A DNA stretch of 64,000 nt from Vibrio sinaloensis. GTDB taxonomy: Bacteria; Pseudomonadota; Gammaproteobacteria; Enterobacterales; Vibrionaceae. The notes beneath the pieces are model-generated. The model was not told where the DNA came from, made no database searches, and worked only from the letters and a program-made list of their open reading frames with translations. The position numbers and the translations under genes were made by a program. The stretch lies in assembly GCF_000808535.1 (NCBI RefSeq), contig NZ_JWLV01000007.1, positions 1 to 64,000 of the forward strand, given 5' to 3'. Shown here one piece after another: positions 1 through 64,000 of this stretch; the stretch's first letter is position 1, and each line of letters begins with the position of its first letter.

Positions 1-59
1 CCTTAAGTGAACGGCATTAGTGCAATGCACTCCCTTGAATATCCAGATATGACGGATAA

Positions 60-1421
60 TTAGCAGATAACTTTAACGGCTAAGCCGCCTTGAGACGTCT
101 CACGGTATTTTGCGTTCATGTCTTTACCTGTCTCTAGCATGGTTTCGATAACCTTATCTAGAGATACGGTAGGCGCAGACGAACGACGCAGTGCCATACG
201 AGTCGAGTTAATCGCTTTTACAGCAGCAATACCGTTACGCTCGATACATGGAACCTGTACCTGACCAGCAACTGGGTCACAGGTTAGACCTAGGTTGTGC
301 TCCATTGCAATTTCTGCGGCCATACAAACTTGCTCTGGGCTACCACCCATGAGCTCAGCAAGGCCCGCTGCCGCCATAGAACATGCCACGCCAACTTCAC
401 CCTGGCAGCCTACTTCAGCGCCAGAGATAGACGCGTTACGCTTGTACAGACCACCGATTGCGCCAGAAGCCGCAAAGTAACGGATGTAGTCTTTCTCGGT
501 CACGGTTTGGATGAACTTATCGTAGTAAGCCAGTACCGCAGGGATGATGCCACATGCACCGTTAGTTGGTGCCGTTACAACGCGGCCACCTGCAGCGTTC
601 TCTTCGTTAACAGCGAAAGCGAACATGTTTACCCAGTCTACAACCGACATAGGATCGTTAGTCGTTTTCTCTGAAGTAAGCAGTTGCTGACGAAGCGCTG
701 CCGCACGGCGAGGCACACGCAGTGGACCAGGCAGAATACCTTCAGTATTCATACCGCGATCCATACATTCACGCATGGTTTTCCAGATGTTGGCAAAGTA
801 CGTACGAGACTCTTCATCAGAGTGCATCGCTGCTTGGTTTTTCATCACCAACGTACTGATAGAAAGACCGCTTTCCTTACATTGATTCACTAGCTCTTCC
901 GCTGTTGTGAACTCGTAAGGGGCTTTTACTGGGTTCTCTTCTTCTTTACCGAAGTTTTCTTCATCAACGATGAAACCACCGCCGATAGAGTAATAGGTCT
1001 TTGAGTACACTTTTTCGTCATTGATCCAAGCGTGGATCTGCATGCCGTTTTCGTGAAGCTCAAGGTTAGTAGTATGGAAGTTCATACCACCTTCTTTCGG
1101 GAACGATACTGTGTGACAGTGCATGCCAACAGGGAGGCGCTCAGTTTCTTCCACGCGAGCGATAAAGCCCGGAATAGAGTCGATATCCACTTTTTCAGGA
1201 GTATTGCCAGCAAGACCCATGATGATTGCGATATCTGTGTGGTGACCTTTCCCTGTCAGTGATAGTGATCCATAAACGTCAACGGTAATTTTAGTGATGT
1301 CGCGCAATTTTCCCATTGAACGTAAATCATCAATAAATTCTTTACCCGCTTTCATTGGGCCTACAGTGTGTGAGCTTGAAGGACCAACGCCGATCTTATA
1401 GATGTCAAAAACACTAATCAT
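60..1421 (-). CDS. sdaA: L-serine ammonia-lyase (serine deaminase), single-chain iron-sulfur type
   Basis: Converts L-serine to pyruvate and ammonia in the cytoplasm. The 453-residue length matches the one-chain bacterial enzymes. The N-terminal start with GVGPSSSHT and the C-terminal domain with TAPTNGACG are family hallmarks. C339 (GCQGE), C381 (TCDPVAG) and C392 (VPCIE) correspond to the three cysteines known to hold the [4Fe-4S] cluster in this family. The ATG has a GAGGTAA ribosome site. It lies downstream of the serine transporter gene on the same strand, 94 bases away, an order like E. coli sdaC-sdaB, so it could equally be called sdaB. A hairpin sits between the two genes and may tune its level. 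Confidence 0.95.
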
Positions 1422-1439
1422 ATCGATTACCTCAAAACT

Positions 1440-1464
1440 AAGCCTCCCAGGGGGAGGGAGGCTT
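1440..1464 (-). terminator. Hairpin between serine transporter and serine deaminase genes
   Basis: A perfect 9-base inverted repeat (arms AAGCCTCCC and GGGAGGCTT, 7-base loop) lies in the 94-base gap between sdaC and sdaA. On the minus strand it is followed by TTAGTTTTG, a poor U-tract, so it is better seen as a partial terminator or an mRNA-stabilising stem than a full stop. The deaminase start codon is only 19 bases beyond it. Confidence 0.5.
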
Positions 1465-1515
1465 ATTATTATCGTTATATTCTTGGTTTAATCAGACTTT
1501 AAAAAAGTGACTGGA

Positions 1516-2769
1516 TTAAAGAGCGCCGTAGATTACAGAAGTAATGGCCGCAATACCACAAAGAGCTGTGAAAATCTGTACAGGTGTAGAAGTTTTGTAC
1601 TTCGCCATCGCTGGTACTTTTTGCATTGCGAATACAGGCATTAGGAACAAGATAGCCGCAATCATTGGCGCGCCCATTGTTTCAATCATGCCTAGGATGC
1701 TTGGGTTAACGATAGCCACAATCCAAGTCGTTACAACGATGAAGATCAGTGATGCTTTTTCAATCTTGTTTACTGGCGTTTCAGAGCGAGATTTCACTAG
1801 ACCAACGAGACCTTCGTGCGCACCTAGGAAGTGACCAAAGTAGCTTGAAGTAATTGCTGCGAAAGCAACGAGTGGACCCATGTAAGAGATCAGTGGAGAT
1901 TCGTGAACGTTCGCTAGGTAAGAAAGAACAGAGATGTTTTGCTCTTTCGCCATTGCTAGTTGCTCTGGAGACAGTGAAAGTACCACAGAGAATACGAAGA
2001 ACATTACAAAGCCCATTAGCATCATTGCTGCGCCACCAGTGATAGCGTCAGTTTTCTGAACTGCGTTGTCACCGTGTACACGACGTTGCTCTTTAGAGAA
2101 CTGAGAGATAACTGGGCTGTGGTTGAAAGAGAACACAATGATTGGAATTGCTAGCCAAACAACAGATGGCATAGAAGACCAGTCTGGTGCAACAGACATC
2201 ATTGAGCTGTTCCAATCAGGGATTAGGTAGAAAGAAAGCGCAAGTAGGATGAACACTAGTGGGTAAACCAGTGCAGATGTTGCTTTCAGCATCAGCTCTT
2301 TACCAAACACAACACCGGCAGTCATTGCAGCGATCAGCGCACCAGACAGTAGCCAGCGAGGGATGGATTCCATGCCCATTTGGTTTACTAGGAACGAGTC
2401 AACCGTGTTTGTGATACCAACACCGTAGATAAGAACGATAGGGTAGATAGCGAAAAAGTAAGCAAAAGTAATAAGGTTTGCGCCAGTCTTACCAAAGTGT
2501 TCTTCAACAGTATCAGTGATGTCAGCTTCAGGATTTTTTGCAGAAAGTACGAAACGAGCAAGAGATTTGTGTGCGAACCAAGTCATTGGTGCCGCGATTA
2601 GAGCAAGGATAACTAATGGCCAGAAACCGCCAGCACCTGCTTTAATTGGAAGGAAAAGTACGCCAGCACCTACCGCAGTACCGAAAAGTGACAGACACCA
2701 GGTGAAATCCTTGTAAGTAAACTTACTAGGAGATTGTGCGGAAGAAACCGCAGAAGTATTAGTATTCAT
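1516..2769 (-). CDS. sdaC: Serine transporter, HAAAP family
   Basis: Inner-membrane proton-coupled serine importer of the hydroxy and aromatic amino acid permease family. The 417-residue chain opens with a short hydrophilic leader and then FTWCLSLFGTAVGAGVLFLPI, the first membrane helix that carries the family's GxGxLFLP-type signature; about eleven hydrophobic helices follow. It is transcribed ahead of the serine deaminase gene, so import and breakdown of serine are probably one operon. The 290 bases upstream, up to the Nudix gene, contain AT-rich promoter-like sequence and a near-palindrome TGCAATTTTGCA around 2809, but no operator I can name with confidence. Confidence 0.93.
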   Translation of the reverse strand: MNTNTSAVSSAQSPSKFTYKDFTWCLSLFGTAVGAGVLFLPIKAGAGGFWPLVILALIAAPMTWFAHKSLARFVLSAKNPEADITDTVEEHFGKTGANLITFAYFFAIYPIVLIYGVGITNTVDSFLVNQMGMESIPRWLLSGALIAAMTAGVVFGKELMLKATSALVYPLVFILLALSFYLIPDWNSSMMSVAPDWSSMPSVVWLAIPIIVFSFNHSPVISQFSKEQRRVHGDNAVQKTDAITGGAAMMLMGFVMFFVFSVVLSLSPEQLAMAKEQNISVLSYLANVHESPLISYMGPLVAFAAITSSYFGHFLGAHEGLVGLVKSRSETPVNKIEKASLIFIVVTTWIVAIVNPSILGMIETMGAPMIAAILFLMPVFAMQKVPAMAKYKTSTPVQIFTALCGIAAITSVIYGAL

Positions 2770-3059
2770 TTTGTGATACTCATTTTTGGGAACAGGAAAT
2801 AAGTCGGGTGCAATTTTGCATAAAAATCTTGCACAAAAAATAGATCTAAATCATGAATTGATTGGAGTTATAACATGATATGTCAAAAAGGAGTTTTTGG
2901 TCACGAAAATGCCGTGCTACTAGTGATTTATGCTAATCCGTGAAATTAGTTTTTCTAATGTTGTAGCAAAAAAGTTAGGCGTAGTTTGCAGGAAAACGTT
3001 TGCGCTATTGATAAATAATTAAACTAATATGAACAAATGTTGCTCGATATATTATTCTA

Positions 3060-3668
3060 TTAATATTGATGCATAATGTGCTTTTGCATTGCTTGAATGA
3101 TTTGCGCTGTCATCCCCCAAATAAAGTGCTGTTTGTAAGAGAGTCCAAACACACGGTGTGAATGATTGGCAAATTGGAATTGTTGGCTTTTCAGTTGTCT
3201 TCTGTCCAGCACCACCTTGGCGGGCACTTCAAAAACCTCATCAACTTCATTTGGATCAATGACGCTCTGGTAATTCTCGTCCACAAACGCGAGAAATGGC
3301 GTCACACTGAACTTACTGATCGTCACGAGTTCTGGCATTTGGCCGAATATATCGATCTCGTTGTGACGAATACCGACCTCTTCGAATGTTTCTCTAAGCG
3401 CTGTGTGAGCTAAGCTATGATCGTCATTCTCATGTTTTCCGCCGGGGAAACTGACTTGTCCTGGGTGATGTTTAAGATGTTTAGCCCGCTTGGTGAAAAT
3501 GACATTTAGCTCTTGATTGCGTTCAACGAAACCAATCAGGACAGATGCCTTGCGTAGCGGTTGATTTTGCAGGTGAGCGACGCGTTTGACCGCTTCTTGG
3601 TGATAGTTGACGGTTTGGTGTAACTGAAAGTTTTGAATCAGTTGGCTTTTGTTGAATTCCGATAACAC
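3060..3668 (-). CDS. nudL: Coenzyme A pyrophosphatase, Nudix family
   Basis: Predicted cytoplasmic Nudix hydrolase that splits CoA and its derivatives into 3',5'-ADP and 4'-phosphopantetheine. The Nudix box is present (GGK...RETFEEVGI); the glutamate usual before the REUXEEXGU part is absent, as I recall also for E. coli NudL. Directly before it is FTKRAKHLKHHPGQVSFPGG, the extra motif of the CoA-specific subfamily. The start is GTG at 3666-3668 with GGAG five bases upstream; no ATG fits better. 202 residues, normal for the family. It is divergent from the hnoX gene and 290 bases upstream of sdaC on the same strand, probably a separate unit. Confidence 0.88.
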   Translation of the reverse strand: MLSEFNKSQLIQNFQLHQTVNYHQEAVKRVAHLQNQPLRKASVLIGFVERNQELNVIFTKRAKHLKHHPGQVSFPGGKHENDDHSLAHTALRETFEEVGIRHNEIDIFGQMPELVTISKFSVTPFLAFVDENYQSVIDPNEVDEVFEVPAKVVLDRRQLKSQQFQFANHSHRVFGLSYKQHFIWGMTAQIIQAMQKHIMHQY

Positions 3669-3752
3669 GATAACTCCATGTCTTAATTTGATAATCCGTT
3701 TTTTTTAGCTCATGCTTTTAATTCACCATATAGTGCAAGGATAGCTCAAATT

Positions 3753-4295
3753 ATGAAAGGAATTATCTTTACTGAGTTTATTGATTTGGTTGAAGCTAAG
3801 TTCGGTTTGGACACACTTGATGACATCTTAGAGAGTGCAGGGGATGATGGTGTCTATACTTCGGTAGGCAGTTACGATCACCGAAAGTTGGTTCAACTTG
3901 TGGTGATGCTGAGTAACAAGACAGGTATACCTGCCGAGGACCTACAACGGGTTTTTGGCCAAAGCGTCTTTAACAACCTCTATAGCTCGCTGCCCAAATC
4001 GAGTAGCCTCGAAAACTGTCAGTCGACGTTTCAGTTCATTCGCTTGGTCGAAGATTACATCCACACTGAAGTGAAAAAATTGTATCAAGACGCCAACCCG
4101 CCGAGATTTGACTTTATTTCAGAATCTGAGACAGAGATGGAGTTTGACTATCGCAGCGCGCGATGTATGGCGCATGTTTGTTTGGGATTGTTAGAAGGGT
4201 GTGCGGCGCACTTTGAGCAATCGATCAATGTAGAGATGGTTCCTCAGGTTGAAGATGGCAGTAACGTACGCTTCAAAGTGGTGCTGGTAGAGTGA
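3753..4295 (+). CDS. hnoX: H-NOX heme nitric-oxide sensor protein
   Basis: A 180-residue stand-alone heme-nitric oxide binding domain. The proximal heme ligand is H104 (DYIH) and the heme-propionate motif YxSxR is Y133-S135-R137. In bacteria such proteins bind NO and alter the activity of a partner kinase or diguanylate cyclase; here the partner is the hybrid kinase that starts seven bases downstream. Cysteines are at 89, 138, 143 and 150 only. The C-terminal cysteines that, in the Shewanella and V. cholerae proteins, help form a zinc/thiol redox site after about residue 160 are not seen. AAGGA precedes the ATG by about ten bases. Confidence 0.95.
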   Translation: MKGIIFTEFIDLVEAKFGLDTLDDILESAGDDGVYTSVGSYDHRKLVQLVVMLSNKTGIPAEDLQRVFGQSVFNNLYSSLPKSSSLENCQSTFQFIRLVEDYIHTEVKKLYQDANPPRFDFISESETEMEFDYRSARCMAHVCLGLLEGCAAHFEQSINVEMVPQVEDGSNVRFKVVLVE

Positions 4296-4302
4296 CGGTT
4301 CA

Positions 4303-6003
4303 ATGAGTAGTAATTCTGCACTGGAGCGAAAACTCGCTCGGGAGACAGCTTCGCGCAAAGCCGCGGAGCAACTATTAGAACAAAAGAGCTTAGAGCTGTT
4401 TGAAGCGAACCAACAGCTTACCTTGGCGTTGAGTCAGTTAAAAAAACAAAATCGCGATGGACTGCAAAAGCTCGAGTTTGAACAACAGATAAGCGAGGGA
4501 TTGATTCATTTTGGGCGCGCATTTTTGAGTCGCAATCTGGATGACGGATTGGTTTCGTCGTTATTGGAGCGTTTGAAACATTCATCGGCGCTCAGTCACG
4601 CAGAGCTATTTTTACTACCTAAACTGGTGCCCACACTCGTTGCGGATCGCTTCAACGTCACCGAGGTGCGTGGGATTGACCAAGTGAAGCCCTACGCTGT
4701 TTGGGAGGCAAATCAGCTCCGGTTACCACTTGAAGTGGATTACAAAACGGTTGGTGAACTGAGCGTGGTTCTCAATGACGTCGACGTCGACCGAGACTTT
4801 GTGGTGAGCCAAATAACGCTCGTTGCTGACTTGCTCTGCAGTGCGATAAGCCGTCAGTTGATCATTACCAGCAACCAAAAAGCCCGAGCGCGTGCAGAAG
4901 AGTCGGAGAAGGCAACCAAAGAGTTTGTTGCCATGATCAACCACGAGCTACGTACGCCTCTCAATGGCTTGCTAGGCAGCGCCGAGTTGCTTGCCGAAAC
5001 GCAGCTAAACGATGAACAGTCGACTCTGTTAAATAATCTCGTCTATTCGGGAGATTTGCTTCGTTTGATCATCAACGACATCCTTGATTTCAGTAAGATC
5101 AGCGCAGGCATGATGGAGTTGATACCAAGCCGATTTGAGTGGGCTTCTGTTAAGCAGATGCTAAATGGCATTTTTCAGTCGAAGGCGATTGAAAAAGGCG
5201 TCGACTTTCGCATCAAAGAATCGACGCCTGTTCCGCCAATCCTAATTGGAGACTTTGAGCGAATATGCCAAGTTATGGTGAACTTGGTTGGCAACGCGGT
5301 TAAGTTCACGCGTCAAGGCTCTGTGTCTGTTACAACGCAGTGGAAACATGATCAGTTGACGATGACTGTGGAGGACACTGGTATCGGTATTGAGCAAGAG
5401 GATTTATCGACACTGTTTGACCCTTTTGTTCAAGTTGACCGTACGGCGACGCGTCATTTCGAAGGGACAGGGCTAGGTTTAGCCATCTGTAAAAACCTTG
5501 TCGAGCTAATGAGAGGGCATATTCATGTCCATAGTGTCAAAGGCAGTGGGAGTACATTTACGGTGACAATTCCGTTGGTTGTCGGAGAAGAAGAGATTGA
5601 TACCGAGCATGCTCGTCCAGGTGGAAATGATACGACGACATTACTTGAGCAGCTCTCAATCTTGGTGGTGGATGACATCCGAATGAACCAAGTGATCATC
5701 AATCAGATGCTAAAAAAACTCTCCATTCAACCCGACATTGCTACCAATGGCATTGAAGCGATCAAAGCCGCCAGTGACCATCAATACGATCTTATCTTTA
5801 TGGATTGTCGAATGCCAGAAATGGATGGGTTTGAAGCAACGCGCTATTTGCGAGAACAGAACTACACACTGCCGATCATTGCCCTGACCGCGGGCACTAC
5901 GTTAGAAGAGCGTGAGAAATGCATTGTCAGCGGCATGAATGATATTTTAACAAAACCATACACCGCGCAAGACTTAAGGCTGATGCTAGAAAAGTGGGTT
6001 TAG
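4303..6003 (+). CDS. hqsK: Hybrid histidine kinase paired with H-NOX (HqsK-type)
   Basis: Cytoplasmic hybrid sensor kinase, 566 residues. Order: N-terminal coiled coil (about 1-60), a GAF-like sensory region without membrane helices (about 60-185), HisKA with phospho-acceptor H214 (INHELRTP), HATPase with NAVKF, DTGIGI and GTGLGL boxes (about 315-425), then a receiver with D501 and K551. The seven-base gap to hnoX implies one operon and an H-NOX-kinase pair. In V. harveyi the H-NOX-associated kinase HqsK feeds the quorum-sensing phosphorelay at LuxU; the symbol here is by analogy of layout. It lacks its own HPt domain, so it needs a separate one such as LuxU, which is not in this window. Confidence 0.85.
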   Translation: MSSNSALERKLARETASRKAAEQLLEQKSLELFEANQQLTLALSQLKKQNRDGLQKLEFEQQISEGLIHFGRAFLSRNLDDGLVSSLLERLKHSSALSHAELFLLPKLVPTLVADRFNVTEVRGIDQVKPYAVWEANQLRLPLEVDYKTVGELSVVLNDVDVDRDFVVSQITLVADLLCSAISRQLIITSNQKARARAEESEKATKEFVAMINHELRTPLNGLLGSAELLAETQLNDEQSTLLNNLVYSGDLLRLIINDILDFSKISAGMMELIPSRFEWASVKQMLNGIFQSKAIEKGVDFRIKESTPVPPILIGDFERICQVMVNLVGNAVKFTRQGSVSVTTQWKHDQLTMTVEDTGIGIEQEDLSTLFDPFVQVDRTATRHFEGTGLGLAICKNLVELMRGHIHVHSVKGSGSTFTVTIPLVVGEEEIDTEHARPGGNDTTTLLEQLSILVVDDIRMNQVIINQMLKKLSIQPDIATNGIEAIKAASDHQYDLIFMDCRMPEMDGFEATRYLREQNYTLPIIALTAGTTLEEREKCIVSGMNDILTKPYTAQDLRLMLEKWV

Positions 6004-6015
6004 CACCCACTTTTT
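5991..6015 (+). terminator. Bidirectional terminator between hybrid kinase and pabB
   Basis: Arms AAGTGGGT and ACCCACTT with a short loop, then a run of five T. The stem overlaps the kinase stop codon and ends just before the convergent pabB stop, so it can serve both genes. Confidence 0.8.
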
Positions 6016-6016
6016 A

Positions 6017-7420
6017 CTATTGTGCAAGCGTTGGCAAAATTCGACTCAGCTTATCTAATGTCTCTTGGTACTCTGATTCACATTGACTGTCGGCAACCAA
6101 GCCACCACCAGCCCACACGTGCAGCTTACCCTGTTCGGCCACCAAGGTACGAATGGTAATGCTGGTGTCCATTCGTCCGTGACGGCTGATATAGCCAATA
6201 CTGCCACAATACGCACTTCGTCGATGAGGCTCGAGCTCTTCGATGATTTCCATAGCACGAATTTTTGGAGCGCCCGTAATTGAACCGCCCGGGAAACTCG
6301 CTCTTAGCAGATCGGCTGGGGCATATTGGCAATCCAACTCTGCGCGAATCGTACTCACTAAATGATGAACGGCAGGGAAGCTCTCAATATCGAAAAGTTT
6401 CGGCACGTGAACCGTTCCAGGTTTTGCCACGCGACCTACATCATTTCTCAGCAGATCAACAATCATCAAGTTTTCAGCTTGATCTTTTTCCGCGCTGGCT
6501 AGGTCGAGCGCAGATTGTTCGTCTTGCTGTGGGCAGTCAGAGCGAGGACGTGTTCCCTTAATCGGTTTGGTTTCAATGACTCTGTCTTTGACTTCTAAAA
6601 ATCGCTCCGGAGAGACACTCAAAATCGCCCCTTGCTCTGTGCGGATAAACGCAGAGAAAGGGCCTTGGTTAACCGCTTCGAGCTTCTGATACGCCTGCCA
6701 CTCACTGCCTTGATACTCCGCCACAAAACGCTGTGCAAGGTTAATCTGATAACAGTCACCAGAGAGCAAATACTCCTGCACTTGGGCAAACTTTTGACTG
6801 TATTCAGATTTAGTCATGTTTGATTGCCACGTTGAGTTGAGCGCGAAGTTATCCGATGGCATGGGAGTTTGGCTTAACAACCAGTGGTAATGTTTCTCTA
6901 CATTGAGTCCAACGATAGCGGCGCTTTGTTGGTTGTGGTCAACAATCACGGCCCACTCATACAAGCCGACCGCCATATCGGGCGTATCGAGGTCTTTCTT
7001 GGAAAGCTCTGGCAGTTTCTCAACGCGTCGGCCAAGATCATAAGAGAAATACCCCAGCGCGCCGCCGATAAAGGGCAAATCACCCTCGTAGTGGATGTCG
7101 CCAAGCCAGCGAGTTTGCTCTGCTTGCAGGAGATCAAATGGGTCACTTGACGACGTGAATTGGCCGTCAGGATTTACGACTAACGTTCGATCGCCATTGG
7201 TGGTCAGTGTGGCGATAGGTTGGGCGACCAAAATGTCGAAGCGACTGTCGATATGCGTGCGGGATGGCGACCTTAACAACATGGCCCATGGCAGGTGCTC
7301 AATGGAGTCAAAAAGCTGTTTGGCAAGATCATTTTGGTATTTAATCGGCTTGATTTCTAAGCAATTTGGCGCGTTGTTATTCATTTGTTTAATTTGTGAC
7401 AAAGAGATCGTTCGCTGCAT
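6017..7420 (-). CDS. pabB: Aminodeoxychorismate synthase component I
   Basis: Large subunit that, with a PabA glutaminase, turns chorismate and glutamine into 4-amino-4-deoxychorismate for folate synthesis. It has the chorismate-binding fold with IKGTRPRS, FPGGSITGAPKIRAMEII, and the C-terminal GGGLVADS and E-x2-E signature. PIKGT carries the lysine that PabB uses as catalytic nucleophile, which separates it from anthranilate synthase TrpE. The 467-residue length is normal. The first ATG (7418-7420) lacks a good ribosome site, and a second ATG lies 12 codons inside, so the N-terminus is not certain. No pabA neighbour is present. Confidence 0.92.
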   Translation of the reverse strand: MQRTISLSQIKQMNNNAPNCLEIKPIKYQNDLAKQLFDSIEHLPWAMLLRSPSRTHIDSRFDILVAQPIATLTTNGDRTLVVNPDGQFTSSSDPFDLLQAEQTRWLGDIHYEGDLPFIGGALGYFSYDLGRRVEKLPELSKKDLDTPDMAVGLYEWAVIVDHNQQSAAIVGLNVEKHYHWLLSQTPMPSDNFALNSTWQSNMTKSEYSQKFAQVQEYLLSGDCYQINLAQRFVAEYQGSEWQAYQKLEAVNQGPFSAFIRTEQGAILSVSPERFLEVKDRVIETKPIKGTRPRSDCPQQDEQSALDLASAEKDQAENLMIVDLLRNDVGRVAKPGTVHVPKLFDIESFPAVHHLVSTIRAELDCQYAPADLLRASFPGGSITGAPKIRAMEIIEELEPHRRSAYCGSIGYISRHGRMDTSITIRTLVAEQGKLHVWAGGGLVADSQCESEYQETLDKLSRILPTLAQ

Positions 7421-7577
7421 GGTAACAGAGGGAAAGCAAGAGTATCATAATGCTAACCAACGCCGCTACTCATGACGTTTAATAATAAAAAGGCGCAGTC
7501 AGCCTGAGTCAATCGCCTAATAGGCAAACGTTTGAGTAGATGGATGAAAAGGAAGCATAACGATAAAGAGGCACGCA

Positions 7578-9095
7578 ATGACGGTTATTCGCCAGCAAGA
7601 CGTGATCAGCAGTGTTGCTGATGCACTTCAGTACATTTCTTACTACCACCCTCTAGACTTTGTTCAAGCCCTGGAAAAAGCCTATCACAAAGAAGAGAGC
7701 CAAGCGGCGAAAGACGCGATTGCTCAAATTCTGATTAACTCTCGCATGTCTGCAGAAGGCCATCGCCCAATCTGTCAAGATACCGGTATCGTCACCTGTT
7801 TCGTCAATGTGGGCATGGGCGTCCAATGGGACTCTACCGATCTTACGGTGCAGCAAATGGTTGATGAAGGTGTTCGTCAAGCGTACACCAATCCAGATAA
7901 CCCACTACGTGCATCGGTATTGATGGATCCTGCGGGCAAGCGAATCAATACCAAAGACAACACTCCTGCGGTTGTTCACATCAATATGGTGCCGGGCAAC
8001 AAAGTAGAAATTCAGATCGCGGCAAAAGGCGGCGGTAGCGAAAACAAAACGAAAATGGTCATGCTAAACCCGTCTGACGATATTGCGGAATGGGTAGAAA
8101 AAACGTTGCCGACGATGGGCGCGGGCTGGTGTCCACCGGGCATGTTAGGAATCGGCATTGGCGGCACCGCTGAAAAAGCGGCAGTATTGGCGAAAGAATC
8201 GCTGATGGAACACATCGATATTCAAGAGCTGATCGAACGTGGCCCGCAAAACGCAGAAGAAGAACTGCGTTTAGATATCTTTAACCGTGTCAACAAGCTA
8301 GGTATTGGCGCTCAAGGTCTTGGCGGTTTGACAACCGTTGTTGACGTTAAGATCAAAACAGCACCGACGCACGCAGCATCTAAACCTGTGTGTTTGATCC
8401 CGAACTGTGCGGCTACTCGCCATGTACACTTCACGTTAGATGGCACAGGCCCTGCGGACTTAACGCCACCAAAATTGGAAGAGTGGCCAGACATTACGTG
8501 GGAAGCGGGGGAGAACACTCGCCGAGTTAACCTCGATGAAGTGACACAAGCGGATGTGGAGCAGTGGAAGACCGGCGAAACGGTTCTGCTTTCAGGTAAG
8601 ATCCTGACTGGTCGTGACGCGGCGCATAAACGCATCCAAACCATGCTACAAAATGGTGAAGGCTTGCCAGAAGGTGTCGATTTTAAAGGCAAGTTTATCT
8701 ACTACGTCGGCCCTGTTGATGCAGTCGGGGATGAAGCCGTAGGTCCTGCGGGTCCAACCACCTCTACGCGTATGGATAAGTTCACCGACATGATGCTTGA
8801 AGAGACAGGCATCATGGGCATGATCGGTAAAGCGGAGCGCGGACCGGCGACCGTTGAGTCGATTAAAAAGCACAAAGCGGTCTACTTGATGGCAGTCGGC
8901 GGCGCGGCTTATTTGGTTGCTAAAGCGATTAAGAAAGCGCGCGTGGTGGCGTTCGAAGATCTGGGTATGGAAGCGATTTATGAATTTGAAGTCGAAGATA
9001 TGCCAGTAACCGTAGCCGTTGACTCCAATGGTGCTAACGCTCACCAAATTGGTCCTGATACTTGGAAAGTAAAAATCCAAGAGATGGAAAGTTAA
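7578..9095 (+). CDS. fumA: Class I fumarate hydratase (iron-sulfur fumarase)
   Basis: Interconverts fumarate and malate in the citric acid cycle, cytoplasmic. The 505-residue chain has the N-terminal hydro-lyase domain with C66 (CQDTG), C185 (GWCPPG) and C277 (IPNCAATRH), which are the likely [4Fe-4S] ligands, and a C-terminal domain with GPAGPTTSTRMDKF. This is the oxygen-sensitive class, unrelated in sequence to class II FumC. It starts at ATG with AAAGAGG upstream and stands alone, divergent from pabB across about 157 bases. A stem-like segment follows the stop codon (about 9100-9135) but has no T-run. Confidence 0.93.
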   Translation: MTVIRQQDVISSVADALQYISYYHPLDFVQALEKAYHKEESQAAKDAIAQILINSRMSAEGHRPICQDTGIVTCFVNVGMGVQWDSTDLTVQQMVDEGVRQAYTNPDNPLRASVLMDPAGKRINTKDNTPAVVHINMVPGNKVEIQIAAKGGGSENKTKMVMLNPSDDIAEWVEKTLPTMGAGWCPPGMLGIGIGGTAEKAAVLAKESLMEHIDIQELIERGPQNAEEELRLDIFNRVNKLGIGAQGLGGLTTVVDVKIKTAPTHAASKPVCLIPNCAATRHVHFTLDGTGPADLTPPKLEEWPDITWEAGENTRRVNLDEVTQADVEQWKTGETVLLSGKILTGRDAAHKRIQTMLQNGEGLPEGVDFKGKFIYYVGPVDAVGDEAVGPAGPTTSTRMDKFTDMMLEETGIMGMIGKAERGPATVESIKKHKAVYLMAVGGAAYLVAKAIKKARVVAFEDLGMEAIYEFEVEDMPVTVAVDSNGANAHQIGPDTWKVKIQEMES

Positions 9096-9214
9096 GTTTG
9101 TGAGAAATTGCTGATTTAGCAAGAGATTCTCGCAAAGATTTGACAAAGGTGTGGGTAAAACTGCACCTTTTGTCTATATACTACAAATTGTAAACAAATA
9201 CGTCAGGAGCGAAA

Positions 9215-9400
9215 ATGCCTCGTTTTATTCAAATTCTTCAGCTAGTCATCGCGGCTGTCGTCGGTTTCTTTGTCGGCTACGACATCATTTTGCACGGCAT
9301 CAGCATATTCGATGAAAAATACGTGACCATCACATGCGTGTTGTTTGCCCTTCTCGAAATCGCACTATTTGTGATTTACAAGCTCATTGAAGACGATTAG
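9215..9400 (+). CDS. Small two-helix membrane protein, unknown function
   Basis: 61 residues with two hydrophobic stretches (about 5-30 and 36-57) and an acidic C-terminal tail (LIEDD), so probably an inner-membrane hairpin protein. I do not recognise a family. It is likely real: CAGGAG lies five bases before the ATG, a promoter-like TTGTCT / TATACT pair is upstream around 9170-9185, and a strong terminator follows, which makes it a single-gene transcript. It lies just ahead of ycjX, but the terminator separates the two. Confidence 0.7.
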   Translation: MPRFIQILQLVIAAVVGFFVGYDIILHGISIFDEKYVTITCVLFALLEIALFVIYKLIEDD

Positions 9401-9424
9401 ATATCACGCCCTAGTTTTTATTAG

Positions 9425-9453
9425 AGCCCTTGATGCATATCGAGGGCTTTTTT
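9425..9453 (+). terminator. Intrinsic terminator after small membrane protein gene
   Basis: Arms AGCCCT and AGGGCT (extendable by TGAT/ATCG-like pairs) followed by six T. It closes the one-gene unit upstream of ycjX. Confidence 0.8.
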
Positions 9454-9517
9454 GTTCATCTTTGATTAAGATTGGAGCCAGTATGATGAGTGCGAATAGT
9501 TAAATAAGAGAAGTTGA

Positions 9518-10894
9518 ATGAAGAGCATTACTCAAGAAGTGAATGATTTAATCCATCGCAGCGTTGACTCACATGTCCGTATTGCGGTGACCGGATTATC
9601 CAGAGCAGGCAAAACCGCGTTTATTAGCTCTTTGGTTAATCAGCTTCTTCATACCTCAACTCACGATAACTTGCCGCTACTCTCTGCGGCGAGAGACAAA
9701 CGCCTTGTCGGAGCCAAACGTGAGCCCCAATCTAATATGTTGGTGCCAAGGTTTGGTTACGATGAAGCCATCGAGTCCCTCCACAGTGAGCCTCCTCAGT
9801 GGCCAAAACCAACGCGAGATGTCAGCGAGATACGCTTAGCGTTAAAGTACAAACCTAAGAAAAAAACCAAGAAACTGTTCAATAGCACAGCGACCTTGCA
9901 CATCGATATTATTGATTACCCAGGGGAGTGGTTGCTCGATCTGCCGCTTTTGGATATGGACTTCGAGCAATGGTCTAAGAGCCAATTTGATGCACTAAAA
10001 GGTGTTCGCCAAGAATTAGCGGCGCCTTGGCTTGAGAAGCTCTCTCAGTTTGATGTCGATTCGGACCTCGATGAAAAACAACTGGCGGAAATTGCTCAAA
10101 CCTATACCGACTATCTATACGCGTGCAAAGAGAGTGGACTCCATTGGGTTCAACCGGGACGGTTTGTATTGCCCGGAGAACTTGACGGCGCGCCAGTGTT
10201 GCAGTTTTTCCCAGTGAAGTTTGAAGAAGGGAAAAAGGTTGAGAAAACGTCCAATTTAGCCATGCTTCAAGCGCGCTATCACGAGTATCAGCAGAAAGTA
10301 GTGAAAGCCTTTTATAAGCATCATTTCTCAACGTTTGATCGCCAAATCGTTCTGGTGGATTGCTTACAACCACTCAACGCCGGTTACGAATCGTTCCATG
10401 ATATGCGAGACGCGCTGGAACAAATCATGAATAGCTTTAAGTACGGTAGGAGTAATTTATTAAAGCGCCTGTTTTCACCTCGGATTGATAAAGTGCTATT
10501 CGCGGCAACAAAAGCGGATCATGTCACCCCTGAACAACACCCAAATTTGGTGTCTTTGTTGCAGCAAATGGTACATCCAGCGTGGCAAAACGCGTCGTTT
10601 GAAAACATTGAGATGAGTTGTATGACTATGGCCTCTATCCAAGCCACTCAAACGGGTTTTATTGGTCAGGGCGATCAGGCGGTGCCTGCGATTCAAGGAG
10701 TGACGCTGGAAGAGAAACCCATGACGGTCTTCCCTGGTGAAGTGCCGAAGAAGTTACCCAATAAAGTGTATTGGCAGCAGCAAGGGTTTGAGTTTACCGC
10801 CTTTCGCCCTCAAGCATCGCTCAGTGATGAGCCATTGCCGCACATTCGCATGGACAAAGCACTTGAGTATTTGATTGGAGACAAACTGAAATGA
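9518..10894 (+). CDS. ycjX: YcjX family P-loop GTPase-like protein
   Basis: 458 residues. A Walker A motif GLSRAGKT is at 26-33 and a DYPGEW segment acts as the Walker B / G3-like motif, so it should bind nucleotide. YcjX belongs to the DUF463 family, whose genes in enterobacteria lie near the phage-shock (psp) operon and are linked to envelope stress; the exact activity is not established. The stop codon overlaps the start of the next gene (ATGA), so translation is coupled with ycjF, and tyrR follows: the same ycjX-ycjF-tyrR order as in E. coli. Confidence 0.9.
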
Positions 10895-11940
10895 GCCAAC
10901 CAGCAGACAGTAAGTTGAAGCAGAAGAAGGTGTTTGAACAGCCTTTAGTGGATGAGCCAGTTCAATCGCAACCAGACCTCACTGCACACATGCAATTCAC
11001 CGAGCAAGAAACATTTGTCCCGGCAAAGATTGAAGAGCGTGATTCTGATACCGAAGCCGAAGCAAAATTAGAACGCATAATTCGCCCTAACTCACGGTCG
11101 AAGTGGCTGGCGAGTGGTTTGCTGGCAACGTTTGCTGGTTTAGTGGGGTGGCAGGCGATTGACAGTGTGGTTACGTCGATTCAAACCGCAGACTGGTTGT
11201 CGTTAGGATGGGCGGGATTCATATCGGTTCTTGCCAGTTTAGGCATTGGCGCAATCGGCAAAGAGTTGTGGAAATTACGTAAGCTGCACAATCACTTTTC
11301 GGTACAAGAGCAAACGGAAGCCCTAATCGAAGATAATAGCATTGGTAAAGGGAAAGCGTTTTGTGAAACGCTTGCCAAGCAGTCAGGCATTTCAGCAGAG
11401 TCACCCAGTTATGACCGTTGGATCCATAGCGTGAAGCCCTCGCACAGTGATGGCGAAGTGCTCGATATGTACGATGCGATGGTGGTGTCAGAGCAAGACA
11501 AGTTGGCAACTAAAGTGGTGTCTCAGCATGCGACTGAGTCCGCGGCGCTTGTCGCCATAAGCCCATTGGCGATTGCCGATATGTTGCTGGTGGCTTGGCG
11601 AAACTTCAAAATGATCGACAGCTTAGCGGATGTTTACGGTGTCGAGCTAGGGTATTGGTCACGGCTACAGCTGTTCAAATCGACCTTAATCAACATGGCC
11701 GCTGCAGGAGCAAGTGAGTTAGCCATAGATGCCAGCATGGATCTGATGTCGATGGACTTGGCTGGGCGCGTGTCAGCGAGAGCAGGGCAGGGACTTGGCG
11801 TTGGAATCTTAACCGCTCGTTTAGGGTTAAAAGCGATGGCACTGCTTCGACCTATGCCTTGGCATGAAGAACGACGAGTCAAACTGGGCGCGATTCGAAA
11901 ACAAATCGTAGAAAAAATCGCCGCTATAACAATCAAATAG
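10891..11940 (+). CDS. ycjF: YcjF family inner-membrane protein (TIGR01620/DUF697)
   Basis: 349 residues with a charged N-terminal region of about 65 residues, two membrane helices (about 70-90 and 100-120), and a C-terminal DUF697-like helical region (about 200-340) rich in ALA/MAL stretches. Overlap of four bases with ycjX points to a two-gene unit and probable partnership. Role unknown; in E. coli the pair is induced with the psp genes. No psp gene lies in this window. The next gene, tyrR, is 100 bases downstream behind its own likely operator. Confidence 0.88.
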
Positions 11941-12002
11941 CGTGAATGTGAAGCAAGTGATGTCGCTTTGCTTGACGAGGATCTAGGCTTAAGGGAAACT
12001 AC

Positions 12003-12020
12003 TGTCAACTTTTCGTGACA
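12003..12020. promoter_or_regulatory. Candidate TyrR operator upstream of tyrR
   Basis: The 18-base sequence TGTCAACTTTTCGTGACA fits the TyrR box layout TGT-N12-ACA (consensus TGTAAA-N6-TTTACA), with the outer TG and CA conserved. It ends 20 bases before the tyrR start codon, where bound TyrR would block expression. E. coli tyrR is also self-repressed. One weak box, so tentative. Confidence 0.5.
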
Positions 12021-12040
12021 CCTTAGTTAGGAACTTATCT

Positions 12041-13585
12041 GTGCGTCTAGAAGTTTTTTGTGAAGACAGGCTTGGCCTGACTCGTGAACTGCTCGATATT
12101 CTTGCTTCAAAGAACATCGACTTACGAGGCATTGAAATTGATATTTCAGGCATCATTTATCTCAACTGTCCCGATATCGATTTCGATACCTTTAGTGAGT
12201 TGATGGCAGAGATCCGTCGCATCTCAGGTGTCAAAGATGTCCGAAAAATCCAGTTTATGCCTATTGAGCGCCACAACACAGAGCTTATCTCTTTGCTCAA
12301 TAGCCTTCCGGAACCCGTCCTTGCGATAGACCTAAAAGGCAACGTCGACATGGCGAATCACGCCGCGATGAGTCTATTCCATCAGCAAGAGAGTGAAATA
12401 ATTGGTCATCCGGCTTCAACCCTGATCCCCAGCTTTAACTTTGCAAAATGGAGCGAAAGCACCAGCACTCGTCAACGTGAAAGCATTGTGATTGGTGGGC
12501 TGGATTACACGCTTGATGTGATGCCTGTATACATTACTGACGAAGCCAACGAATCCATCTTGGCGAGCGCGGTAATGATGATCCGCTCTTCTCAAGAAAA
12601 GCCTCTGTTTGATGAAAGCTTACCGCTGCACAACAATCTCGGTTTTGAGCATTTTGTCGGGGTATCGAACCGTCATAAAGCGCTAATCAGCCAAGCCAAA
12701 AAGCTCTCTATGCTCGATCAACCTTTGCTCATTCAAGGTGAAACGGGGACGGGCAAAGAGATGCTTGCACGAGCTTGCCACAACCGTTCGAACCGTTCGG
12801 GTAAACCGTTTTTGGTATTGAGCTGTGCGTCAATGCCGGATGATGTGGCTGAAACAGAACTGTTTGGCCATGCGCCAGGCTCTTTTAACCACGACCAAGG
12901 TCATAAAGGGATTTTTGAGCAGGCGAATGGTGGCACGGTGTTCTTGGATGAAATCGGTGAGATGAGTCCGCACTTGCAAATCAAACTGCTGCGATTACTC
13001 CAAGATGGCACCTTCCGCCGCGTGGGAGAAGAAGACGAAATTCATGTCGATGTCCGTGTTATTGCGTCAACTCGCCACCATCTCGCAGACCTCGCTGAGT
13101 CGGGAAGTTTCCGCGAGGATTTGTTCTATCGGCTAAACGTACTGACATTAATCATTCCTCCTCTTCGCGAACGTTCAAACGACATTGCGCCACTACTTGA
13201 TTTGTTTGTCGCGAAATACGTGAAACAGTTAGGGATTGGCAAACCTGAGCTTAGTGATACGCTTATTGATCAATTGGTGACGTATCAGTGGCCTGGTAAC
13301 ATGCGCCAACTGGAAAACATGGTTTTGAGAGCGCTTACAGAGCTTGAGTCTGACGTGCTAGATGCTGAGCTGTTCCACTTGCCACAGTTGGAATCTTCTT
13401 CTGCTCATTTGCCATCCATCAATCTTGATGGCTCCCTAGATGAGATCATGAAAGAGTACGAGTCCCAAGTGCTGGAGAGATTGTATCAATCGTTTCCGTC
13501 TAGCCGTAAACTCGCTAAGCGCTTGAATGTTTCACATACTTCGGTTGCGAACAAACTGCGTGAGTATGGGATAAGAAAAAGTTAA
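12041..13585 (+). CDS. tyrR: Aromatic amino acid regulator TyrR
   Basis: Transcription factor that senses tyrosine, phenylalanine and tryptophan. 514 residues: N-terminal ACT domain (about 1-75), PAS domain (about 78-190), AAA+ domain with Walker A at about 233-240 (GETGTGKE) and DEIGEM, and a C-terminal Fis-like helix-turn-helix (SRKLAKRLNVSHTSVANKLR). The GAFTGA loop of sigma-54 activators is replaced by GSFNHD, as expected for TyrR, which works with sigma-70. The start is GTG at 12041 with AGGA upstream, giving the usual MRLEVFCEDRLGL start. The stop overlaps the rimJ start by one base, suggesting coupled translation. Confidence 0.95.
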   Translation: MRLEVFCEDRLGLTRELLDILASKNIDLRGIEIDISGIIYLNCPDIDFDTFSELMAEIRRISGVKDVRKIQFMPIERHNTELISLLNSLPEPVLAIDLKGNVDMANHAAMSLFHQQESEIIGHPASTLIPSFNFAKWSESTSTRQRESIVIGGLDYTLDVMPVYITDEANESILASAVMMIRSSQEKPLFDESLPLHNNLGFEHFVGVSNRHKALISQAKKLSMLDQPLLIQGETGTGKEMLARACHNRSNRSGKPFLVLSCASMPDDVAETELFGHAPGSFNHDQGHKGIFEQANGGTVFLDEIGEMSPHLQIKLLRLLQDGTFRRVGEEDEIHVDVRVIASTRHHLADLAESGSFREDLFYRLNVLTLIIPPLRERSNDIAPLLDLFVAKYVKQLGIGKPELSDTLIDQLVTYQWPGNMRQLENMVLRALTELESDVLDAELFHLPQLESSSAHLPSINLDGSLDEIMKEYESQVLERLYQSFPSSRKLAKRLNVSHTSVANKLREYGIRKS

Positions 13586-14166
13586 TGGAACGTATTAGTA
13601 CCCCACAGCAAGTGTTTGAACAAGATGGCGATGTGACTGTGCGTACCGCCGAGCCAACAGATGGCAAGCTCATTTCCGATTACTTTACTGCCAATCGCTC
13701 GCATCTTAAACCTTGGGAGCCCAAACGAGAGCCCGCTTTTTATACCGAGTCTGGTTGGACTCAACGATTGATCAAGTTGAACGAACTGCATCGAATGGGG
13801 CTTGGTTACTACTTGCTTATCCTCGATACAGAAAGCGGTGAAATGCTAGGGACAATCTCATTTAGTAACATCTCCCGTTTTCCATTTCATGCGTGCAACG
13901 TGGGCTATTCTCTAGGCCAATGTGCGCAAGGGCGAGGGGTTATGTCTCGTGCGTTGAAACTTGCGGTGCGCTACATGTTCTCGATACAAAACATTCACCG
14001 CATAATGGCAAGCTATATGCCTCGTAACCAACGCAGTGAGGCTGTGCTTAACCGTTTAGGTTTTAAACGAGAAGGGTTTGCCAAAGACTACCTACTCATC
14101 GATGGTAAGTGGGAAGACCACAATCTCACTTCGTTAATTAACCCCAATTGGAAGGCGAAGGAATGA
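13585..14166 (+). CDS. rimJ: Ribosomal protein S5 alanine N-acetyltransferase
   Basis: GNAT enzyme that acetylates the N-terminal alanine of ribosomal protein S5. The 193-residue chain matches E. coli RimJ along its length: HLKPWEP near the N-terminus, FHACNVGYSLGQ, a Q/RxxGxG/A-type acetyl-CoA loop (CAQGRGVM), HRIMASYMPRNQRS, and the near-identical C-terminal block KDYLLIDGKWEDH. It overlaps tyrR by one base upstream and the HD-domain gene by four bases downstream, so the three are probably one transcript. Confidence 0.88.
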   Translation: MERISTPQQVFEQDGDVTVRTAEPTDGKLISDYFTANRSHLKPWEPKREPAFYTESGWTQRLIKLNELHRMGLGYYLLILDTESGEMLGTISFSNISRFPFHACNVGYSLGQCAQGRGVMSRALKLAVRYMFSIQNIHRIMASYMPRNQRSEAVLNRLGFKREGFAKDYLLIDGKWEDHNLTSLINPNWKAKE

Positions 14167-14750
14167 ATCGATTAGAGCAACAACTTGCGTTACTCATGGA
14201 ACTGGATCAACTCAAATCTGTGCTAAGGAGAACCCGTGTTAAAAGCGCGGAAGGTCGCCTTGAAAACAGTGCCGAACACAGTTGGCATGTCGCGTTGATG
14301 GCAATCTTGATGGAAGAGCATGCCAATGAGCCTGTTGATATCGCGCGTGTGGTAAAAATGCTCTTACTGCACGATATTGTTGAGATAGATGCTGGTGACA
14401 CTTTTGTTTATGACGCCGTCGCTTCTTTAGAGCAAGAAGAGAAAGAGCTTGCCGCGGCTAAACGCATGTTTGGCATGTTGCCCACGGAGCAAGGTGCAGA
14501 GCTAATGGCTATTTGGCAAGAGTTTGAACAAGGGCAAAGTGCGGATGCAAAGTTTGCAAAAGCGCTCGATAGAATCATTCCAATGCTGCTCAACTACCAC
14601 AACCAAGGGCAGAGCTGGCTAGAACACGGCGTGACTAAAGAGCAGGCACTTACCGTCAATCGCAAGATCGGCTTTGGCTCGGAAGCGTTGTGGGACAAAG
14701 CACAACAAATGATAGAAGAAGCTACAGAAAAAGGCTGGCTAAAAGCATAA
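14163..14750 (+). CDS. HD-domain hydrolase (YfbR/HDDC2-like)
   Basis: Metal-dependent phosphohydrolase, 195 residues. Metal-binding signatures are H in SAEHSWHVA and HD in LLLHDIVEIDAGD. Members of this superfamily include 5'-deoxynucleotidases such as YfbR, so a nucleotide monophosphate substrate is plausible but not proven. The ATG at 14163 overlaps the rimJ stop and has AAGGCGAAGGA right before it; an in-frame TTG five codons earlier is less likely. It ends the tyrR-rimJ-HD run. Confidence 0.85.
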   Translation: MNRLEQQLALLMELDQLKSVLRRTRVKSAEGRLENSAEHSWHVALMAILMEEHANEPVDIARVVKMLLLHDIVEIDAGDTFVYDAVASLEQEEKELAAAKRMFGMLPTEQGAELMAIWQEFEQGQSADAKFAKALDRIIPMLLNYHNQGQSWLEHGVTKEQALTVNRKIGFGSEALWDKAQQMIEEATEKGWLKA

Positions 14751-14775
14751 TCGGCTAGCCATACGAGGATAATAA

Positions 14776-15249
14776 ATGTCGTATCTCACTTTGGATCAAT
14801 ACCAAAGAAAATGGATTTTCACTCACCAATCAATGCCTGTGCCAGAGGAAGATCTCGGGGCGATTAAACCGATGGATCAAGCCCGCGCGTCACAGCTGTG
14901 GAAAGAAAACATCAGTGCTCAAAGCCCCGACGCTGATCGCCTCAGCTCCAGTGATTGGCCTATGCGAGAATCCAACTGGAAAGAGACCGTAGATTGGATG
15001 GCGGCGTGGGAGTCTGATGACGACGCGATGCCAGAAGAAGTCCTCGCGTTTTTGGATTGGCAAGACGACGTCACGGTGTACTTTTGTTATGAAAAATACA
15101 ACGTGATTGAAACCAAATGGTCTACATTCAAAAAGCATTGGAAGAACTTTTTATTTTACGATGATGGTCCGATTCTAATTGGCCGCAGACGCAGTGAAGC
15201 GTTGTGGTTTGACTCAAAAGGTAATGTCAAACTGGGCCATCGAAAATAA
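14776..15249 (+). CDS. DUF2947 family protein
   Basis: 157 residues, soluble, acidic, rich in tryptophan (for example SDWPMRESNWKETVDWMAAWE). This matches the Vibrio/Shewanella DUF2947 family; no activity is known and no catalytic motif is obvious. It begins 25 bases after the HD-domain gene with ACGAGGATAA before the ATG, so it may share the transcript that starts at tyrR. A strong stem-loop follows. Confidence 0.8.
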   Translation: MSYLTLDQYQRKWIFTHQSMPVPEEDLGAIKPMDQARASQLWKENISAQSPDADRLSSSDWPMRESNWKETVDWMAAWESDDDAMPEEVLAFLDWQDDVTVYFCYEKYNVIETKWSTFKKHWKNFLFYDDGPILIGRRRSEALWFDSKGNVKLGHRK

Positions 15250-15256
15250 ACCAACT

Positions 15257-15288
15257 CGCCCCAGCTAAGTCATTGCTTAGCTGGGGCG
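15257..15288 (+). terminator. Long stem-loop ending the tyrR-to-DUF2947 run
   Basis: Perfect 13-base arms CGCCCCAGCTAAG and CTTAGCTGGGGCG around a 6-base loop. There is no real T-run after it, but its strength and site just after the stop codon suggest transcript termination or 3' end protection. Confidence 0.65.
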
Positions 15289-15597
15289 TCTGTCACTTAT
15301 CTCCGAGAAGCGCTCTCTTAGCAGGGGGCAAGTGAACAATCAGCTCTGTAGCGTCGGTGAGGCAACAAAAGATAGGGGCAAAATCAAGAGATTGATCCAA
15401 TTAATGATGTGGAGCCGTTCTAAGATCCAAAAAGATCCTCTAAGCGAATGAATTGTAAAGCGTATACCCATAAATAAATTGTGATTTTAAGCCCAAATTA
15501 GGGCCTCTCTTTTGCGCAAACTATGTAATTTGTTATCATTTTTTAGACAAGTGGAATTTAGAGTGACAATTTAGTCAGTTATAGATTAAGTGCAGGG
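15289..15597. other. Intergenic region, no gene seen
   Basis: No open frame with a ribosome site. It holds an inverted pair GATCC-AAAAA-GATCC near 15427-15445, a weak GCCC/GGGC stem with a T-rich tail at 15491-15510, and AT-rich promoter-like sequence up to the next gene. The length suggests a long leader or an unannotated RNA, but I cannot support either. Confidence 0.4.
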
Positions 15598-15780
15598 ATG
15601 ATTGTGGACACAAATAAAGCGCAATTAAAAAAAGATTTTTATGCTCAGATAAGCCATCTGCAGGCATATTGTCAGCCGCAGACCAAGCCCACTTTATCGT
15701 TATTGACTGAAGAAGAGTTGCGCGAGTTAGAATCGCTTTGGATCGAACATTTCATGTGGAAGACGAAACAAAATCATTAA
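15598..15780 (+). CDS. Small hypothetical protein
   Basis: 60 residues, helical, no membrane segment, ending in TEEELRELESLWIEHFMWKTKQNH. I do not recognise the family. Two starts compete: ATG at 15598, with GCAGGG directly against it, and GTG at 15604, which would have GGGA five bases upstream. A clear terminator follows the stop codon, and the AT-rich region before it could hold a promoter, which supports a real single-gene unit. Confidence 0.6.
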   Translation: MIVDTNKAQLKKDFYAQISHLQAYCQPQTKPTLSLLTEEELRELESLWIEHFMWKTKQNH

Positions 15781-15806
15781 ACCACAACTCAAATCTGCTC
15801 AGAATA

Positions 15807-15836
15807 AACCCCAAGCGTTACGCGTTGGGGTTTTTT
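15807..15836 (+). terminator. Intrinsic terminator after small hypothetical gene
   Basis: Arms AACCCCAA/TTGGGGTT with inner GCG/CGC pairs, followed by six T. Confidence 0.85.
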
Positions 15837-15936
15837 ATTGCCTTAACGATTAATTGTTATATTATAACAAAAGTGATCTAACCGTTGATTTATCGAGTAT
15901 GAGTCCCCATAGTTAGACCAATAAGAGATTTCTAGA

Positions 15937-16575
15937 ATGATAGAAATAGAAGCAAGTAAGATTCGAGTGAGTAGGGATATGGCGGAAGTAAGAGCCAGAG
16001 TCGACTTCAAAGTCGGTGCCAAGAGTAATATCGATGCAGAAATTTTGTCTTTCTCTGGACTGACAACAGATAAAGAGCACGTCGCAGTCATTTTTAAACA
16101 CGCAGACCAGACTCAAGAGACACCGATGGTTCGTATGCACTCAGAGTGCCTTACTGGTGATGTTTTTCACTCTTCACGCTGCGATTGCGGAGAGCAACTC
16201 GACGAGACGATAAATCGTATGGGAGAGTCAGGCGGGATCATCTTGTACTTAAGGCAAGAAGGTCGGGGCATCGGTTTATATAACAAAATTGACGCGTATA
16301 AACTGCAAAGTCAGGGCATGAACACCTACGAAGCCAACAATCACCTTGGTTTTGGTGATGACCTACGTGACTTTACGGAAGCGGCGCAGATGTTAAAAGC
16401 GCTGAACGTTAACAAAATTCGCTTGGTGACCAATAACCCGAAGAAGGTTCGTGAACTTCAAGAATACGGCATTGAAATCGAGCAAGTTGTCAATACTTCA
16501 GCCCACGTTAAAGACGGCAACGAAGGGTACCTGAAAGCAAAAGTCTCTCATGGAAAGCATCATCTAAAGCTGTAA
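15937..16575 (+). CDS. ribA: GTP cyclohydrolase II
   Basis: First step of riboflavin synthesis: GTP to 2,5-diamino-6-ribosylamino-pyrimidinone phosphate, formate and pyrophosphate. 212 residues, single domain without fused RibB. Zinc ligands are C71, C82 and C84 ([19 protein letters not shown]), and the active-site block RQEGRGIGL follows. It stands alone between two terminators. The leader (about 100 bases) is too short and lacks the features of an FMN riboswitch. AAGAG lies upstream of the ATG. Confidence 0.94.
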
Positions 16576-16598
16576 GCCCTTGTCTCATCTATGTTGAT

Positions 16599-16626
16599 AA
16601 AAGCCTCACTTCTGTGAGGCTTTTTT
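16599..16626 (+). terminator. Intrinsic terminator after ribA
   Basis: Arms AAAAGCCTCAC and GTGAGGCTTTT with a 4-base loop, then six T. Confidence 0.88.
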
Positions 16627-16679
16627 GTATGCCTCTTGCAATAAAATTGTAAATTTGTATGATTGCGTCCTGATAGTGT

Positions 16680-16721
16680 AAATGATAATAATTAGCACTA
16701 ATAAATAATAACGATTATTAA
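16680..16721. promoter_or_regulatory. Candidate Fur boxes upstream of the imelysin locus
   Basis: AATGATAATAATTAGCA at 16681-16697 resembles the Fur consensus GATAATGATAATCATTATC, and an AATAAT-AACG-ATTATT inverted repeat sits at 16704-16719. Both lie within 65 bases upstream of an imelysin gene, a family known to be iron-regulated, so Fur repression under iron-rich conditions is likely. Confidence 0.65.
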
Positions 16722-16742
16722 GCTCAACAAGGATGCTTTTCA

Positions 16743-18005
16743 ATGAATGTTAAATCTCTATTGGCGCAATCAGTCGCTGCTTCTTTGGTATTGGCGAGCA
16801 GCTCGGTTTTTGCTGCGAAAGTGACTCAAGAACAGGTTGTTGAACATTACGCAGACATCGCACATGCGGTTTTTGAAGATTCACTGACGACCGCAAAAAA
16901 GCTAGATAAGTCTATCGAATCTTTTCTAGCAGCACCTTCAGCTGCCAAGCTAGAAGAAGTAAAACAAGCTTGGCTAGACTCTCGCGTTCCTTATCAACAA
17001 TCTGAGGTGTTCCGTTTTGGCAACGCAGTTGTGGATGATTGGGAAGGGCAGCTGAATGCATGGCCGCTTGACGAAGGTCTTATCGATTATGTATCGACGG
17101 ATTACCAGCACGAGCTAGGTAATGAAGGTGCAAATGCAAACATTGTCGCGAATAAGCAGCTGAAAATTGGCGCTACAACAATGGATGTTTCTCAACTGAC
17201 GCCAAAAACGATTGCAGATTTGAATGAAATCGGTGGCTCTGAGGCAAACGTCGCTTCAGGCTACCACGCGATTGAATTCTTGCTATGGGGCCAAGACCTA
17301 AATGGTACTAATGCGGGAGCTGGTCAGCGTCCTTACACAGACTTTGTGGTAGGTGAAGGCTGTACGAACGGCAACTGTGAGCGTCGTGGCGAGTACCTAA
17401 AAGCGACAGCTCAACTGCTAATCCAAGATCTAGAATGGATGGAAAAACAGTGGTCAGCGGATGAGAAGGGTAACTACCGCGCAGAATTACTCTCTGACTC
17501 TTCAGAAAATGGCCTACGTAAAATGCTATTTGGTATGGGTTCACTATCTCTTGGTGAACTCGCCGGCGAGCGCATGAAAGTGGCATTAGAAGCGAACTCA
17601 ACGGAAGACGAGCACGATTGTTTCTCTGACAATACGCATAACTCTCACTACTACAACGAGCAGGGTATTTACAACGTTTACACGGGTTTGTACAAGCGTC
17701 AGGACGGCACATTGCTCTCGGGACCAAGCATTAATGATCTCGTTGCTCAAAAAGACCAGCAAGCAGCAAAAGAGATCCAGAAGCAGTTTGATGTTACCCG
17801 TTCACAAGTCGGTCAATTGGTGACATCTGCAGAAAATAACGGTGAGTTCTTCGATCAACTTATCGCATCTGGAAACGTGAAAGGCAACGCGTTGGTGAAC
17901 GAGACAATTATGTCACTGGTTGCTCAAACGGCTTCAATCGAGCGTGCGGCAAAAATTGTTGGAATTAACAGCCTAAACCCAGATACGGCTGATCACGAAT
18001 TTTAA
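16743..18005 (+). CDS. Imelysin family periplasmic iron-related protein
   Basis: Exported protein of 420 residues with a signal peptide (1-24, cut after VFA). The imelysin GxHxxE motif is present at 173-178 (GYHAIE), followed by FLLWGQD. Imelysins are iron-regulated periplasmic or surface proteins (IrpA/IcmP, related to EfeO); a role in iron binding or uptake is likely, not proven. C-terminal half: a second helical bundle with CFSDNTHNSHYYNEQGIYNVYTG. It is the first gene of a four-gene iron locus behind probable Fur boxes. A terminator-like hairpin after it may make it the most abundant product. Confidence 0.88.
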   Translation: MNVKSLLAQSVAASLVLASSSVFAAKVTQEQVVEHYADIAHAVFEDSLTTAKKLDKSIESFLAAPSAAKLEEVKQAWLDSRVPYQQSEVFRFGNAVVDDWEGQLNAWPLDEGLIDYVSTDYQHELGNEGANANIVANKQLKIGATTMDVSQLTPKTIADLNEIGGSEANVASGYHAIEFLLWGQDLNGTNAGAGQRPYTDFVVGEGCTNGNCERRGEYLKATAQLLIQDLEWMEKQWSADEKGNYRAELLSDSSENGLRKMLFGMGSLSLGELAGERMKVALEANSTEDEHDCFSDNTHNSHYYNEQGIYNVYTGLYKRQDGTLLSGPSINDLVAQKDQQAAKEIQKQFDVTRSQVGQLVTSAENNGEFFDQLIASGNVKGNALVNETIMSLVAQTASIERAAKIVGINSLNPDTADHEF

Positions 18006-18023
18006 TTTGATTTCCGATCATAC

Positions 18024-18046
18024 AAGGGCTCCTTTGAGCCCTTTTT
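18024..18046 (+). terminator. Terminator or attenuator after first imelysin gene
   Basis: Perfect 8-base arms AAGGGCTC/GAGCCCTT with loop CTTT and five T. The related di-heme gene follows 87 bases later, so read-through or a second promoter must serve it; AATGAGAATATTTCTTG at about 18071 could be another Fur-type site. Confidence 0.8.
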
Positions 18047-18132
18047 GTTGTTTTTATAACCTTACATTTAATGAGAATATTTCTTGTTTACATATTTTAA
18101 ATGATAAGGTTTTGCTATGAGCGCTAGGTATC

Positions 18133-19518
18133 ATGTTTTACAAACTCTCCTTTCTTTCTGCATTACTCATTACTAGCACTGCGGTATCTGCCTACGAGGT
18201 TGCGTCTGGTGGCGGCACGTCAGTAAAAAAAGACGGCGCGAATGCCTATTCCTTGCCCGCGGGTAACTTACCGATGTCCAAACGTTTGGATTTTAGCGTT
18301 GGTAATAGCTTCTTTCGAAATCCATGGGTTCAGGCTCCCGCGTCAACCGATGCGCGTGACGGTTTAGGTCCGCTATTCAATACCAATGGCTGTCAAAACT
18401 GTCATATCAAAGATGGTCGAGGGCACCCACCGGAAAAGGGTGATTTGCATGCAGTCTCTATGCTAGTACGGCTGAGTATCCCCGCAATGACGCCTGAGCA
18501 GAAAGCCGCTTTTATTAAAGATGGTGTTATCCCAGAACCCACTTACGGTGGTCAGCTACAAGATTTTGCGCTTCAAGACCAAACACCTGAAGGGCAAATC
18601 AAAATCACCTACAGTGATCATCCTGTCACATTCAAAGATGGTACCGTGGTTACGTTGAGAAAACCTAAGCTCGAAATTACTGAGCTTGGTTATGGAGCGA
18701 TGCACCCAGACACGCAGTTTTCTGCTCGAGTAGCGCCGCCCATGATTGGATTAGGTTTGCTTGAGAGTATTCCCGATGAAACCTTGCAACGATGGGCTGA
18801 CGATCAAGATAGAGATGGTGACGGGATCTCCGGTAAAACCAACAAAGTGTGGGATGTGCAAGCGAATGATTTTGCGATTGGCCGATTTGGCTGGAAAGCG
18901 GGTCAGCCAAATTTAATGCAGCAAAATGCCGCTGCATTTAACGGCGATGTCGGTTTAACAAGCCATCTGTTTCCGAAAGAGAACTGCACCGCCAGTCAGA
19001 CACTGTGTGAAGAGTTGCCAAATGGCGGTAACCCGGAAGTAAGTGAAAAAATTCTCAACTTTGTCGAATTCTATTCACAACATTTAGCGGTGCCAATCCG
19101 TCGCAATTTAGATGATCCTTTGGTTCAAAAAGGCCAGGCGCTGTTCGCGAAAGCGGGCTGTGAGAGTTGCCATAAGACGAATGTGAAAACTGGCGAACGT
19201 GAAGGGCTGCCTGCGCTTTCAAATCAGATAATCCATCCTTATACCGACATGTTGCTTCATGACATGGGAGAGGGGCTCGCGGATAACAGACCTGAGTATC
19301 TAGCCAGTGGGCGCGAATGGCGCACGGCGCCGCTTTGGGGTATCGGTTACACTGAAGAAGTCAACGGACACACCTATTTCCTACACGATGGACGAGCGCG
19401 AAATCTAATGGAAGCGGTGCTTTGGCATGGCGGAGAAGCGGAAAACGCGAAGCAGACGGTGCTTACTTTTAGTCAAACCGAGCGTGATGCGTTAATCGCA
19501 TTTCTCAACTCACTGTAA
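18133..19518 (+). CDS. Di-heme oxidoreductase-like periplasmic protein (DUF1111)
   Basis: Exported c-type cytochrome of 461 residues. A signal peptide ends near AVSA (20). Two heme-attachment motifs are seen, C87-x2-C90-H91 (GCQNCH) and C343-x2-C346-H347 (GCESCH). The fold matches the DUF1111 thiol-oxidoreductase-like family with the HDGRARN block near the C-terminus. Its partners here are imelysins and a DUF1513 protein, the same set found near icmP in Pseudomonas. A redox step in periplasmic iron handling is a fair inference. The ATG at 18133 has a weak ribosome site (CTAGG). Confidence 0.87.
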   Translation: MFYKLSFLSALLITSTAVSAYEVASGGGTSVKKDGANAYSLPAGNLPMSKRLDFSVGNSFFRNPWVQAPASTDARDGLGPLFNTNGCQNCHIKDGRGHPPEKGDLHAVSMLVRLSIPAMTPEQKAAFIKDGVIPEPTYGGQLQDFALQDQTPEGQIKITYSDHPVTFKDGTVVTLRKPKLEITELGYGAMHPDTQFSARVAPPMIGLGLLESIPDETLQRWADDQDRDGDGISGKTNKVWDVQANDFAIGRFGWKAGQPNLMQQNAAAFNGDVGLTSHLFPKENCTASQTLCEELPNGGNPEVSEKILNFVEFYSQHLAVPIRRNLDDPLVQKGQALFAKAGCESCHKTNVKTGEREGLPALSNQIIHPYTDMLLHDMGEGLADNRPEYLASGREWRTAPLWGIGYTEEVNGHTYFLHDGRARNLMEAVLWHGGEAENAKQTVLTFSQTERDALIAFLNSL

Positions 19519-19527
19519 GGGTTCAAC

Positions 19528-20559
19528 ATGAATAGGTTTCAGATAACAGCAGCGTCCGTTGCATTGATGGGGCTCGTTGGTTGTCAGTCTCAGTCAGACA
19601 ACATCACCAAGCCTGAGCAGACGAATCATGCCAGTCAAAGCGTCTATCAAGTCGAGTATTACGCCGCTCAGAAATTTGCCCAGCAGAGTGATTTGTTGAG
19701 TCGTCAGTTTAAGCAGTATTGCGCAGAATCGGTGTCGCTCGATGCTACTCGACAGCAGTGGCGCAGTACGATGGAAAGCTGGATGGGGCTGCAAGGTCAA
19801 GAGCGTGGCCCAGAGGCGGCACTCGCACAAAGCTGGAATGTCCAATTTTGGCCAGACAAAAAAAATACCACAGGGCGGAAGATGTCGAGCCTAATTGGAC
19901 AGGACAAAGCGTGGTCTGCACCCGAGATAGCGCAGCAAAGCGTGACGGTTCAAGGTCTAGGATCACTGGAATGGCTGCTCTATGATGAGAGCTCATCGCT
20001 GGCACCTCAAAGCCGTGTCTGTCAAACGGCTATCGCGATTAGCCAGAACTTAAATAACAACGCCAATGCGATTTACGCTGCATGGCAAACGAATCCTTGG
20101 AAGAGCTTAGATGACAAAGCATGGACATCTGAGTACATCGCTTTGCTGTCTAACCAGCTCGAATACAGCATGAAGAAAATGAGTCGACCATTGGCTAAAT
20201 TTGGCCAACCTCGACCTTACTTTGCTGAATCTTGGCGCTCGCAAACATCGATGGCGCATTTGAAAGTGAATGTCATCGCACTGCGAGAACTCTATCTGGC
20301 AAATGGACAAGGGTTGGATGCGTTGCTTCGTCAAAGAGGATATTCGGATCTGGCTAATCGTATCTTGAGGCAGTTCGATATGACGATAGAGACATGGCCT
20401 GTTGATGTCAGTTTGTTTGATTTGCTCCAATCGAAAGAAGGGTATCGCTTGGCTTACTCGAACTACAACAAGTTAGAGCAGTTAAAATATTTGATTCACG
20501 AAGAAGTGGCGATTGAACTGGGTGTCGTAATAGGATTTAACGCAACTGATGGTGACTGA
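19528..20559 (+). CDS. Imelysin-like lipoprotein
   Basis: 343 residues with a lipoprotein signal, lipobox LVGC (C19). The body is imelysin-like and helical, but the GxHxxE site reads G143-L-G-S-L-E148, so the histidine is missing. It may be structural or bind a different ligand than the first imelysin. Begins nine bases after the di-heme gene and overlaps the DUF1513 gene by 11 bases, so the last three genes of the locus are translationally coupled. Confidence 0.83.
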   Translation: MNRFQITAASVALMGLVGCQSQSDNITKPEQTNHASQSVYQVEYYAAQKFAQQSDLLSRQFKQYCAESVSLDATRQQWRSTMESWMGLQGQERGPEAALAQSWNVQFWPDKKNTTGRKMSSLIGQDKAWSAPEIAQQSVTVQGLGSLEWLLYDESSSLAPQSRVCQTAIAISQNLNNNANAIYAAWQTNPWKSLDDKAWTSEYIALLSNQLEYSMKKMSRPLAKFGQPRPYFAESWRSQTSMAHLKVNVIALRELYLANGQGLDALLRQRGYSDLANRILRQFDMTIETWPVDVSLFDLLQSKEGYRLAYSNYNKLEQLKYLIHEEVAIELGVVIGFNATDGD

Positions 20560-21628
20560 TAAAACAAGGCGCTCATTGCTCAAAGCGGCACTTTTTGGAG
20601 CTGCCGCCCCGATACTGCCATTAGGTTGTACCTCGACACCTTCACGCCGAGAACCTGCTTTGATCGGCTGCGCGATTAAGGGACGAGGACAGTACAGTGC
20701 GGTTGTTGCCGATGAATTTGGCTCGCCACTGTTTCACATCCCGTTGCCAGAGCGCGGTCATGGCGTGGCAACCAATAAACGATTTTGTCACGGGGTGGCA
20801 TTTGCACGTCGGCCAGGCACGTTTTTTGTTGTCTTTGACTATCAAACTGGCGAGGTCGTTAACGTTCGTTCTGCCCATGTAAAACGTCACTTTTATGGCC
20901 ATGGCGTCTACTCGAATGATGGTCAATGGCTATATGCGACTGAAGGTGAGCGTGATACCAGTAAAGGAATTATAGGCGTTTATGACGTAGTCGCGGGTTA
21001 CGAGAAAGTCGCGGAGTTCACCAATTTTGGTCTAGGCCCGCATGAAGTGATCATGATGCCCAATGACACCTTGGCTATTGGTGTCGGCGGTGTCCATACT
21101 GACGGGCGAACGCCGCTTAACTTGTCGACAATGATGCCAAGTTTGAGTTATTTGGATCGCAACGGCGAGTTGATTGAACAGCAGACCCTTGCCGACCGTC
21201 ACTTAAGTATTCGCCACTTAGCCCATGACGGAAGCGAGACTGTGTTGTGTGGTCAACAATATCGAGGTGAGCCAGACGAGTACCCTGCGTTGCTAGCGAT
21301 ACATAAAAAGGGAGAATCGCTGACCTCTCTTGAGGCAGAGCCTGAGCAGTGGGCTAGGTTCAATCACTACATCGCAAGCATCGCGGCGACCGAAGATTGG
21401 ATATTGGCCACATCCCCTCGAGGTAACTGTTATGGGATATGGTCGAAACAAAGTCGGCAGCTGGTGGAGTTGGCCCCATTGCCAGATGCTTCCGGTGTCG
21501 TCGCGCATGATGGACATTTTCGAGTCAGCTCCGGAGCGGGCAGTGTGATCACTCAGTCTTCTCCGAGTGATAAAAGCACATTTCAGTCTGGGGTGCAGTG
21601 GGATAACCATTGGTCAGCAATCGCCTAG
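20549..21628 (+). CDS. DUF1513 family exported protein, beta-propeller-like
   Basis: 359 residues. The N-terminus has a twin-arginine-like signal (TRRSLLKAALFGAAAPILPLGC) that also ends in a possible lipobox (C27). The rest contains repeated GHGVYSNDGQWLYATE, GLGPHEVIMMPND-type strands, typical of a beta-propeller. Function unknown; it travels with imelysins and di-heme proteins in iron-regulated loci. Start overlaps the upstream lipoprotein gene by 11 bases. No clear terminator follows in the 137-base gap. Confidence 0.83.
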   Translation: MVTDKTRRSLLKAALFGAAAPILPLGCTSTPSRREPALIGCAIKGRGQYSAVVADEFGSPLFHIPLPERGHGVATNKRFCHGVAFARRPGTFFVVFDYQTGEVVNVRSAHVKRHFYGHGVYSNDGQWLYATEGERDTSKGIIGVYDVVAGYEKVAEFTNFGLGPHEVIMMPNDTLAIGVGGVHTDGRTPLNLSTMMPSLSYLDRNGELIEQQTLADRHLSIRHLAHDGSETVLCGQQYRGEPDEYPALLAIHKKGESLTSLEAEPEQWARFNHYIASIAATEDWILATSPRGNCYGIWSKQSRQLVELAPLPDASGVVAHDGHFRVSSGAGSVITQSSPSDKSTFQSGVQWDNHWSAIA

Positions 21629-21765
21629 GTGCGCTGCGTTAGAACAGTAAATTATTAATAAAAGTTTGAATTACCAAGACCTTTATTAAATTCTTAAAAA
21701 CAAGTCACACTATCTTCAATCTTCTCTGCCATACTTTCTTTTATCAGCGTAAAAAGGGATGTGTT

Positions 21766-23319
21766 ATGAGGGTTTGGAAAACTTGGTTGTTGATGGTGTG
21801 GTTGTTTCCGTTACAGGTTTTTGCCTCAGATTATTTCCATCAATTAGGGTGGACAAGTGCTGATAGCAAACTGAATGAGTTGCTACAGTATCCGTCTGTG
21901 GTCGAACAAATCTACCAAGAAAACGGCGAACAGCTTATTTGGTTTGATCTTCAGCAGGGCAGCAGTCTCGAGTTCCAGTTGGAGGTGATTCAACACGCAG
22001 GATTTAGCCCGCTGTTTTCCCGACAATTAAGCTATTTACAGTTTTATCGTAAGAGCAATCGCTGGTTTGAATATGATCTCTTAGCGACAGATACCTTGCT
22101 CCTATATCTTAACTATGCGGAAAAAGCCAAAACCAATGGTGGAGAATGGTTTTTTGAGCGCAAGTTGACTGAATCGCTGCAGCCTATCCCTACAGGTGCT
22201 GTAGTCGCAGTCCGAAGAGCCGTTGCCAATCAGCAGTTGTCGGCGCTGATTGAGTCCTACACGCCAGACAGCCCAGACTACCTTCGCTTGATTGATACCT
22301 ACCTACATATTTCCAAACACGACAAACGCAATATCCCTTTGCTTGAGCAAGGCGGTTTGATCAAAGTCGGCGACAAGCTACTTGATAGAGAGCTTCTTTT
22401 AGAGCGTCTAAGCGTCGTTGATGTCGATTTGGCAAACGTGAGACGTGATGTCACTTATTACGACATGAGCCTAGTTCCAGCCATTAAGCAGTTTCAGAAG
22501 TTGCATGGATTGAAAGAAGACGGCGTCATCGGTCCTGAAACGGCTAAGTGGCTCAATGTGTCGATGAAAGATCGATTAACAACATTGGCGTTGAATGCCG
22601 AACGGATTCGCTATTGGCCGAGCGATAAAGACACCATAATTGTCGTCAATGTGCCCAGTTATGAAATGACCTACTGGCATGGGGGAAAAAACGTATTTGA
22701 ATCGAAAGTGGTGGTGGGTCGCCAAGCAAGACCGACCCCTCTGATGATCACCAACCTTGATACATTGATCCTCAATCCGACTTGGAATGTACCGTGGAAA
22801 ATTATGGTTGAGGACATCATTCCTAAAATGAAAGAGGATCCTGAATACCTCACCAGACAACACATTGAGATTTTGCCCAAGTGGGGATCGAAAGAACGTA
22901 TTGATCCGCAACAAATAGATTGGGACGCGATGAACCCTAAGTCGTTTCCTTATCGGATGACCCAACGCTCTGGCAACCAAAATGCACTAGGACTTTATAA
23001 GTTCAACACCCCGAACAAACGCGCTATTTACCTGCATGATACTCCGAGCAAAGGGCTTTTTAACGAGCCTCAGCGAGCGTTTAGTTCTGGGTGTATTCGA
23101 GTCGAACACGCGGATGTTTTTGCTTCTCGCCTACTTGAACATCAAGGGCTGACGAAAAGTAAACTCTCAGCGGAGGCGGATCGCTCGAACAAGAAAATCC
23201 CTCTTCGTAAACGTATCCCCGTACACATCATCTATCAAACCGCTTGGTTTGAAGAAGGCAAAACCCACTACAGAGAAGATATTTATCAGCTAGATACCTT
23301 TGGTTACACAAAAGGGTGA
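21766..23319 (+). CDS. ldtD: L,D-transpeptidase (YcbB/LdtD type)
   Basis: Periplasmic enzyme that makes 3-3 cross-links in peptidoglycan. 517 residues: signal peptide (1-20, VFA/S), a large N-terminal scaffold, a peptidoglycan-binding domain (about 225-265, IKQFQKLHGLKEDGVIGPETAKWLN) and a YkuD catalytic domain with HDTPSKGLF and SSGCIRV, catalytic C443. The capping loop region typical of YcbB lies between. It is followed by mepK and gloC as in E. coli ycbB-ycbK-ycbL. Confidence 0.92.
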   Translation: MRVWKTWLLMVWLFPLQVFASDYFHQLGWTSADSKLNELLQYPSVVEQIYQENGEQLIWFDLQQGSSLEFQLEVIQHAGFSPLFSRQLSYLQFYRKSNRWFEYDLLATDTLLLYLNYAEKAKTNGGEWFFERKLTESLQPIPTGAVVAVRRAVANQQLSALIESYTPDSPDYLRLIDTYLHISKHDKRNIPLLEQGGLIKVGDKLLDRELLLERLSVVDVDLANVRRDVTYYDMSLVPAIKQFQKLHGLKEDGVIGPETAKWLNVSMKDRLTTLALNAERIRYWPSDKDTIIVVNVPSYEMTYWHGGKNVFESKVVVGRQARPTPLMITNLDTLILNPTWNVPWKIMVEDIIPKMKEDPEYLTRQHIEILPKWGSKERIDPQQIDWDAMNPKSFPYRMTQRSGNQNALGLYKFNTPNKRAIYLHDTPSKGLFNEPQRAFSSGCIRVEHADVFASRLLEHQGLTKSKLSAEADRSNKKIPLRKRIPVHIIYQTAWFEEGKTHYREDIYQLDTFGYTKG

Positions 23320-23504
23320 GATTGACCTAAAAATGACAATTCACTCATCGAACTATTTTTTGTATTTCGATCAAAGGTTAAGCAATAAAAGCTGCGATTT
23401 TGCATATTGTGAGCACGATTTATGCATTTGCACTTCATATAAGAGTTAGGTAGTGTCATTTCGCGACACGTTTCCAATAAACCGTTATATGAAGGCATTT
23501 TGTT

Positions 23505-24047
23505 GTGGATTTTTCACGAAGAGATTTTATTAAGTTAGCAGGGAGTGGCTTAGTTGTTGCGAGTTGTGCACCAAGTTTAGCATTCGCTTCACTCCCCTAT
23601 GAACCGAGAGCATTAGCACTTAAGGCGCTAAATACCGGTGAAGAACTAGAAACGTGCTACTTTGATGGTCAGAAATATGTCAAAAACGAGCTTTCTCGCA
23701 TTGACCACTTGTGCCGCGATTTCCGCCGTAATGAAGTTCACACCATGGATAAATATCTATTTGACCAAATCTCGCTCATTCAGTCAGAGCTGGGGGTTGA
23801 GTCTGAAGTGATTGTCATTTCTGGATATCGCTCTCCTGCGACGAATGAAGCGCTTCGAAGCAGTTCAGGTGGTGTCGCGAAGAAAAGCTATCATATGCTT
23901 GGTCAAGCCATCGATTTCCGTCTTGATGGTGTCAATCTAAAACAAGTGCGAGATGCTGCAATCAGCTTAAAAGCGGGTGGCGTTGGCTATTACCCTCGCA
24001 GTAACTTTATTCATATTGACACCGGTCCAGTACGCTATTGGTCGTAG
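23505..24047 (+). CDS. mepK: Murein endopeptidase MepK (YcbK, DUF882)
   Basis: Zinc endopeptidase of the M15A-like group, 180 residues, which cuts cross-links in peptidoglycan with preference for 3-3 links, the product of the upstream LdtD. Twin-arginine signal at the N-terminus (SRRDFIKLAGSGLVVAS). Metal site residues are in SYHMLGQAIDFR and NFIHIDTGP. The start is GTG at 23505, with GAAGG nine bases upstream; no in-frame ATG precedes it. It lies 185 bases after ldtD, enough for its own promoter. Confidence 0.9.
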   Translation: MDFSRRDFIKLAGSGLVVASCAPSLAFASLPYEPRALALKALNTGEELETCYFDGQKYVKNELSRIDHLCRDFRRNEVHTMDKYLFDQISLIQSELGVESEVIVISGYRSPATNEALRSSSGGVAKKSYHMLGQAIDFRLDGVNLKQVRDAAISLKAGGVGYYPRSNFIHIDTGPVRYWS

Positions 24048-24136
24048 CACGCTAAGGCAATAAGGTTGCGACTATTGTCAAATAACCAGTCAGATGTCAT
24101 AGTTCAGCCAGTTTAGCTATAGATAAAGGTTCGTTT

Positions 24137-24793
24137 ATGTCTTTGAAGTACCAAGTTGTTCCCGTTACCTCGTTTTCTCAAAATTGTTCTATCGTTTGGT
24201 GCGATGAAACAATGGAAGGGGTAGTGGTGGATCCCGGTGGTGATGTGAAACAACTTGCAATGCTTATCAAAGAGCTCGGTGTGAAGGTTGTCAAACTCGT
24301 GCTGACTCATGGCCACTTAGACCATGTAGGGGGCACTGAACCACTTGCGGCAGAGCTTGGTGGAATTGAAATCGTTGGCCCTCATAAAGATGACAACTTT
24401 TGGCTGCAAGGTCTAGAAAACCAAAGCCAGATGTTTGGTTTTCCGCTTACCGAAGCGTTTGAACCTCATCAATGGTTGGAAGAGGGTGACAAAGTCGTGT
24501 TCGGGAATCAGGTTATGGACGTGATTCATACACCAGGGCACACGCCAGGTCATGTGGTACTGTTTAGTAACGAAGCCAAACTTGCCTTTGTCGGGGATGT
24601 ACTGTTTAACGGTTCTATTGGCCGTACTGATTTTCCCAAAGGCGACTTCAATACATTGATTAGCTCTATCAAGACTAAGCTCTGGCCTTTAGGAAACGAG
24701 GTGCGCTTTGTTCCTGGTCATGGTCCAGAATCCACTTTTGGCCGCGAGCGAGCATCAAACCCGTTTGTGGCCGATGAGATGCCGTTGTACTAA
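24137..24793 (+). CDS. gloC: Type II hydroxyacylglutathione hydrolase (YcbL/GloC)
   Basis: Metallo-beta-lactamase-fold hydrolase of 218 residues. The metal motif is H58-G-H60-L-D62-H63, followed by HTPGHTPGH and the C-terminal FVPGHGPEST. E. coli YcbL has glyoxalase II activity, splitting S-lactoylglutathione; the assignment rests on sequence and on the conserved ycbB-ycbK-ycbL gene order. It ends in a bidirectional terminator shared with the convergent DUF2982 gene. Confidence 0.88.
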   Translation: MSLKYQVVPVTSFSQNCSIVWCDETMEGVVVDPGGDVKQLAMLIKELGVKVVKLVLTHGHLDHVGGTEPLAAELGGIEIVGPHKDDNFWLQGLENQSQMFGFPLTEAFEPHQWLEEGDKVVFGNQVMDVIHTPGHTPGHVVLFSNEAKLAFVGDVLFNGSIGRTDFPKGDFNTLISSIKTKLWPLGNEVRFVPGHGPESTFGRERASNPFVADEMPLY

Positions 24794-24812
24794 ATGGCCG
24801 TATAGATATTGC

Positions 24813-24838
24813 AAAAAGACCGCTGAGTCGGTCTTTTT
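24813..24838. terminator. Bidirectional terminator between gloC and DUF2982 gene
   Basis: Arms AAAAAGACCG and CGGTCTTTTT around a 6-base loop give T-runs in both directions, between two convergent genes. Confidence 0.88.
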
Positions 24839-24856
24839 AGTTTTCTACGCAGGATC

Positions 24857-25531
24857 TCAATCTGATTCCGCGGCGGCAAGGTAGCGCCGCGTCAAACCAA
24901 CGAACTCTTCTATGGGTCGATCGAGATCTTGTGCCGAGATAAAAATATCGTAATCAAAATAACGTCTTTGATAAGCCATTCGGTTAGCGAGCATGGCTTG
25001 CAACCCTTTAAACTCTTCACCGCGGCTGTTTTTGTAGGGCGTTGAATCAAGCACAATGTCCTCAAATCGGGTGCCTTGATTGTGTTGCCGTGCGCCAAGG
25101 TAAAGCAGCGCCCGTTGGCTCAACAGTATTTCTGTCGCAATCCGAGGACAAATGCTCTCTAGGTAAGGAGAGTAGTCTTTGAGCTTGATGCCAATCCAGG
25201 GTAGGGGCTGTTGCCACCCTTCTTGGTCGTAATGACAAATGCCGATCTTGCTTATGTTCGTCCATTTTACGACCCAACCGCCTTTGAACAGGTGTTGCTG
25301 AAAATGAGTGGCAGTTAAGGTGTAGCCGACGGTTGCTTTTTGAATCATCAGGTAGGCAAAGCCAATCACTGAGCAAACCGCCACTAGGGTTAAAAGGGCT
25401 TGTTGCAATCCCGGCGCATACATAACCAGAAACAAGACGCCGATGGTGAGCAACCATCCGACTATCTTGGCAAATGGTGAGCGAAAATCTAGCGGTTGAT
25501 TGGATAAGTGCAGTGTTTCCATAGCGGCCAC
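24857..25531 (-). CDS. DUF2982 family membrane protein
   Basis: 224 residues; two membrane helices near the N-terminus (about 23-40 and 44-62), then a cytoplasmic domain with IGIKLKDYSPYL and a C-terminal segment with DYDIFISAQDLDRPIEEFV. This fits the Vibrio/Shewanella DUF2982 family, whose function is unknown. The listed start is GTG at 25529-25531; an ATG three codons inside (25520-25522) is also possible, and neither has a clear ribosome site. Confidence 0.78.
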   Translation of the reverse strand: MAAMETLHLSNQPLDFRSPFAKIVGWLLTIGVLFLVMYAPGLQQALLTLVAVCSVIGFAYLMIQKATVGYTLTATHFQQHLFKGGWVVKWTNISKIGICHYDQEGWQQPLPWIGIKLKDYSPYLESICPRIATEILLSQRALLYLGARQHNQGTRFEDIVLDSTPYKNSRGEEFKGLQAMLANRMAYQRRYFDYDIFISAQDLDRPIEEFVGLTRRYLAAAESD

Positions 25532-25740
25532 TCGTGACGTTTAAACCTCTGTTTATATATTCAGTAGTTAGGAAAAAGATCATAAACCCTATTGATTAAA
25601 TTGTAGTCTGATAACCGGATATCACGCATTTTTGGTCTATAAAGCTGACCATACGCTGTAAATGACCGCAAAATTTTGGTATAAATCGCGCTTCAAATTT
25701 TCACCACTGCTCCGTATGCAGTGAAATGGAGAAATACTCG

Positions 25741-26112
25741 ATGAGACTTGCTCATAAGCGCAAAGTGCAGATGAAACTGCAAAAGCGTATTAAAGCGACA
25801 GTTGCAAATGTAGCAGCAACAAAGAAAGCGAAGCCTATAGTTGAGAAGAAAGTAGCTGCAGCGCCAGCAGCGGAGAAAGTTGTTGTAGCTAAAGCAACTG
25901 ACGTTGCATTAACGCCAAAACAACAACAAGTTCTGGATATCGTTGTGGCAAATGCGGAAGGCATTAACCCTAAAGGTATCGGCCTAGAAGCAGGCCAGGA
26001 AGATGCGAAAGCAGCATCTTGGGCGACAGGTGCTCTTAAAAAACTACTAGAAGAGAATCTAGTGGTCAAAGAGCAGCTAGCGGGCAATAAGGTTATCTAC
26101 AAAGCTGTTTAG
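25741..26112 (+). CDS. Lys/Ala-rich protein with winged-helix-like C-terminus
   Basis: 123 residues. The first 55 are very basic and rich in lysine, alanine and valine, like histone-H1 tails. The remainder (TPKQQQVLDIVVANAEGINPKGIGLEAGQED, then WATGALKKLLEENLVV) reads as a helix-turn-helix/winged helix; related Vibrio proteins are often labelled MarR-like. A DNA-binding or nucleoid-associated role is an inference. ATG at 25741 is preferred because GGAG lies nine bases before it; an earlier ATG at 25726 has no ribosome site. A terminator follows. Confidence 0.7.
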   Translation: MRLAHKRKVQMKLQKRIKATVANVAATKKAKPIVEKKVAAAPAAEKVVVAKATDVALTPKQQQVLDIVVANAEGINPKGIGLEAGQEDAKAASWATGALKKLLEENLVVKEQLAGNKVIYKAV

Positions 26113-26158
26113 TAACCGCTCTGCTTACCTAGTGATATTCATTAGGCATAATGCTTTA

Positions 26159-26190
26159 GAAGCCTCGACGTGTTCGAGGCTTTCTGTTTT
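26159..26190 (+). terminator. Intrinsic terminator after winged-helix-like gene
   Basis: Arms AAGCCTCGA and TCGAGGCTT, followed by a T-rich tail (TTCTGTTTT). Confidence 0.75.
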
Positions 26191-26342
26191 ATAAACCCAA
26201 GCGCATAAAAACGACCCACTTGTCACACTTATTACATTTTTCCTACATTTCTAGTCAAAATTTGTTTCTACGTATATCTCGCTTGTTTTGTCCTGCCTCT
26301 TATTTCTAACTTATTAATTTTCATAGCGCTGGATAATTTGTA

Positions 26343-26360
26343 GTACGTATTACTACGTAC
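26343..26360. promoter_or_regulatory. Inverted repeat upstream of TRAP operon, candidate operator
   Basis: Perfect repeat GTACGTA-TTAC-TACGTAC, about 140 bases before the solute-binding protein gene. In the 386-base gap after the upstream gene this and that gene's terminator are the only strong symmetrical elements. It could be the site of the NarL-type regulator encoded at the end of the cluster, but that link is only by position. Confidence 0.45.
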
Positions 26361-26498
26361 GCCATAAGTATTACGCTGTTTGTAATTGTTAATAACAGTG
26401 CGTGTTCTCGCTGATTTCATCTTTTCATGTCTTGTACGACTCTTTAACCGGAACAGAAACTACCTATGAAGGTATGTCGGCTAACAAAGGACGTGAAC

Positions 26499-27587
26499 AT
26501 GAGTCTTATCAAACAATCTTTAAAACGAGTACTAAAAGGTACAGCAGTGGCTGCGGCGCTAATGATGGCGGCGACATCGGTTAGTGCTGCAGAAAAAGTG
26601 TATCGCTTGAAACTGGCGGAAACGTGGGGACCAAATTTCCCGATTTTTGGTGACGCCACCAAAAACATGGCAAAGATGGCTGAGGAAATGTCGAACGGTC
26701 GTTTGCAAATTCGCATCGACTCTGCAAACAAGCACAAAGCGCCACTGGGTGTTTTCGATATGGTGAAATCCGGCCAGTATGATCTTGGCCACTCTGCGTC
26801 TTACTACTGGAAAGGCAAAGTACCTAACACTCTTTATTTCACTTCAATGCCTTTCGGTATGCTGCCAACAGAACAGTACGCTTGGTTCTACTACGGTGGC
26901 GGTATGGAGTTGATGGAAAAGGTTTACGCTCCTCATAACCTGCTTTCTTTCCCTGGTGGTAACACGGATACCCAGATGGGCGGCTGGTTCCAAAAAGAGA
27001 TCAATTCGGTTGAAGACCTACAAGGTTTGAAAATGCGTATTCCAGGTTTTGCCGGTGAAATCCTTGCTGAGCTTGGCGCTAAACCGACGAACATTGCCCC
27101 TGGTGAGCTATACACCTCTCTAGAGCGTCGTACCATCGATGCGCTTGAGTGGGTTGGTCCATCACTCGATTTGCGTATGGGTTTCCACAAAATTGCACCT
27201 TACTACTACACAGGTTGGCATGAGCCAGGGACGGAACTTCAGTTCTTAGTCAACAAACGTGTGTGGGAACGTCTACCAGATGATCTAAAAGCGATCCTTC
27301 AAGTGGCAATGAAAACCGCTGCTTACGATATGTACACTCAATCTAAGCATGAAAGTGGCAAAAACTGGGCGTCTATCCAATCTGAGTACCCGAATGTTCA
27401 GGTTAAAGACTTCCCAGAAGAGGTCATGACGGCGCTGCGTGAAGCAAATGATCGTCTATTGAAGGCACACGCTGAGAAAGATGCAATGGCGAAAGAAATC
27501 CAACAATCGCAAGCAGACTACATCAACCAAGTTCGTCCGTGGTCTAACATTTCGCACCGTGCATACCTAAATAGCCAAGCTCAATAA
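26499..27587 (+). CDS. TRAP transporter solute-binding protein, 2-oxoacid/lactate-type
   Basis: Periplasmic binding protein of 362 residues with a signal peptide cut near SVSAA. The segments LKMRIPGFAGEIL, DALEWVGPSLDLRMGFHKIAPYYYTGWHEPGTELQFLVN resemble TakP of Rhodobacter and the lactate-type binders, so a 2-oxoacid or hydroxyacid ligand is a good guess rather than a C4-dicarboxylate. The start at 26499 is chosen for AAGGA seven bases upstream and because it gives a normal signal peptide; an in-frame ATG 11 codons earlier is poorer. First gene of the TRAP set. Confidence 0.9.
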   Translation: MSLIKQSLKRVLKGTAVAAALMMAATSVSAAEKVYRLKLAETWGPNFPIFGDATKNMAKMAEEMSNGRLQIRIDSANKHKAPLGVFDMVKSGQYDLGHSASYYWKGKVPNTLYFTSMPFGMLPTEQYAWFYYGGGMELMEKVYAPHNLLSFPGGNTDTQMGGWFQKEINSVEDLQGLKMRIPGFAGEILAELGAKPTNIAPGELYTSLERRTIDALEWVGPSLDLRMGFHKIAPYYYTGWHEPGTELQFLVNKRVWERLPDDLKAILQVAMKTAAYDMYTQSKHESGKNWASIQSEYPNVQVKDFPEEVMTALREANDRLLKAHAEKDAMAKEIQQSQADYINQVRPWSNISHRAYLNSQAQ

Positions 27588-27664
27588 CAAAAACACATAA
27601 ATAAAAATGCTGACATAGTGACACTGTCACCTTGTTGGCGAAGCCCAAGAAATCTAATCAAACT

Positions 27665-27688
27665 AAACGCCACCTTTAAGTGGCGTTT
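27665..27688 (+). terminator. Intercistronic stem-loop between TRAP binding protein and membrane genes
   Basis: Perfect 9-base arms AAACGCCAC/GTGGCGTTT with a 6-base loop, followed by CATTCAAAA rather than a T-run. It probably protects the upstream message or partly stops transcription, giving more binding protein than membrane subunits. Confidence 0.6.
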
Positions 27689-27713
27689 CATTCAAAATTC
27701 CATGGAGTAGGGA

Positions 27714-28262
27714 ATGAGAAGCCTAATTTATATTGAGCGAGCGTTTAATCGCTTTGGTGACTTCCTTGGATGGTTATCAAGCATTTTGTTTATCTTGTTG
27801 CTTGCCAATGTCGTCTATGACGTTGTAATGCGTTACGTGTTTAACGATGTCTCTATTGCATTCCAAGAGATGGAATGGCACCTGTTTTCTGCTGTATTTT
27901 TGTTAGGTGTTCCCTACGCGATCAAAGCGGGGGGCCATGTACGAGTCGACCTTTTCTATGAGCGCTTATCGAATAAAGCGCAGGCCATTATCGATGTGTT
28001 AGGCACACTTTTTTTCCTTTTCCCATTTTGCCTACTGGTTGCCTATTACGGTATCGACTTTGCGAAGGAGAGTTACGCGCTAGGAGAGACTTCGGGTGAC
28101 CCTGGTGGCTTACCTTATCGCTGGATCATTAAAGCGATGATCCCTTTATCTTTCTTCTTTATGGCAGTCAGTGGCGTAGGCTTGCTGCTGCATTCAATCA
28201 ATAAGATTGTGAATCCTCACCTTCTTTACCAAGCAAGTCAGAACCAAAAGTCGGAGAGCTAA
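27714..28262 (+). CDS. TRAP transporter small permease subunit (DctQ-type)
   Basis: 182 residues with four membrane helices (about 17-38, 55-75, 90-115, 135-160), as usual for DctQ proteins. FQEMEWHLFSAVFLLGVPYAIKAGGHVRVDLFY is the conserved family block around helix 2. It joins with the large subunit to form the sodium-driven membrane unit. ATG has GGAGTAGGG upstream; the stop is two bases before the large-subunit start, so the two are coupled. Confidence 0.92.
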   Translation: MRSLIYIERAFNRFGDFLGWLSSILFILLLANVVYDVVMRYVFNDVSIAFQEMEWHLFSAVFLLGVPYAIKAGGHVRVDLFYERLSNKAQAIIDVLGTLFFLFPFCLLVAYYGIDFAKESYALGETSGDPGGLPYRWIIKAMIPLSFFFMAVSGVGLLLHSINKIVNPHLLYQASQNQKSES

Positions 28263-28264
28263 TC

Positions 28265-29548
28265 ATGGTCGGTATTGTAATGTTTTTCGTTGCCTTGTTC
28301 GCTCTGCTACTTGGCTTCCCTGTTGCGTTTACCTTTGGTGGTATCGCGTTGATCTTTGGTGTTTGGGCAGAAGGTTGGGAGATGTTTGCCTTCATGCCGT
28401 ATCGAATTCAGTCGATCATGGAAAACACCGTCCTGATGGCTGTACCACTGTTTGTTTTCATGGGGCTGGTGCTGCAAAAAACTCGCCTTGCGGAGCAGTT
28501 ACTTGAGTCAATGGGCAAGTTGTTCGGCGGTGTGCGTGGGGGGATTGCGATCTCAACCGTATTGGTTGGCGCACTGCTCGCGGCATCAACGGGTGTGGTA
28601 GGGGCTTCGGTCGTTGCGATGGGGCTTATCTCATTGCCTGTGATGCTCAAGTACAACTACGATAAAGGTCTTGCCTGCGGTACGATTTGTGCGTCAGGAA
28701 CGTTGGGGCAGATCATCCCGCCTTCTATCGTTTTGATTCTGCTGGGTGATGTATTGGGCGTGCCTGTTGGTGATCTTTTCCAAGCGGCGGTTTGGCCGGG
28801 CCTTGTGTTAGTAGGGGCTTATGTCATCTATATCCTTATCTACGCAAAGCTTAACCCAGAGGCTGCGCAACCTATACCTAGCGATGGCACGATGGATCGT
28901 AAGCAAGAGGTAATCACGGCATTGAAAGCGGTTATCCCGCCGCTCGCACTGATTGTTGTGGTTCTCGGTTCTATCTTCGCCGGTGTTGCAACGCCAACAG
29001 AATCGGCAGCGCTAGGTGGTGCCGGTGCGATTATTCTTGCACTTCTATACGGTCAGTTTAGTTGGTCGATGGTCTATGAGGCAGCCAAAGAAACCGTCAA
29101 AGTAACGGCAATGGTGTTCGCGATTCTACTCGGTGCAACGGCTTTCTCTATGGCGTTCACCTATACGGGCGGTGACTACTTAGTCGAAGAGTGGATGCTG
29201 AATATCCCTGGTGAGAAATGGGGCTTCCTCATCATCACGATGCTTGTCATTTTGGTGCTTGGTTTCTTCATCGACTTCGTGGAAATCTGTTTCATCATTG
29301 TTCCTATTTTGGCGCCTGTTGCCGAGATCCTAGGCATCAATATGACGTGGTTTGCAATTCTTATCGCTATGAACCTTCAGACCTCATTCCTAACGCCTCC
29401 ATTTGGTTTTAGCTTGTTCTATCTAAAAGGGGTAGCACCGAAAGGCGTCACAACACAAGACATCTACCGAGGGGTAATGCCATTTATCGCAATTCAGATA
29501 CTGGTTCTCGCTAGTTTGTTGGTTTTCCCCGAGTTTTACGGAATGTGA
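28265..29548 (+). CDS. TRAP transporter large permease subunit (DctM-type)
   Basis: 427 residues, about 12 membrane helices. Family landmarks are GFPVAFTFGGIALIFG at the start, the GTLGQIIPPSIVLILLGD helix-turn, PTESAALGGAGA, and the C-terminal QTSFLTPPFGFSLFYLKGVAP block. It carries solute and sodium through the inner membrane after delivery by the binding protein. A hairpin follows before the sensor kinase gene, which is 88 bases away. Confidence 0.93.
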   Translation: MVGIVMFFVALFALLLGFPVAFTFGGIALIFGVWAEGWEMFAFMPYRIQSIMENTVLMAVPLFVFMGLVLQKTRLAEQLLESMGKLFGGVRGGIAISTVLVGALLAASTGVVGASVVAMGLISLPVMLKYNYDKGLACGTICASGTLGQIIPPSIVLILLGDVLGVPVGDLFQAAVWPGLVLVGAYVIYILIYAKLNPEAAQPIPSDGTMDRKQEVITALKAVIPPLALIVVVLGSIFAGVATPTESAALGGAGAIILALLYGQFSWSMVYEAAKETVKVTAMVFAILLGATAFSMAFTYTGGDYLVEEWMLNIPGEKWGFLIITMLVILVLGFFIDFVEICFIIVPILAPVAEILGINMTWFAILIAMNLQTSFLTPPFGFSLFYLKGVAPKGVTTQDIYRGVMPFIAIQILVLASLLVFPEFYGM

Positions 29549-29587
29549 CCGCATAGTTACAGATAATTAACAATCATTGCTATAGTT

Positions 29588-29614
29588 AAGCCGCTTACTG
29601 GCCGTAAGCGGCTT
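29588..29614 (+). terminator. Stem-loop after TRAP large subunit gene
   Basis: Ten-base arms AAGCCGCTTA/TAAGCGGCTT with a 7-base loop, with a weak T-tail (TCGTTGTATT). May be a partial terminator ahead of the two-component genes. Confidence 0.65.
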
Positions 29615-29636
29615 TCGTTGTATTAAGGGGAATGGA

Positions 29637-30998
29637 ATGCCTCTACAAGCTAAACTCATTTTGCTCAGCCTTGTCCCGTTATTACTCGTAACGGCGATCA
29701 CCAGTTGGATCTCTATATACCAAGCTCAAACCCTTGGCAAAAAGGAAGTCGAGTTATTTCGTGCTGGTTTGATCAAATCTAAAGAGACCGCACTTAAAGA
29801 CAGTGTGGATCTCGCGTTTGACGCCATTTCTCATATTTATAATGACCCGAATCTACCAGAAGAGGTTGCGAAACAAGAAGTAAAACAGATCATCGATAAG
29901 CTGCGTTATGGCACGGAAGGGGATGGGTATTTCTTCGCTTATGACGAGACGGGCGTCAATCTTGTTCATCCCATCATTCCTGAATTAGTGGGCCAGAACC
30001 TGATTGATATTCAGGACGAAAATGGCGACTTTCTGATTGCTGCCTTGTTACACCAAGCTCGAAACGGGGGAGGCTATCACGAGTATCTTTGGCAAAAACC
30101 CTCCTCTGGGGAAAGTGTTCCGAAGCTAAGCTATGCCGCTTGGCTAGATAAATGGAACTGGATGATCGGAACGGGTCTCTACATTGAAGACATTTCCAAA
30201 GAGGTGGCTCGGCTTCAATCTGAAATCAACAAGAACATCGAAACCACCTTTTTTACAGTGATTGTCATTATGATTGTGACAGTTGCTGTTATCGTCGTGA
30301 TTACGCTGGCGGTCAATCTACATGAGCACAAGCTAGCAGATCGAAGTTTAAAAGAGCTGGCGCACAAAACCGTGATGTTTCAAGAAGATGAGAAAAAGCA
30401 TCTTGCCAGAGAGTTGCATGATGGCATCAATCAACTTTTGGTGTCGAGTAAATGTCATCTCGAACTGCTCAGCAATAAAATTGACCAACCCGAGTTGCAG
30501 CAGCATCTCGTCAAGTCTCAGCATTCCTTGATGACAGCAATCAATGAAGTTCGTCATATCTCACACCAACTTCGCCCCAGTGCCTTGGATGACATTGGCT
30601 TACAGGCTGCCATGAACAGTCTGCTGCAAGACTTCAAAGCACATTCCGGTGTTGAGGTGGAGTCGTCACTGACGACCGAGTCAGGCAAGTTAAAGTCCGA
30701 AGTGGCAACGACGCTTTATCGGGTGGCGCAAGAATCCTTGACCAACATCGGAAAACACGCCAATGCCAACAAAGTCAGCGTGATTTTGCAGCAAATGGGC
30801 AATATGCTACAGCTTATTATTAGAGATGATGGTGTAGGGTTTGACGTTTCTACAGCCATGCGTAAACAAGGGATTGGCTTACGTAACATGCGTGAGCGCG
30901 TCGAGTTTATCGGCGGAGATTTTGAAATTGAAAGTGAACCGGGCTTTGGTACCGAGATCACTGTGCTCTTAGAACTGGATGGATTGGTGTATGGGTGA
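29637..30998 (+). CDS. Cache-domain sensor histidine kinase, NarL-class
   Basis: 453 residues. Membrane helix 1 (about 8-27), a periplasmic single-Cache domain (about 30-195, with DGYFFAYDETGVNLVHP and WNWMIGTGLYI), helix 2 (about 203-227), HisKA_3 with H261 (LARELHDG) and a C-terminal ATPase domain with DDGVGFD and GIGLRNMRERV. The Cache domain often binds small organic acids, so it may sense the same solute the adjacent TRAP system imports. AAGGGG lies seven bases before the ATG. The regulator gene overlaps its 3' end. Confidence 0.9.
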   Translation: MPLQAKLILLSLVPLLLVTAITSWISIYQAQTLGKKEVELFRAGLIKSKETALKDSVDLAFDAISHIYNDPNLPEEVAKQEVKQIIDKLRYGTEGDGYFFAYDETGVNLVHPIIPELVGQNLIDIQDENGDFLIAALLHQARNGGGYHEYLWQKPSSGESVPKLSYAAWLDKWNWMIGTGLYIEDISKEVARLQSEINKNIETTFFTVIVIMIVTVAVIVVITLAVNLHEHKLADRSLKELAHKTVMFQEDEKKHLARELHDGINQLLVSSKCHLELLSNKIDQPELQQHLVKSQHSLMTAINEVRHISHQLRPSALDDIGLQAAMNSLLQDFKAHSGVEVESSLTTESGKLKSEVATTLYRVAQESLTNIGKHANANKVSVILQQMGNMLQLIIRDDGVGFDVSTAMRKQGIGLRNMRERVEFIGGDFEIESEPGFGTEITVLLELDGLVYG

Positions 30999-31629
30999 TG
31001 TAATCAAAGTTGTTATCGCAGACGACCACCAGGTGGTACTCGATGGATTTATGGCTCGCTTACAAATGGAGCCTGAGATCGAGGTTATCGGGACAGCAAG
31101 TAATGGGTTAGAGGCGGTAGAACGGGTGAAACAGTTGAAGCCCGATGTGGTTTTGATGGATGTGAGTATGCCAATCATGAATGGCATCGAGGCGACAAAT
31201 ATGATCCGCGAAGAAAACCCGCAAGCGAAAATTTTGATGTTAACCATGCATGACAACCGCGAATACATAATGAAGGTAATGCAAGTGGGCGCGGTCGGTT
31301 ACATGCTTAAAGAAATCAGTGCCGATAAGATGGTTCAGGCTATCAAAACGGTTAATCAAGGTTCGACGTACTTTTGCGAGTCCGTGACTCAAACGCTGTT
31401 TTCTCAAGATGTAGTTCCCGCCAGCCAAAAGCCAAACCCACTGAGCCGACGGGAAGAGGCGGTACTCAAACTTGTCGCACAGGGCCATAGCAGCAAAAAG
31501 GTCGCTGCAATGCTCAACATCAGCTATCGAACCGTTGAGACTCATCGACAGAACATCAAACACAAGCTCGATTTACACAGTACGGCAGAGCTCGCCAAAT
31601 ATGCGGTTGAACGTGGATTGGTAGACTAG
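30991..31629 (+). CDS. LuxR/NarL-family response regulator
   Basis: 212 residues: receiver with acidic pocket D11-D12, phospho-acceptor D57 (LMDVSMP) and lysine in YMLKE, then a GerE helix-turn-helix (LSRREEAVLKLVAQGHSSKKVAAMLNISYRTVETHR). Pairs with the upstream kinase, whose last codons it overlaps. ATG at 30991 (8-base overlap) is preferred; an ATG four codons earlier is possible. Probable targets are the TRAP genes, but no site was proven. Confidence 0.9.
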   Translation: MGDVIKVVIADDHQVVLDGFMARLQMEPEIEVIGTASNGLEAVERVKQLKPDVVLMDVSMPIMNGIEATNMIREENPQAKILMLTMHDNREYIMKVMQVGAVGYMLKEISADKMVQAIKTVNQGSTYFCESVTQTLFSQDVVPASQKPNPLSRREEAVLKLVAQGHSSKKVAAMLNISYRTVETHRQNIKHKLDLHSTAELAKYAVERGLVD

Positions 31630-31680
31630 TGGTATTGGGTCAGTTAGTATGCGTTTGACCGAACAAATCAAGTATGCACA

Positions 31681-32025
31681 ATGAGTTACCCTAAGAATCT
31701 TCACCAGCATTATCATGCCCACGTTTATTTTGACGAGCACACAAGTGATATCGCTTATTCGCTTCGTGATTATGCTCGTGAGGAGTTAGAGCTTTCTGTT
31801 GGGCGCTTTAACCGCGGTCTTGTTGGCCCCCATCTAAGCTGGAGTTTTTCCATCGATTTTGACTCAAAGCAGTTTGACAAGGTTATTGACTGGCTTGATA
31901 AAAATCGTCAGGAGATGTCCGTGTTGGTGCACGCCGTGACCGACAACGAATACCAAGATCATACGGATTTCGCCTACTGGTTAGGTGAATCTCTTCCTCT
32001 TAAGTTGTCAATTTTTGAAGCTTAA
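31681..32025 (+). CDS. DOPA 4,5-dioxygenase family protein
   Basis: 114 residues, the usual size of this small ferredoxin-like-fold family. Histidines fit the metal site: HYHAHVYFDE near the N-terminus and VLVHAVTDNEYQDHTDFAYWLG towards the C-terminus. Bacterial members cleave the ring of catechols such as DOPA in vitro; the natural substrate is unknown. No partner genes for aromatic breakdown are near. A CTTTGTC/GACAAAG inverted repeat at 32034-32053 follows the gene. Confidence 0.85.
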   Translation: MSYPKNLHQHYHAHVYFDEHTSDIAYSLRDYAREELELSVGRFNRGLVGPHLSWSFSIDFDSKQFDKVIDWLDKNRQEMSVLVHAVTDNEYQDHTDFAYWLGESLPLKLSIFEA

Positions 32026-32124
32026 TCAACGAACTTTGTCCTTCACGACAAAGAACCTGATTTGTCACTAAAATAGCCTTACCTGTATAAGGCGTCCTCT
32101 GAATCTATTCATTGGACAACTATT

Positions 32125-32730
32125 ATGATGAACCCACTTATCGACGCTTTGTTTACTCAGGGCTACTATGTTTGGGATGATTTTCTATCCGCTCAAGAGG
32201 TCTCAGAACTTAAAGAGTGTATACCTGAGAATTGGAAGAAAGCTCGTATTGGTCGCAATGAAGAAGTGACTCGAGAATCTTCCATTCGCAGTGACAAAAT
32301 TCAGTGGCTCACACCAAGTATGGGGACGCCCGTCGCCAATTACCTGAGCAAGATGGAGCAAATTCGTTTGGAAGCGAATCGCCATTTTTTCTTGGGGTTA
32401 TTCGAATATGAAGCGCACTTTGCCAAGTATGAGAAAGGTGATTTTTATCAAAAGCATCTGGACTGTTTTCAAGGCAATGAAAACCGTCGCCTGACCACGG
32501 TCTTTTATATGAATGACGAGTGGAGTGAGGAAGATGCCGGAGAGTTGGTTGTGTATGATTTAGATGACAATCCGCTGATGACCCTGCCACCAAAGTCTGG
32601 TCGCCTGTTTGTGTTCTTATCTGAGCAGTTTCCACACGAAGTATTGCCCACCAATACCGAGCGCTTTAGCATCGCAGGTTGGTTTCGCGTTAACGGCGTA
32701 AAAGATAACCAACTTGATATTGCTCGCTAG
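32125..32730 (+). CDS. 2-oxoglutarate/Fe(II)-dependent dioxygenase, prolyl-hydroxylase-like
   Basis: 201 residues with the P4Hc-type facial triad H111-x-D113 (KHLDCF) and H171 (FPHEV), and R180 (TERFSIAGWFR) for 2-oxoglutarate. FYQKHLDCFQGNENRRLTTVFYMNDEW matches the bacterial SM-20/EGL-9-like group that hydroxylates proteins such as elongation factor Tu; this target is inferred from the family. Two ATG codons in a row begin it; GGA is eight bases before the first. A long stem-loop follows. Confidence 0.87.
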   Translation: MMNPLIDALFTQGYYVWDDFLSAQEVSELKECIPENWKKARIGRNEEVTRESSIRSDKIQWLTPSMGTPVANYLSKMEQIRLEANRHFFLGLFEYEAHFAKYEKGDFYQKHLDCFQGNENRRLTTVFYMNDEWSEEDAGELVVYDLDDNPLMTLPPKSGRLFVFLSEQFPHEVLPTNTERFSIAGWFRVNGVKDNQLDIAR

Positions 32731-32740
32731 AGACCGTTTA

Positions 32741-32767
32741 CCAAGATCGCGTTGTTTGCGATCTTGG
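32741..32767. terminator. Stem-loop between dioxygenase and patatin genes
   Basis: Perfect 10-base arms CCAAGATCGC/GCGATCTTGG with a 7-base loop between two convergent genes. T-runs are weak on both sides. Confidence 0.65.
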
Positions 32768-32777
32768 CAATTTGATC

Positions 32778-33644
32778 TTAAAAGCAAAAATGGCAGTTCT
32801 CTTTGGTTAAACCAAATCGTCCTTCGCGGCTCGCGATATGTTTTGCTCCCTCTTTCTTACCCATCTCATAGCCCCGCATTAAAACGTTGTGATTCATGGT
32901 CAATCGTTTAACGTTAAATGTATCATCGGGGGCGATCACACGTACCGTGACGCCAGTCGGTGGATTGCGGATGAACTCAAGCGATTGGTTATAACGGCTA
33001 GCTCTTTGTGCCATGGCTTTGGCGATCATTGGCTGCTTTGCCAATAGTTTATCCATCAACCATGAATGACGCATAGGTGGCATTTCATAGCTGAGTGGAT
33101 GAGAGAGAATGACGGTGATCTCGTTTGCACCTTGGCGGTAGGCTTCGATAACAGGAATGGAGTCCGCCACTCCGCCATCGGTATAACAGCCGCCAGAAAA
33201 GCATGGTGTGGTTTTATAGGCAATAGGCAGCGCGCTGGTGGCTTCAAGCACAGCAGTGATGTTCTCTTTATTTACTTGGTAATACTCCGCATTGCCTGTT
33301 TCAATATTGGTTGCTGTGGCAATCAGAGGGAGGTTTGAGAATAACGTCGCGTCATCAAGAGGAAAGCGTTTGTTCGATTCAGCAACCAGCCATTTTACAT
33401 CCACCAAATTTCCGCCTTTGACGAACCGTTTTGGATTGAAAAACGCTCTATCAGTCGCTAATTCACAAATCACTTTTTGACTTCTGCCATGCTGTTTAGA
33501 CAAATAACCAACAAGGTTTGATGCCCCAGCAGACACTCCGATGGCAAAATCAAACTCATAGTAATCCTCTTCAATAAAGCGATCTAAGACACCCGCAGCA
33601 AAAATACCACGCATCGCTCCGCCTTCAACAACCAATGCTTTCAT
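32778..33644 (-). CDS. Patatin-like phospholipase (YjjU-like)
   Basis: 288 residues with a patatin catalytic dyad: oxyanion loop GGAMRG (8-13), nucleophile S38 in GVSAG, and D156 in TDGG. Such enzymes hydrolyse acyl esters of phospholipids. No signal peptide, so cytoplasmic. Similar to E. coli YjjU in length and layout. The ATG has only a weak purine-rich site. Divergent from the SOS-controlled small gene; its start is about 170 bases from the LexA box, so control by that box is unlikely. Confidence 0.88.
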   Translation of the reverse strand: MKALVVEGGAMRGIFAAGVLDRFIEEDYYEFDFAIGVSAGASNLVGYLSKQHGRSQKVICELATDRAFFNPKRFVKGGNLVDVKWLVAESNKRFPLDDATLFSNLPLIATATNIETGNAEYYQVNKENITAVLEATSALPIAYKTTPCFSGGCYTDGGVADSIPVIEAYRQGANEITVILSHPLSYEMPPMRHSWLMDKLLAKQPMIAKAMAQRASRYNQSLEFIRNPPTGVTVRVIAPDDTFNVKRLTMNHNVLMRGYEMGKKEGAKHIASREGRFGLTKENCHFCF

Positions 33645-33790
33645 AACTTTTTTCTATCTGGTTCAGGATAGTTGTGATCCTATGAAAGAGCGCCAAGACG
33701 GTCTAATCGGCTTTACTAATTATTGGAATAGGCAAAACCAAATGGTCGCTTCGCTGGTTTTTGATAACCTGTTTTTATACACAGTATTAT

Positions 33791-33834
33791 TTGACGATCT
33801 ACAGAACTTAACTATACTGTATTTATAAACAGAT
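33791..33834 (+). promoter_or_regulatory. Sigma-70 promoter overlapped by a LexA (SOS) box
   Basis: TTGACG at 33791-33796 and TATACT at 33813-33818 are 16 bases apart, a near-ideal promoter. Overlapping the -10 element is CTGTATTTATAAACAG at 33817-33832, an exact CTGT-N8-ACAG with AT-rich centre and TA before it, as in the LexA consensus of gammaproteobacteria. LexA bound here would block the promoter. The gene start is 15 bases downstream. Confidence 0.82.
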
Positions 33835-33848
33835 GAAGGAGGTGGTAT

Positions 33849-34070
33849 ATGATCTGGGAAACCATTGAACGAGTAAACCGCCTGCGTCAAAAGGCGCTTT
33901 CCGATCCTGAGTTTATTCAATCAGCAAAAGCGCACGAGCAAGCGATCCGTGTTCAAGAAAATTCTGATTTCACATCGGTTAAACGCAGTAAAAAAGTGAA
34001 AGAGCGTACGTTAGCCGACATATATAAACCAACTGATCTCTCGCCCAACTCAGGTGAGCGATCTCATTAA
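33849..34070 (+). CDS. Small SOS-controlled protein, unknown function
   Basis: 73 residues, basic and hydrophilic, no membrane helix. The first third (MIWETIERVNRLRQKALSDP) can form an amphipathic helix; the middle has a basic patch KRSKKVKER. I recognise no family. The gene is well supported: AGGAGGTGG lies just before the ATG, a strong promoter and LexA box precede it, and an intrinsic terminator follows. By context it is made on DNA damage, so a checkpoint, division-inhibitor or repair-accessory role is possible, but nothing in the sequence decides this. Confidence 0.8.
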   Translation: MIWETIERVNRLRQKALSDPEFIQSAKAHEQAIRVQENSDFTSVKRSKKVKERTLADIYKPTDLSPNSGERSH

Positions 34071-34078
34071 TTTCAAAC

Positions 34079-34110
34079 AAAGGGAAGCCCAGCGCTTCCC
34101 TTTCGCTTTA
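34079..34110 (+). terminator. Terminator of the SOS-controlled small gene
   Basis: Perfect 10-base arms AAAGGGAAGC/GCTTCCCTTT with a 5-base loop and T-rich tail (CGCTTTATT). Confidence 0.8.
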
Positions 34111-34118
34111 TTGCGCGC

Positions 34119-34182
34119 AAAAAAAAGACCGCGTGTTGTTAGTGTAATTTTTGACAATGACACCAAACAGCGGCCGCAACAC
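34119..34182 (-). ncRNA. Orphan minus-strand terminator, possible 3' end of a small RNA
   Basis: Read on the minus strand, a stem can form (outer CCGC/GCGG or GTGTTG/CAACAC with inner GGTGT/ACACT pairs) and is followed two to six bases later by eight T (34126 down to 34119). No minus-strand protein gene lies upstream: the next gene to the right is on the plus strand. Terminator without a gene suggests a non-coding transcript running leftwards through the 479-base gap before 34590. Its start and length cannot be set from sequence; the stem is imperfect. Confidence 0.35.
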
Positions 34183-34589
34183 AGGAAGTAATGGAGACTC
34201 AGTGGCTGTAACTGAGTGCTTCTTTCAGTTTAGACTATCTGAAACCTTGTGCTGATTAATTCAGAGTTTTTCGCATTATTTCTGTTGATTTGTGGATAAT
34301 TAGTCACTCTAATGATGCCTTTTTCTTCTTTTCATAATTTCAACCAATGTGTTCATGTTAGTGAAATGTTCCATATATCGATGTTATTTGGTGTTATTCT
34401 TTTAAATTACAGTTGTAAGGCAGAGTAAAATTCATATAATGCGGCGCCGGAATTGATCAGTAACAATGAAAGTTCGGTTTTACTCCCAATCTATGCGATA
34501 TCGCTCACACCTGATCTGCCTCTTAGCGTTTTTTAGGCGTAAAATGCGTCTTCCCAAAATAGAGAAACCTGTTCCCTCGGATAATAAAA
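34183..34589. other. Intergenic region upstream of amino-acid antiporter gene
   Basis: No protein gene. Contains an ACTCAGT/ACTGAGT hairpin (34199-34219), a TTTCAG/CTGAAA pair just after it (about 34225-34246), AT-rich sequence, and TATAAT at about 34436, a possible -10 element for the antiporter gene. Much of the left part could belong to the putative minus-strand RNA. Confidence 0.4.
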
Positions 34590-36008
34590 ATGGATAATAA
34601 ACTTGGCTTGGGCTCGCTTACGGCAATCGTCATTGGTTCAATGATCGGTGCTGGTGTATTTAGCTTGCCCCAGAATATGGCGTCTGTCGCAAGCCCTGCA
34701 GCTGTGATGATTGGCTGGACAATCACAGGCATAGGTATGATTTTTTTAGCGTTATCTTTCCAGAAACTCGCGTTCCATCGACCTCATGTCGATAGCGGTG
34801 TATTTGGCTATGCAAAAGAAGGCTTTGGTGACTTTGTCGGTTTTTGTTCCGCTTGGGGTTACTGGCTCAGTGCAATGCTGGCAAACGTCTCTTATCTGGT
34901 GATTGTTTTCAGTACCTTGGGCATGCTTTTCGATACGCCAGATAACGTTATCTTCGGACAGGGTAATACTTGGGTATCGGTCGCAGGTGCTTCTTGCTTG
35001 CTGTGGTTGGTTCATGCTCTAGTCCTTCGTGGTGTTCAAACCGCTGCTTTGATCAACATGGTCACCACATACGCCAAACTGGTTCCCTTACTGATTTTTG
35101 TATTTTGCGCGTTTGTCGCGTTCAGCTGGGATACGTTTACTTTGGACTTCACGGGCGTGCATTTTGGCGATCAGCATGATCTTTTAGCACAAGTGAAAAG
35201 TACTATGCTGGTGACTGTGTGGGTCTTTATTGGTATTGAGGGGGCGGTCGTGGTGTCGAGTCGTGCTCGAAACCGCAAAGACATTGGTCGAGCGACAATC
35301 CTTGGCTTGCTGACCGCGCTGGCGATTTATGTGTTTGTTACCTTATTATCCATGGGCGTAGTTAAACCTACAGAGCTAGCAACGTATCAAAACCCTTCCA
35401 TGGCGACGGTTTTAACGCAAATATTAGGCCCTTGGGGGCAATACATTATCAGCGTCGGTTTGCTGATTTCGGTATGTGGTGCGTTTTTAAGCTGGACGGT
35501 ATTGGCTTCTGAAGCACCTTACCTTTGCGCGAAAGAAAAAATGTTCCCATCAAGATATGGTGAGCTGAACCAAGCGGGAAGCCCAGTAAAACCACTCACC
35601 TTAACTAACGTATGGATTCAGATTTCACTCATTGTGGTGATGTTTGCAGGCAGTACTTACGACACCTTGTTGATTATCGCGTCAGAGATGATCTTGGTAC
35701 CGTATTTCCTAGTCGGGGCATTTGTGCTGAAAATCGCCATCGAAGAGAAAAACCGCGGCAGCTTGCTTTTAGTAGGCGCTGGAGCAACGATTTATGGATT
35801 GTGGCTTCTGTATGCCTCTGGTTTGAACTACTTACTTTTGTCCGCGGTACTCTATGTTCCTGGTCTGTATTTTTACATTCAAGCAAAGCGAGAGCAGGGG
35901 ATTGACCCTTTCAATGGCAAAGAGAGAGTCGGCGCGTGTATTTTGAGTGTGGCGGCATTATTGGCGGTTGGCTTGATGTGGCAGGGTATGCTCGACGTTC
36001 AGCTTTAA
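34590..36008 (+). CDS. Basic amino acid antiporter, APC family (ArcD/YdgI-like)
   Basis: 472 residues, about 12 membrane helices. The first helix holds GSMIGAGVFSLPQN, the APC-family substrate-binding loop, and WVFIGIEGAVVVSSRARNRKDIG in mid-protein is typical of the arginine-ornithine/lysine exchange subgroup. Substrate is inferred; no arginine deiminase gene is near. The ATG lies in AT-rich sequence with no strong ribosome site. It is preceded by a 519-base gap and ends at a strong terminator shared with rarD. Confidence 0.85.
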   Translation: MDNKLGLGSLTAIVIGSMIGAGVFSLPQNMASVASPAAVMIGWTITGIGMIFLALSFQKLAFHRPHVDSGVFGYAKEGFGDFVGFCSAWGYWLSAMLANVSYLVIVFSTLGMLFDTPDNVIFGQGNTWVSVAGASCLLWLVHALVLRGVQTAALINMVTTYAKLVPLLIFVFCAFVAFSWDTFTLDFTGVHFGDQHDLLAQVKSTMLVTVWVFIGIEGAVVVSSRARNRKDIGRATILGLLTALAIYVFVTLLSMGVVKPTELATYQNPSMATVLTQILGPWGQYIISVGLLISVCGAFLSWTVLASEAPYLCAKEKMFPSRYGELNQAGSPVKPLTLTNVWIQISLIVVMFAGSTYDTLLIIASEMILVPYFLVGAFVLKIAIEEKNRGSLLLVGAGATIYGLWLLYASGLNYLLLSAVLYVPGLYFYIQAKREQGIDPFNGKERVGACILSVAALLAVGLMWQGMLDVQL

Positions 36009-36009
36009 T

Positions 36010-36036
36010 AAAAAATCCCCGAAAGGGGATTTTTTT
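36010..36036. terminator. Bidirectional terminator between antiporter gene and rarD
   Basis: Arms AAAAAATCCCC and GGGGATTTTTT around GAAA, with T-runs on both strands; the rarD stop codon lies at its right edge. Confidence 0.9.
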
Positions 36037-36925
36037 ATATCTTGTTGAGACGGTAACGTCCCCGTATCGATTCTAGAATCGTGAACAGTAATCCAGCCCA
36101 GATAAAGCTGAAACTGACCAGCTTTACTTCGTCAAAGATCTCGCCGAACAAAAATACTGCGATCATGAATTGAATGGACGGTTCAATGTACTGCATGAGA
36201 CCGACCGTTGACATGGTCGTTAAGCGAATTGCAATGGAATAGAACACTAACGGGATGAGCGTGGCAGGTGCGGCGCCAAAATAGAGAGCGAATGTTTCCC
36301 ACCCCATGTGCAAGACTTCAGTGCCAATGGCCAGTTCTTTGTAAACTAAATAGCCAAATGCAAGAGGAAGCATGACAACCGCTTCCATGAATAGGCATGT
36401 GCTCCAGTCGTAACGAATACGTTTCTTACACCAGCCGTACAAAGTGAAGAAGGTCGCCATACTAAGCGCAATGATTGGCAACTGACCATATTGAACAACT
36501 TGGTAGCTAAGTCCGATAGACGCCAACACAAGCGCGACTTTTTTACCTGTCGATAGTGTTTCTTTTAATACGAACACACCGAGCGCACTCATCATTAATG
36601 GGCTGATAAAAAAGCCAAGACTGGCATCGATCACTCGGTCGTTAGTCATCGCCCATGTAAAAGCTGTCCATGAAATAGACATCATCAAGCTGCCAATGAA
36701 GGTTAACTTGAGTGAAAACTTGTCTGCCCAAATCGTTTTCCAGTTTGGTAACGATTTTGTGACTGCAAGCACGATAATGAAGCCGCACGGAATGGAAGCC
36801 AACAGACGAACGGCGAGTAGTTCATCCATCGCGGCTTTGGGTAAATATTGATAATAAAGAGGGAGAATTCCCCATAAAAAGAACGAGATAGCGGCCATCC
36901 AATTGCCTAAACGTTGCTCAGACAT
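36035..36925 (-). CDS. rarD: EamA-family transporter RarD
   Basis: 296 residues, ten membrane helices, in two five-helix repeats as in all EamA proteins. The N-terminal NWMAAISFFLWGILPLYYQYLP and LMQYIEPSIQFMIAVFLFGE near the C-terminus are typical of RarD (linked to chloramphenicol resistance in E. coli by overproduction; true substrate unknown). The ATG at 36925 gives the usual start; an in-frame GTG four codons earlier (36937) is possible but lacks a ribosome site. Shares a terminator with the convergent antiporter gene. Confidence 0.88.
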   Translation of the reverse strand: MSEQRLGNWMAAISFFLWGILPLYYQYLPKAAMDELLAVRLLASIPCGFIIVLAVTKSLPNWKTIWADKFSLKLTFIGSLMMSISWTAFTWAMTNDRVIDASLGFFISPLMMSALGVFVLKETLSTGKKVALVLASIGLSYQVVQYGQLPIIALSMATFFTLYGWCKKRIRYDWSTCLFMEAVVMLPLAFGYLVYKELAIGTEVLHMGWETFALYFGAAPATLIPLVFYSIAIRLTTMSTVGLMQYIEPSIQFMIAVFLFGEIFDEVKLVSFSFIWAGLLFTILESIRGRYRLNKI

Positions 36926-37202
36926 GCTCTTGCTCACAGATAAGAAAGTGAACGGAATGTACGTCTAACACTCTGAAAAGTAAAGCGATTTGCCTTGGAT
37001 TTAAATCCTTTATTTTCAATGGCTTATGACTGAGTTGTTTAGGTAAGGATTTAATATTCAACGCTTTTATCTAAAGGTGCGGGAGCAATGGTCGATAATT
37101 ATGAGTAGTGAATTGATTTTTAAACTCTGGTAACGTGTAGCTAACGAGTAAAGCGCTATACTAATGAGATAGCTGGAGACTTATGGTTAAAGGAGCACGA
37201 TC

Positions 37203-37559
37203 ATGAGTGACATGGAGCAAAAGCGTAAATTTTATCGCCTTAAGTACCCAAAGCGGGGCCGGCCTTGCGTTCGCTTTTCACAAGAACTGTACCACGTGAC
37301 AGAAGTGTCCGAGGGTGGTATTCGTGTACTTATGCATAATTTAAGCAGCCTATATAAAGGGTTGACGATGAAAGGTGTACTTTCACTGCACAACGATTGT
37401 GAAGTGTCTATCGAAGGTGCTGTTTTGCGCTTTGACAACGATGAAGTGATTGTACAGCTCAAAAAAGGCCCTTCTTTTAAAAACATGGTCGAAGAACAGC
37501 GACATATCAAAAATGTATTTCCTCGTCATTTTGAACGGCTAAAAATGCAAGCAGCTTAA
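37203..37559 (+). CDS. PilZ-domain protein
   Basis: 118 residues, a lone PilZ domain. The cyclic-di-GMP motif RxxxR is R8-K-F-Y-R12. The second motif, usually D/N-x-S-x-x-G, reads E34-V-S36-E-G-G39, so its first residue is changed. Likely a small c-di-GMP effector, but binding should be treated as probable only. AAAGGAG lies seven bases before the ATG. A terminator follows; no flagellar or biofilm genes are next to it. Confidence 0.8.
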   Translation: MSDMEQKRKFYRLKYPKRGRPCVRFSQELYHVTEVSEGGIRVLMHNLSSLYKGLTMKGVLSLHNDCEVSIEGAVLRFDNDEVIVQLKKGPSFKNMVEEQRHIKNVFPRHFERLKMQAA

Positions 37560-37627
37560 GGTTGTGGTTTAGCCAGCTTACAGACAAAACATTACATTGT
37601 ACGCTTTACGTGTTCGCAATTTATCTT

Positions 37628-37652
37628 AGCCCTCTTACTCAGAGGGCTTTTT
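37628..37652 (+). terminator. Terminator after PilZ gene
   Basis: Arms AGCCCTCT/AGAGGGCT, 5-base loop, followed by five T. Confidence 0.85.
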
Positions 37653-37733
37653 GTGTGGTTTTTCAACTCCATACTTGGGGATAGCGACAAAATCAGCCTA
37701 TAGTCATTAGTATGTTTCATTATTGGTGCTCTC

Positions 37734-38435
37734 ATGTTTGCCAAGCTATTTAGACGGTATGTAGCGACGATTTTATTTTTGTTGAGTCCGCTTGTTTATG
37801 GACAAGACGAGATAAGGTTTTTCCTGCCGGACTTCCCGCCTTACACAACGATGGATCAAGATGGGCAATTGGTAGGCATCGGTATCGATAAAGTGACGGC
37901 AATTTTGGATACCATGGGCATGAAGTACAGCATCAGACTGGGTTCAAACCATGGCCGAGCGCTGGCGGAGCTGCGTAGAGGCCGTTCTGATGGATTCTTT
38001 ATGGCGTCAAAAAACGCAGAGAGAGATGAGCACGCGGTCTTTTCCCTTCCTCTCATGATTAATCGCTGGGTGTGGGTCGTGTTAACAGGGAGCGAGCATG
38101 ATTTCTCTGCCTCTCCTGATTCCGCGTTTAGAGTGGCTAGCTTACTCAATACCAATACGGATAAGTGGCTTAAGACATCAGGATACAAGCGTATCGACCC
38201 CGCAGACAATATTGTTTCATTGATTGCTAAGCTAGACGACGGAGCCGTCGATGCCGTCTTTGTCGCTGAAGAAGTGTTTAACCATCATTTTGAAGATAAC
38301 CCAAGTTATGATGTGATTTTGCAGGCGGAAAAGGCTTTCGGTATTTACATCTCCAAAGAATACCTCAATCGTCATCCTACATTTATGGATGAACTTAATA
38401 CCACAATATTGGAGCTGAGCCCGATCGAGCCATGA
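37734..38435 (+). CDS. Lone periplasmic solute-binding protein, amino-acid type
   Basis: 233 residues with a signal peptide (about 1-23, VYGQ) and an SBP_bac_3 fold: FFLPDFPPYTTMDQDGQLVGIGIDK and a C-terminal lobe with LIAKLDDGAVDAVFVAEEVFNHHF. No transporter genes are near; Vibrio has many such stand-alone proteins, often called transporter substrate-binding domain proteins. It lies convergent to a chemoreceptor gene about 100 bases away, so a sensory role is possible but unproven. No strong ribosome site is visible before its ATG. Confidence 0.8.
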   Translation: MFAKLFRRYVATILFLLSPLVYGQDEIRFFLPDFPPYTTMDQDGQLVGIGIDKVTAILDTMGMKYSIRLGSNHGRALAELRRGRSDGFFMASKNAERDEHAVFSLPLMINRWVWVVLTGSEHDFSASPDSAFRVASLLNTNTDKWLKTSGYKRIDPADNIVSLIAKLDDGAVDAVFVAEEVFNHHFEDNPSYDVILQAEKAFGIYISKEYLNRHPTFMDELNTTILELSPIEP

Positions 38436-38533
38436 GTAGTGGGGGAGAAGCGGGAGTTCTTGGCAAGGAAACAGTGACCACACGAACAGTGCAGTCACTG
38501 AGGTTTATGTTATATAAGCCGATTTGCGTCGGT

Positions 38534-40168
38534 TTAGACCTTGAATTGAGCGACTAAGTTGTCAAGCGTTTCACATTGGGCTGAAAGCGATAAACACGCG
38601 TTTTCGGCACTGCTTACCATTTCTACCATATGATTGCTGTTGTCTAGGATACGAACGACATTGTTGTTCACATCTTCACTTACGCTATTTTGCTCGCTTG
38701 CAGCGGTGGCGATATGTGTGTTCATCTCATTCATCAACGAGATTGATGCCATAATTTCTTTCAAAGAGTCCGATGCACTGCCCGCACTTGAAATTGTCTG
38801 CTGACCACTTTCTTTACTGGCTTCCATTACCGTCACCGCTTGACGTGCGCCTTCTTGAAGCTTCTCAATCATAGCTTGAATCTCACCGGTGCTTTCCTGC
38901 GTTCTGCTCGCGAGTGATCGAACCTCATCCGCAACCACCGCAAACCCACGCCCTTGATCCCCAGCACGAGCGGCTTCAATCGCAGCATTCAACGCCAGCA
39001 AGTTTGTTTGTTCAGCGATGCCACGGATAACATCAAGAATCGAGGCTATGTTGCCGACATCAGCATCAAGGTTGTGGATGACTTGGCTCGCGTTGTCGAT
39101 TTCACAGGCCAATGTTTCGATAGAGCCAACCGTTGTTGACAAGATCTTATCGGTGTTTGTCGCTTCGCCATTGGCTTTGGTGCTTGCTAGGGCTGCTTCT
39201 TCCGCATTCGATGCTACCGTCTGGCTGGTTGCTTGCATCTCATTTACTGCAGTCGCAACCATTTCACTTTCTTGCTGCTGTTGGCCAGAGAACTCAGCGA
39301 CGGATTGAGTTAACGACTTAATGTTCTCCATTTCAGCGCGAACCGCATTCGATGACACAATGACTTGTTCTACTGTTGAGTGAATTCGGCTGACAAATGA
39401 GTTGAATCCTTCGGCGAGCTTACCCAGTTCATCATTGCTGGTCACGTCGATGCGTTTCGATAAGTCGCCATCTCCGCTGGCAATGTCTTGCATCGCCACC
39501 CCGATATTCTTAATTGGGACAAGCACGAGTCGATGAGAGATCCAGAATGAAAGAACGACCAATACAACGGCGATAGCTGCACCAAACTCGAGTACAAACT
39601 TACTATAAGAGATGGAATCAGAAACTTGTGCACGCAGCTCAAGTTGAACCTCATCAATCATCGAACGGATCGAACGTAAGTTGGTGCGTATGATTTGAAA
39701 CTCTGCGTCCAGCTTAGTTTGATTCGCTTCATAGTAGTCATTTGCGCTACTTGGGGAGCTAAACATTGGTTCATACAAACTGATCCAAGTATTTGTCGCT
39801 TTGGTGAGCTGGTCTGCGACTTGAAGTTGGTTTTGAGGCAGGTAGCCTTTGCTAATAAGTTCGCGAACCTGACTTAGACGTGGCTCTGCTTTGTAGGCGT
39901 TGTCTTTAAACTCAGCAATGTTGTAGTCAACCTCTTGCTGATTTTTTGCCAACATCAACCCTTGGGCAGCGGTGATTACTTGATAGAGGTCACGGTAGCC
40001 GTCTTCAAGGGCCTCCATGACGGGCTGAACATCCTTGTTAAGTTGCTCGTTCAACGATTCTTGTTGATTGGCTTGAAGTACGTTAACCAAGGTCGTAATC
40101 GCAATGATGACCGCCAACAGCACAATTGGTAAGGCCAATTTGTGCTTAATCGTAAGTCTGCTTCGCAT
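38534..40168 (-). CDS. Methyl-accepting chemotaxis protein
   Basis: 544 residues: membrane helix 1 (about 11-30), a periplasmic four-helix-type sensory domain (about 31-188), helix 2 (about 189-208), HAMP (about 210-262) and a cytoplasmic signalling domain with the hairpin tip [35 protein letters not shown] at about 390-425. The ligand is unknown. No CheR/CheB pentapeptide at the C-terminus (ends LVAQFKV). Single gene with a 336-base divergent promoter region. Confidence 0.93.
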
Positions 40169-40504
40169 AGTGTTATCCTAAATGTTTGATATCAATCAAT
40201 AATACTCTGTTATTGAAATTAGTTGCGTAATAGAGGATGCAACATGAATTTTGCTAAATCAACCCAGGGCTATTTGTTTTCTCAATAAAAACAGGGAAAT
40301 AGCTAGAGGTGGGTCGCAAATGGACAATCTGTGAACAATTGAGTAACAAGCCGTTTTTAATCAGATGTTTAGCCAAACGTTTGCTTTGGGTGGAGGAGAT
40401 AAAAGTGTGATCCGTAACTCTGATTTTTAGCTGGTTATATTCATATGAATTATGGTTATATGTGCGGGCAATAATAAGGTTGCTGAGTCAGTTAGGGTTA
40501 TCAA
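40169..40504. other. Divergent promoter region, chemoreceptor / SnoaL-like gene
   Basis: No gene. It includes a 12-base perfect palindrome ATTCATATGAAT at 40439-40450 and AT-rich promoter-like sequence on both strands. No known operator recognised. Confidence 0.4.
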
Positions 40505-40912
40505 ATGAAAAGCGAGATGGATTCGAAGGCGGTGGTACTCGCGTATTGGGCTGCGATGGAAACGAATGATTTCACAGCGGCAAGCGAATGGCTATGCGAG
40601 CATGAGTTTGAATGCTACTGGCCCCAGTCGAATGAACTGATTAAAGGTCGAGAGAACTTCGCCGCCCTAAACAGTGCATACCCCAGTGAAGGCTTGTGGC
40701 ACTTTACTCTGAATACAATCGTGGTCGAGGGAAATCAGGTCGTGACTGATGTATCCGTCACCGATGGGAGTCGCATCGACCGAGCCATTACGTTTCATAC
40801 GGTTGTAGACGGTAAAATCGTCAAACAAACTGAGTTCTGGCCAGATAACTACCCAGCCCCTGAATGGCGATCTCAATGGGTCGAGTCGGCAAATTCTAAG
40901 CAGACAGTGTAG
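40505..40912 (+). CDS. SnoaL-like / NTF2-fold protein
   Basis: 135 residues. The pattern VLAYWAAMETNDFTAASEWLCEHEFECYWPQSNELIKGRENF followed by strands WHFTLNTIVVEGNQVVTDVSV and VKQTEFWPDNYPAPEWRSQWV is typical of SnoaL-like NTF2-fold proteins, which range from polyketide cyclases to simple small-molecule binders. The role here is unknown. AGGG lies seven bases before the ATG. First gene of the accessory stretch. Confidence 0.78.
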   Translation: MKSEMDSKAVVLAYWAAMETNDFTAASEWLCEHEFECYWPQSNELIKGRENFAALNSAYPSEGLWHFTLNTIVVEGNQVVTDVSVTDGSRIDRAITFHTVVDGKIVKQTEFWPDNYPAPEWRSQWVESANSKQTV

Positions 40913-40962
40913 ATCTTTTACTCGATTTTTTTACCGTTTTAACCAGTAAAAGGAAACACATC

Positions 40963-41367
40963 ATGTATAAGAGTTGCGACTTTTCTATTAACGATGGTCA
41001 GTTCAAGTTTAAGAAAGATGCTTACCCACTCAAGCGAATCAACGATATACGAGTAAAGCGATTAACCTTGATGGATAATTTGGCACAAATCGTGTTTTGG
41101 ATCGCCTTATTCTCTGGAGGCTTATGGCTTGCGGTGCCGGATATAATGCTTGCTCCCTTATGGTTACAAGCAACAACCGGTGCGTTGACACTCTTCGGTT
41201 TTTTGTTTGCAGTGTTGCGTTGCTCGCGATATGCCTTGCAGGTGGAGTTTAAACACGTTGATGAAACGGGGTTGCAGTGGGTGAATGTTGCCAAATCTTA
41301 TGCGCATCAAGACGAAGTTTTATTTGATGCTCAAGTCTTGGCGGTAAAAAGCCTAACAGCTCACTAA
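40963..41367 (+). CDS. Two-helix membrane protein (DUF6232-like)
   Basis: 134 residues. N-terminal strands (FKFKKDAYPLKRINDIRVKRL) resemble a PH-like or DUF6232 start; two membrane helices follow (about 41-60 and 68-86), then a C-terminal strand-rich tail. Family placement is tentative and no function is known. AAAGGAAAC before the ATG is a good ribosome site. A 10-base perfect hairpin ends the unit. Confidence 0.68.
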   Translation: MYKSCDFSINDGQFKFKKDAYPLKRINDIRVKRLTLMDNLAQIVFWIALFSGGLWLAVPDIMLAPLWLQATTGALTLFGFLFAVLRCSRYALQVEFKHVDETGLQWVNVAKSYAHQDEVLFDAQVLAVKSLTAH

Positions 41368-41372
41368 ACGCT

Positions 41373-41397
41373 AAATAGCCTCAGTCAGAGGCTATTT
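41373..41397 (+). terminator. Terminator after two-helix membrane protein gene
   Basis: Perfect 10-base arms AAATAGCCTC/GAGGCTATTT, 5-base loop, T-rich tail. Confidence 0.78.
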
Positions 41398-41502
41398 GTT
41401 TATTTAAATCCACATCAACACACTTCTATTTGAGGCTCTATTGATTTGGATAGGAATGGGCAGACATTCAAGTCATAGCCAATAAGGCAGATATCATCTC
41501 AA

Positions 41503-42324
41503 ATGAGTAATAAAACGAAATGGGTATTGGTGAGCGTTTTAGTAACGCTTTTCTTGTTCACCTACCGACCTGACAGAACTGAGCTCTTGCTCGACGAGCT
41601 CGAACTTCCCAAATGCGACATCACTGAACGATTGAATACGACCATCACCTTTTACGTTGATCGGGGCGCGTTTACTCCAAAACTTCAAAACCGCTTGACC
41701 GCTGCGATCGAATACGCGAATCAGGTGCTCGATAATTCTTGTATCCCGATGCGTAGAACACTCGACGCAATGCTGTCGGTAGATCTCAATCTATCGGGTC
41801 AGGAAGACGAATACGGTATTTATTACCGACTGCTCGACGCGGTTGGCGCAGACAAAATGGCGCAGCACCACTCAGACATACACCATTACTATGTTGTTGT
41901 CATTGGCGATGAGCACACGATATTCGATGATGGTACAACCGGAATCGCTGACTTGAACAACGATGGTAGCCGCAGTGTATTACTCTCTGATGTTGCAAAG
42001 GTTCACGTATTAGAACATGAGTTTGGTCACCTCGCCTGGGCGCAGCACAAAGACACTTGGCCCTTCCCGAGTATGGAAGGGACGTTGAAGCTTGCGGTAG
42101 AGAAGAAGTTTCATGATAAGTTAAAACGCTATGCGAGAGCTTATACATGCAAAAATGCGGGCACGGTAATGAGTTATGAGGAGAGGATTCTCCCTATTTA
42201 TTCGAGCCCACTCATTCACTATCGAGGAGCGCAATGCGGTGACCAAGAGGTTGCAGACAATGCGCGCGTGTTGCGAGAATACGCATGGGAACAGCTTAGT
42301 AAACCAAAGATCAGGGAAGAGTAG
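41503..42324 (+). CDS. Membrane-anchored metzincin-like zinc metalloprotease
   Basis: 273 residues. A hydrophobic N-terminal helix (about 6-21) acts as anchor or uncleaved signal. The zinc site H172-E-F-G-H176-x5-H182 fits the metzincin HExxHxxxxxH pattern (the usual glycine is alanine), and TVMSY with M223 fits a Met-turn. Paired cysteines at 38, 80, 216 and 239 could form disulphides, so the catalytic domain should be outside the cytoplasm. Reprolysin-like in type; substrate unknown. The ribosome site is weak (AAGG 16 bases away). The stop overlaps the next GNAT start by one base. Confidence 0.78.
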   Translation: MSNKTKWVLVSVLVTLFLFTYRPDRTELLLDELELPKCDITERLNTTITFYVDRGAFTPKLQNRLTAAIEYANQVLDNSCIPMRRTLDAMLSVDLNLSGQEDEYGIYYRLLDAVGADKMAQHHSDIHHYYVVVIGDEHTIFDDGTTGIADLNNDGSRSVLLSDVAKVHVLEHEFGHLAWAQHKDTWPFPSMEGTLKLAVEKKFHDKLKRYARAYTCKNAGTVMSYEERILPIYSSPLIHYRGAQCGDQEVADNARVLREYAWEQLSKPKIREE

Positions 42325-42863
42325 TGTTTAGACTAGAAACAGAACATTTGATTATCAGGGATATGCAGGACACCGATGAGGCTGCATTTGTCGCTATCTC
42401 ACAGGATGAGAAGTATCAGCGATTTTACAGTGAAGCGGATTGTTCTCCCTCGAAGTATCAAGAGTTAACCAAATTGTTTGTCGCCCAAGCGAAAGAGCAT
42501 CCTAGAACGTCTTATCAACTTGCGATTGAACACAAGGCGAATGGGCAGTTTATCGGAACGGTCTGCTTGAGAGTCGAAAATGACAACCAAGCCTCTATAG
42601 GGTGTGGTTTATCTCGTGACTATCAAGGAGCGGGGCTTATTCGAGAAGCGGCTTATGCTCTCGTTAATTTTGGTTTTTCTGAGCTAGATATTCACCGTGT
42701 TTACGCGGAAACAATCAGTCTCAATCATGGGGCGATTCGACTTTGTCGCTCGTTGGGAATGAAGCAGGAGGCTCATTTCAGAGAAAATCGCTTTTTTAAG
42801 CAGCGTTGGTGGGATACGGTTGTTTTTGCGATATTGAGAAGCGATTGGAAGCAAATTCGTTGA
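42324..42863 (+). CDS. GNAT acetyltransferase, RimJ/RimL-like
   Basis: 179 residues. Begins FRLETEHLIIRDMQDTDEAAF; acetyl-CoA loop is in CGLSRDYQGAGLIREA, and HRVYAETISLNHGAIRLCRSLGMKQEAHFREN is the standard end of the RimJ/RimL group. Substrate unknown. The start is GTG, overlapping the protease stop by one base, with AGGGAAGAG just before it; the two genes are coupled, which raises the question of a functional link. Confidence 0.82.
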   Translation: MFRLETEHLIIRDMQDTDEAAFVAISQDEKYQRFYSEADCSPSKYQELTKLFVAQAKEHPRTSYQLAIEHKANGQFIGTVCLRVENDNQASIGCGLSRDYQGAGLIREAAYALVNFGFSELDIHRVYAETISLNHGAIRLCRSLGMKQEAHFRENRFFKQRWWDTVVFAILRSDWKQIR

Positions 42864-42888
42864 AAACAATTGTGAACAAGGAGTGTTG

Positions 42889-43236
42889 ATGAGACATGTG
42901 TATTTGATGTTCAGTGTGCTAGGTATAGCCATCCCATACGGGGCACTGTTGCCGTGGTTGTTGGAGAACGGCTTGAATATTGGCTTTTTGCTAGAGCAAG
43001 CGGCAGCGAACCCCATCAGTATATTTGCATGGCTAGACGTTGTTGTCGCTGCGTTGTGCTTGTTAACCTTCATCGCCACAGACAGTAAAACGAATCAAGT
43101 TAAGGGAGTGATCTATCCCATCTTGGGCACACTGGCTGTCGGTGTTTCATTAGGTTTGCCTCTTTATCTCTATATTCGGGAGCGCCAGTTTTATCTTAGA
43201 ACTCACGGGCGAGAAGTGAGTGTACATGGTGGGTGA
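42889..43236 (+). CDS. DUF2834 family membrane protein
   Basis: 115 residues, three membrane helices (about 4-22, 40-60, 74-95). It matches the small DUF2834 family; function unknown. ATG at 42889 is preferred because AAGGAG is six bases upstream; a GTG two codons earlier would touch the ribosome site. Follows the GNAT gene by 25 bases and may share its transcript. Confidence 0.78.
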   Translation: MRHVYLMFSVLGIAIPYGALLPWLLENGLNIGFLLEQAAANPISIFAWLDVVVAALCLLTFIATDSKTNQVKGVIYPILGTLAVGVSLGLPLYLYIRERQFYLRTHGREVSVHGG

Positions 43237-43296
43237 TGTGACTATGCGGAGTATTATCAGAAGGCGCTCGTAAGACTCCACAGGTAGAGAAGTACG

Positions 43297-43917
43297 TCAA
43301 CTCATTGGCGACACGTGAAGGAAAATTTCTCGTATCACTGGCAGTACAGAGACAACTAACAACGCAGACATAAACCAGTTGAATCGTTGACGTTGTTCAG
43401 CCTTGTTTAGCCATTTTTTAAGCAAAGAACCAAACGCGAGCCAAACCCCGACACAAGGGAAAGAGACGACAAAAAAAGTGGCGGCAATAAGTGTATTTTG
43501 CGCCACAAAGTCTGCTTCGACACTGGTAAATGCGGCGATTGCACCAGTCGCAACAACCCATGCTTTGGCGTTGACCCATTGAAAGAGAGCCCCTTTAGTA
43601 AATGACAGAGGCTGCGCTTGTTGTTCACCTTTTATATCTCCAGTAGAGCGAGCAATCAGAAAGGCTAGGTAAAGCAGGTATGCAGTGCCAGTGCACTTGA
43701 TGACGAAATGTAAGCTAGGAAAGAGCTCGAATAACTGAGAAAACCCAAGTCCAACCAACAATAGCATGACTGAAAAGCCGACACAGATACCAGTCAGCAA
43801 AGGTAAACTCTTCTTAATTCCAAAATTGACGCCCGATGCCATCATCATAATATTGTTTGGACCAGGAGTTACTGAAGAAGAGATGGCAAACAGCACGACC
43901 GCTAGAAAATAGTCCAT
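43297..43917 (-). CDS. LysE/RhtB family amino acid exporter
   Basis: 206 residues with six membrane helices. SSVTPGPNNIMMMASGVNFG near the N-terminus is the family signature, and the central WVNAKAWVVATGAIAAF is also conserved. These proteins export amino acids such as homoserine, threonine or lysine; the substrate is not predictable here. Divergent from the GNAT gene at 44159. Confidence 0.87.
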   Translation of the reverse strand: MDYFLAVVLFAISSSVTPGPNNIMMMASGVNFGIKKSLPLLTGICVGFSVMLLLVGLGFSQLFELFPSLHFVIKCTGTAYLLYLAFLIARSTGDIKGEQQAQPLSFTKGALFQWVNAKAWVVATGAIAAFTSVEADFVAQNTLIAATFFVVSFPCVGVWLAFGSLLKKWLNKAEQRQRFNWFMSALLVVSVLPVIREIFLHVSPMS

Positions 43918-44119
43918 GTGTTCCTTGCACTATTCGGGAAACATTGACATCAATATGGCGAATTATTGCTCACTGATCAATTCCATTTTTGTGAATGTGC
44001 TCGTTTTGCTTTTCTTGGTGGGCAACAAGTTCTTGGCTTTGCGACTTTTTGTATTATGTTTCCCGCACTTCAATTCAAAAACAATACTAGGAACATACAA
44101 AGTTATTGATTTCCTAGTT

Positions 44120-44147
44120 TAACGATTAACGATTAACGATTAATGAT
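44120..44147. repeat. Tandem heptamer repeat in front of a GNAT gene
   Basis: Three exact copies of TAACGAT followed by TAATGAT, ending 11 bases before the GNAT start codon, just ahead of its ribosome site. Copy-number change here would shift promoter-to-start spacing. Confidence 0.85.
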
Positions 44148-44158
44148 TAGGAATAGAT

Positions 44159-44680
44159 ATGGACTTTATTCATGAGTTGGACGTGACACCTGAACAGCAT
44201 CATCTTATCCGCCAACTGAGAAATGATTCGTTTGTTGAACACCAAGCCACATCGTCTTACTTGAAGCAGCTTCCCCATGTGAGGGTACTTGAGATGAAAG
44301 GTGGCGAGTTGATTGGCTATATGGGGTTAGATTACCGGGTTATCAGTGTTGATGGGCAGCCCTTAAAAGTTCTGGGTGTCATTGATTTTTGCGTTGAGAA
44401 AAACGCAAGGGGACAAGGAATTGGTCGTCAAATGTTGCAAGGTGTCGAGCAATTTGCGCGCACCAAACAAGTTGATTTCGTTATTCTTATCTCTGACTTA
44501 AAAGAGTTCTATTTGGCTAGTGGTTACCAACAGATTACCGCTACGCAGTCTTGGTTGAGAATTCATCAGCATCGAAACTATGGTGTGGCGGTTGAAGAAC
44601 TAGATGAACTTTATGTGAAACCAATGAGCGAAAAACCATGGCCTTCCGGTCATGTAGATTGGCTAGGGTATATGTTTTAG
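44159..44680 (+). CDS. GNAT acetyltransferase
   Basis: 173 residues. The core is IDFCVEKNARGQGIGRQMLQGVEQFA, with the R/Q-x-x-G-x-G/A loop (RGQGIG), then FVILISDLKEFYLASGYQQI. It resembles N-acetyltransferases of small molecules, substrate unknown. AGGA lies seven bases before the ATG, right after the tandem heptamer repeat. Rof follows 21 bases downstream. Confidence 0.83.
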   Translation: MDFIHELDVTPEQHHLIRQLRNDSFVEHQATSSYLKQLPHVRVLEMKGGELIGYMGLDYRVISVDGQPLKVLGVIDFCVEKNARGQGIGRQMLQGVEQFARTKQVDFVILISDLKEFYLASGYQQITATQSWLRIHQHRNYGVAVEELDELYVKPMSEKPWPSGHVDWLGYMF

Positions 44681-44701
44681 TCTGAAATTAAGGAGGGCAG
44701 A

Positions 44702-44947
44702 ATGATCAGTTGCAGTGATTATGATTATATCGAGATAGTTTGCATGTTTCGTTACCCAGTCGTGCTGACCTTAAAATCCGGAGACAAGGTTCAAGGCACG
44801 GCCATTGATACGGTTCGCAATGATAACAAGGAAGAGTGTGTGCTACTGGAAACGGCGAATGGTTCGAGCTACGTTTTACTCGACAGTATCGTGCAACTCG
44901 AGGTCTCGGTAGACAATCCTCATTTCGATAAGAAAACTTTTTGTTAG
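44702..44947 (+). CDS. rof: Rho-binding antiterminator, Rof family
   Basis: 81 residues. ISCSDYDYIEIVCMFRYPVVLTLKSGDKVQG and the end strand SYVLLDSIVQLEV match Rof (YaeO), an Sm-like fold that binds Rho and lowers termination at Rho sites. Its ATG has AGGAGGGCAG upstream. The gene sits away from the tilS/rof context of E. coli, so an extra copy elsewhere is possible. Confidence 0.82.
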   Translation: MISCSDYDYIEIVCMFRYPVVLTLKSGDKVQGTAIDTVRNDNKEECVLLETANGSSYVLLDSIVQLEVSVDNPHFDKKTFC

Positions 44948-45056
44948 CCACACTCGGTGTGGAGCAGAAAACAGGAATCGATTAGCGTAAATAAACGCTC
45001 TATTTTGACTGCCGAAAAGTGATTAGTCTGTAGGGAATAGTCAAAAAGGAGTCATT

Positions 45057-45446
45057 ATGAAAATTGAACACGTTGCGATTTGGACCGAACAACTGGAAGT
45101 GCTCCGTGCTTTCTACATCAAGTACTTTAACGCTAAATCGAGTGATAAGTACGTTAACCATAACAAACAGTTTTCTTCCTATTTCCTAACATTTTCAGAG
45201 GGATCTCGTTTGGAGTTAATGGCAATGCCCTCGATTCCTGAGTCGAAAGATGACATTTACCAACAGTTTAGAGGCTTGATTCATATTGCAATTTCGGTAG
45301 GTTCAACAGCATTGGTGGATGAAATGACGGCAAGGTTAGTCGATGATGGTTACGAAAGGATCGACGGACCTCGGACAACTGGCGACGGTTACTATGAAAG
45401 CTGCGTACTTGATCCAGGTGGTAATCGAATCGAAATAACGGTTTAA
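45057..45446 (+). CDS. VOC (glyoxalase/bleomycin-resistance fold) protein
   Basis: 129 residues, one vicinal-oxygen-chelate domain: metal-ligand positions H5 (IEHVAIW), H in GLIHIAISV and E in NRIEITV are present. GNRIEITV near the end is the usual final strand. It is similar in layout to lactoylglutathione-lyase-like proteins; substrate unknown. AAAAAGGAG lies before the ATG. Confidence 0.85.
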   Translation: MKIEHVAIWTEQLEVLRAFYIKYFNAKSSDKYVNHNKQFSSYFLTFSEGSRLELMAMPSIPESKDDIYQQFRGLIHIAISVGSTALVDEMTARLVDDGYERIDGPRTTGDGYYESCVLDPGGNRIEITV

Positions 45447-45486
45447 CAGGTCGAGGAGACCAAAAAGACAAGGATTGATAACACCT

Positions 45487-46128
45487 ATGTACACTCTCTA
45501 CTACTATCCGAATAACGCCAGTTTGGTACCACACTTTCTACTTCACCACATGGGGGCTCAATACGAACTGGTGCTGGTGGATAAAAAGTCCAATGGGCAA
45601 AAATCGGCGGAGTATTTAAAGCTCAATCCTGCAGGAAGAATCCCAACCTTAGTTGATTCAGGGCTCCCAATATTTGAAAGCCCTGCAATCTGCATCCACC
45701 TTTGTGAGCAGCACCCAGAGTCAAGGTTAATGCCTGCCATCGGCGACCCGCTTCGTCCTTTGTTCTTTCAGTGGTTAGCGTTCCTGAATAACACGCTGCA
45801 AGCTGAGCTGATGGTCCGTTACTATCCCCATCGTCACACTACGGATGAAACTGCAATCCCAAGTATCATTGAAGCTCAAGATGCACGTATTTCAGACGCG
45901 TTGGCAATTATTGATGCCCAGTTGGAAACTCATGAATATTTGCTCGGCGAGCGTTTGTCGGCATGTGACTTCTTCTTGTTTATGTTGGCTGAGTGGTCAC
46001 TTCCCGCTAAACGATCACCGATGGCGTATACTCATCTCTCGGCGTATTTGAGCAAGTTATCCCATCACCCTACCATCCAAGCCGTATGTGAAATCGAGCA
46101 GATTGATCTCACGCCTTTTCAACGTTAA
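45487..46128 (+). CDS. Glutathione S-transferase
   Basis: 213 residues. The thioredoxin-like N-terminal domain has LNPAGRIPTLVDSGLPIFESPAICIHL, including the ES(P/x)AI motif for glutathione; the all-helical C-terminal domain has GERLSACDFFLFML. The first ATG (45487) has AAGGA twelve bases upstream; the TTG four codons earlier is against the ribosome site and less likely. Lies 40 bases after the VOC gene, a possible detoxification pair. Confidence 0.86.
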   Translation: MYTLYYYPNNASLVPHFLLHHMGAQYELVLVDKKSNGQKSAEYLKLNPAGRIPTLVDSGLPIFESPAICIHLCEQHPESRLMPAIGDPLRPLFFQWLAFLNNTLQAELMVRYYPHRHTTDETAIPSIIEAQDARISDALAIIDAQLETHEYLLGERLSACDFFLFMLAEWSLPAKRSPMAYTHLSAYLSKLSHHPTIQAVCEIEQIDLTPFQR

Positions 46129-46233
46129 TGAAATTTGTTCGATGTTGAAAAGTATAAACGGGCAATTGATTTTGACTCGGTAATATCGCTGCCATTATCA
46201 TGCCCGTACAATTCTTTGATTAAATGAAAAATG

Positions 46234-46566
46234 ATGTCATTACCTCCTTGCCCTAATTGCCAATCTCAATATGTTTATCAAGACCAAAGTCAATTGGTTT
46301 GCCCTGAATGTGCTCATGAATGGAACCCAACAGAAATCGATGAGAGTGTTTTCATTGCTAAAGATGCCAACGGCACAGCACTTGAGGAAGGGGACAAAGT
46401 CACTTTGGCAAAAGATCTGAAAGTGAAAGGCAGTTCACTGGTCTTAAAAATCGGCACGAAGGCTGTTGTGCGCCGCATCGTTGAAGGTAAAGATCACGAG
46501 CTTGATTGTAAAGTGGATGGTGCCGGAGAAATGATGGTCACCGCGAAGTTTGTCAAGAAAGCTTAG
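46234..46566 (+). CDS. yjdM: Zinc-ribbon protein YjdM (PhnA-like)
   Basis: 110 residues. The zinc ribbon CPNC-x15-CPEC leads into LKVKGSSLVLKIGTKAVVRRIVEG, the conserved core of YjdM, earlier called PhnA. Function is unclear; it is not needed for phosphonate use. Two adjacent ATG codons: the second gives the standard MSLPxCP start. A terminator hairpin follows. Confidence 0.88.
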   Translation: MSLPPCPNCQSQYVYQDQSQLVCPECAHEWNPTEIDESVFIAKDANGTALEEGDKVTLAKDLKVKGSSLVLKIGTKAVVRRIVEGKDHELDCKVDGAGEMMVTAKFVKKA

Positions 46567-46587
46567 CTTGTTAACAAGCCGCTAAAT

Positions 46588-46610
46588 GACAGGCTGTGTG
46601 TCAGCCTGTC
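46588..46610 (+). terminator. Hairpin after yjdM
   Basis: Perfect 9-base arms GACAGGCTG/CAGCCTGTC with a 5-base loop; tail TTATAT. Confidence 0.7.
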
Positions 46611-46627
46611 TTATATCATACTCGCAA

Positions 46628-47167
46628 TTAGGTGCAGTCTCGCAGTGTCATCAATCGGTAATCAGCGCATTGCATGGAGTTTTCTTGATGACCGACCAAA
46701 CTCTCGTATACGTTGAAATGAGATACGACAACCACCGTAGAGTAGTGGGCGTATCTTTCCAACACATTGAGCACCCTTGATCTTAATTCTTGGTGAGATT
46801 CATAACTCTTTTCGGGTTGACAGGCGCGCTGTTTGAGTGCGTTTCGATATTCTAGCCAGCGGCGATCTCTTTCTTCCAGTGATATGTACCCGCCCAGCTT
46901 GTCCGCTTTCCATTCGCGTAAATCGTGTTCGACGAATAACTCTAAATTTAACTTTCGGTTTATGATTTCGGCCGTTTGAAGAGCACGCGTGTAGGGAGAT
47001 GAGAGGATGGCGTCGGGGTTAAATTTACTAAACTGATCCGGCAAATCGTGAATGGGGCGCAGATGTGCTCTATCCAGTGGCGCGTAGTCTTTTTCTAGCT
47101 GGGTCATTTGCCTGGCATCACTCAATGCATAATCGGGTACGCCGTGTCTGACGAAGATAATGTCCAT
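46628..47167 (-). CDS. Histidine phosphatase superfamily protein
   Basis: 179 residues of the phosphoglycerate-mutase-like fold. The catalytic motif is R7-H8-G9 (FVRHGVPDY), DAILSSPYTRALQTAEII carries the second conserved arginine, and VVSHFNVYESL the second histidine. Substrate unknown. The ATG at 47165 has GGAG at a rather long distance (12 bases). Faces yjdM across a 61-base gap. Confidence 0.86.
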   Translation of the reverse strand: MDIIFVRHGVPDYALSDARQMTQLEKDYAPLDRAHLRPIHDLPDQFSKFNPDAILSSPYTRALQTAEIINRKLNLELFVEHDLREWKADKLGGYISLEERDRRWLEYRNALKQRACQPEKSYESHQELRSRVLNVLERYAHYSTVVVVSHFNVYESLVGHQENSMQCADYRLMTLRDCT

Positions 47168-47304
47168 AGTCGGGGGAGACTCCTTCTGGTTTATTATTGA
47201 TTGAGGGTGTCACTATTTGGTAAGCAAAACAACCTGTTGCAGATTGAATGTAAGGTTGAACTGGCCCGTCATGGTGACTTTGAGAGGAGTGTCGATTACT
47301 GGTT

Positions 47305-47337
47305 AAAAAAAACGTGCCGACAAGGTGCCAGCACGTT
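47305..47337 (-). terminator. Intrinsic terminator of the lipoprotein gene at 47.4-48.5 kb
   Basis: On the minus strand: arms AACGTGC/GCACGTT followed by eight T, 20 bases after the stop codon of the lipoprotein gene. Confidence 0.85.
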
Positions 47338-47356
47338 ATCACAATGTGGGTCGGAT

Positions 47357-48469
47357 TTATTGGATTTCAGTAATAAACCCGTACTTGTCTGAGTCCGCTT
47401 TCGTGATCCAGTGTTCACCAGCTGCAGGTGCTGCATCTAAAGTGAAGAGATAAAAATCAATCCCTTTATCACCCATTACTTTATTGAAGAAAGTGGCTTG
47501 TCTGCGGTGGCTTTCGTGCGTGAATGGGAACGCTTTTGCCTCTTTATCGCCTTGTGCCCAGCTATGGACACCCACTTGCTTGTTGCCCTCAAACGCGTCG
47601 ATAGCATTCTTACGCTGTAGAACACGCTTTTTACCCGCAGCAAAGAGGTCCGTTCCACCCGAGAACACGGATCCAGTTTTCGTTACCATTGTGGTCATAT
47701 TGTTGTCGTGAATCATCAGGCCAGTGTAGAGGTTAATGTCGTCGTCCGCACTTCCGCCAATGTTGTTGTTGAACTTGAATGTCATCTCTGTACCTGAGTA
47801 ATTCTTGACGATATCAGAGAGTTGTAGATAGGTTGTCGCTCCAAGCGTCGAGTGAATTCGTTCTTTGTCACTGGTCATGCTAAACGCATCGCGATAAAGA
47901 TCCTTAAACGCAAATGAGGTCACGATGTCCACTTTACTGTCAGCATGCGTAGCGGTTAAAACAGTAGAGCCAATGCTTGGCAGAAACTCTGGTGCCTCAA
48001 CGTTAAATTCGACTTGAATTGAGGTCGATGAGCCAGTGATTGTCGACTGGATTAATGTGTTTTCTCCTGATGTTGACTGTTTGGTTTCGTCACATTTGAA
48101 ACCTTGGACCGGTTCTTTTGCACGATAAATCATACAATCCATCGCATCGTCAGATGACAGCACTAAGTCGATCGTGTTTTTGTCGGCATCAGCGAGCTTA
48201 ATCACCAGTATCTCTTCACTCATGCTTTCAGCAAACAGAACGTTTTCATAGGATGTGCCCGCATAAGTGACACGTAAAGCGTCAAAAAAAACTTCGCGAT
48301 CGCTCATCAAAGCATCTACATCTTTTTGCGAAAACTTATAGTCCGCGGCAGGTTTGGTGACTTTCGAGTTTTTATCGACGTTGTTATTTGTATTAGAACT
48401 TGAGCCAGAGTTGCAGCCAGCTAGAACAAGTAAAGGCGCGGCTAACAAAATAGATTTGAGATGTTTCAT
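47357..48469 (-). CDS. Lipoprotein of unknown function
   Basis: 370 residues with lipobox VLAGC (C18), followed by a Ser/Asn-rich linker. The mature part is strand-rich with two cysteines in DCMIYR and FKCDE; I recognise no family. The start at 48467-48469 is chosen for AAGGGG seven bases upstream and for the correct signal peptide; upstream in-frame codons give an abnormal leader. It is divergent from an OmpR-class two-component system across 199 bases, and so may be a target of that system. Confidence 0.78.
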   Translation of the reverse strand: MKHLKSILLAAPLLVLAGCNSGSSSNTNNNVDKNSKVTKPAADYKFSQKDVDALMSDREVFFDALRVTYAGTSYENVLFAESMSEEILVIKLADADKNTIDLVLSSDDAMDCMIYRAKEPVQGFKCDETKQSTSGENTLIQSTITGSSTSIQVEFNVEAPEFLPSIGSTVLTATHADSKVDIVTSFAFKDLYRDAFSMTSDKERIHSTLGATTYLQLSDIVKNYSGTEMTFKFNNNIGGSADDDINLYTGLMIHDNNMTTMVTKTGSVFSGGTDLFAAGKKRVLQRKNAIDAFEGNKQVGVHSWAQGDKEAKAFPFTHESHRRQATFFNKVMGDKGIDFYLFTLDAAPAAGEHWITKADSDKYGFITEIQ

Positions 48470-48668
48470 TGTTTTTCCCCTTAGGTTTGATGTGAGGAAT
48501 TCTATTCTCAAAAATGGACACTGACTGTCGTGTTCATGTATGGAAATGTATGAGCATGCCGTTACAATACGCTCACAAATTAAATGGCGGTTGCGCTCCT
48601 CATTGCGCCAGCTAATTCAAGCAGTTCGGGATTTCACATCCCATAAAATATAGCGAGCCCATTTGCTA

Positions 48669-49391
48669 ATGAATAACTCGATAAAACAACATTCAATGCT
48701 GATCGTTGAAGATGATTTAAAACTCCAACGAATGCTTAAGGATTATTTTGTAACGCAAGGTTTTGCCGTAGATACATTGGATGATGGTGAAACAGCAACT
48801 CGCTATATCATCGACAACCAACCTGACGTCGTTCTTTTGGATTTGATGTTGCCTGTCATGGACGGGCTTACAATTTGTCGACAGACGCGTGCTCATTACA
48901 AAGGTAAGATCTTAATGCTCACTGCCAGTGATGATGATTTCGATCATGTGGCAGGTTTAGAAACAGGCGCTGATGATTACGTGACCAAACCGATCAAGCC
49001 GCGAGTGTTGCTTGCTCGGGTAAGGACTTTGCTACGCAGGGTGGAGCAACCCGAGTTGGACACAAACGAGAATGAGCGTCATTTCGACAACTTAGTGCTA
49101 AGAAAAACGTACAAGCGCTGCGAACTCGATGGTCAAAACATTGCCATGACAGACAGTGAGTTTGATTTGTTGTGGTTTTTGGCCACTCACCCAGATGAAG
49201 CGCTATCAAGAGACAAATTAACGCTTGAGTTGCGTGGTATTGAATACGATGGCTTAGACCGAACTATTGATAACAAAATCGTTCGCTTACGCAAGCTACT
49301 TGGCGATGATTCCAACCCAGCAGTGAAAATTCAAACTGTGAGAGGAAAAGGGTACCTATTCGTTTCAAGTGCTTGGAAGTCAATCGCTTAA
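48669..49391 (+). CDS. OmpR-family response regulator
   Basis: 240 residues: receiver with D15-D16, phospho-acceptor D58 (LLDLMLPVMDG) and K107 region (YVTKPI), then a winged-helix domain with MTDSEFDLLWFLATHPDEALSRDKL and RTIDNKIVRLRKLLGDD. It pairs with the kinase 23 bases downstream. ATG at 48669 is more likely than a TTG two codons earlier; the ribosome site (GCGAG) is weak. Signal and targets unknown. Confidence 0.9.
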   Translation: MNNSIKQHSMLIVEDDLKLQRMLKDYFVTQGFAVDTLDDGETATRYIIDNQPDVVLLDLMLPVMDGLTICRQTRAHYKGKILMLTASDDDFDHVAGLETGADDYVTKPIKPRVLLARVRTLLRRVEQPELDTNENERHFDNLVLRKTYKRCELDGQNIAMTDSEFDLLWFLATHPDEALSRDKLTLELRGIEYDGLDRTIDNKIVRLRKLLGDDSNPAVKIQTVRGKGYLFVSSAWKSIA

Positions 49392-49414
49392 CTGACCTTA
49401 ATAAGAGAATTTTG

Positions 49415-50713
49415 ATGCGAAGGATGTACTTGGAATCCATACTTGGATTGATGACTTGTTTTTTCATTGGCGTTTTTGCCTATGAAATCACCATGTACGA
49501 GATGACGACGGACCACGACTATTTACTAAAGGATTATGAAGCGGCTGCGCATCAACAACTTCTGCAAACCATCGCCAACGCGCAAGGCATAGAAGCGGCG
49601 CAGCAAAGCATGAAAGAGTTTGCACAGCTGTCGAAGCTGTCTCTCTTTATTTATTCGCCCAACGACAGTTTGCCAGACGAGGTAAAGCATTACTTTTCTG
49701 GCGGATTTGATATGCCTATCTTTCATGATGAAGAGCGAGAGCTGTGGTTTAAAATAGCGGGCTCAGACGCGACTTATCACTACCTCCCTGATGATGAAAA
49801 CCCCATTCGACAAAATGCAGACCTGCAAAATGATATTGTCTGGATGTTTTTTATTGCCAGCTTCATCTTGTATAGCTTGTGTCACCTGCTGGTGATTTTT
49901 TGGCGGGTGAAAAAGCTCGAAACCGCAACACTTAGCTTCGCCCAAGGTGAACTTTCTGCTCGTGCAGAGACCGCATCAGGACGTGCAATTGGCTCACTAA
50001 ACCAGTCATTTAATCATATGGCGGATCGCATCCAAAACCTAATCGACAGCAACAGAGCACTGACCAATGCTGTGGCTCATGAACTGCGCACGCCAGTGTT
50101 TCGGATTCAATGGCAGGCAGAGTTGCTCAAAGATACCAACTTGGATGAGGAGCAAAGGCAGACAATCGACAGTATTGTTGAAGATACTGAAGAAATGGAA
50201 ACCATGGTTGATGAGTTGCTCTGCTACGCTCGGCTTGATAGCCATCGTCTTGAGCTTACTAAGACGACGGTTGATGTGAGCGAACTGCTAAGCAAAGGTA
50301 ACGTACGCTGGAATAAAGAGACGCAGCTTCAACTCTCGATCCAACCCGAGCAGTTTGCGAGTAACGTATCCATATTTGCCGATGAAAGATTGCTAAAACG
50401 CGCACTCGACAATATTGTGCGTAATGCGATGAAGTTCGCCGATCAAAAGATCCTTATCGAGTTTGAGAAGCAAGCGCAAGCGGTCACTGTATCGGTTCAT
50501 GATGATGGACCAGGTGTTGATGAAGAGCACATTGCAAACCTATTTGAACCGTTTTATGTAGGAAGCAAAGCGCGAAACAAGGCGAAAAGTGGGCATGGGC
50601 TTGGTTTGTCGATTGTTCATAAAATATGTGAACAACATGGTGGCAAAGTGGAAGTTGGGCGCAGTGCGTTATTGCAAGGTGCAGAGTTTAAACTAACGTT
50701 CCCTGTTTTGTAA
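49415..50713 (+). CDS. Sensor histidine kinase, OmpR/EnvZ class
   Basis: 432 residues: helix 1 (about 11-27), periplasmic domain (about 28-145), helix 2 (about 147-170), HAMP (about 170-220), HisKA with H222 (VAHELRTP), ATPase with IVRNAMKFA, DDGPGVD and GHGLGLSIV. The ATG at 49415 has AAGAGA upstream; upstream in-frame TTG reads into the regulator gene and is rejected. The periplasmic part shows no family I can name. Confidence 0.9.
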   Translation: MRRMYLESILGLMTCFFIGVFAYEITMYEMTTDHDYLLKDYEAAAHQQLLQTIANAQGIEAAQQSMKEFAQLSKLSLFIYSPNDSLPDEVKHYFSGGFDMPIFHDEERELWFKIAGSDATYHYLPDDENPIRQNADLQNDIVWMFFIASFILYSLCHLLVIFWRVKKLETATLSFAQGELSARAETASGRAIGSLNQSFNHMADRIQNLIDSNRALTNAVAHELRTPVFRIQWQAELLKDTNLDEEQRQTIDSIVEDTEEMETMVDELLCYARLDSHRLELTKTTVDVSELLSKGNVRWNKETQLQLSIQPEQFASNVSIFADERLLKRALDNIVRNAMKFADQKILIEFEKQAQAVTVSVHDDGPGVDEEHIANLFEPFYVGSKARNKAKSGHGLGLSIVHKICEQHGGKVEVGRSALLQGAEFKLTFPVL

Positions 50714-50837
50714 TGATTTCAATGACAAACCCATACAGTCACTCGCAGAACAATTTGCAATAATCCTCTCCGTCGCTAAGCAGGGTTAAAAACTTTGCTG
50801 TTAGCGTTCAAGATCGATATTGAATTTGGAGAGAACA

Positions 50838-51125
50838 ATGAAGAAAGTAATGATTATCGCAGCCTTATCTGTTTTGGCTACCGGTTGTGCGCAGCAGACA
50901 TTTGTTATGTCAAAAGAAGAAACGTCTAAGCCGGCAACCACACAATCACATCACTTTTTCATTGACGGTTTAGCTCAGAAGAAAGAAGTAGACGCAGCAG
51001 GTACCTGTGGTAGTGCAGACAAAGTAGCAAAAGTTGAAGTTCAAAAAACATTCGTTAACGGACTTCTTGAGTTTGTGACACTAGGCATTTACACACCACG
51101 CGAAGCTCGAGTTTACTGTAAGTAA
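50838..51125 (+). CDS. Bor-like outer-membrane lipoprotein
   Basis: 95 residues with lipobox LATGC (C16). The rest follows Bor of phage lambda closely: GCAQQTF after the lipobox, HHFFIDGLAQKKEVDAA and the end KTFVNGLLEFVTLGIYTPREARVYC. Bor is a lambda lysogen surface lipoprotein linked to serum resistance. Here there are no other phage genes; the gene follows an OmpR-class two-component system by about 125 bases. Start with GGAGAG before ATG. A terminator follows. Confidence 0.87.
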   Translation: MKKVMIIAALSVLATGCAQQTFVMSKEETSKPATTQSHHFFIDGLAQKKEVDAAGTCGSADKVAKVEVQKTFVNGLLEFVTLGIYTPREARVYCK

Positions 51126-51150
51126 TCGACTTAATCGGTGAAATTAATTG

Positions 51151-51182
51151 GCGCGCAGACCTCTGGTTTAGCGCGCTTTTTT
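51151..51182 (+). terminator. Terminator after Bor-like gene
   Basis: GCGCGC arms (51151-51156 and 51171-51176) followed by six T. Confidence 0.78.
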
Positions 51183-51468
51183 GTTCTTGCCAGAAAGACA
51201 ATCTTCCCTCCCTTAAATACGGGCAAGCGCTTTTGCTAACCAGCATGGGGATTAAGCCTCTCTCTGACCCAGATATCAGCTGGCATTGATTGGTTAACTG
51301 AATAAACCAAGATAATCAGCGTTAGCTTGGATTTCTGAATGATACTTTTGATGTGCTTAAAGGTTGCGAATACTATCCCTAGTCAAAATGGCCTCATGGC
51401 TTCTCGCTGGTGGCCATCTAATCACGATGAGGCTAATGGCTTCTAATGAAATGTATGTGGAAAACAAA
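51183..51468. other. Intergenic region before GNAT gene
   Basis: Nothing I can support. An open frame continuing upstream of the GNAT start has no ribosome site or family match and is treated as chance. Confidence 0.4.
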
Positions 51469-51936
51469 ATGATAAAAATCGAAAAACTCAGTTGCGACCA
51501 AAAGGAAGAGGTAAGGAAAGTAGAACTCGCGCAAGAACAGATCAAGTTTGCTGGTACCGCGGAAGAGTTTCTTTTGGATGACTGCGAAACCACGCATTTA
51601 CACGTGATTAAACACCAAGAACATATTGTCGGTTTCTTTAAGTTAGACGTTGCCTATTCGGATAACTACGAGTTTTGCCCCAGTGGCGCGATTGGGCTTC
51701 GCGCATTTGCGGTTGATAAAAACTACCAAGGCAAAGGAATTGGCACGAAAGCTGTTGTTGCGTTACTGGCTTATTTGAAAGAAAACTACGCCAGCTATCA
51801 CTCGATTTATCTCACCGTCAACTGCAGGAACCCGCGTGCGTTTTCTTGTTATCAAAAAGCTGGTTTAGAAGATACTCAGTTGCAGTATCTTGGTGGAGAA
51901 GCTGGGCCTCAACATATTATGTGTGCAGCTTTTTGA
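51469..51936 (+). CDS. GNAT acetyltransferase
   Basis: 155 residues. Begins MIKIEKLSCDQKEEV; the acetyl-CoA loop is NYQGKGIGTKAV, and VNCRNPRAFSCYQKAGLEDT is the usual last helix. Substrate unknown. The start is placed at 51469 because the family begins there; GGA lies about ten bases upstream. The gene stands alone between two gaps; an inverted repeat follows about 30 bases downstream. Confidence 0.8.
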   Translation: MIKIEKLSCDQKEEVRKVELAQEQIKFAGTAEEFLLDDCETTHLHVIKHQEHIVGFFKLDVAYSDNYEFCPSGAIGLRAFAVDKNYQGKGIGTKAVVALLAYLKENYASYHSIYLTVNCRNPRAFSCYQKAGLEDTQLQYLGGEAGPQHIMCAAF

Positions 51937-51968
51937 TTATTGGAACATAGGCATATTTTATATTGCTC

Positions 51969-52009
51969 TTGGTGCTGCAAAGCTCTCTGTTTGGAAAGCA
52001 AAGCACCAA
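51969..52009. repeat. Inverted repeat downstream of GNAT gene
   Basis: TTGGTGCT and AGCACCAA, 25 bases apart, enclose two direct copies of GCAAAGC (51977-51983 and 51998-52004). No T-run follows, so not a normal terminator. Confidence 0.55.
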
Positions 52010-52179
52010 ATGGACGTTTATCCTGAACCCAATATAAGTCTCTGTTATATAGGCACTAAATGTATTTACTTTTTTATTTGCGTGGCTTATAAATCTCGCC
52101 TTAATTATTATAAAATCGAATTAACTGGGTGATAAACACTGAATTGCTCAGTTATGCAGTTAGGTTAGGTCTATAAATA

Positions 52180-52653
52180 ATGAAAAACGTCTCTTTTGTA
52201 CTTGTAAGTCTTGCATTAAGTGGCTGTGCCGCCAATGAAATCGAACCCAAACAACTACCAGATGTCAGTGAAGAGCAATTGTTGGGATCTTGGCTGTGTC
52301 AGGATGATTCTTTAGATGCGACTGTTACAGCGACTTACTTTTCCGATGGCCGTTTTACGATGAGTGCTACATTTGAAGAAGTCATCGATAAGTCACAAGA
52401 ACCGGTTTCGTTGACAGTGAAATCTGCAGGAGAATGGTCTATATCAGGGCATCAGCTCAAGTCGGAGTCATCAAGTAACGAGGTTGTCGCCAACAACCAG
52501 AAATCGAATTTTGTCGCGTACGCAATTAAGCGCAAGGTGCCAGACTCACATACTCGCTTAGATGATTTAGAGTTCCATGCTGCGAATAAAATGCGAATGA
52601 TATCAGTCAATGGTGGCGAGACGTTGGATTGTCAATTAACGTCGGCGGAGTAA
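52180..52653 (+). CDS. Small lipoprotein, unknown function
   Basis: 157 residues with lipobox ALSGC (C16). The mature part has LLGSWLCQDDSLDATVTATYFSDGRFTMSATFEE and GEWSISGHQL, lipocalin-like or META-like strands seen in many small envelope lipoproteins. No named family. The next gene (RDD protein) starts four bases after its stop codon, so the two are coupled. Confidence 0.77.
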   Translation: MKNVSFVLVSLALSGCAANEIEPKQLPDVSEEQLLGSWLCQDDSLDATVTATYFSDGRFTMSATFEEVIDKSQEPVSLTVKSAGEWSISGHQLKSESSSNEVVANNQKSNFVAYAIKRKVPDSHTRLDDLEFHAANKMRMISVNGGETLDCQLTSAE

Positions 52654-52657
52654 GGCA

Positions 52658-53182
52658 ATGGATAGCGCGCAGACAACTGAGAAAAATGATGAGATAGGGG
52701 AGTCAGGTACGACTCCCGAAACGGTCCTTGCCTCTCGTTGGTCGCGTTTTTGGGCTTGGTTGATAGATAGTTTAATTACTATTATTTTCGTCGTACCCGT
52801 TTATATCTATCTTCTCCCCGAGGATCTAGAAAACGCGAATGGGTCCCCCCTATTATCGCTTCTAATATTAGCCTACTCGGGGGCAATCTATCTGCTTTTG
52901 CATGGTTATCTGCTCCATAAGTATGGGCAAAGCATTGGAAAAAACGTGTTCGAAATCGCCATTGTGACAATGGAAAACCAGCGAGTGGGTCTACCAAAGC
53001 TGATATTAAAACGTTGGTTACCTTTGGCTATCATTTCTTTTTTGGGCCCTATTGGGAGTTTGTTGATTATCATCAATATTCTCTTTATTTTCAGAAAGGA
53101 TCGCCGCTGTATTCATGATCTCATTGCCGGTACACAGGTAGTTTCTGTTGCTAAAAAGAAAGAGCTCGTGTTGACAGACTAA
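52658..53182 (+). CDS. RDD family membrane protein
   Basis: 174 residues with a hydrophilic N-terminus, then the RDD pattern ASRWSRFWAWLIDSLI (Arg and Asp in the first helix, reading R-x-W-A-x-x-I-D), three membrane helices, and RRCIHDLIAGTQVV before the C-terminus. RDD proteins are small membrane proteins of poorly known role, some acting as sodium/proton antiporters. GGAGTAAGG overlaps the end of the upstream lipoprotein gene. Confidence 0.85.
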   Translation: MDSAQTTEKNDEIGESGTTPETVLASRWSRFWAWLIDSLITIIFVVPVYIYLLPEDLENANGSPLLSLLILAYSGAIYLLLHGYLLHKYGQSIGKNVFEIAIVTMENQRVGLPKLILKRWLPLAIISFLGPIGSLLIIINILFIFRKDRRCIHDLIAGTQVVSVAKKKELVLTD

Positions 53183-53290
53183 ACGACCTTTTCCGTGGGC
53201 ATTGCAAAGTTCATCTGAGATAAAACGTCGAACAGAGCGGGTCTAATCTGCTACCATAGCGGTTTAGAGCCGTTCGTCAGGAGTCTCTTT

Positions 53291-53512
53291 ATGAGCCAAG
53301 AACAACCCAATAACCCCTTACATGGTCTGACTTTAGAAAAAATTCTTGTTCGCTTACAAGAACACTATGGTTGGGAAGGGTTAGACGCCGAAATCCAAAT
53401 CAACTGTTTTTATAACAACCCTTCAATTAAGTCTTCGCTCAAGTTTCTTCGCCGAACGCAATGGGCGAGAGATAAAGTAGAAGCGCTTTATATCGATACC
53501 TTCTGCAAATAG
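53291..53512 (+). CDS. VF530 family protein (DUF2132)
   Basis: 73 residues: [24 protein letters not shown] followed by [32 protein letters not shown] is the complete VF530 family pattern, a small helical fold suspected of binding DNA. CAGGAG lies seven bases before the ATG. Confidence 0.88.
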
Positions 53513-53556
53513 TACCTTCTCGATCTGAAATCTGCCCTGTGAGCGTTTTGGTAACG

Positions 53557-54891
53557 CTATCTGAATATCGCCTCTTTATTGTTTCTGATAATGAAAAAGG
53601 CGCTCACAAGGATAAACAAAGCTGCGAAGTAATAAGTGAAAGCGGAGAGTGAATCCAAAAACGCGGTGTGTTGTTCAATCTCTTGTTCGGAATAGTTTTT
53701 TGACAGTAGTTTGTAGTAGTAGGCATATAGCATACCGATTGTTCCGTAGCCAATGTTGAACATGAGTCCTTTGAAGCTAAGAACCGTTGCACGATTGTGT
53801 GACTCGGTGTTTCTGTTTAAATGGTAGCTGATGAAGATATTCATCGTCATTGTCAGATAGATCAACGCAAGTGCCGGGAGCAAGCCGAGAATTGGCCAGC
53901 CTAAACTAATCAAATAGTAAGTGGCTAGAGTCAGTAACCCCATGCCTACAAGGAAGACTCTAGGTTCAGTACGTTCTGCTAGTTTTCTGCTTTGGCCGGC
54001 AAGTAGAATTTGCAACACGCTGATCCCTGCGTCAATTAAACCAAAATAAATGATCGGGATATGAATCGCGAGATAGTACTGGCTATTCATCGTCAAAAAC
54101 ATGCGTGACGTGTGCTCGAATAAGCTGTAGTAGAGCAGTATAAATAGCACAACAGGTGTAGAGAGGACCCACTTTCCGGTATTTAGCGTTAACTTCAAAC
54201 TTGCCAATGTTGAATTTGTTGATTGATGTGTTTTCGGTGACGTTTTCGGTTCTTCTTTCATGCTAAAAGCGGAATAAATCGCAACTAAAGCAACAAATAG
54301 CGTGGCGTAGACAGGCGTTCGCATAATATCTTGGGTGCTTTGCGGTTGATCCCATCCAAAAAATCCATACAGAGCCGCCATAAAATTAACGTCATACATT
54401 GCTGCACCAAGCAAAGTCACAATAATCCCGACTGTAGCGGAAATACGCAATTGCAGTTGCAAGACATGCGGCCAAGCATCTTCTTTGCCTTGCTCTTTTA
54501 ATGTGTCATACGCGAGGGCTTCATCCGCGCCGCTTGCCAGTGCCATCGCCAGTCCACTCAGCACTCGGTTGACCAGAAAGACATAAAACACCAGTGTAGC
54601 GTTTCCTGTCGGAACAAAGGCGATCATGGCAATTTCGATGAACATCACCAACGAAGATAGGACGACAAGCTTTTTGCGCCCGAGGGTATCGGCAAATGCG
54701 CCAGAGGGAACTTCGGCGATGACGATGGTCGCAGCCCAAACCACATTGAGCATAGCGAACTGAGAGAGCGTGAGTCCGTAATCCAAATAAAGGAGCGTAA
54801 ATACCGGATAGTAAAAACGGGCAAAGTAACTGCTTCGAAACATCAAAAAGCAGCGAACGTTGTTAACGAGCAGAATTTCCCTAACTGTCAT
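53557..54891 (-). CDS. Major facilitator superfamily transporter
   Basis: 444 residues, about 12 membrane helices. The loop between helices 2 and 3 reads EVPSGAFADTLGRKKLVV, the MFS signature. The two halves are joined by a charged linker (EEPKTSPKTHQSTNS). Substrate unknown. ATG at 54889-54891 with AGGGG seven bases upstream; the TTG ten codons earlier is less likely. Divergent from the 55.0 kb gene. Confidence 0.87.
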   Translation of the reverse strand: MTVREILLVNNVRCFLMFRSSYFARFYYPVFTLLYLDYGLTLSQFAMLNVVWAATIVIAEVPSGAFADTLGRKKLVVLSSLVMFIEIAMIAFVPTGNATLVFYVFLVNRVLSGLAMALASGADEALAYDTLKEQGKEDAWPHVLQLQLRISATVGIIVTLLGAAMYDVNFMAALYGFFGWDQPQSTQDIMRTPVYATLFVALVAIYSAFSMKEEPKTSPKTHQSTNSTLASLKLTLNTGKWVLSTPVVLFILLYYSLFEHTSRMFLTMNSQYYLAIHIPIIYFGLIDAGISVLQILLAGQSRKLAERTEPRVFLVGMGLLTLATYYLISLGWPILGLLPALALIYLTMTMNIFISYHLNRNTESHNRATVLSFKGLMFNIGYGTIGMLYAYYYKLLSKNYSEQEIEQHTAFLDSLSAFTYYFAALFILVSAFFIIRNNKEAIFR

Positions 54892-55040
54892 GTGTTGCCC
54901 CTGTCTGTTCCATAAAAGCAAGGTTCAAATCAAGTTGCGAAATAGACATCATTAGATACAAAGAGCTTTTGATTGCTTCGAGTGGATTGCCTATAATTCT
55001 CACCTTGTAATAACTATAGCCTTATTTGAATCAGTTACTT

Positions 55041-55565
55041 ATGCCTTTCTTTCTCATTATCGCATTACTGATTGCGATGTTTTTACTTATTACGTTCTAT
55101 TTTTATCACTACAACAAGAAGAAAGCTCAGGAGCAAAATGAGAAAAAATCACTCAGCTCTCGAGTTGAAAAGCTGAAAAAACGCTTCAAGGCTAGCCTCA
55201 AGCCGTTGACTCAATCGGGCTGTTTGTCCCAGAAAGAGAGCGATGCGTTATATCGCATTGCAAACTACTATTTTGTTTATCAGACGATGACGCCAGAGAA
55301 CGTTGCTCACTATGAGCAGTTAACCAGTGATCTGCTCAATGTAATAGAGGTGGATGTTTTGGCCTCATTGAGTCGCGATGAAGACGCCGCGGAGTTTACT
55401 CAAAACGTCCTGATGAGCTTAGTGCAGTCGCTACCTCCGCGAGTGGACGGTTACACGGCTGGCTTCTATCGCAATGATTTACCAGTGCTAACTCAAAGAC
55501 TCAAAGATTCATTTGCAAATTCGGCTGACGAGTCCGCCTCTCATGATCAAATGCTAACTGAGTAG
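55041..55565 (+). CDS. Single-helix membrane protein, unknown function
   Basis: 174 residues: one N-terminal membrane helix (about 3-24), a basic coiled segment (KKKAQEQNEKKSLSSRVEKLKKRFK), then a soluble helical domain. No known family. The ATG at 55041 follows an in-frame TTG (55026) that may also serve; neither has a good ribosome site, so the start is uncertain. A 12-base perfect inverted repeat follows downstream. Confidence 0.65.
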   Translation: MPFFLIIALLIAMFLLITFYFYHYNKKKAQEQNEKKSLSSRVEKLKKRFKASLKPLTQSGCLSQKESDALYRIANYYFVYQTMTPENVAHYEQLTSDLLNVIEVDVLASLSRDEDAAEFTQNVLMSLVQSLPPRVDGYTAGFYRNDLPVLTQRLKDSFANSADESASHDQMLTE

Positions 55566-55905
55566 CACGCGCGTCTATTATTTAGTCCACAGCGCTTTAG
55601 ATGACGCTGCTTAGATTGAAACCGCACATAGAACAGCGCAGTACCACTGCGCTGTTCCAATCATCGAGTGAGTCACTTACCCCATCAATCCTTTCTCTTC
55701 GGTTCTTTAGCCTTCCATCTTAGGTGAAGGTTTTAAGCCTTTGTTTTGCTTTTCTTCCTCGCTAATTCGCTCTGCGTGGGGCAAGGCTTCAGATTCCTCT
55801 ATTTACGTATTCTCTGCTGCGCGTCTATGCTTTGAGAGAGAAGGCATGACACCTGAATATGTCGCGAGATTTTTGCATATTACACACGATAGATGAGTAG
55901 ATTTG
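55566..55905. other. Intergenic region with a strong palindrome
   Basis: Holds a perfect inverted repeat GAACAGCGCAGT-ACC-ACTGCGCTGTTC at 55631-55657 without a T-run, a CCTTC/GAAGG pair near 55710-55730, and a 16-codon open frame at 55846-55896 with GAGAAGG before its ATG. No full gene. Confidence 0.55.
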
Positions 55906-56907
55906 ATGGATCCACTAACACAAGGCCTAATTGGTGCTTCGTTACCCCAATCTGTGGGTAAAAAACAGCACGTAATTGTCGCTGGCGCTCTTGGAATGTT
56001 GTCTGGAATGGCGCCAGATTTAGATGTCCTGATTCGTTCTTCTCAAGACCCACTACTGTATTTGCAATACCATCGCCAGTTTACCCACTCATTACTCTTC
56101 ATACCCATCGGCAGTATGCTTTGCGCGGTTGTTCTGTACCCACTGTTTGCTAAGCGATTCGGTCTGTCGTTTGGTCAAAGTTGGTTATATTGTGCTTTAG
56201 GTTTTTCGACTCACGCTTTGCTGGATGCTTGCACAAGTTACGGCACTCAGCTGTTTTGGCCTCTGAGTCAGCAGCGTGTTGCGTGGAGCAATGTCTCTGT
56301 TGTGGATCCTATGTTCACGTTGCCTGTCTTAATCTTGGTTGCCCTTGCTGTATGGCGGCGTAGCCCAGTGTTCGCACGCGCCGCTTGCGTTTGGGCGCTG
56401 GTCTACCTCTCATTAGGGGGCATTCAGAAACAACGTGTCGAGCAAGTTGCCTGGCAGTTAGCAACCGAGCGCCAGCATTCTCCTATCCGGCTAGCAGCCA
56501 AACCCAGCTTTGCCAACCTTTTGCTTTGGAAAGTCGTGTATGAAACCGACGACGAGTTCTACATTGACGCGATAAGAGCTGGCGTGAGCACAAAAGTCTA
56601 TCAAGGCGAGTCCGTTCAGAAGCTCGATATAGCACGAGATTTCTCTTGGCTTGATTTGAGTTCTCAGCAGGCCATTGATATTGGTCGATTTGCTCATTTT
56701 TCGAATGGATACCTTGCTGTGGAGCCTAACAATCCAATGCGAATCATGGATGTGCGCTACTCTATTGTGCCAAACCAAATTAACCCATTGTGGAGCATTC
56801 AGTTGTTACCCAATGCAAGTAAAGAAGATCATGTCCAATATGTTGTAGAGCGAGAGAGCACGGCCGATTCGAGACGTTTGTTTTACAAGATGATACTGAA
56901 TAACTAA
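55906..56907 (+). CDS. Membrane-bound metal-dependent hydrolase family protein (YdjM/DUF457)
   Basis: 333 residues. N-terminal DPLTQGLIGASLPQ, GALGMLSGMAPDLDVLIR and HRQFTHSLLFIPIG are the DUF457 (YdjM) signature with its histidines and aspartates; four or five membrane helices follow and a soluble C-terminal domain of about 130 residues. In E. coli YdjM is SOS-induced; no LexA box is seen here. ATG at 55906; the preceding in-frame TTG is rejected. Confidence 0.85.
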   Translation: MDPLTQGLIGASLPQSVGKKQHVIVAGALGMLSGMAPDLDVLIRSSQDPLLYLQYHRQFTHSLLFIPIGSMLCAVVLYPLFAKRFGLSFGQSWLYCALGFSTHALLDACTSYGTQLFWPLSQQRVAWSNVSVVDPMFTLPVLILVALAVWRRSPVFARAACVWALVYLSLGGIQKQRVEQVAWQLATERQHSPIRLAAKPSFANLLLWKVVYETDDEFYIDAIRAGVSTKVYQGESVQKLDIARDFSWLDLSSQQAIDIGRFAHFSNGYLAVEPNNPMRIMDVRYSIVPNQINPLWSIQLLPNASKEDHVQYVVERESTADSRRLFYKMILNN

Positions 56908-56916
56908 GGATGGAAT

Positions 56917-57456
56917 ATGCTTTCAAGAGACAACACTGGGCTTATCATTGTTGACGTACAAGGCAAACTTGCGCGTTTGGTTGAGAATAGCTCGCTGTTG
57001 ATAGCGAACTGTGAAAAATTGATTTTGGGTGTGAAAGCCCTCGATATGCCTATCGTATTGCTTGAACAAAACCCCGAAAAACTGGGTCTTACGGTTGAAG
57101 AGGTTGGGCGACACCTAACTCATACCGCTGCCATCACTAAGTCCACTTTCAATGCTTGTCAGTCTCCCACGTTTTTAGAAGCCGTTCAGGCGGTGAGTGT
57201 CGATTCTTGGTTGGTCTGTGGTATTGAAGCTCACATTTGCGTATATCAAACTGCGAGAGGGTTGGCGGAACTTGGGTATCATGTCGAGCTTGTTAGCGAT
57301 TGTATTTCTTCACGCTCAGCGACGGATGTGCGGCTCGCCATTGAACGATTAATGCGGTGCGGTGTTGAAGTCACTGGATTGGAAATGTGTCTTTACGAAC
57401 TTGCCAAAGATTGTCGAGATCCCGCATTTAAGCCCATCCTTGGTTTGGTGAGATAG
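56917..57456 (+). CDS. Isochorismatase-like hydrolase
   Basis: 179 residues with the full triad D13 (IIVDVQG), K75 (AAITKSTF) and C108 (GIEAHICVYQTA). The GIEAHxCV cis-peptide block is typical of the YcaC-like amidohydrolases. Substrate unknown. Starts nine bases after the YdjM-like gene with AAGGATGG upstream, so the pair is probably co-transcribed. Confidence 0.88.
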   Translation: MLSRDNTGLIIVDVQGKLARLVENSSLLIANCEKLILGVKALDMPIVLLEQNPEKLGLTVEEVGRHLTHTAAITKSTFNACQSPTFLEAVQAVSVDSWLVCGIEAHICVYQTARGLAELGYHVELVSDCISSRSATDVRLAIERLMRCGVEVTGLEMCLYELAKDCRDPAFKPILGLVR

Positions 57457-57718
57457 CTCGCAGTTTTTAATTATCGTGAACGCTCATCTTAGGTGGAATA
57501 TTAAAAGTCACCGACGCCTAATCGCGTTAGGAATGAACTGGCTTTAAACGAAAAGTACTGACCGCTTTGCTATAAATTCACCCTGCATATGTATTGGGTT
57601 GGTTGTATTCGCGCGCCCAAAACCAGAATTGGATCAATATCGGTCAATCAAGAATCGGCTTAAAATGGACCGCCAACTTTTGGCAGTTTGCTTTTAGGTG
57701 TCGCTTTAGTATTTTGCG
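57457..57718. other. Intergenic region before disrupted hydrolase
   Basis: No gene supported. Contains a CTAATCGCGTTAG near-palindrome at about 57517 and stretches of AT-rich sequence. Confidence 0.4.
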
Positions 57719-58606
57719 GTGTTATATCTAGTCACAACTTTGCGGTACGACTTAATCACGAAGCCGTTGAGTTTATGGTGTGAGGAAGGGATGAAAAGCG
57801 TCAAGTATGATGTTCCTGAGGGAGAGGAATGGAAGGCGGCAATATTGTTAATTCACGGGACCGCTCCAATCTATTACGACGGCACAATTCCTGGTTGTTC
57901 AGCTGATTACCAATTAGGGACTATGCCTATTTATGACATGTTAACGTACGAATTAAATCAGCGCTCTTTTTGTACCGTTCGGTATTTAAGAGAGGGTGTA
58001 TATAAAAACCAAGTAAATTGGGAAGAGTACATCAAGGTCGATCATTATCAAATAGTAAGTCAAATTGAAAATATCGTGAAAGAAATGCCAAAAAACAAGC
58101 CCAAAATACTGTTTGCTTTTAGTGGTGGAAGCATACATGTTTCCCAATTAGATCTGTCAAAAATAGATGGTGTCGTTATTGTGGGGGGGCTCTGTACCAA
58201 CCGTTTTCACAACGCTGCCTTAAATGTGAGAAATAAAGACGAATGGAAACGCTTCCAAGAAGAAATCGAGCGTTTTAGATTGCTGTCAGAGGAAGAGATA
58301 GACAAAATCAACAAACCGAATGGTGACGGTCCGCTGAAGCGCTTTTGGCAAGAAGCCATGCTGAAAGATAATTGAGTCAACTTCCAAAAATATGTGGACT
58401 TGCCGATTCTGATCCTTCATGGCTCTAATGATTCTGAAGTTCATAGAAGCCAAGCTAGCATGTGGAAGGCGCTGCTACCTGTGCACAATATAAAGTATGT
58501 TGAAGTTGACGGCGGTGACCACTTTTTAAATACGCCCAAGGAATCAGGAGCATCCATTATTTCTCGCGAGCTAGACGTTTGGAGTGCGGAGAACAACCTC
58601 ATATAG
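57719..58606 (+). pseudogene. Alpha/beta-hydrolase interrupted by an in-frame TGA
   Basis: An open frame of 295 codons is broken once, by TGA at 58373-58375. Upstream are ILLIHGTAPIYYDG (oxyanion loop) and ILFAFSGGSIHVSQ (nucleophile serine). Downstream, in the same frame, DLPILILHGSNDSEVHR and VDGGDHFLNT hold the triad Asp and His. So the stop splits the active site; both pieces alone should be inactive. The start could be GTG at 57719 or ATG at 57791, the latter with GAGGAAGG against it. Codon use is more AT-rich than core genes. Could be a real mutation or a sequencing error. Confidence 0.75.
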
Positions 58607-58695
58607 CGAGATAGCCATAATGATTTTTAGTGTGGCTGAGTTAGTGACACTTTAAATTGATATTTTGCCTTTTTTGAAAATAGATAGGAAAACAC

Positions 58696-59166
58696 ATGGA
58701 ATTTAATAATCAGTATGAATATGCAGGTTTTTGGGTACGATTTGGTGCAACAATTATAGATTCAATTCTATTTCTTATGTTGACCATGCCATTACTTTAT
58801 TGGGTATATGGCAGTTATTACTTTGAGTCTGATAGTTTCATTATTGGTGGTTGGGACCTATTACTTAATTGGGTATTTCCTTTTATAGCGACAGTACTAT
58901 TTTGGATTTATCGTTCTGCGACACCAGGAAAGATGGCATTGAAATTGAGAGTTGTGGATGCAAAAACGGGTGAGCCTTTATCAACCAGTAAATCTGTTGT
59001 GAGATATTTGGCTTATTACATTAGCACCATTCCTTTGTGTTTAGGCTTTGTCTGGATTGCGTTCAGCGGAAAGAAACAAGGTTGGCATGACATGATCGCA
59101 AATACAGTGGTCGTTAGACCAAAAGACCATGGTGTCGAAGCTGTTGCATTTGAAAGCCGCACTTAA
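58696..59166 (+). CDS. RDD family membrane protein
   Basis: 156 residues, with AGFWVRFGATIIDSILF (R and D of the RDD pattern), three or four membrane helices and SGKKQGWHDMIANTVVV, a standard RDD end. It is the second RDD protein in the window; the two differ a lot, so this is not a recent copy. TAGGAAAAC lies before the ATG. AT-rich compared with region 1. Confidence 0.87.
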   Translation: MEFNNQYEYAGFWVRFGATIIDSILFLMLTMPLLYWVYGSYYFESDSFIIGGWDLLLNWVFPFIATVLFWIYRSATPGKMALKLRVVDAKTGEPLSTSKSVVRYLAYYISTIPLCLGFVWIAFSGKKQGWHDMIANTVVVRPKDHGVEAVAFESRT

Positions 59167-59297
59167 TAAATGGCTCAGCATGACCATTCAGCGCTAGTGA
59201 TGTCGAGTTGAAGGTTGTGTCAAATAGGTATCAGTAAGGTCAATAATTCGCCTTGCTGACACCTTAATGGCGCGTAGAAAGATACATAAGGATAATG

Positions 59298-60101
59298 ATG
59301 GAAGAACTCAAAGGTGGACGAGAGGGGCAAATTTTTCGCTCTGATAACAAAATTTACCGACCACGAGGAGCGTGGTCTGAAACAGTACATCGTTTACTGT
59401 CACACATCGTAGAAAATGGTTTCAATGCAGCTCCGAAACCACATGGTTTTGACTGCAAAGGTAATGAGATCGTGTCGTATGTCGTTGGTGATGTTTTTAA
59501 TTATCCCCTGAAAGGACATATTGCTACGACGGAGGCTCTGGTTTCTGCCGCTAAACTGCTTAGCTCGTATCACGATGCCTCTCGCACATTTTTATCAACA
59601 CACTCGAATGAGTCACTAGTGTGGAAGCTGCCGAGTCGTGAACCCAGAGAGGTCATCTGTCATGGAGACTATGCTCCTTACAATGTAACGCTCGTTGGTT
59701 CAGAAACCGTCGGGATTATTGACTTTGATACCGCGCATCCAGCGCCGAGGGTTTGGGATATTGCGTATGCTGTTTACTGCTGGGCGCCATTCAAAACACA
59801 TGAATCTGATGCAATGGGCAACCTAGAGTCGCAGTCTTTGCGAGCTAAACAGTTTTGCGATGCTTACGGGTTGCTTGAAGCAGAGCGTGAGCGGTTAGTC
59901 GAGACAATAACAGATAGGATTCAAGTATTAGTCGATTACATGTTCAACGAAGCCGACGCCGGCAACGCAGCATTCATTGAAAATATCGCAGACGGACACC
60001 ACTTGGCTTATCTCGCTGATATTCAATATCTCAACAGCCACAAGCAGTATATTGAAGACGTTTTGATTGGAGAGCGTTTTGTTAGAGAAAATGGGCGGTA
60101 A
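59298..60101 (+). CDS. Aminoglycoside phosphotransferase-like kinase
   Basis: 267 residues. The Brenner-type motif H122-G-D124-x4-N129 (CHGDYAPYN) and IIDFD (142-144) are the catalytic and metal-binding sites of the APH/choline-kinase fold. The family includes drug, homoserine and choline kinases; nothing shows it confers resistance. Second of two adjacent ATG codons chosen because AAGGA then has a five-base spacer. The frame stays open after its stop codon into a gene remnant. Confidence 0.83.
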   Translation: MEELKGGREGQIFRSDNKIYRPRGAWSETVHRLLSHIVENGFNAAPKPHGFDCKGNEIVSYVVGDVFNYPLKGHIATTEALVSAAKLLSSYHDASRTFLSTHSNESLVWKLPSREPREVICHGDYAPYNVTLVGSETVGIIDFDTAHPAPRVWDIAYAVYCWAPFKTHESDAMGNLESQSLRAKQFCDAYGLLEAERERLVETITDRIQVLVDYMFNEADAGNAAFIENIADGHHLAYLADIQYLNSHKQYIEDVLIGERFVRENGR

Positions 60102-60278
60102 AGCTTGGATGTGAGTCAAAAGTTCAAAGATGTGGAAACAATATGGACTTTAACTTTGAACAATGGTGTTTGGAAAGTCCCCAACATTGAAAGTACTTCT
60201 ATGACGATGGATTATGTTAATGAAACCAATTATTTGCCCAAAATCGAGACGACGGTCGTCAGTGTTCTGAGAGCCTAA
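60102..60278 (+). pseudogene. Gene tail without a head, NTF2-like remnant
   Basis: A 58-codon open frame ending in TAA at 60276 that reads like real protein: KFKDVETIWTLTLNNGVWKV and DYVNETNYLPKIETTVVSVLRA. The W-x-L-x-L-x-x-G-x-W-K pattern is typical of the last strands of NTF2-like/SnoaL-type proteins. There is no good start or ribosome site, so it appears to be a leftover of a deleted gene. Confidence 0.5.
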
Positions 60279-60363
60279 CAGAGCGTAGCTCGCAATGCTC
60301 AATGCTTTAGATTTCAATTCAAGTTAGGTTTTCTATGTAGAGTATGGTTGTTTTTCTATGTTC

Positions 60364-60400
60364 AAAGAAAAGGGTTCAGAATGAAACATCCGGAACCCTT
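60364..60400 (-). terminator. Terminator of the peroxiredoxin gene
   Basis: On the minus strand: arms AAGGGTTC/GAACCCTT with a 15-base loop, followed by TTTCTTT, eight bases after the stop codon. Confidence 0.7.
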
Positions 60401-60407
60401 ACAGCTC

Positions 60408-60890
60408 TTAAGATAACTTTAGAGCAGCTAAAATAGTTTCAGCTCTACTTGCTTCGAATTGCTTGGGTTCTTCAACATTCAATTGTGTCACCACACCATC
60501 TTCGATAATCATTGCGTATCGCTGTGAGCGAATTCCACCGAATGTAGCCGTATCCATTTCAAGGCCTAGAGCTTTAGTAAAGCTAGCGTCACCATCGGCC
60601 AACATCATAATTTCTGTGGCATTCTGCGCTTCTCCCCAAGCTTGCATCACAAAAGCATCGTTGACTGATACACACGCAATGATATCGACGCCTGCCGCTT
60701 TAATTTCGTCAGCAAGTACAACGTATCCTGGTAAATGAGCCTCAGAACATGTTGGCGTAAATGCACCTGGCACAGCGAAAAGCACCACTCGCTTGTTTGC
60801 AAAAAGCTCATCTGTGTTGTGAGTTACCATTCCTTCCTCGCCCAGTTCGCTGAGAGCTGCTGTAGGTATTGTTTGGCCTTTCTTGATCAT
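60408..60890 (-). CDS. Peroxiredoxin, Prx5 type
   Basis: 160 residues. The peroxidatic cysteine is C48 in PGAFTPTCSEAHLPGY, the Prx5 signature. It reduces hydroperoxides, typically with glutathione/glutaredoxin; no fused glutaredoxin domain here. No second cysteine in the usual resolving position; another cysteine is in IIACVSVND. ATG at 60888-60890 has GGAGGT four bases upstream, so the longer upstream frame is rejected. Confidence 0.9.
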   Translation of the reverse strand: MIKKGQTIPTAALSELGEEGMVTHNTDELFANKRVVLFAVPGAFTPTCSEAHLPGYVVLADEIKAAGVDIIACVSVNDAFVMQAWGEAQNATEIMMLADGDASFTKALGLEMDTATFGGIRSQRYAMIIEDGVVTQLNVEEPKQFEASRAETILAALKLS

Positions 60891-61237
60891 GTGTACCTCC
60901 ATTTTTAATTTGCATGAACAGTCTAACTGCCAAAGTAAATAGGGACCACCCACAGAAAACAAGGGTATAGTGGGAAGCGTTTCTGTTTTATGGTCAATCG
61001 TTCCAACACCACGACCATCAATCCCGCCACTTCCAATATGTGAGTCGTTGTAAAAAGGTGGTATTCAATCTTCTCGTCTTGATGCTGTTTGATAATTAGA
61101 GGGGAACTATTCTTTATGCGTCCTTAGCTTGTTTTTCATTGATCGCAACACAGTTAAAACGCTGAACGCAATCGTATTCAGCGCTGCAAGATTTGGCAAG
61201 AAAACACAACAATAGACAGTATGAAAGGCATTATGGT

Positions 61238-61813
61238 TTATTCACAATACTCCTCCTTGGCGTCTAGTAGTGTCGAGACGGAGCCATCAAGCAAGCGGTT
61301 GTAGGCAAGGTAGGCCATGGTGCGAGCTTTGGTATTATAGGTGAGTGCCGTGATTGAATTTGAGGTGTTTGTTGCGTCTCTAGCCGACATTCCTATAAAA
61401 TTTTGACAAGCGATTACTTTGTCATATTTACGACTAATTTCATAAGCCTTGTCGATGTTGGACTCAGTAGCTTCACTAAAATCATAGTATAAGTTTTCTT
61501 GAGTTTGTCTTGCATCTTGCTTTAACGCGTTACGTACCGGCTCTGATACCTCCAGAGCATTAATGAAAGCTTCGATATCGTCTCGAATGCCATCATCATT
61601 TTCATCTGGGCCTGGAAGCGAGTCGCTTCTATCGAGTAAATGCTTATATCGTCCGTAAAGCACACCAAATTGTTCATCAACGGTTTCTTTAGATTGAAGT
61701 AGAGCAGTTAATTCTGGGGTTTTCTCTATTTGGGTGGTGCCAGTATGAGGGCGAGGCGATTCTTCTTTACAGCCTATAAGAGCAAGCATCAATATTGGAG
61801 TAATGTAGCGCAT
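61238..61813 (-). CDS. Small lipoprotein, unknown function
   Basis: 191 residues with lipobox ALIGC (C15) after a short signal. The mature part is acidic and helical, with PGPDENDDGIRDDIEAFI, a calcium-binding-like D-x-N-x-D-G-x-x-D-D loop. No named family. ATG at 61811-61813; the longer upstream frame gives no signal peptide and is rejected. It sits in an AT-rich stretch between the peroxiredoxin and GNAT genes. Confidence 0.72.
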   Translation of the reverse strand: MRYITPILMLALIGCKEESPRPHTGTTQIEKTPELTALLQSKETVDEQFGVLYGRYKHLLDRSDSLPGPDENDDGIRDDIEAFINALEVSEPVRNALKQDARQTQENLYYDFSEATESNIDKAYEISRKYDKVIACQNFIGMSARDATNTSNSITALTYNTKARTMAYLAYNRLLDGSVSTLLDAKEEYCE

Positions 61814-62143
61814 GTCGTTGGTTTTCCATTTTATAATTATAGATCTTGGTATTACGTATGAAGCGAGCCAGTATAATAATATTGAACGTATTTGGGGCTT
61901 AATCAGATAAAAGAACCTAAGAATATATGCAATATCAACGGATGTGGAATGAGTAGTACGCAATAATTATATTGGTTCTCAGTTTTGGTTTGAAGAGTCT
62001 GAAAACACGTAGATAACAAAGCATGGAAAATTCAGTTTAAGTTGAGTTTGCCATGCGCAATAAGCTAGGTTTGGTGGTTGACGTTGTTTACTATTTAGCG
62101 CGGTGTTAATTTACACCAAGAGTCGGGAATTATGGTGGAATAG
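61814..62143. other. Intergenic region, divergent promoters
   Basis: No gene. AT-rich sequence next to the lipoprotein start, and a short palindrome GGTGT-TAATTT-ACACC at 62102-62117 close to the GNAT start codon. Confidence 0.4.
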
Positions 62144-62665
62144 ATGAAAGTAGGAATAAGACCAGCAAAGAAAGACGAACTAGAATCTCTCCATTCTTTG
62201 ATTACGTCAAATGATGAATGGATGAAGTTTAATGGTCCTTACTTTCCGTATTGTCACCCATCACTAGAACAGTTTGAACATTCATCATTTCAGCGTTTGC
62301 TGGCTGGCTCAGACTTACAATTGATCACTGTTAACGATATTCCAGTTGGAACGGTGAGTTGCTATTGGGAGTGTGAAGAAACACGTTGGCTTGAAGCTGG
62401 TGTAGTTATTTACGATGCACAGTATTGGGGGAGGGGAATTGCTGCGCTTGCTCTACCTCTATGGGTTTCGTACTTATTCGACACTAAAGAAATCGAGAGG
62501 GTTGGTTTAACAACTTGGTCGGGTAATCCTCGAATGATGTCTTTGGCGTTGAAATTGAGTTTTCAACAAGAGGCAAGACTTAGAAAGGTTCGTTACTACA
62601 ATGGTGAGTATTATGACTCCATCAAATATGGCATGTTAAGGTCGGAGTGGTCAGAGCGCACCTAG
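62144..62665 (+). CDS. GNAT acetyltransferase
   Basis: 173 residues. The RimJ/RimL-type pattern holds: LEAGVVIYDAQYWGRGIAALALPLWVSYLF, RVGLTTWSGNPRMMSLALKLSFQQEARLRKVRYYNGEYYDSIKYGML. The RGIA loop binds acetyl-CoA. Substrate unknown. GGTGGAATAG precedes the ATG. It is the last accessory gene before rplY. Confidence 0.83.
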   Translation: MKVGIRPAKKDELESLHSLITSNDEWMKFNGPYFPYCHPSLEQFEHSSFQRLLAGSDLQLITVNDIPVGTVSCYWECEETRWLEAGVVIYDAQYWGRGIAALALPLWVSYLFDTKEIERVGLTTWSGNPRMMSLALKLSFQQEARLRKVRYYNGEYYDSIKYGMLRSEWSERT

Positions 62666-62813
62666 TCTCAAGTTTGAAGTGCGATCCTGAATGCAGGTGC
62701 ACGTGAACTGATACTACAACCATCTGCCTCGATTAGTTCAGAGACGTTTTCTTCTGATACCAATCTTAGCAATGCCTGTTGAGTCCCTAACTTATTGATT
62801 GCCCAAAAACGGT

Positions 62814-62844
62814 GAAACCCCGATGTTGGTAGCATCGGGGTTTC
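62814..62844. terminator. Strong hairpin downstream of rplY
   Basis: Perfect 12-base arms GAAACCCCGATG/CATCGGGGTTTC, loop of seven. It lies 86 bases beyond the rplY stop codon and has a T-rich tail on the plus strand and a shorter one on the minus strand, so it probably serves rplY and the convergent GNAT gene. The rest of the 62666-62929 gap holds no gene. Confidence 0.8.
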
Positions 62845-62929
62845 GAATTTTTAGATGTCTCGGTTGGTAAGTCCGATAATCTTTATGCAAAAGGTTGGAT
62901 TAAATCCGAATTATTTCCTTGGTAGGGAA

Positions 62930-63208
62930 TTAGATGCGGATGAAGTCCATGTGCTCAACTTTTGGCTTGAACGCGTGACGTTGAACGTCTTGTGGCTTAA
63001 CTTTAACTTCAGCGCCGTCGATTACTAGAACGATACCTTCGTAGAACTCAGGCTTGTCCATTTGGTTAACAACGTCATCGTGGTTAAGAACGATAGAAAC
63101 TGCTGGTTCTTCACCGCCGTATACAACTGCAGGGAATTTACCAGCGTGACGTAGGCGGCGGCTCGCACCTTTACCTAGTTCAGTACGTACTACTGCTTCA
63201 AATTTCAT
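62930..63208 (-). CDS. rplY: Ribosomal protein bL25
   Basis: 5S-rRNA-binding protein of the large subunit, 92 residues, the short gammaproteobacterial form without the CTC extension. It begins [31 protein letters not shown] and ends MDFIRI, both typical. Start ATG at 63206-63208, with GAGAG upstream; an in-frame GTG five codons earlier is rejected because the standard N-terminus begins at MKF. Single gene. Confidence 0.95.
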
Positions 63209-63590
63209 AGTATTTACTCTCAAATATGAAAAAATTTAAATTCACATTCAGCGATGCGACCTCGCTCGAATGTGCTAGTCGCTTCAGAGTAATTGGTAGT
63301 AACTCTATAAGCGAGCGCGGATACTAACACTGTACGGGGGTTCAAGCAATAGATAATCATGCTAACGGAATATCTTTTGGGTAAATCTATTCAATTAGTT
63401 AGCAAGAGGTTGTGGTTATTGTTCGTCGTGCTGAATTTATGAGCGCAAAGTCAGCCAAACCGCGTTATTTTGAAATTGGGCGTTGGCCTCATAAGTGAAT
63501 CGAATCTGAATGGCTTTCTCACGGGCGGTTAAGTCTACCTTGGTTAAATTGTTTATCAACAGCACAACAGTTTAATGAAAGGGTATCGCT
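63209..63590. other. Divergent promoter region, rplY / glycosyltransferase
   Basis: 382 bases with no gene I can support; promoter-like AT-rich sequence near the rplY end. No RNA family recognised. Confidence 0.4.
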
Positions 63591-64000
63591 ATGGAACAGT
63601 TAAGTATTGTCATTATCACACTCAATGAAGAGAAGCGCATTGGTCGCTTACTCGAAAATCTAAGCCAGCAAACGTATAAGAATTTTGAAGTCATTGTCGT
63701 TGATTCAAACAGTGATGACGCCACGTGCGATGTCGCTAAAGCTTACAGCAACGCTTTGCCGAAGCTAACCGTACACAAAATGGCGGGGCGCGGTACCAGT
63801 TTAGGTCGCAATACAGGGGCGGAGTTGGCGCAGTATGAGCGTATCCTGTTTTTAGATGCGGATGTCCAGTTAAGAGCCAACTTCCTTCAAGAAGCGATGA
63901 TGCAATTGGATGAGAAGAAACTTGAAGTTGCAGGTGTGTTCATGGGGGCCAAAGGCTTACCACTGATTCATAAATTAGGCTACGGATTGTTCAATGTCGG
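63591..64000 (+). CDS. Family 2 glycosyltransferase, 5' part only
   Basis: Open from ATG at 63591 to the window edge, 136 codons seen. The start LSIVIITLNEEKRIGRLLENL and EVIVVDSNSDDATCDVA form the nucleotide-binding half of a GT-A fold; FLDADVQL is the DxD metal site (D-A-D). It would transfer a sugar to a lipid, polysaccharide or other acceptor, not determinable here. AAAGGG lies seven bases before the ATG. C-terminal part is outside the window. Confidence 0.88.
   Translation, partial: MEQLSIVIITLNEEKRIGRLLENLSQQTYKNFEVIVVDSNSDDATCDVAKAYSNALPKLTVHKMAGRGTSLGRNTGAELAQYERILFLDADVQLRANFLQEAMMQLDEKKLEVAGVFMGAKGLPLIHKLGYGLFNV

Follow-up and report, generated by a model that had tools for sequence, protein, structure and literature searches.

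A very probable unfB ortholog of Vibrio sinaloensis with two LexA boxes in its promoter and a conserved terminal histidine

Does a 73-codon reading frame placed behind a LexA box in Vibrio sinaloensis represent a genuine SOS gene and, if so, which one? The window, the whole stretch of 64,000 nt analyzed here, contains this frame on the forward strand (33,849–34,070, from the ATG to the end of the stop codon), preceded by the ribosome-binding site AAGGAGG (33,836–33,842, +) and by a promoter-like pair, apparent both in the sequence and in a promoter scan, in which a 16-base spacer separates the −35 hexamer TTGACG (33,791–33,796, +) from the −10 hexamer TATACT (33,813–33,818, +). An exact CTGT-N8-ACAG box, CTGTATTTATAAACAG (33,817–33,832; box 2, without assigned strand), overlaps the −10 hexamer by two bases. 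An earlier note on this DNA had described the TTGACG-N16-TATACT promoter with an exact LexA box over its −10, the strong ribosome site and the 73-codon gene as a complete single-gene unit under LexA control elements, and all of this is borne out by the sequence. It had counted a single box, however, whereas there are two exact ones: box 1, CTGTTTTTATACACAG (33,769–33,784; likewise without assigned strand), lies just upstream of the −35 hexamer and 48 bases upstream of box 2. The terminator that the note had assigned to the gene stands in part, as a terminator-like hairpin is found at 34,079–34,103 (+) and similar hairpins follow the gene at 51 of 95 related loci (against 12 of 475 shuffles), but its tail, CGCTTTATTG, is without a strong T run. 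Judging from these letters, the promoter of the window gene has a LexA-binding site made of two boxes, and this two-box promoter is a new addition of the present analysis. In the window, the gene is flanked by a patatin-like gene and by one for an amino-acid permease; the patatin-like gene (32,778–33,644) is divergent from it, shares with it the intergenic region that contains box 1, and might also respond to LexA.

On its own, the box pattern is weak evidence. CTGT-N8-ACAG occurs four times in the window, whereas 100 shuffles gave 1.03 on average and four in a single case, and the remaining two boxes (9,875–9,890 and 37,287–37,302) are inside ORFs. Likewise, promoter-like and terminator-like matches in the region of the gene are near chance (4 against a shuffle mean of 3.0, and 2 against 1.2, respectively). 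Homologs with the same upstream box were sought in other Vibrio, a proposal of the earlier note, calling a box when at least seven of the eight core bases were present at most 160 bases upstream of the gene. At least one box was found at 89 of the 95 related loci, with two boxes at 59 and a single one at 30, whereas shuffles that preserve base composition only gave at least one box in 4.7% of cases and two boxes in 0 of 1,900. The boxes thus exceed chance because they are conserved across related loci. Additionally, the promoter-like pair is present at 54 of the 95 loci, the fused form of the −10 and box 2 (TATACTG or TACACTG) at 48, and a strong ribosome site (GGAGG or AGGAG) at 85.

A search with the single sequence retrieved relatives in 192 of 329 genomes of the bacterial family, four of them in two other genera and the remainder in Vibrio; an order-wide search matched 28 of 394 genomes, all of one genus, and no relative was found in a phage collection. 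The 95 loci mostly represent the better-scoring among the 192 matches, include two from the same genome (L038 and L117) and encode 90 distinct proteins, of which 87 remained after removing two broken copies (L086 and L102), one with a misplaced start (L129) and duplicates. Alignment A1 contains 76 of these 87 proteins, the window protein included, and the 11 omitted include that from L131, which ends in tyrosine. The broken copies, from two genomes, have in one case an internal stop and in the other a frame change. Of 15 close pairs, 13 had dN/dS values no higher than 0.14; among the other two, one, with only three changes, gave 0.45 and the second was saturated. The protein is under purifying selection, and both box and frame are conserved in relatives (boxes at 89 of 95 loci, together with low dN/dS). 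What the earlier note observed is therefore confirmed, and is stronger than it was described: this is a real, conserved SOS gene. Its surroundings are variable: the flanking gene clusters occur in 35 different combinations among the 95 loci. Records from V. nereis, V. hepatarius and V. tubiashii, which we take not to be human pathogens, carry both the gene and the box. They do not fit the remark, made in the accessible text of the 2012 paper discussed below, that only those Vibrio species that infect people have unfB together with a LexA site (PMC3323433).

Two V. cholerae-type genomes (L069/L113 and L070; the type was assigned partly from gene order) encode homologs with 45% and 40% identity to the window protein, and in both of them the gene is followed downstream, on the same strand, by genes for an NMT1 periplasmic protein and then for a HAMP-GGDEF protein. 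In V. cholerae, VC1368 was named unfB and is co-transcribed with VC1369 (a periplasmic nitrate/sulfonate-type component) and VC1370 (GGDEF-family), according to the portion of Krin et al. (2018; PMC5963079) available to us. Because the homologs share the gene order VC1368-VC1369-VC1370, the window gene is very probably orthologous to unfB (VC1368/VP1428), and it has the LexA box in common with the published gene. The flanks differ, since V. cholerae unfB has the NMT1 and GGDEF genes downstream whereas the window gene is accompanied by the patatin-like and permease genes; a downstream gene of the NMT1-type cluster occurs at 8 of the 95 loci. In one genome, where the flanks resemble those of V. 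parahaemolyticus, the gene is a few genes past the end of a putative type VI secretion cluster, as we take the preceding genes to be; this position agrees with the number VP1428 and proves nothing.

The earlier note had called the protein uncharacterized, which holds for its molecular function and not for the gene, already designated unfB, with LexA binding, induction and a UV phenotype of the deletion published in 2012 and 2018. In the accessible parts of these papers, LexA binds the VP1428 promoter in EMSA (Sanchez-Alberola et al., 2012; PMC3323433), mitomycin C induces VC1368 16.0-fold and deletion of V. cholerae unfB lowers UV survival (PMC5963079). As far as the same text goes, sensitivity to mitomycin is reported solely for the tatABC mutant and not for unfB, VC1369-1370 mutants are UV-sensitive as well, and complementation is described for cep only (PMC5963079). 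Because VC1369-1370 share a transcript with unfB and their mutants are affected by UV too, the V. cholerae UV phenotype is possibly partly polar. The accessible text of the 2012 paper gives no unfB homologs outside Vibrionaceae (PMC3323433). A search of the literature on the gene names retrieved only PMC3323433 and PMC5963079, with most subscription journals outside its coverage. The gene is not new, being already on record as unfB.

The consensus of the family is MLWETLERVNRLRQQALxNPEFxQSAKxHExAL, followed by a variable basic linker, LADIYxQxEF and a tail with H as its last residue; M1, N10, R13, A26, H29 and H73 are invariant in the 76 rows of alignment A1. For the window protein, the predicted parts are a two-helix hairpin (residues 2–46), the basic linker, the LADIY motif and the terminal His73. 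The structure model has helices at 2–18 and 20–46, predicted with confidence as far as about residue 40 (with a pLDDT near 90 over residues 1–30), plus a short, low-confidence helix at 55–58. An amphipathic N-terminal helix, as proposed by the earlier note, is plausible and not proven: the hydrophobic moment of residues 2–18 is 0.52, a value reached by 168 of 2,000 shuffles, so that support for it is modest. The basic patch that the note mentioned is plain in the sequence as the linker at about residues 43–54, and the whole protein is slightly basic, with 14 K+R against 11 D+E. Its statement that the protein belongs to no recognized family agrees with the finding of 0 matches for the window protein in Pfam, NCBIfam and the PDB sequences. 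A match to phrog_846 (E 0.012) came from only one of the 76 family members and was taken as noise; other matches of members, among the 25 families listed for each collection, were weak and scattered, affecting at most six of the 76 in PHROG and at most 15 in Pfam (gamma-glutamyltranspeptidase, best E 0.0034). The best hit in a PDB profile search had an E value of 0.07, and Foldseek with the model returned a single match at E 7.5, a fold comparison that says little given the mean pLDDT of 75.2 and pTM of 0.35.

A C-terminal histidine occurs at 92 of the 95 loci and in all 76 rows of alignment A1, and its conservation is a further new addition of this work. The three loci without it are the broken copies L086 and L102 and the intact L131, ending in Tyr. 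For comparison, His is the last residue in 26 of the 488 other ORFs at these loci, a figure in which related loci are counted repeatedly, and in 1 of 63 ORFs of the window. According to the accessible text of PMC11986505, Lon of Yersinia has a preference for a C-terminal His, which is what chiefly determines degrons of the SulA type, and the degron is given as x-L/I-L/I/V-H. The UnfB family shares the terminal His with the Yersinia Lon H-degron proteins named there (Smg, ApaG and Y2853), but differs from their motif, hydrophobic before the His (PMC11986505): the penultimate residue is hydrophobic at none of the 92 His-ending loci, and the residue one position earlier at 21 of 92. Of the H-degron features, UnfB thus has the terminal His and lacks the two hydrophobic residues before it, and turnover by Lon is for this reason hypothetical. 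With that reserve, the conserved residue hints at quick destruction of the protein once repair ends. The V. cholerae lon gene is named among LexA-controlled genes in the available portion of PMC5963079, with an induction of only 1.5-fold. Also terminated by His are a SulA-family protein from the genome of the window gene and four SulA-family proteins from another genus; distant members and some paralogs of UnfB are without it.

Our comparisons also retrieved members with no LexA box. A group defined by sequence and not by a tree, with proteins starting MIW(D/E)TLERVNKLRK (the stretch ends in LRR in one of the 12 further loci), has no box of seven out of eight core bases at the six loci sampled nor at 12 further ones, that is, at 18 of 18 (L071, L072, L074, L105, L124, L133 and L154–L165). 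This box-less Vibrio group is perhaps the Splendidus clade, and it is under-sampled among the 95 loci because these are mostly better-scoring matches. In view of these 18 loci, we dropped the idea that LexA control defines the family. Moreover, since the group retains both the protein and its terminal His, UnfB function is not tied to SOS alone. The distant members L166 and L167 have two boxes with a different spacing and no terminal His. In addition, 16 plasmid records were matched at E ≤ 1 (best, 1e-4; most near 0.02), and four of the plasmid regions were examined. Three encode motif-bearing, UnfB-like proteins with no box in the 300 bases upstream (L140, 3,977–4,192; L137, 3,980–4,210; L138, 3,983–4,195), and L139 has no such protein in an annotated frame. 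The L140 copy is a few genes before traL, ends in His, which those from L137 and L138 do not, and corresponds to a profile match in a genome contig (E 1.0e-15). Immediately before one of the plasmid genes are a small ORF and a gene for a DNA cytosine methyltransferase. The box-less group and the plasmid relatives are, as well, new additions of the present analysis.

As a whole, the reading we favor, which we consider possible and somewhat short of probable, is that the window carries an unfB ortholog repressed by LexA through two boxes and encoding a helical-hairpin accessory factor for UV survival that is cleared by Lon. LexA bound to both boxes, one upstream of the −35 and the other over the −10, would keep the promoter off, and RecA-driven cleavage of LexA after DNA damage would free it; the boxes were seen here by sequence, while LexA binding and induction are those published for the orthologs. 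The 73-residue product is predicted to contain a helical hairpin that a flexible basic linker joins to the short LADIY segment. As an accessory factor of small size, it would then probably hold a repair or replication protein on nucleic acid and so raise UV survival, with the hairpin or the LADIY segment contacting protein and the basic linker contacting nucleic acid. For this step, the UV phenotype is that published for V. cholerae, and we infer the adaptor mode, the partner and the nucleic-acid contact. Finally, the conserved terminal residue suggests that the protein may be short-lived, its removal by Lon being aided by the His. A bolder version, in which UnfB would be a new class of SOS effector, namely a hairpin-plus-tail modulator of RecA or of the fork replacing DinI, with a variant His degron for Lon and borrowed by plasmids without the box, appears quite improbable.

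Among the alternatives, a division-checkpoint inhibitor similar to SulA, made during SOS, blocking FtsZ or the divisome and cleared by Lon through the terminal His, would account for the LexA boxes and the small size; the family also has a terminal His as in SulA, where it is a known Lon determinant in the accessible text of PMC11986505, and so does the SulA-family protein of this genome. Nevertheless, a SulA-type role for UnfB is made less likely by a protein already encoded in this genome that scores above the Pfam cut-off for SulA (25.2 bits against 23.1) and whose gene has a LexA box of its own. Additionally, the window protein is about half the length of SulA and matches no Pfam family, SulA (PF03846) included; PF03846 is also absent among the 25 listed of the 43 families matched from the 76 members. 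The mutant phenotype reported for the ortholog is UV sensitivity, in the available portion of PMC5963079, and the protein persists in a sequence group whose loci have no LexA box; we regard this role as rather unlikely. The SulA-family protein found at L065 (C47, from the same genome, near 30,818) has 131 aa, is behind a LexA box and ends in His. The idea that vibrios lack SulA and that UnfB replaces it was dropped, since 100 of 150 genomes of the bacterial family, this one included, have SulA-family matches at E ≤ 0.001 (90 above the cut-off), although some of the long ones are probably ImuA, judging from length and context. Elsewhere in this genome, a DUF2835 gene (L066; C47, near 155,589) adjoins a near-consensus LexA box, TACTGTATAAATAAACAGTA, and is possibly a further SOS gene.

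DinI is a small, acidic SOS protein, and SOS-acting proteins are common on plasmids. UnfB could stand in its place and adjust both the activity of RecA and the cleavage of LexA: a search that detects the E. coli control found no DinI in this genome, UnfB is small and preceded by LexA boxes, and it has relatives on plasmids, one of them near conjugation genes. The UV phenotype of the ortholog, as given in the accessible text of PMC5963079, is also in keeping with such a modulator. Against it, the window protein has no Pfam match to PF06183 and no sequence match links the two small proteins, and the UnfB linker is basic whereas DinI is acidic; we hold this explanation to be unlikely. A toxin or growth-arrest peptide of the TisB kind would also be small and could have two LexA boxes, but no hydrophobic membrane stretch was seen by eye in the sequence or the model, whose helices are charged and linker basic. 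As the box is also lacking at 18 of 18 loci of one group and the ortholog mutant is UV-sensitive in the available portion of PMC5963079, such a peptide is very improbable. That a chance ORF follows a chance box, CTGT-N8-ACAG being expected about once per window, is refuted by conservation, with the gene in 192 of 329 genomes of the bacterial family, low dN/dS and conserved boxes, and its probability is practically nil.

Together, these results portray unfB as a widely kept, strongly selected SOS gene of Vibrio. The two-box promoter predicts tight repression, and the conserved terminal His makes turnover by Lon directly and cheaply testable. Likewise, the box-less sequence group allows the function of UnfB to be studied apart from SOS.
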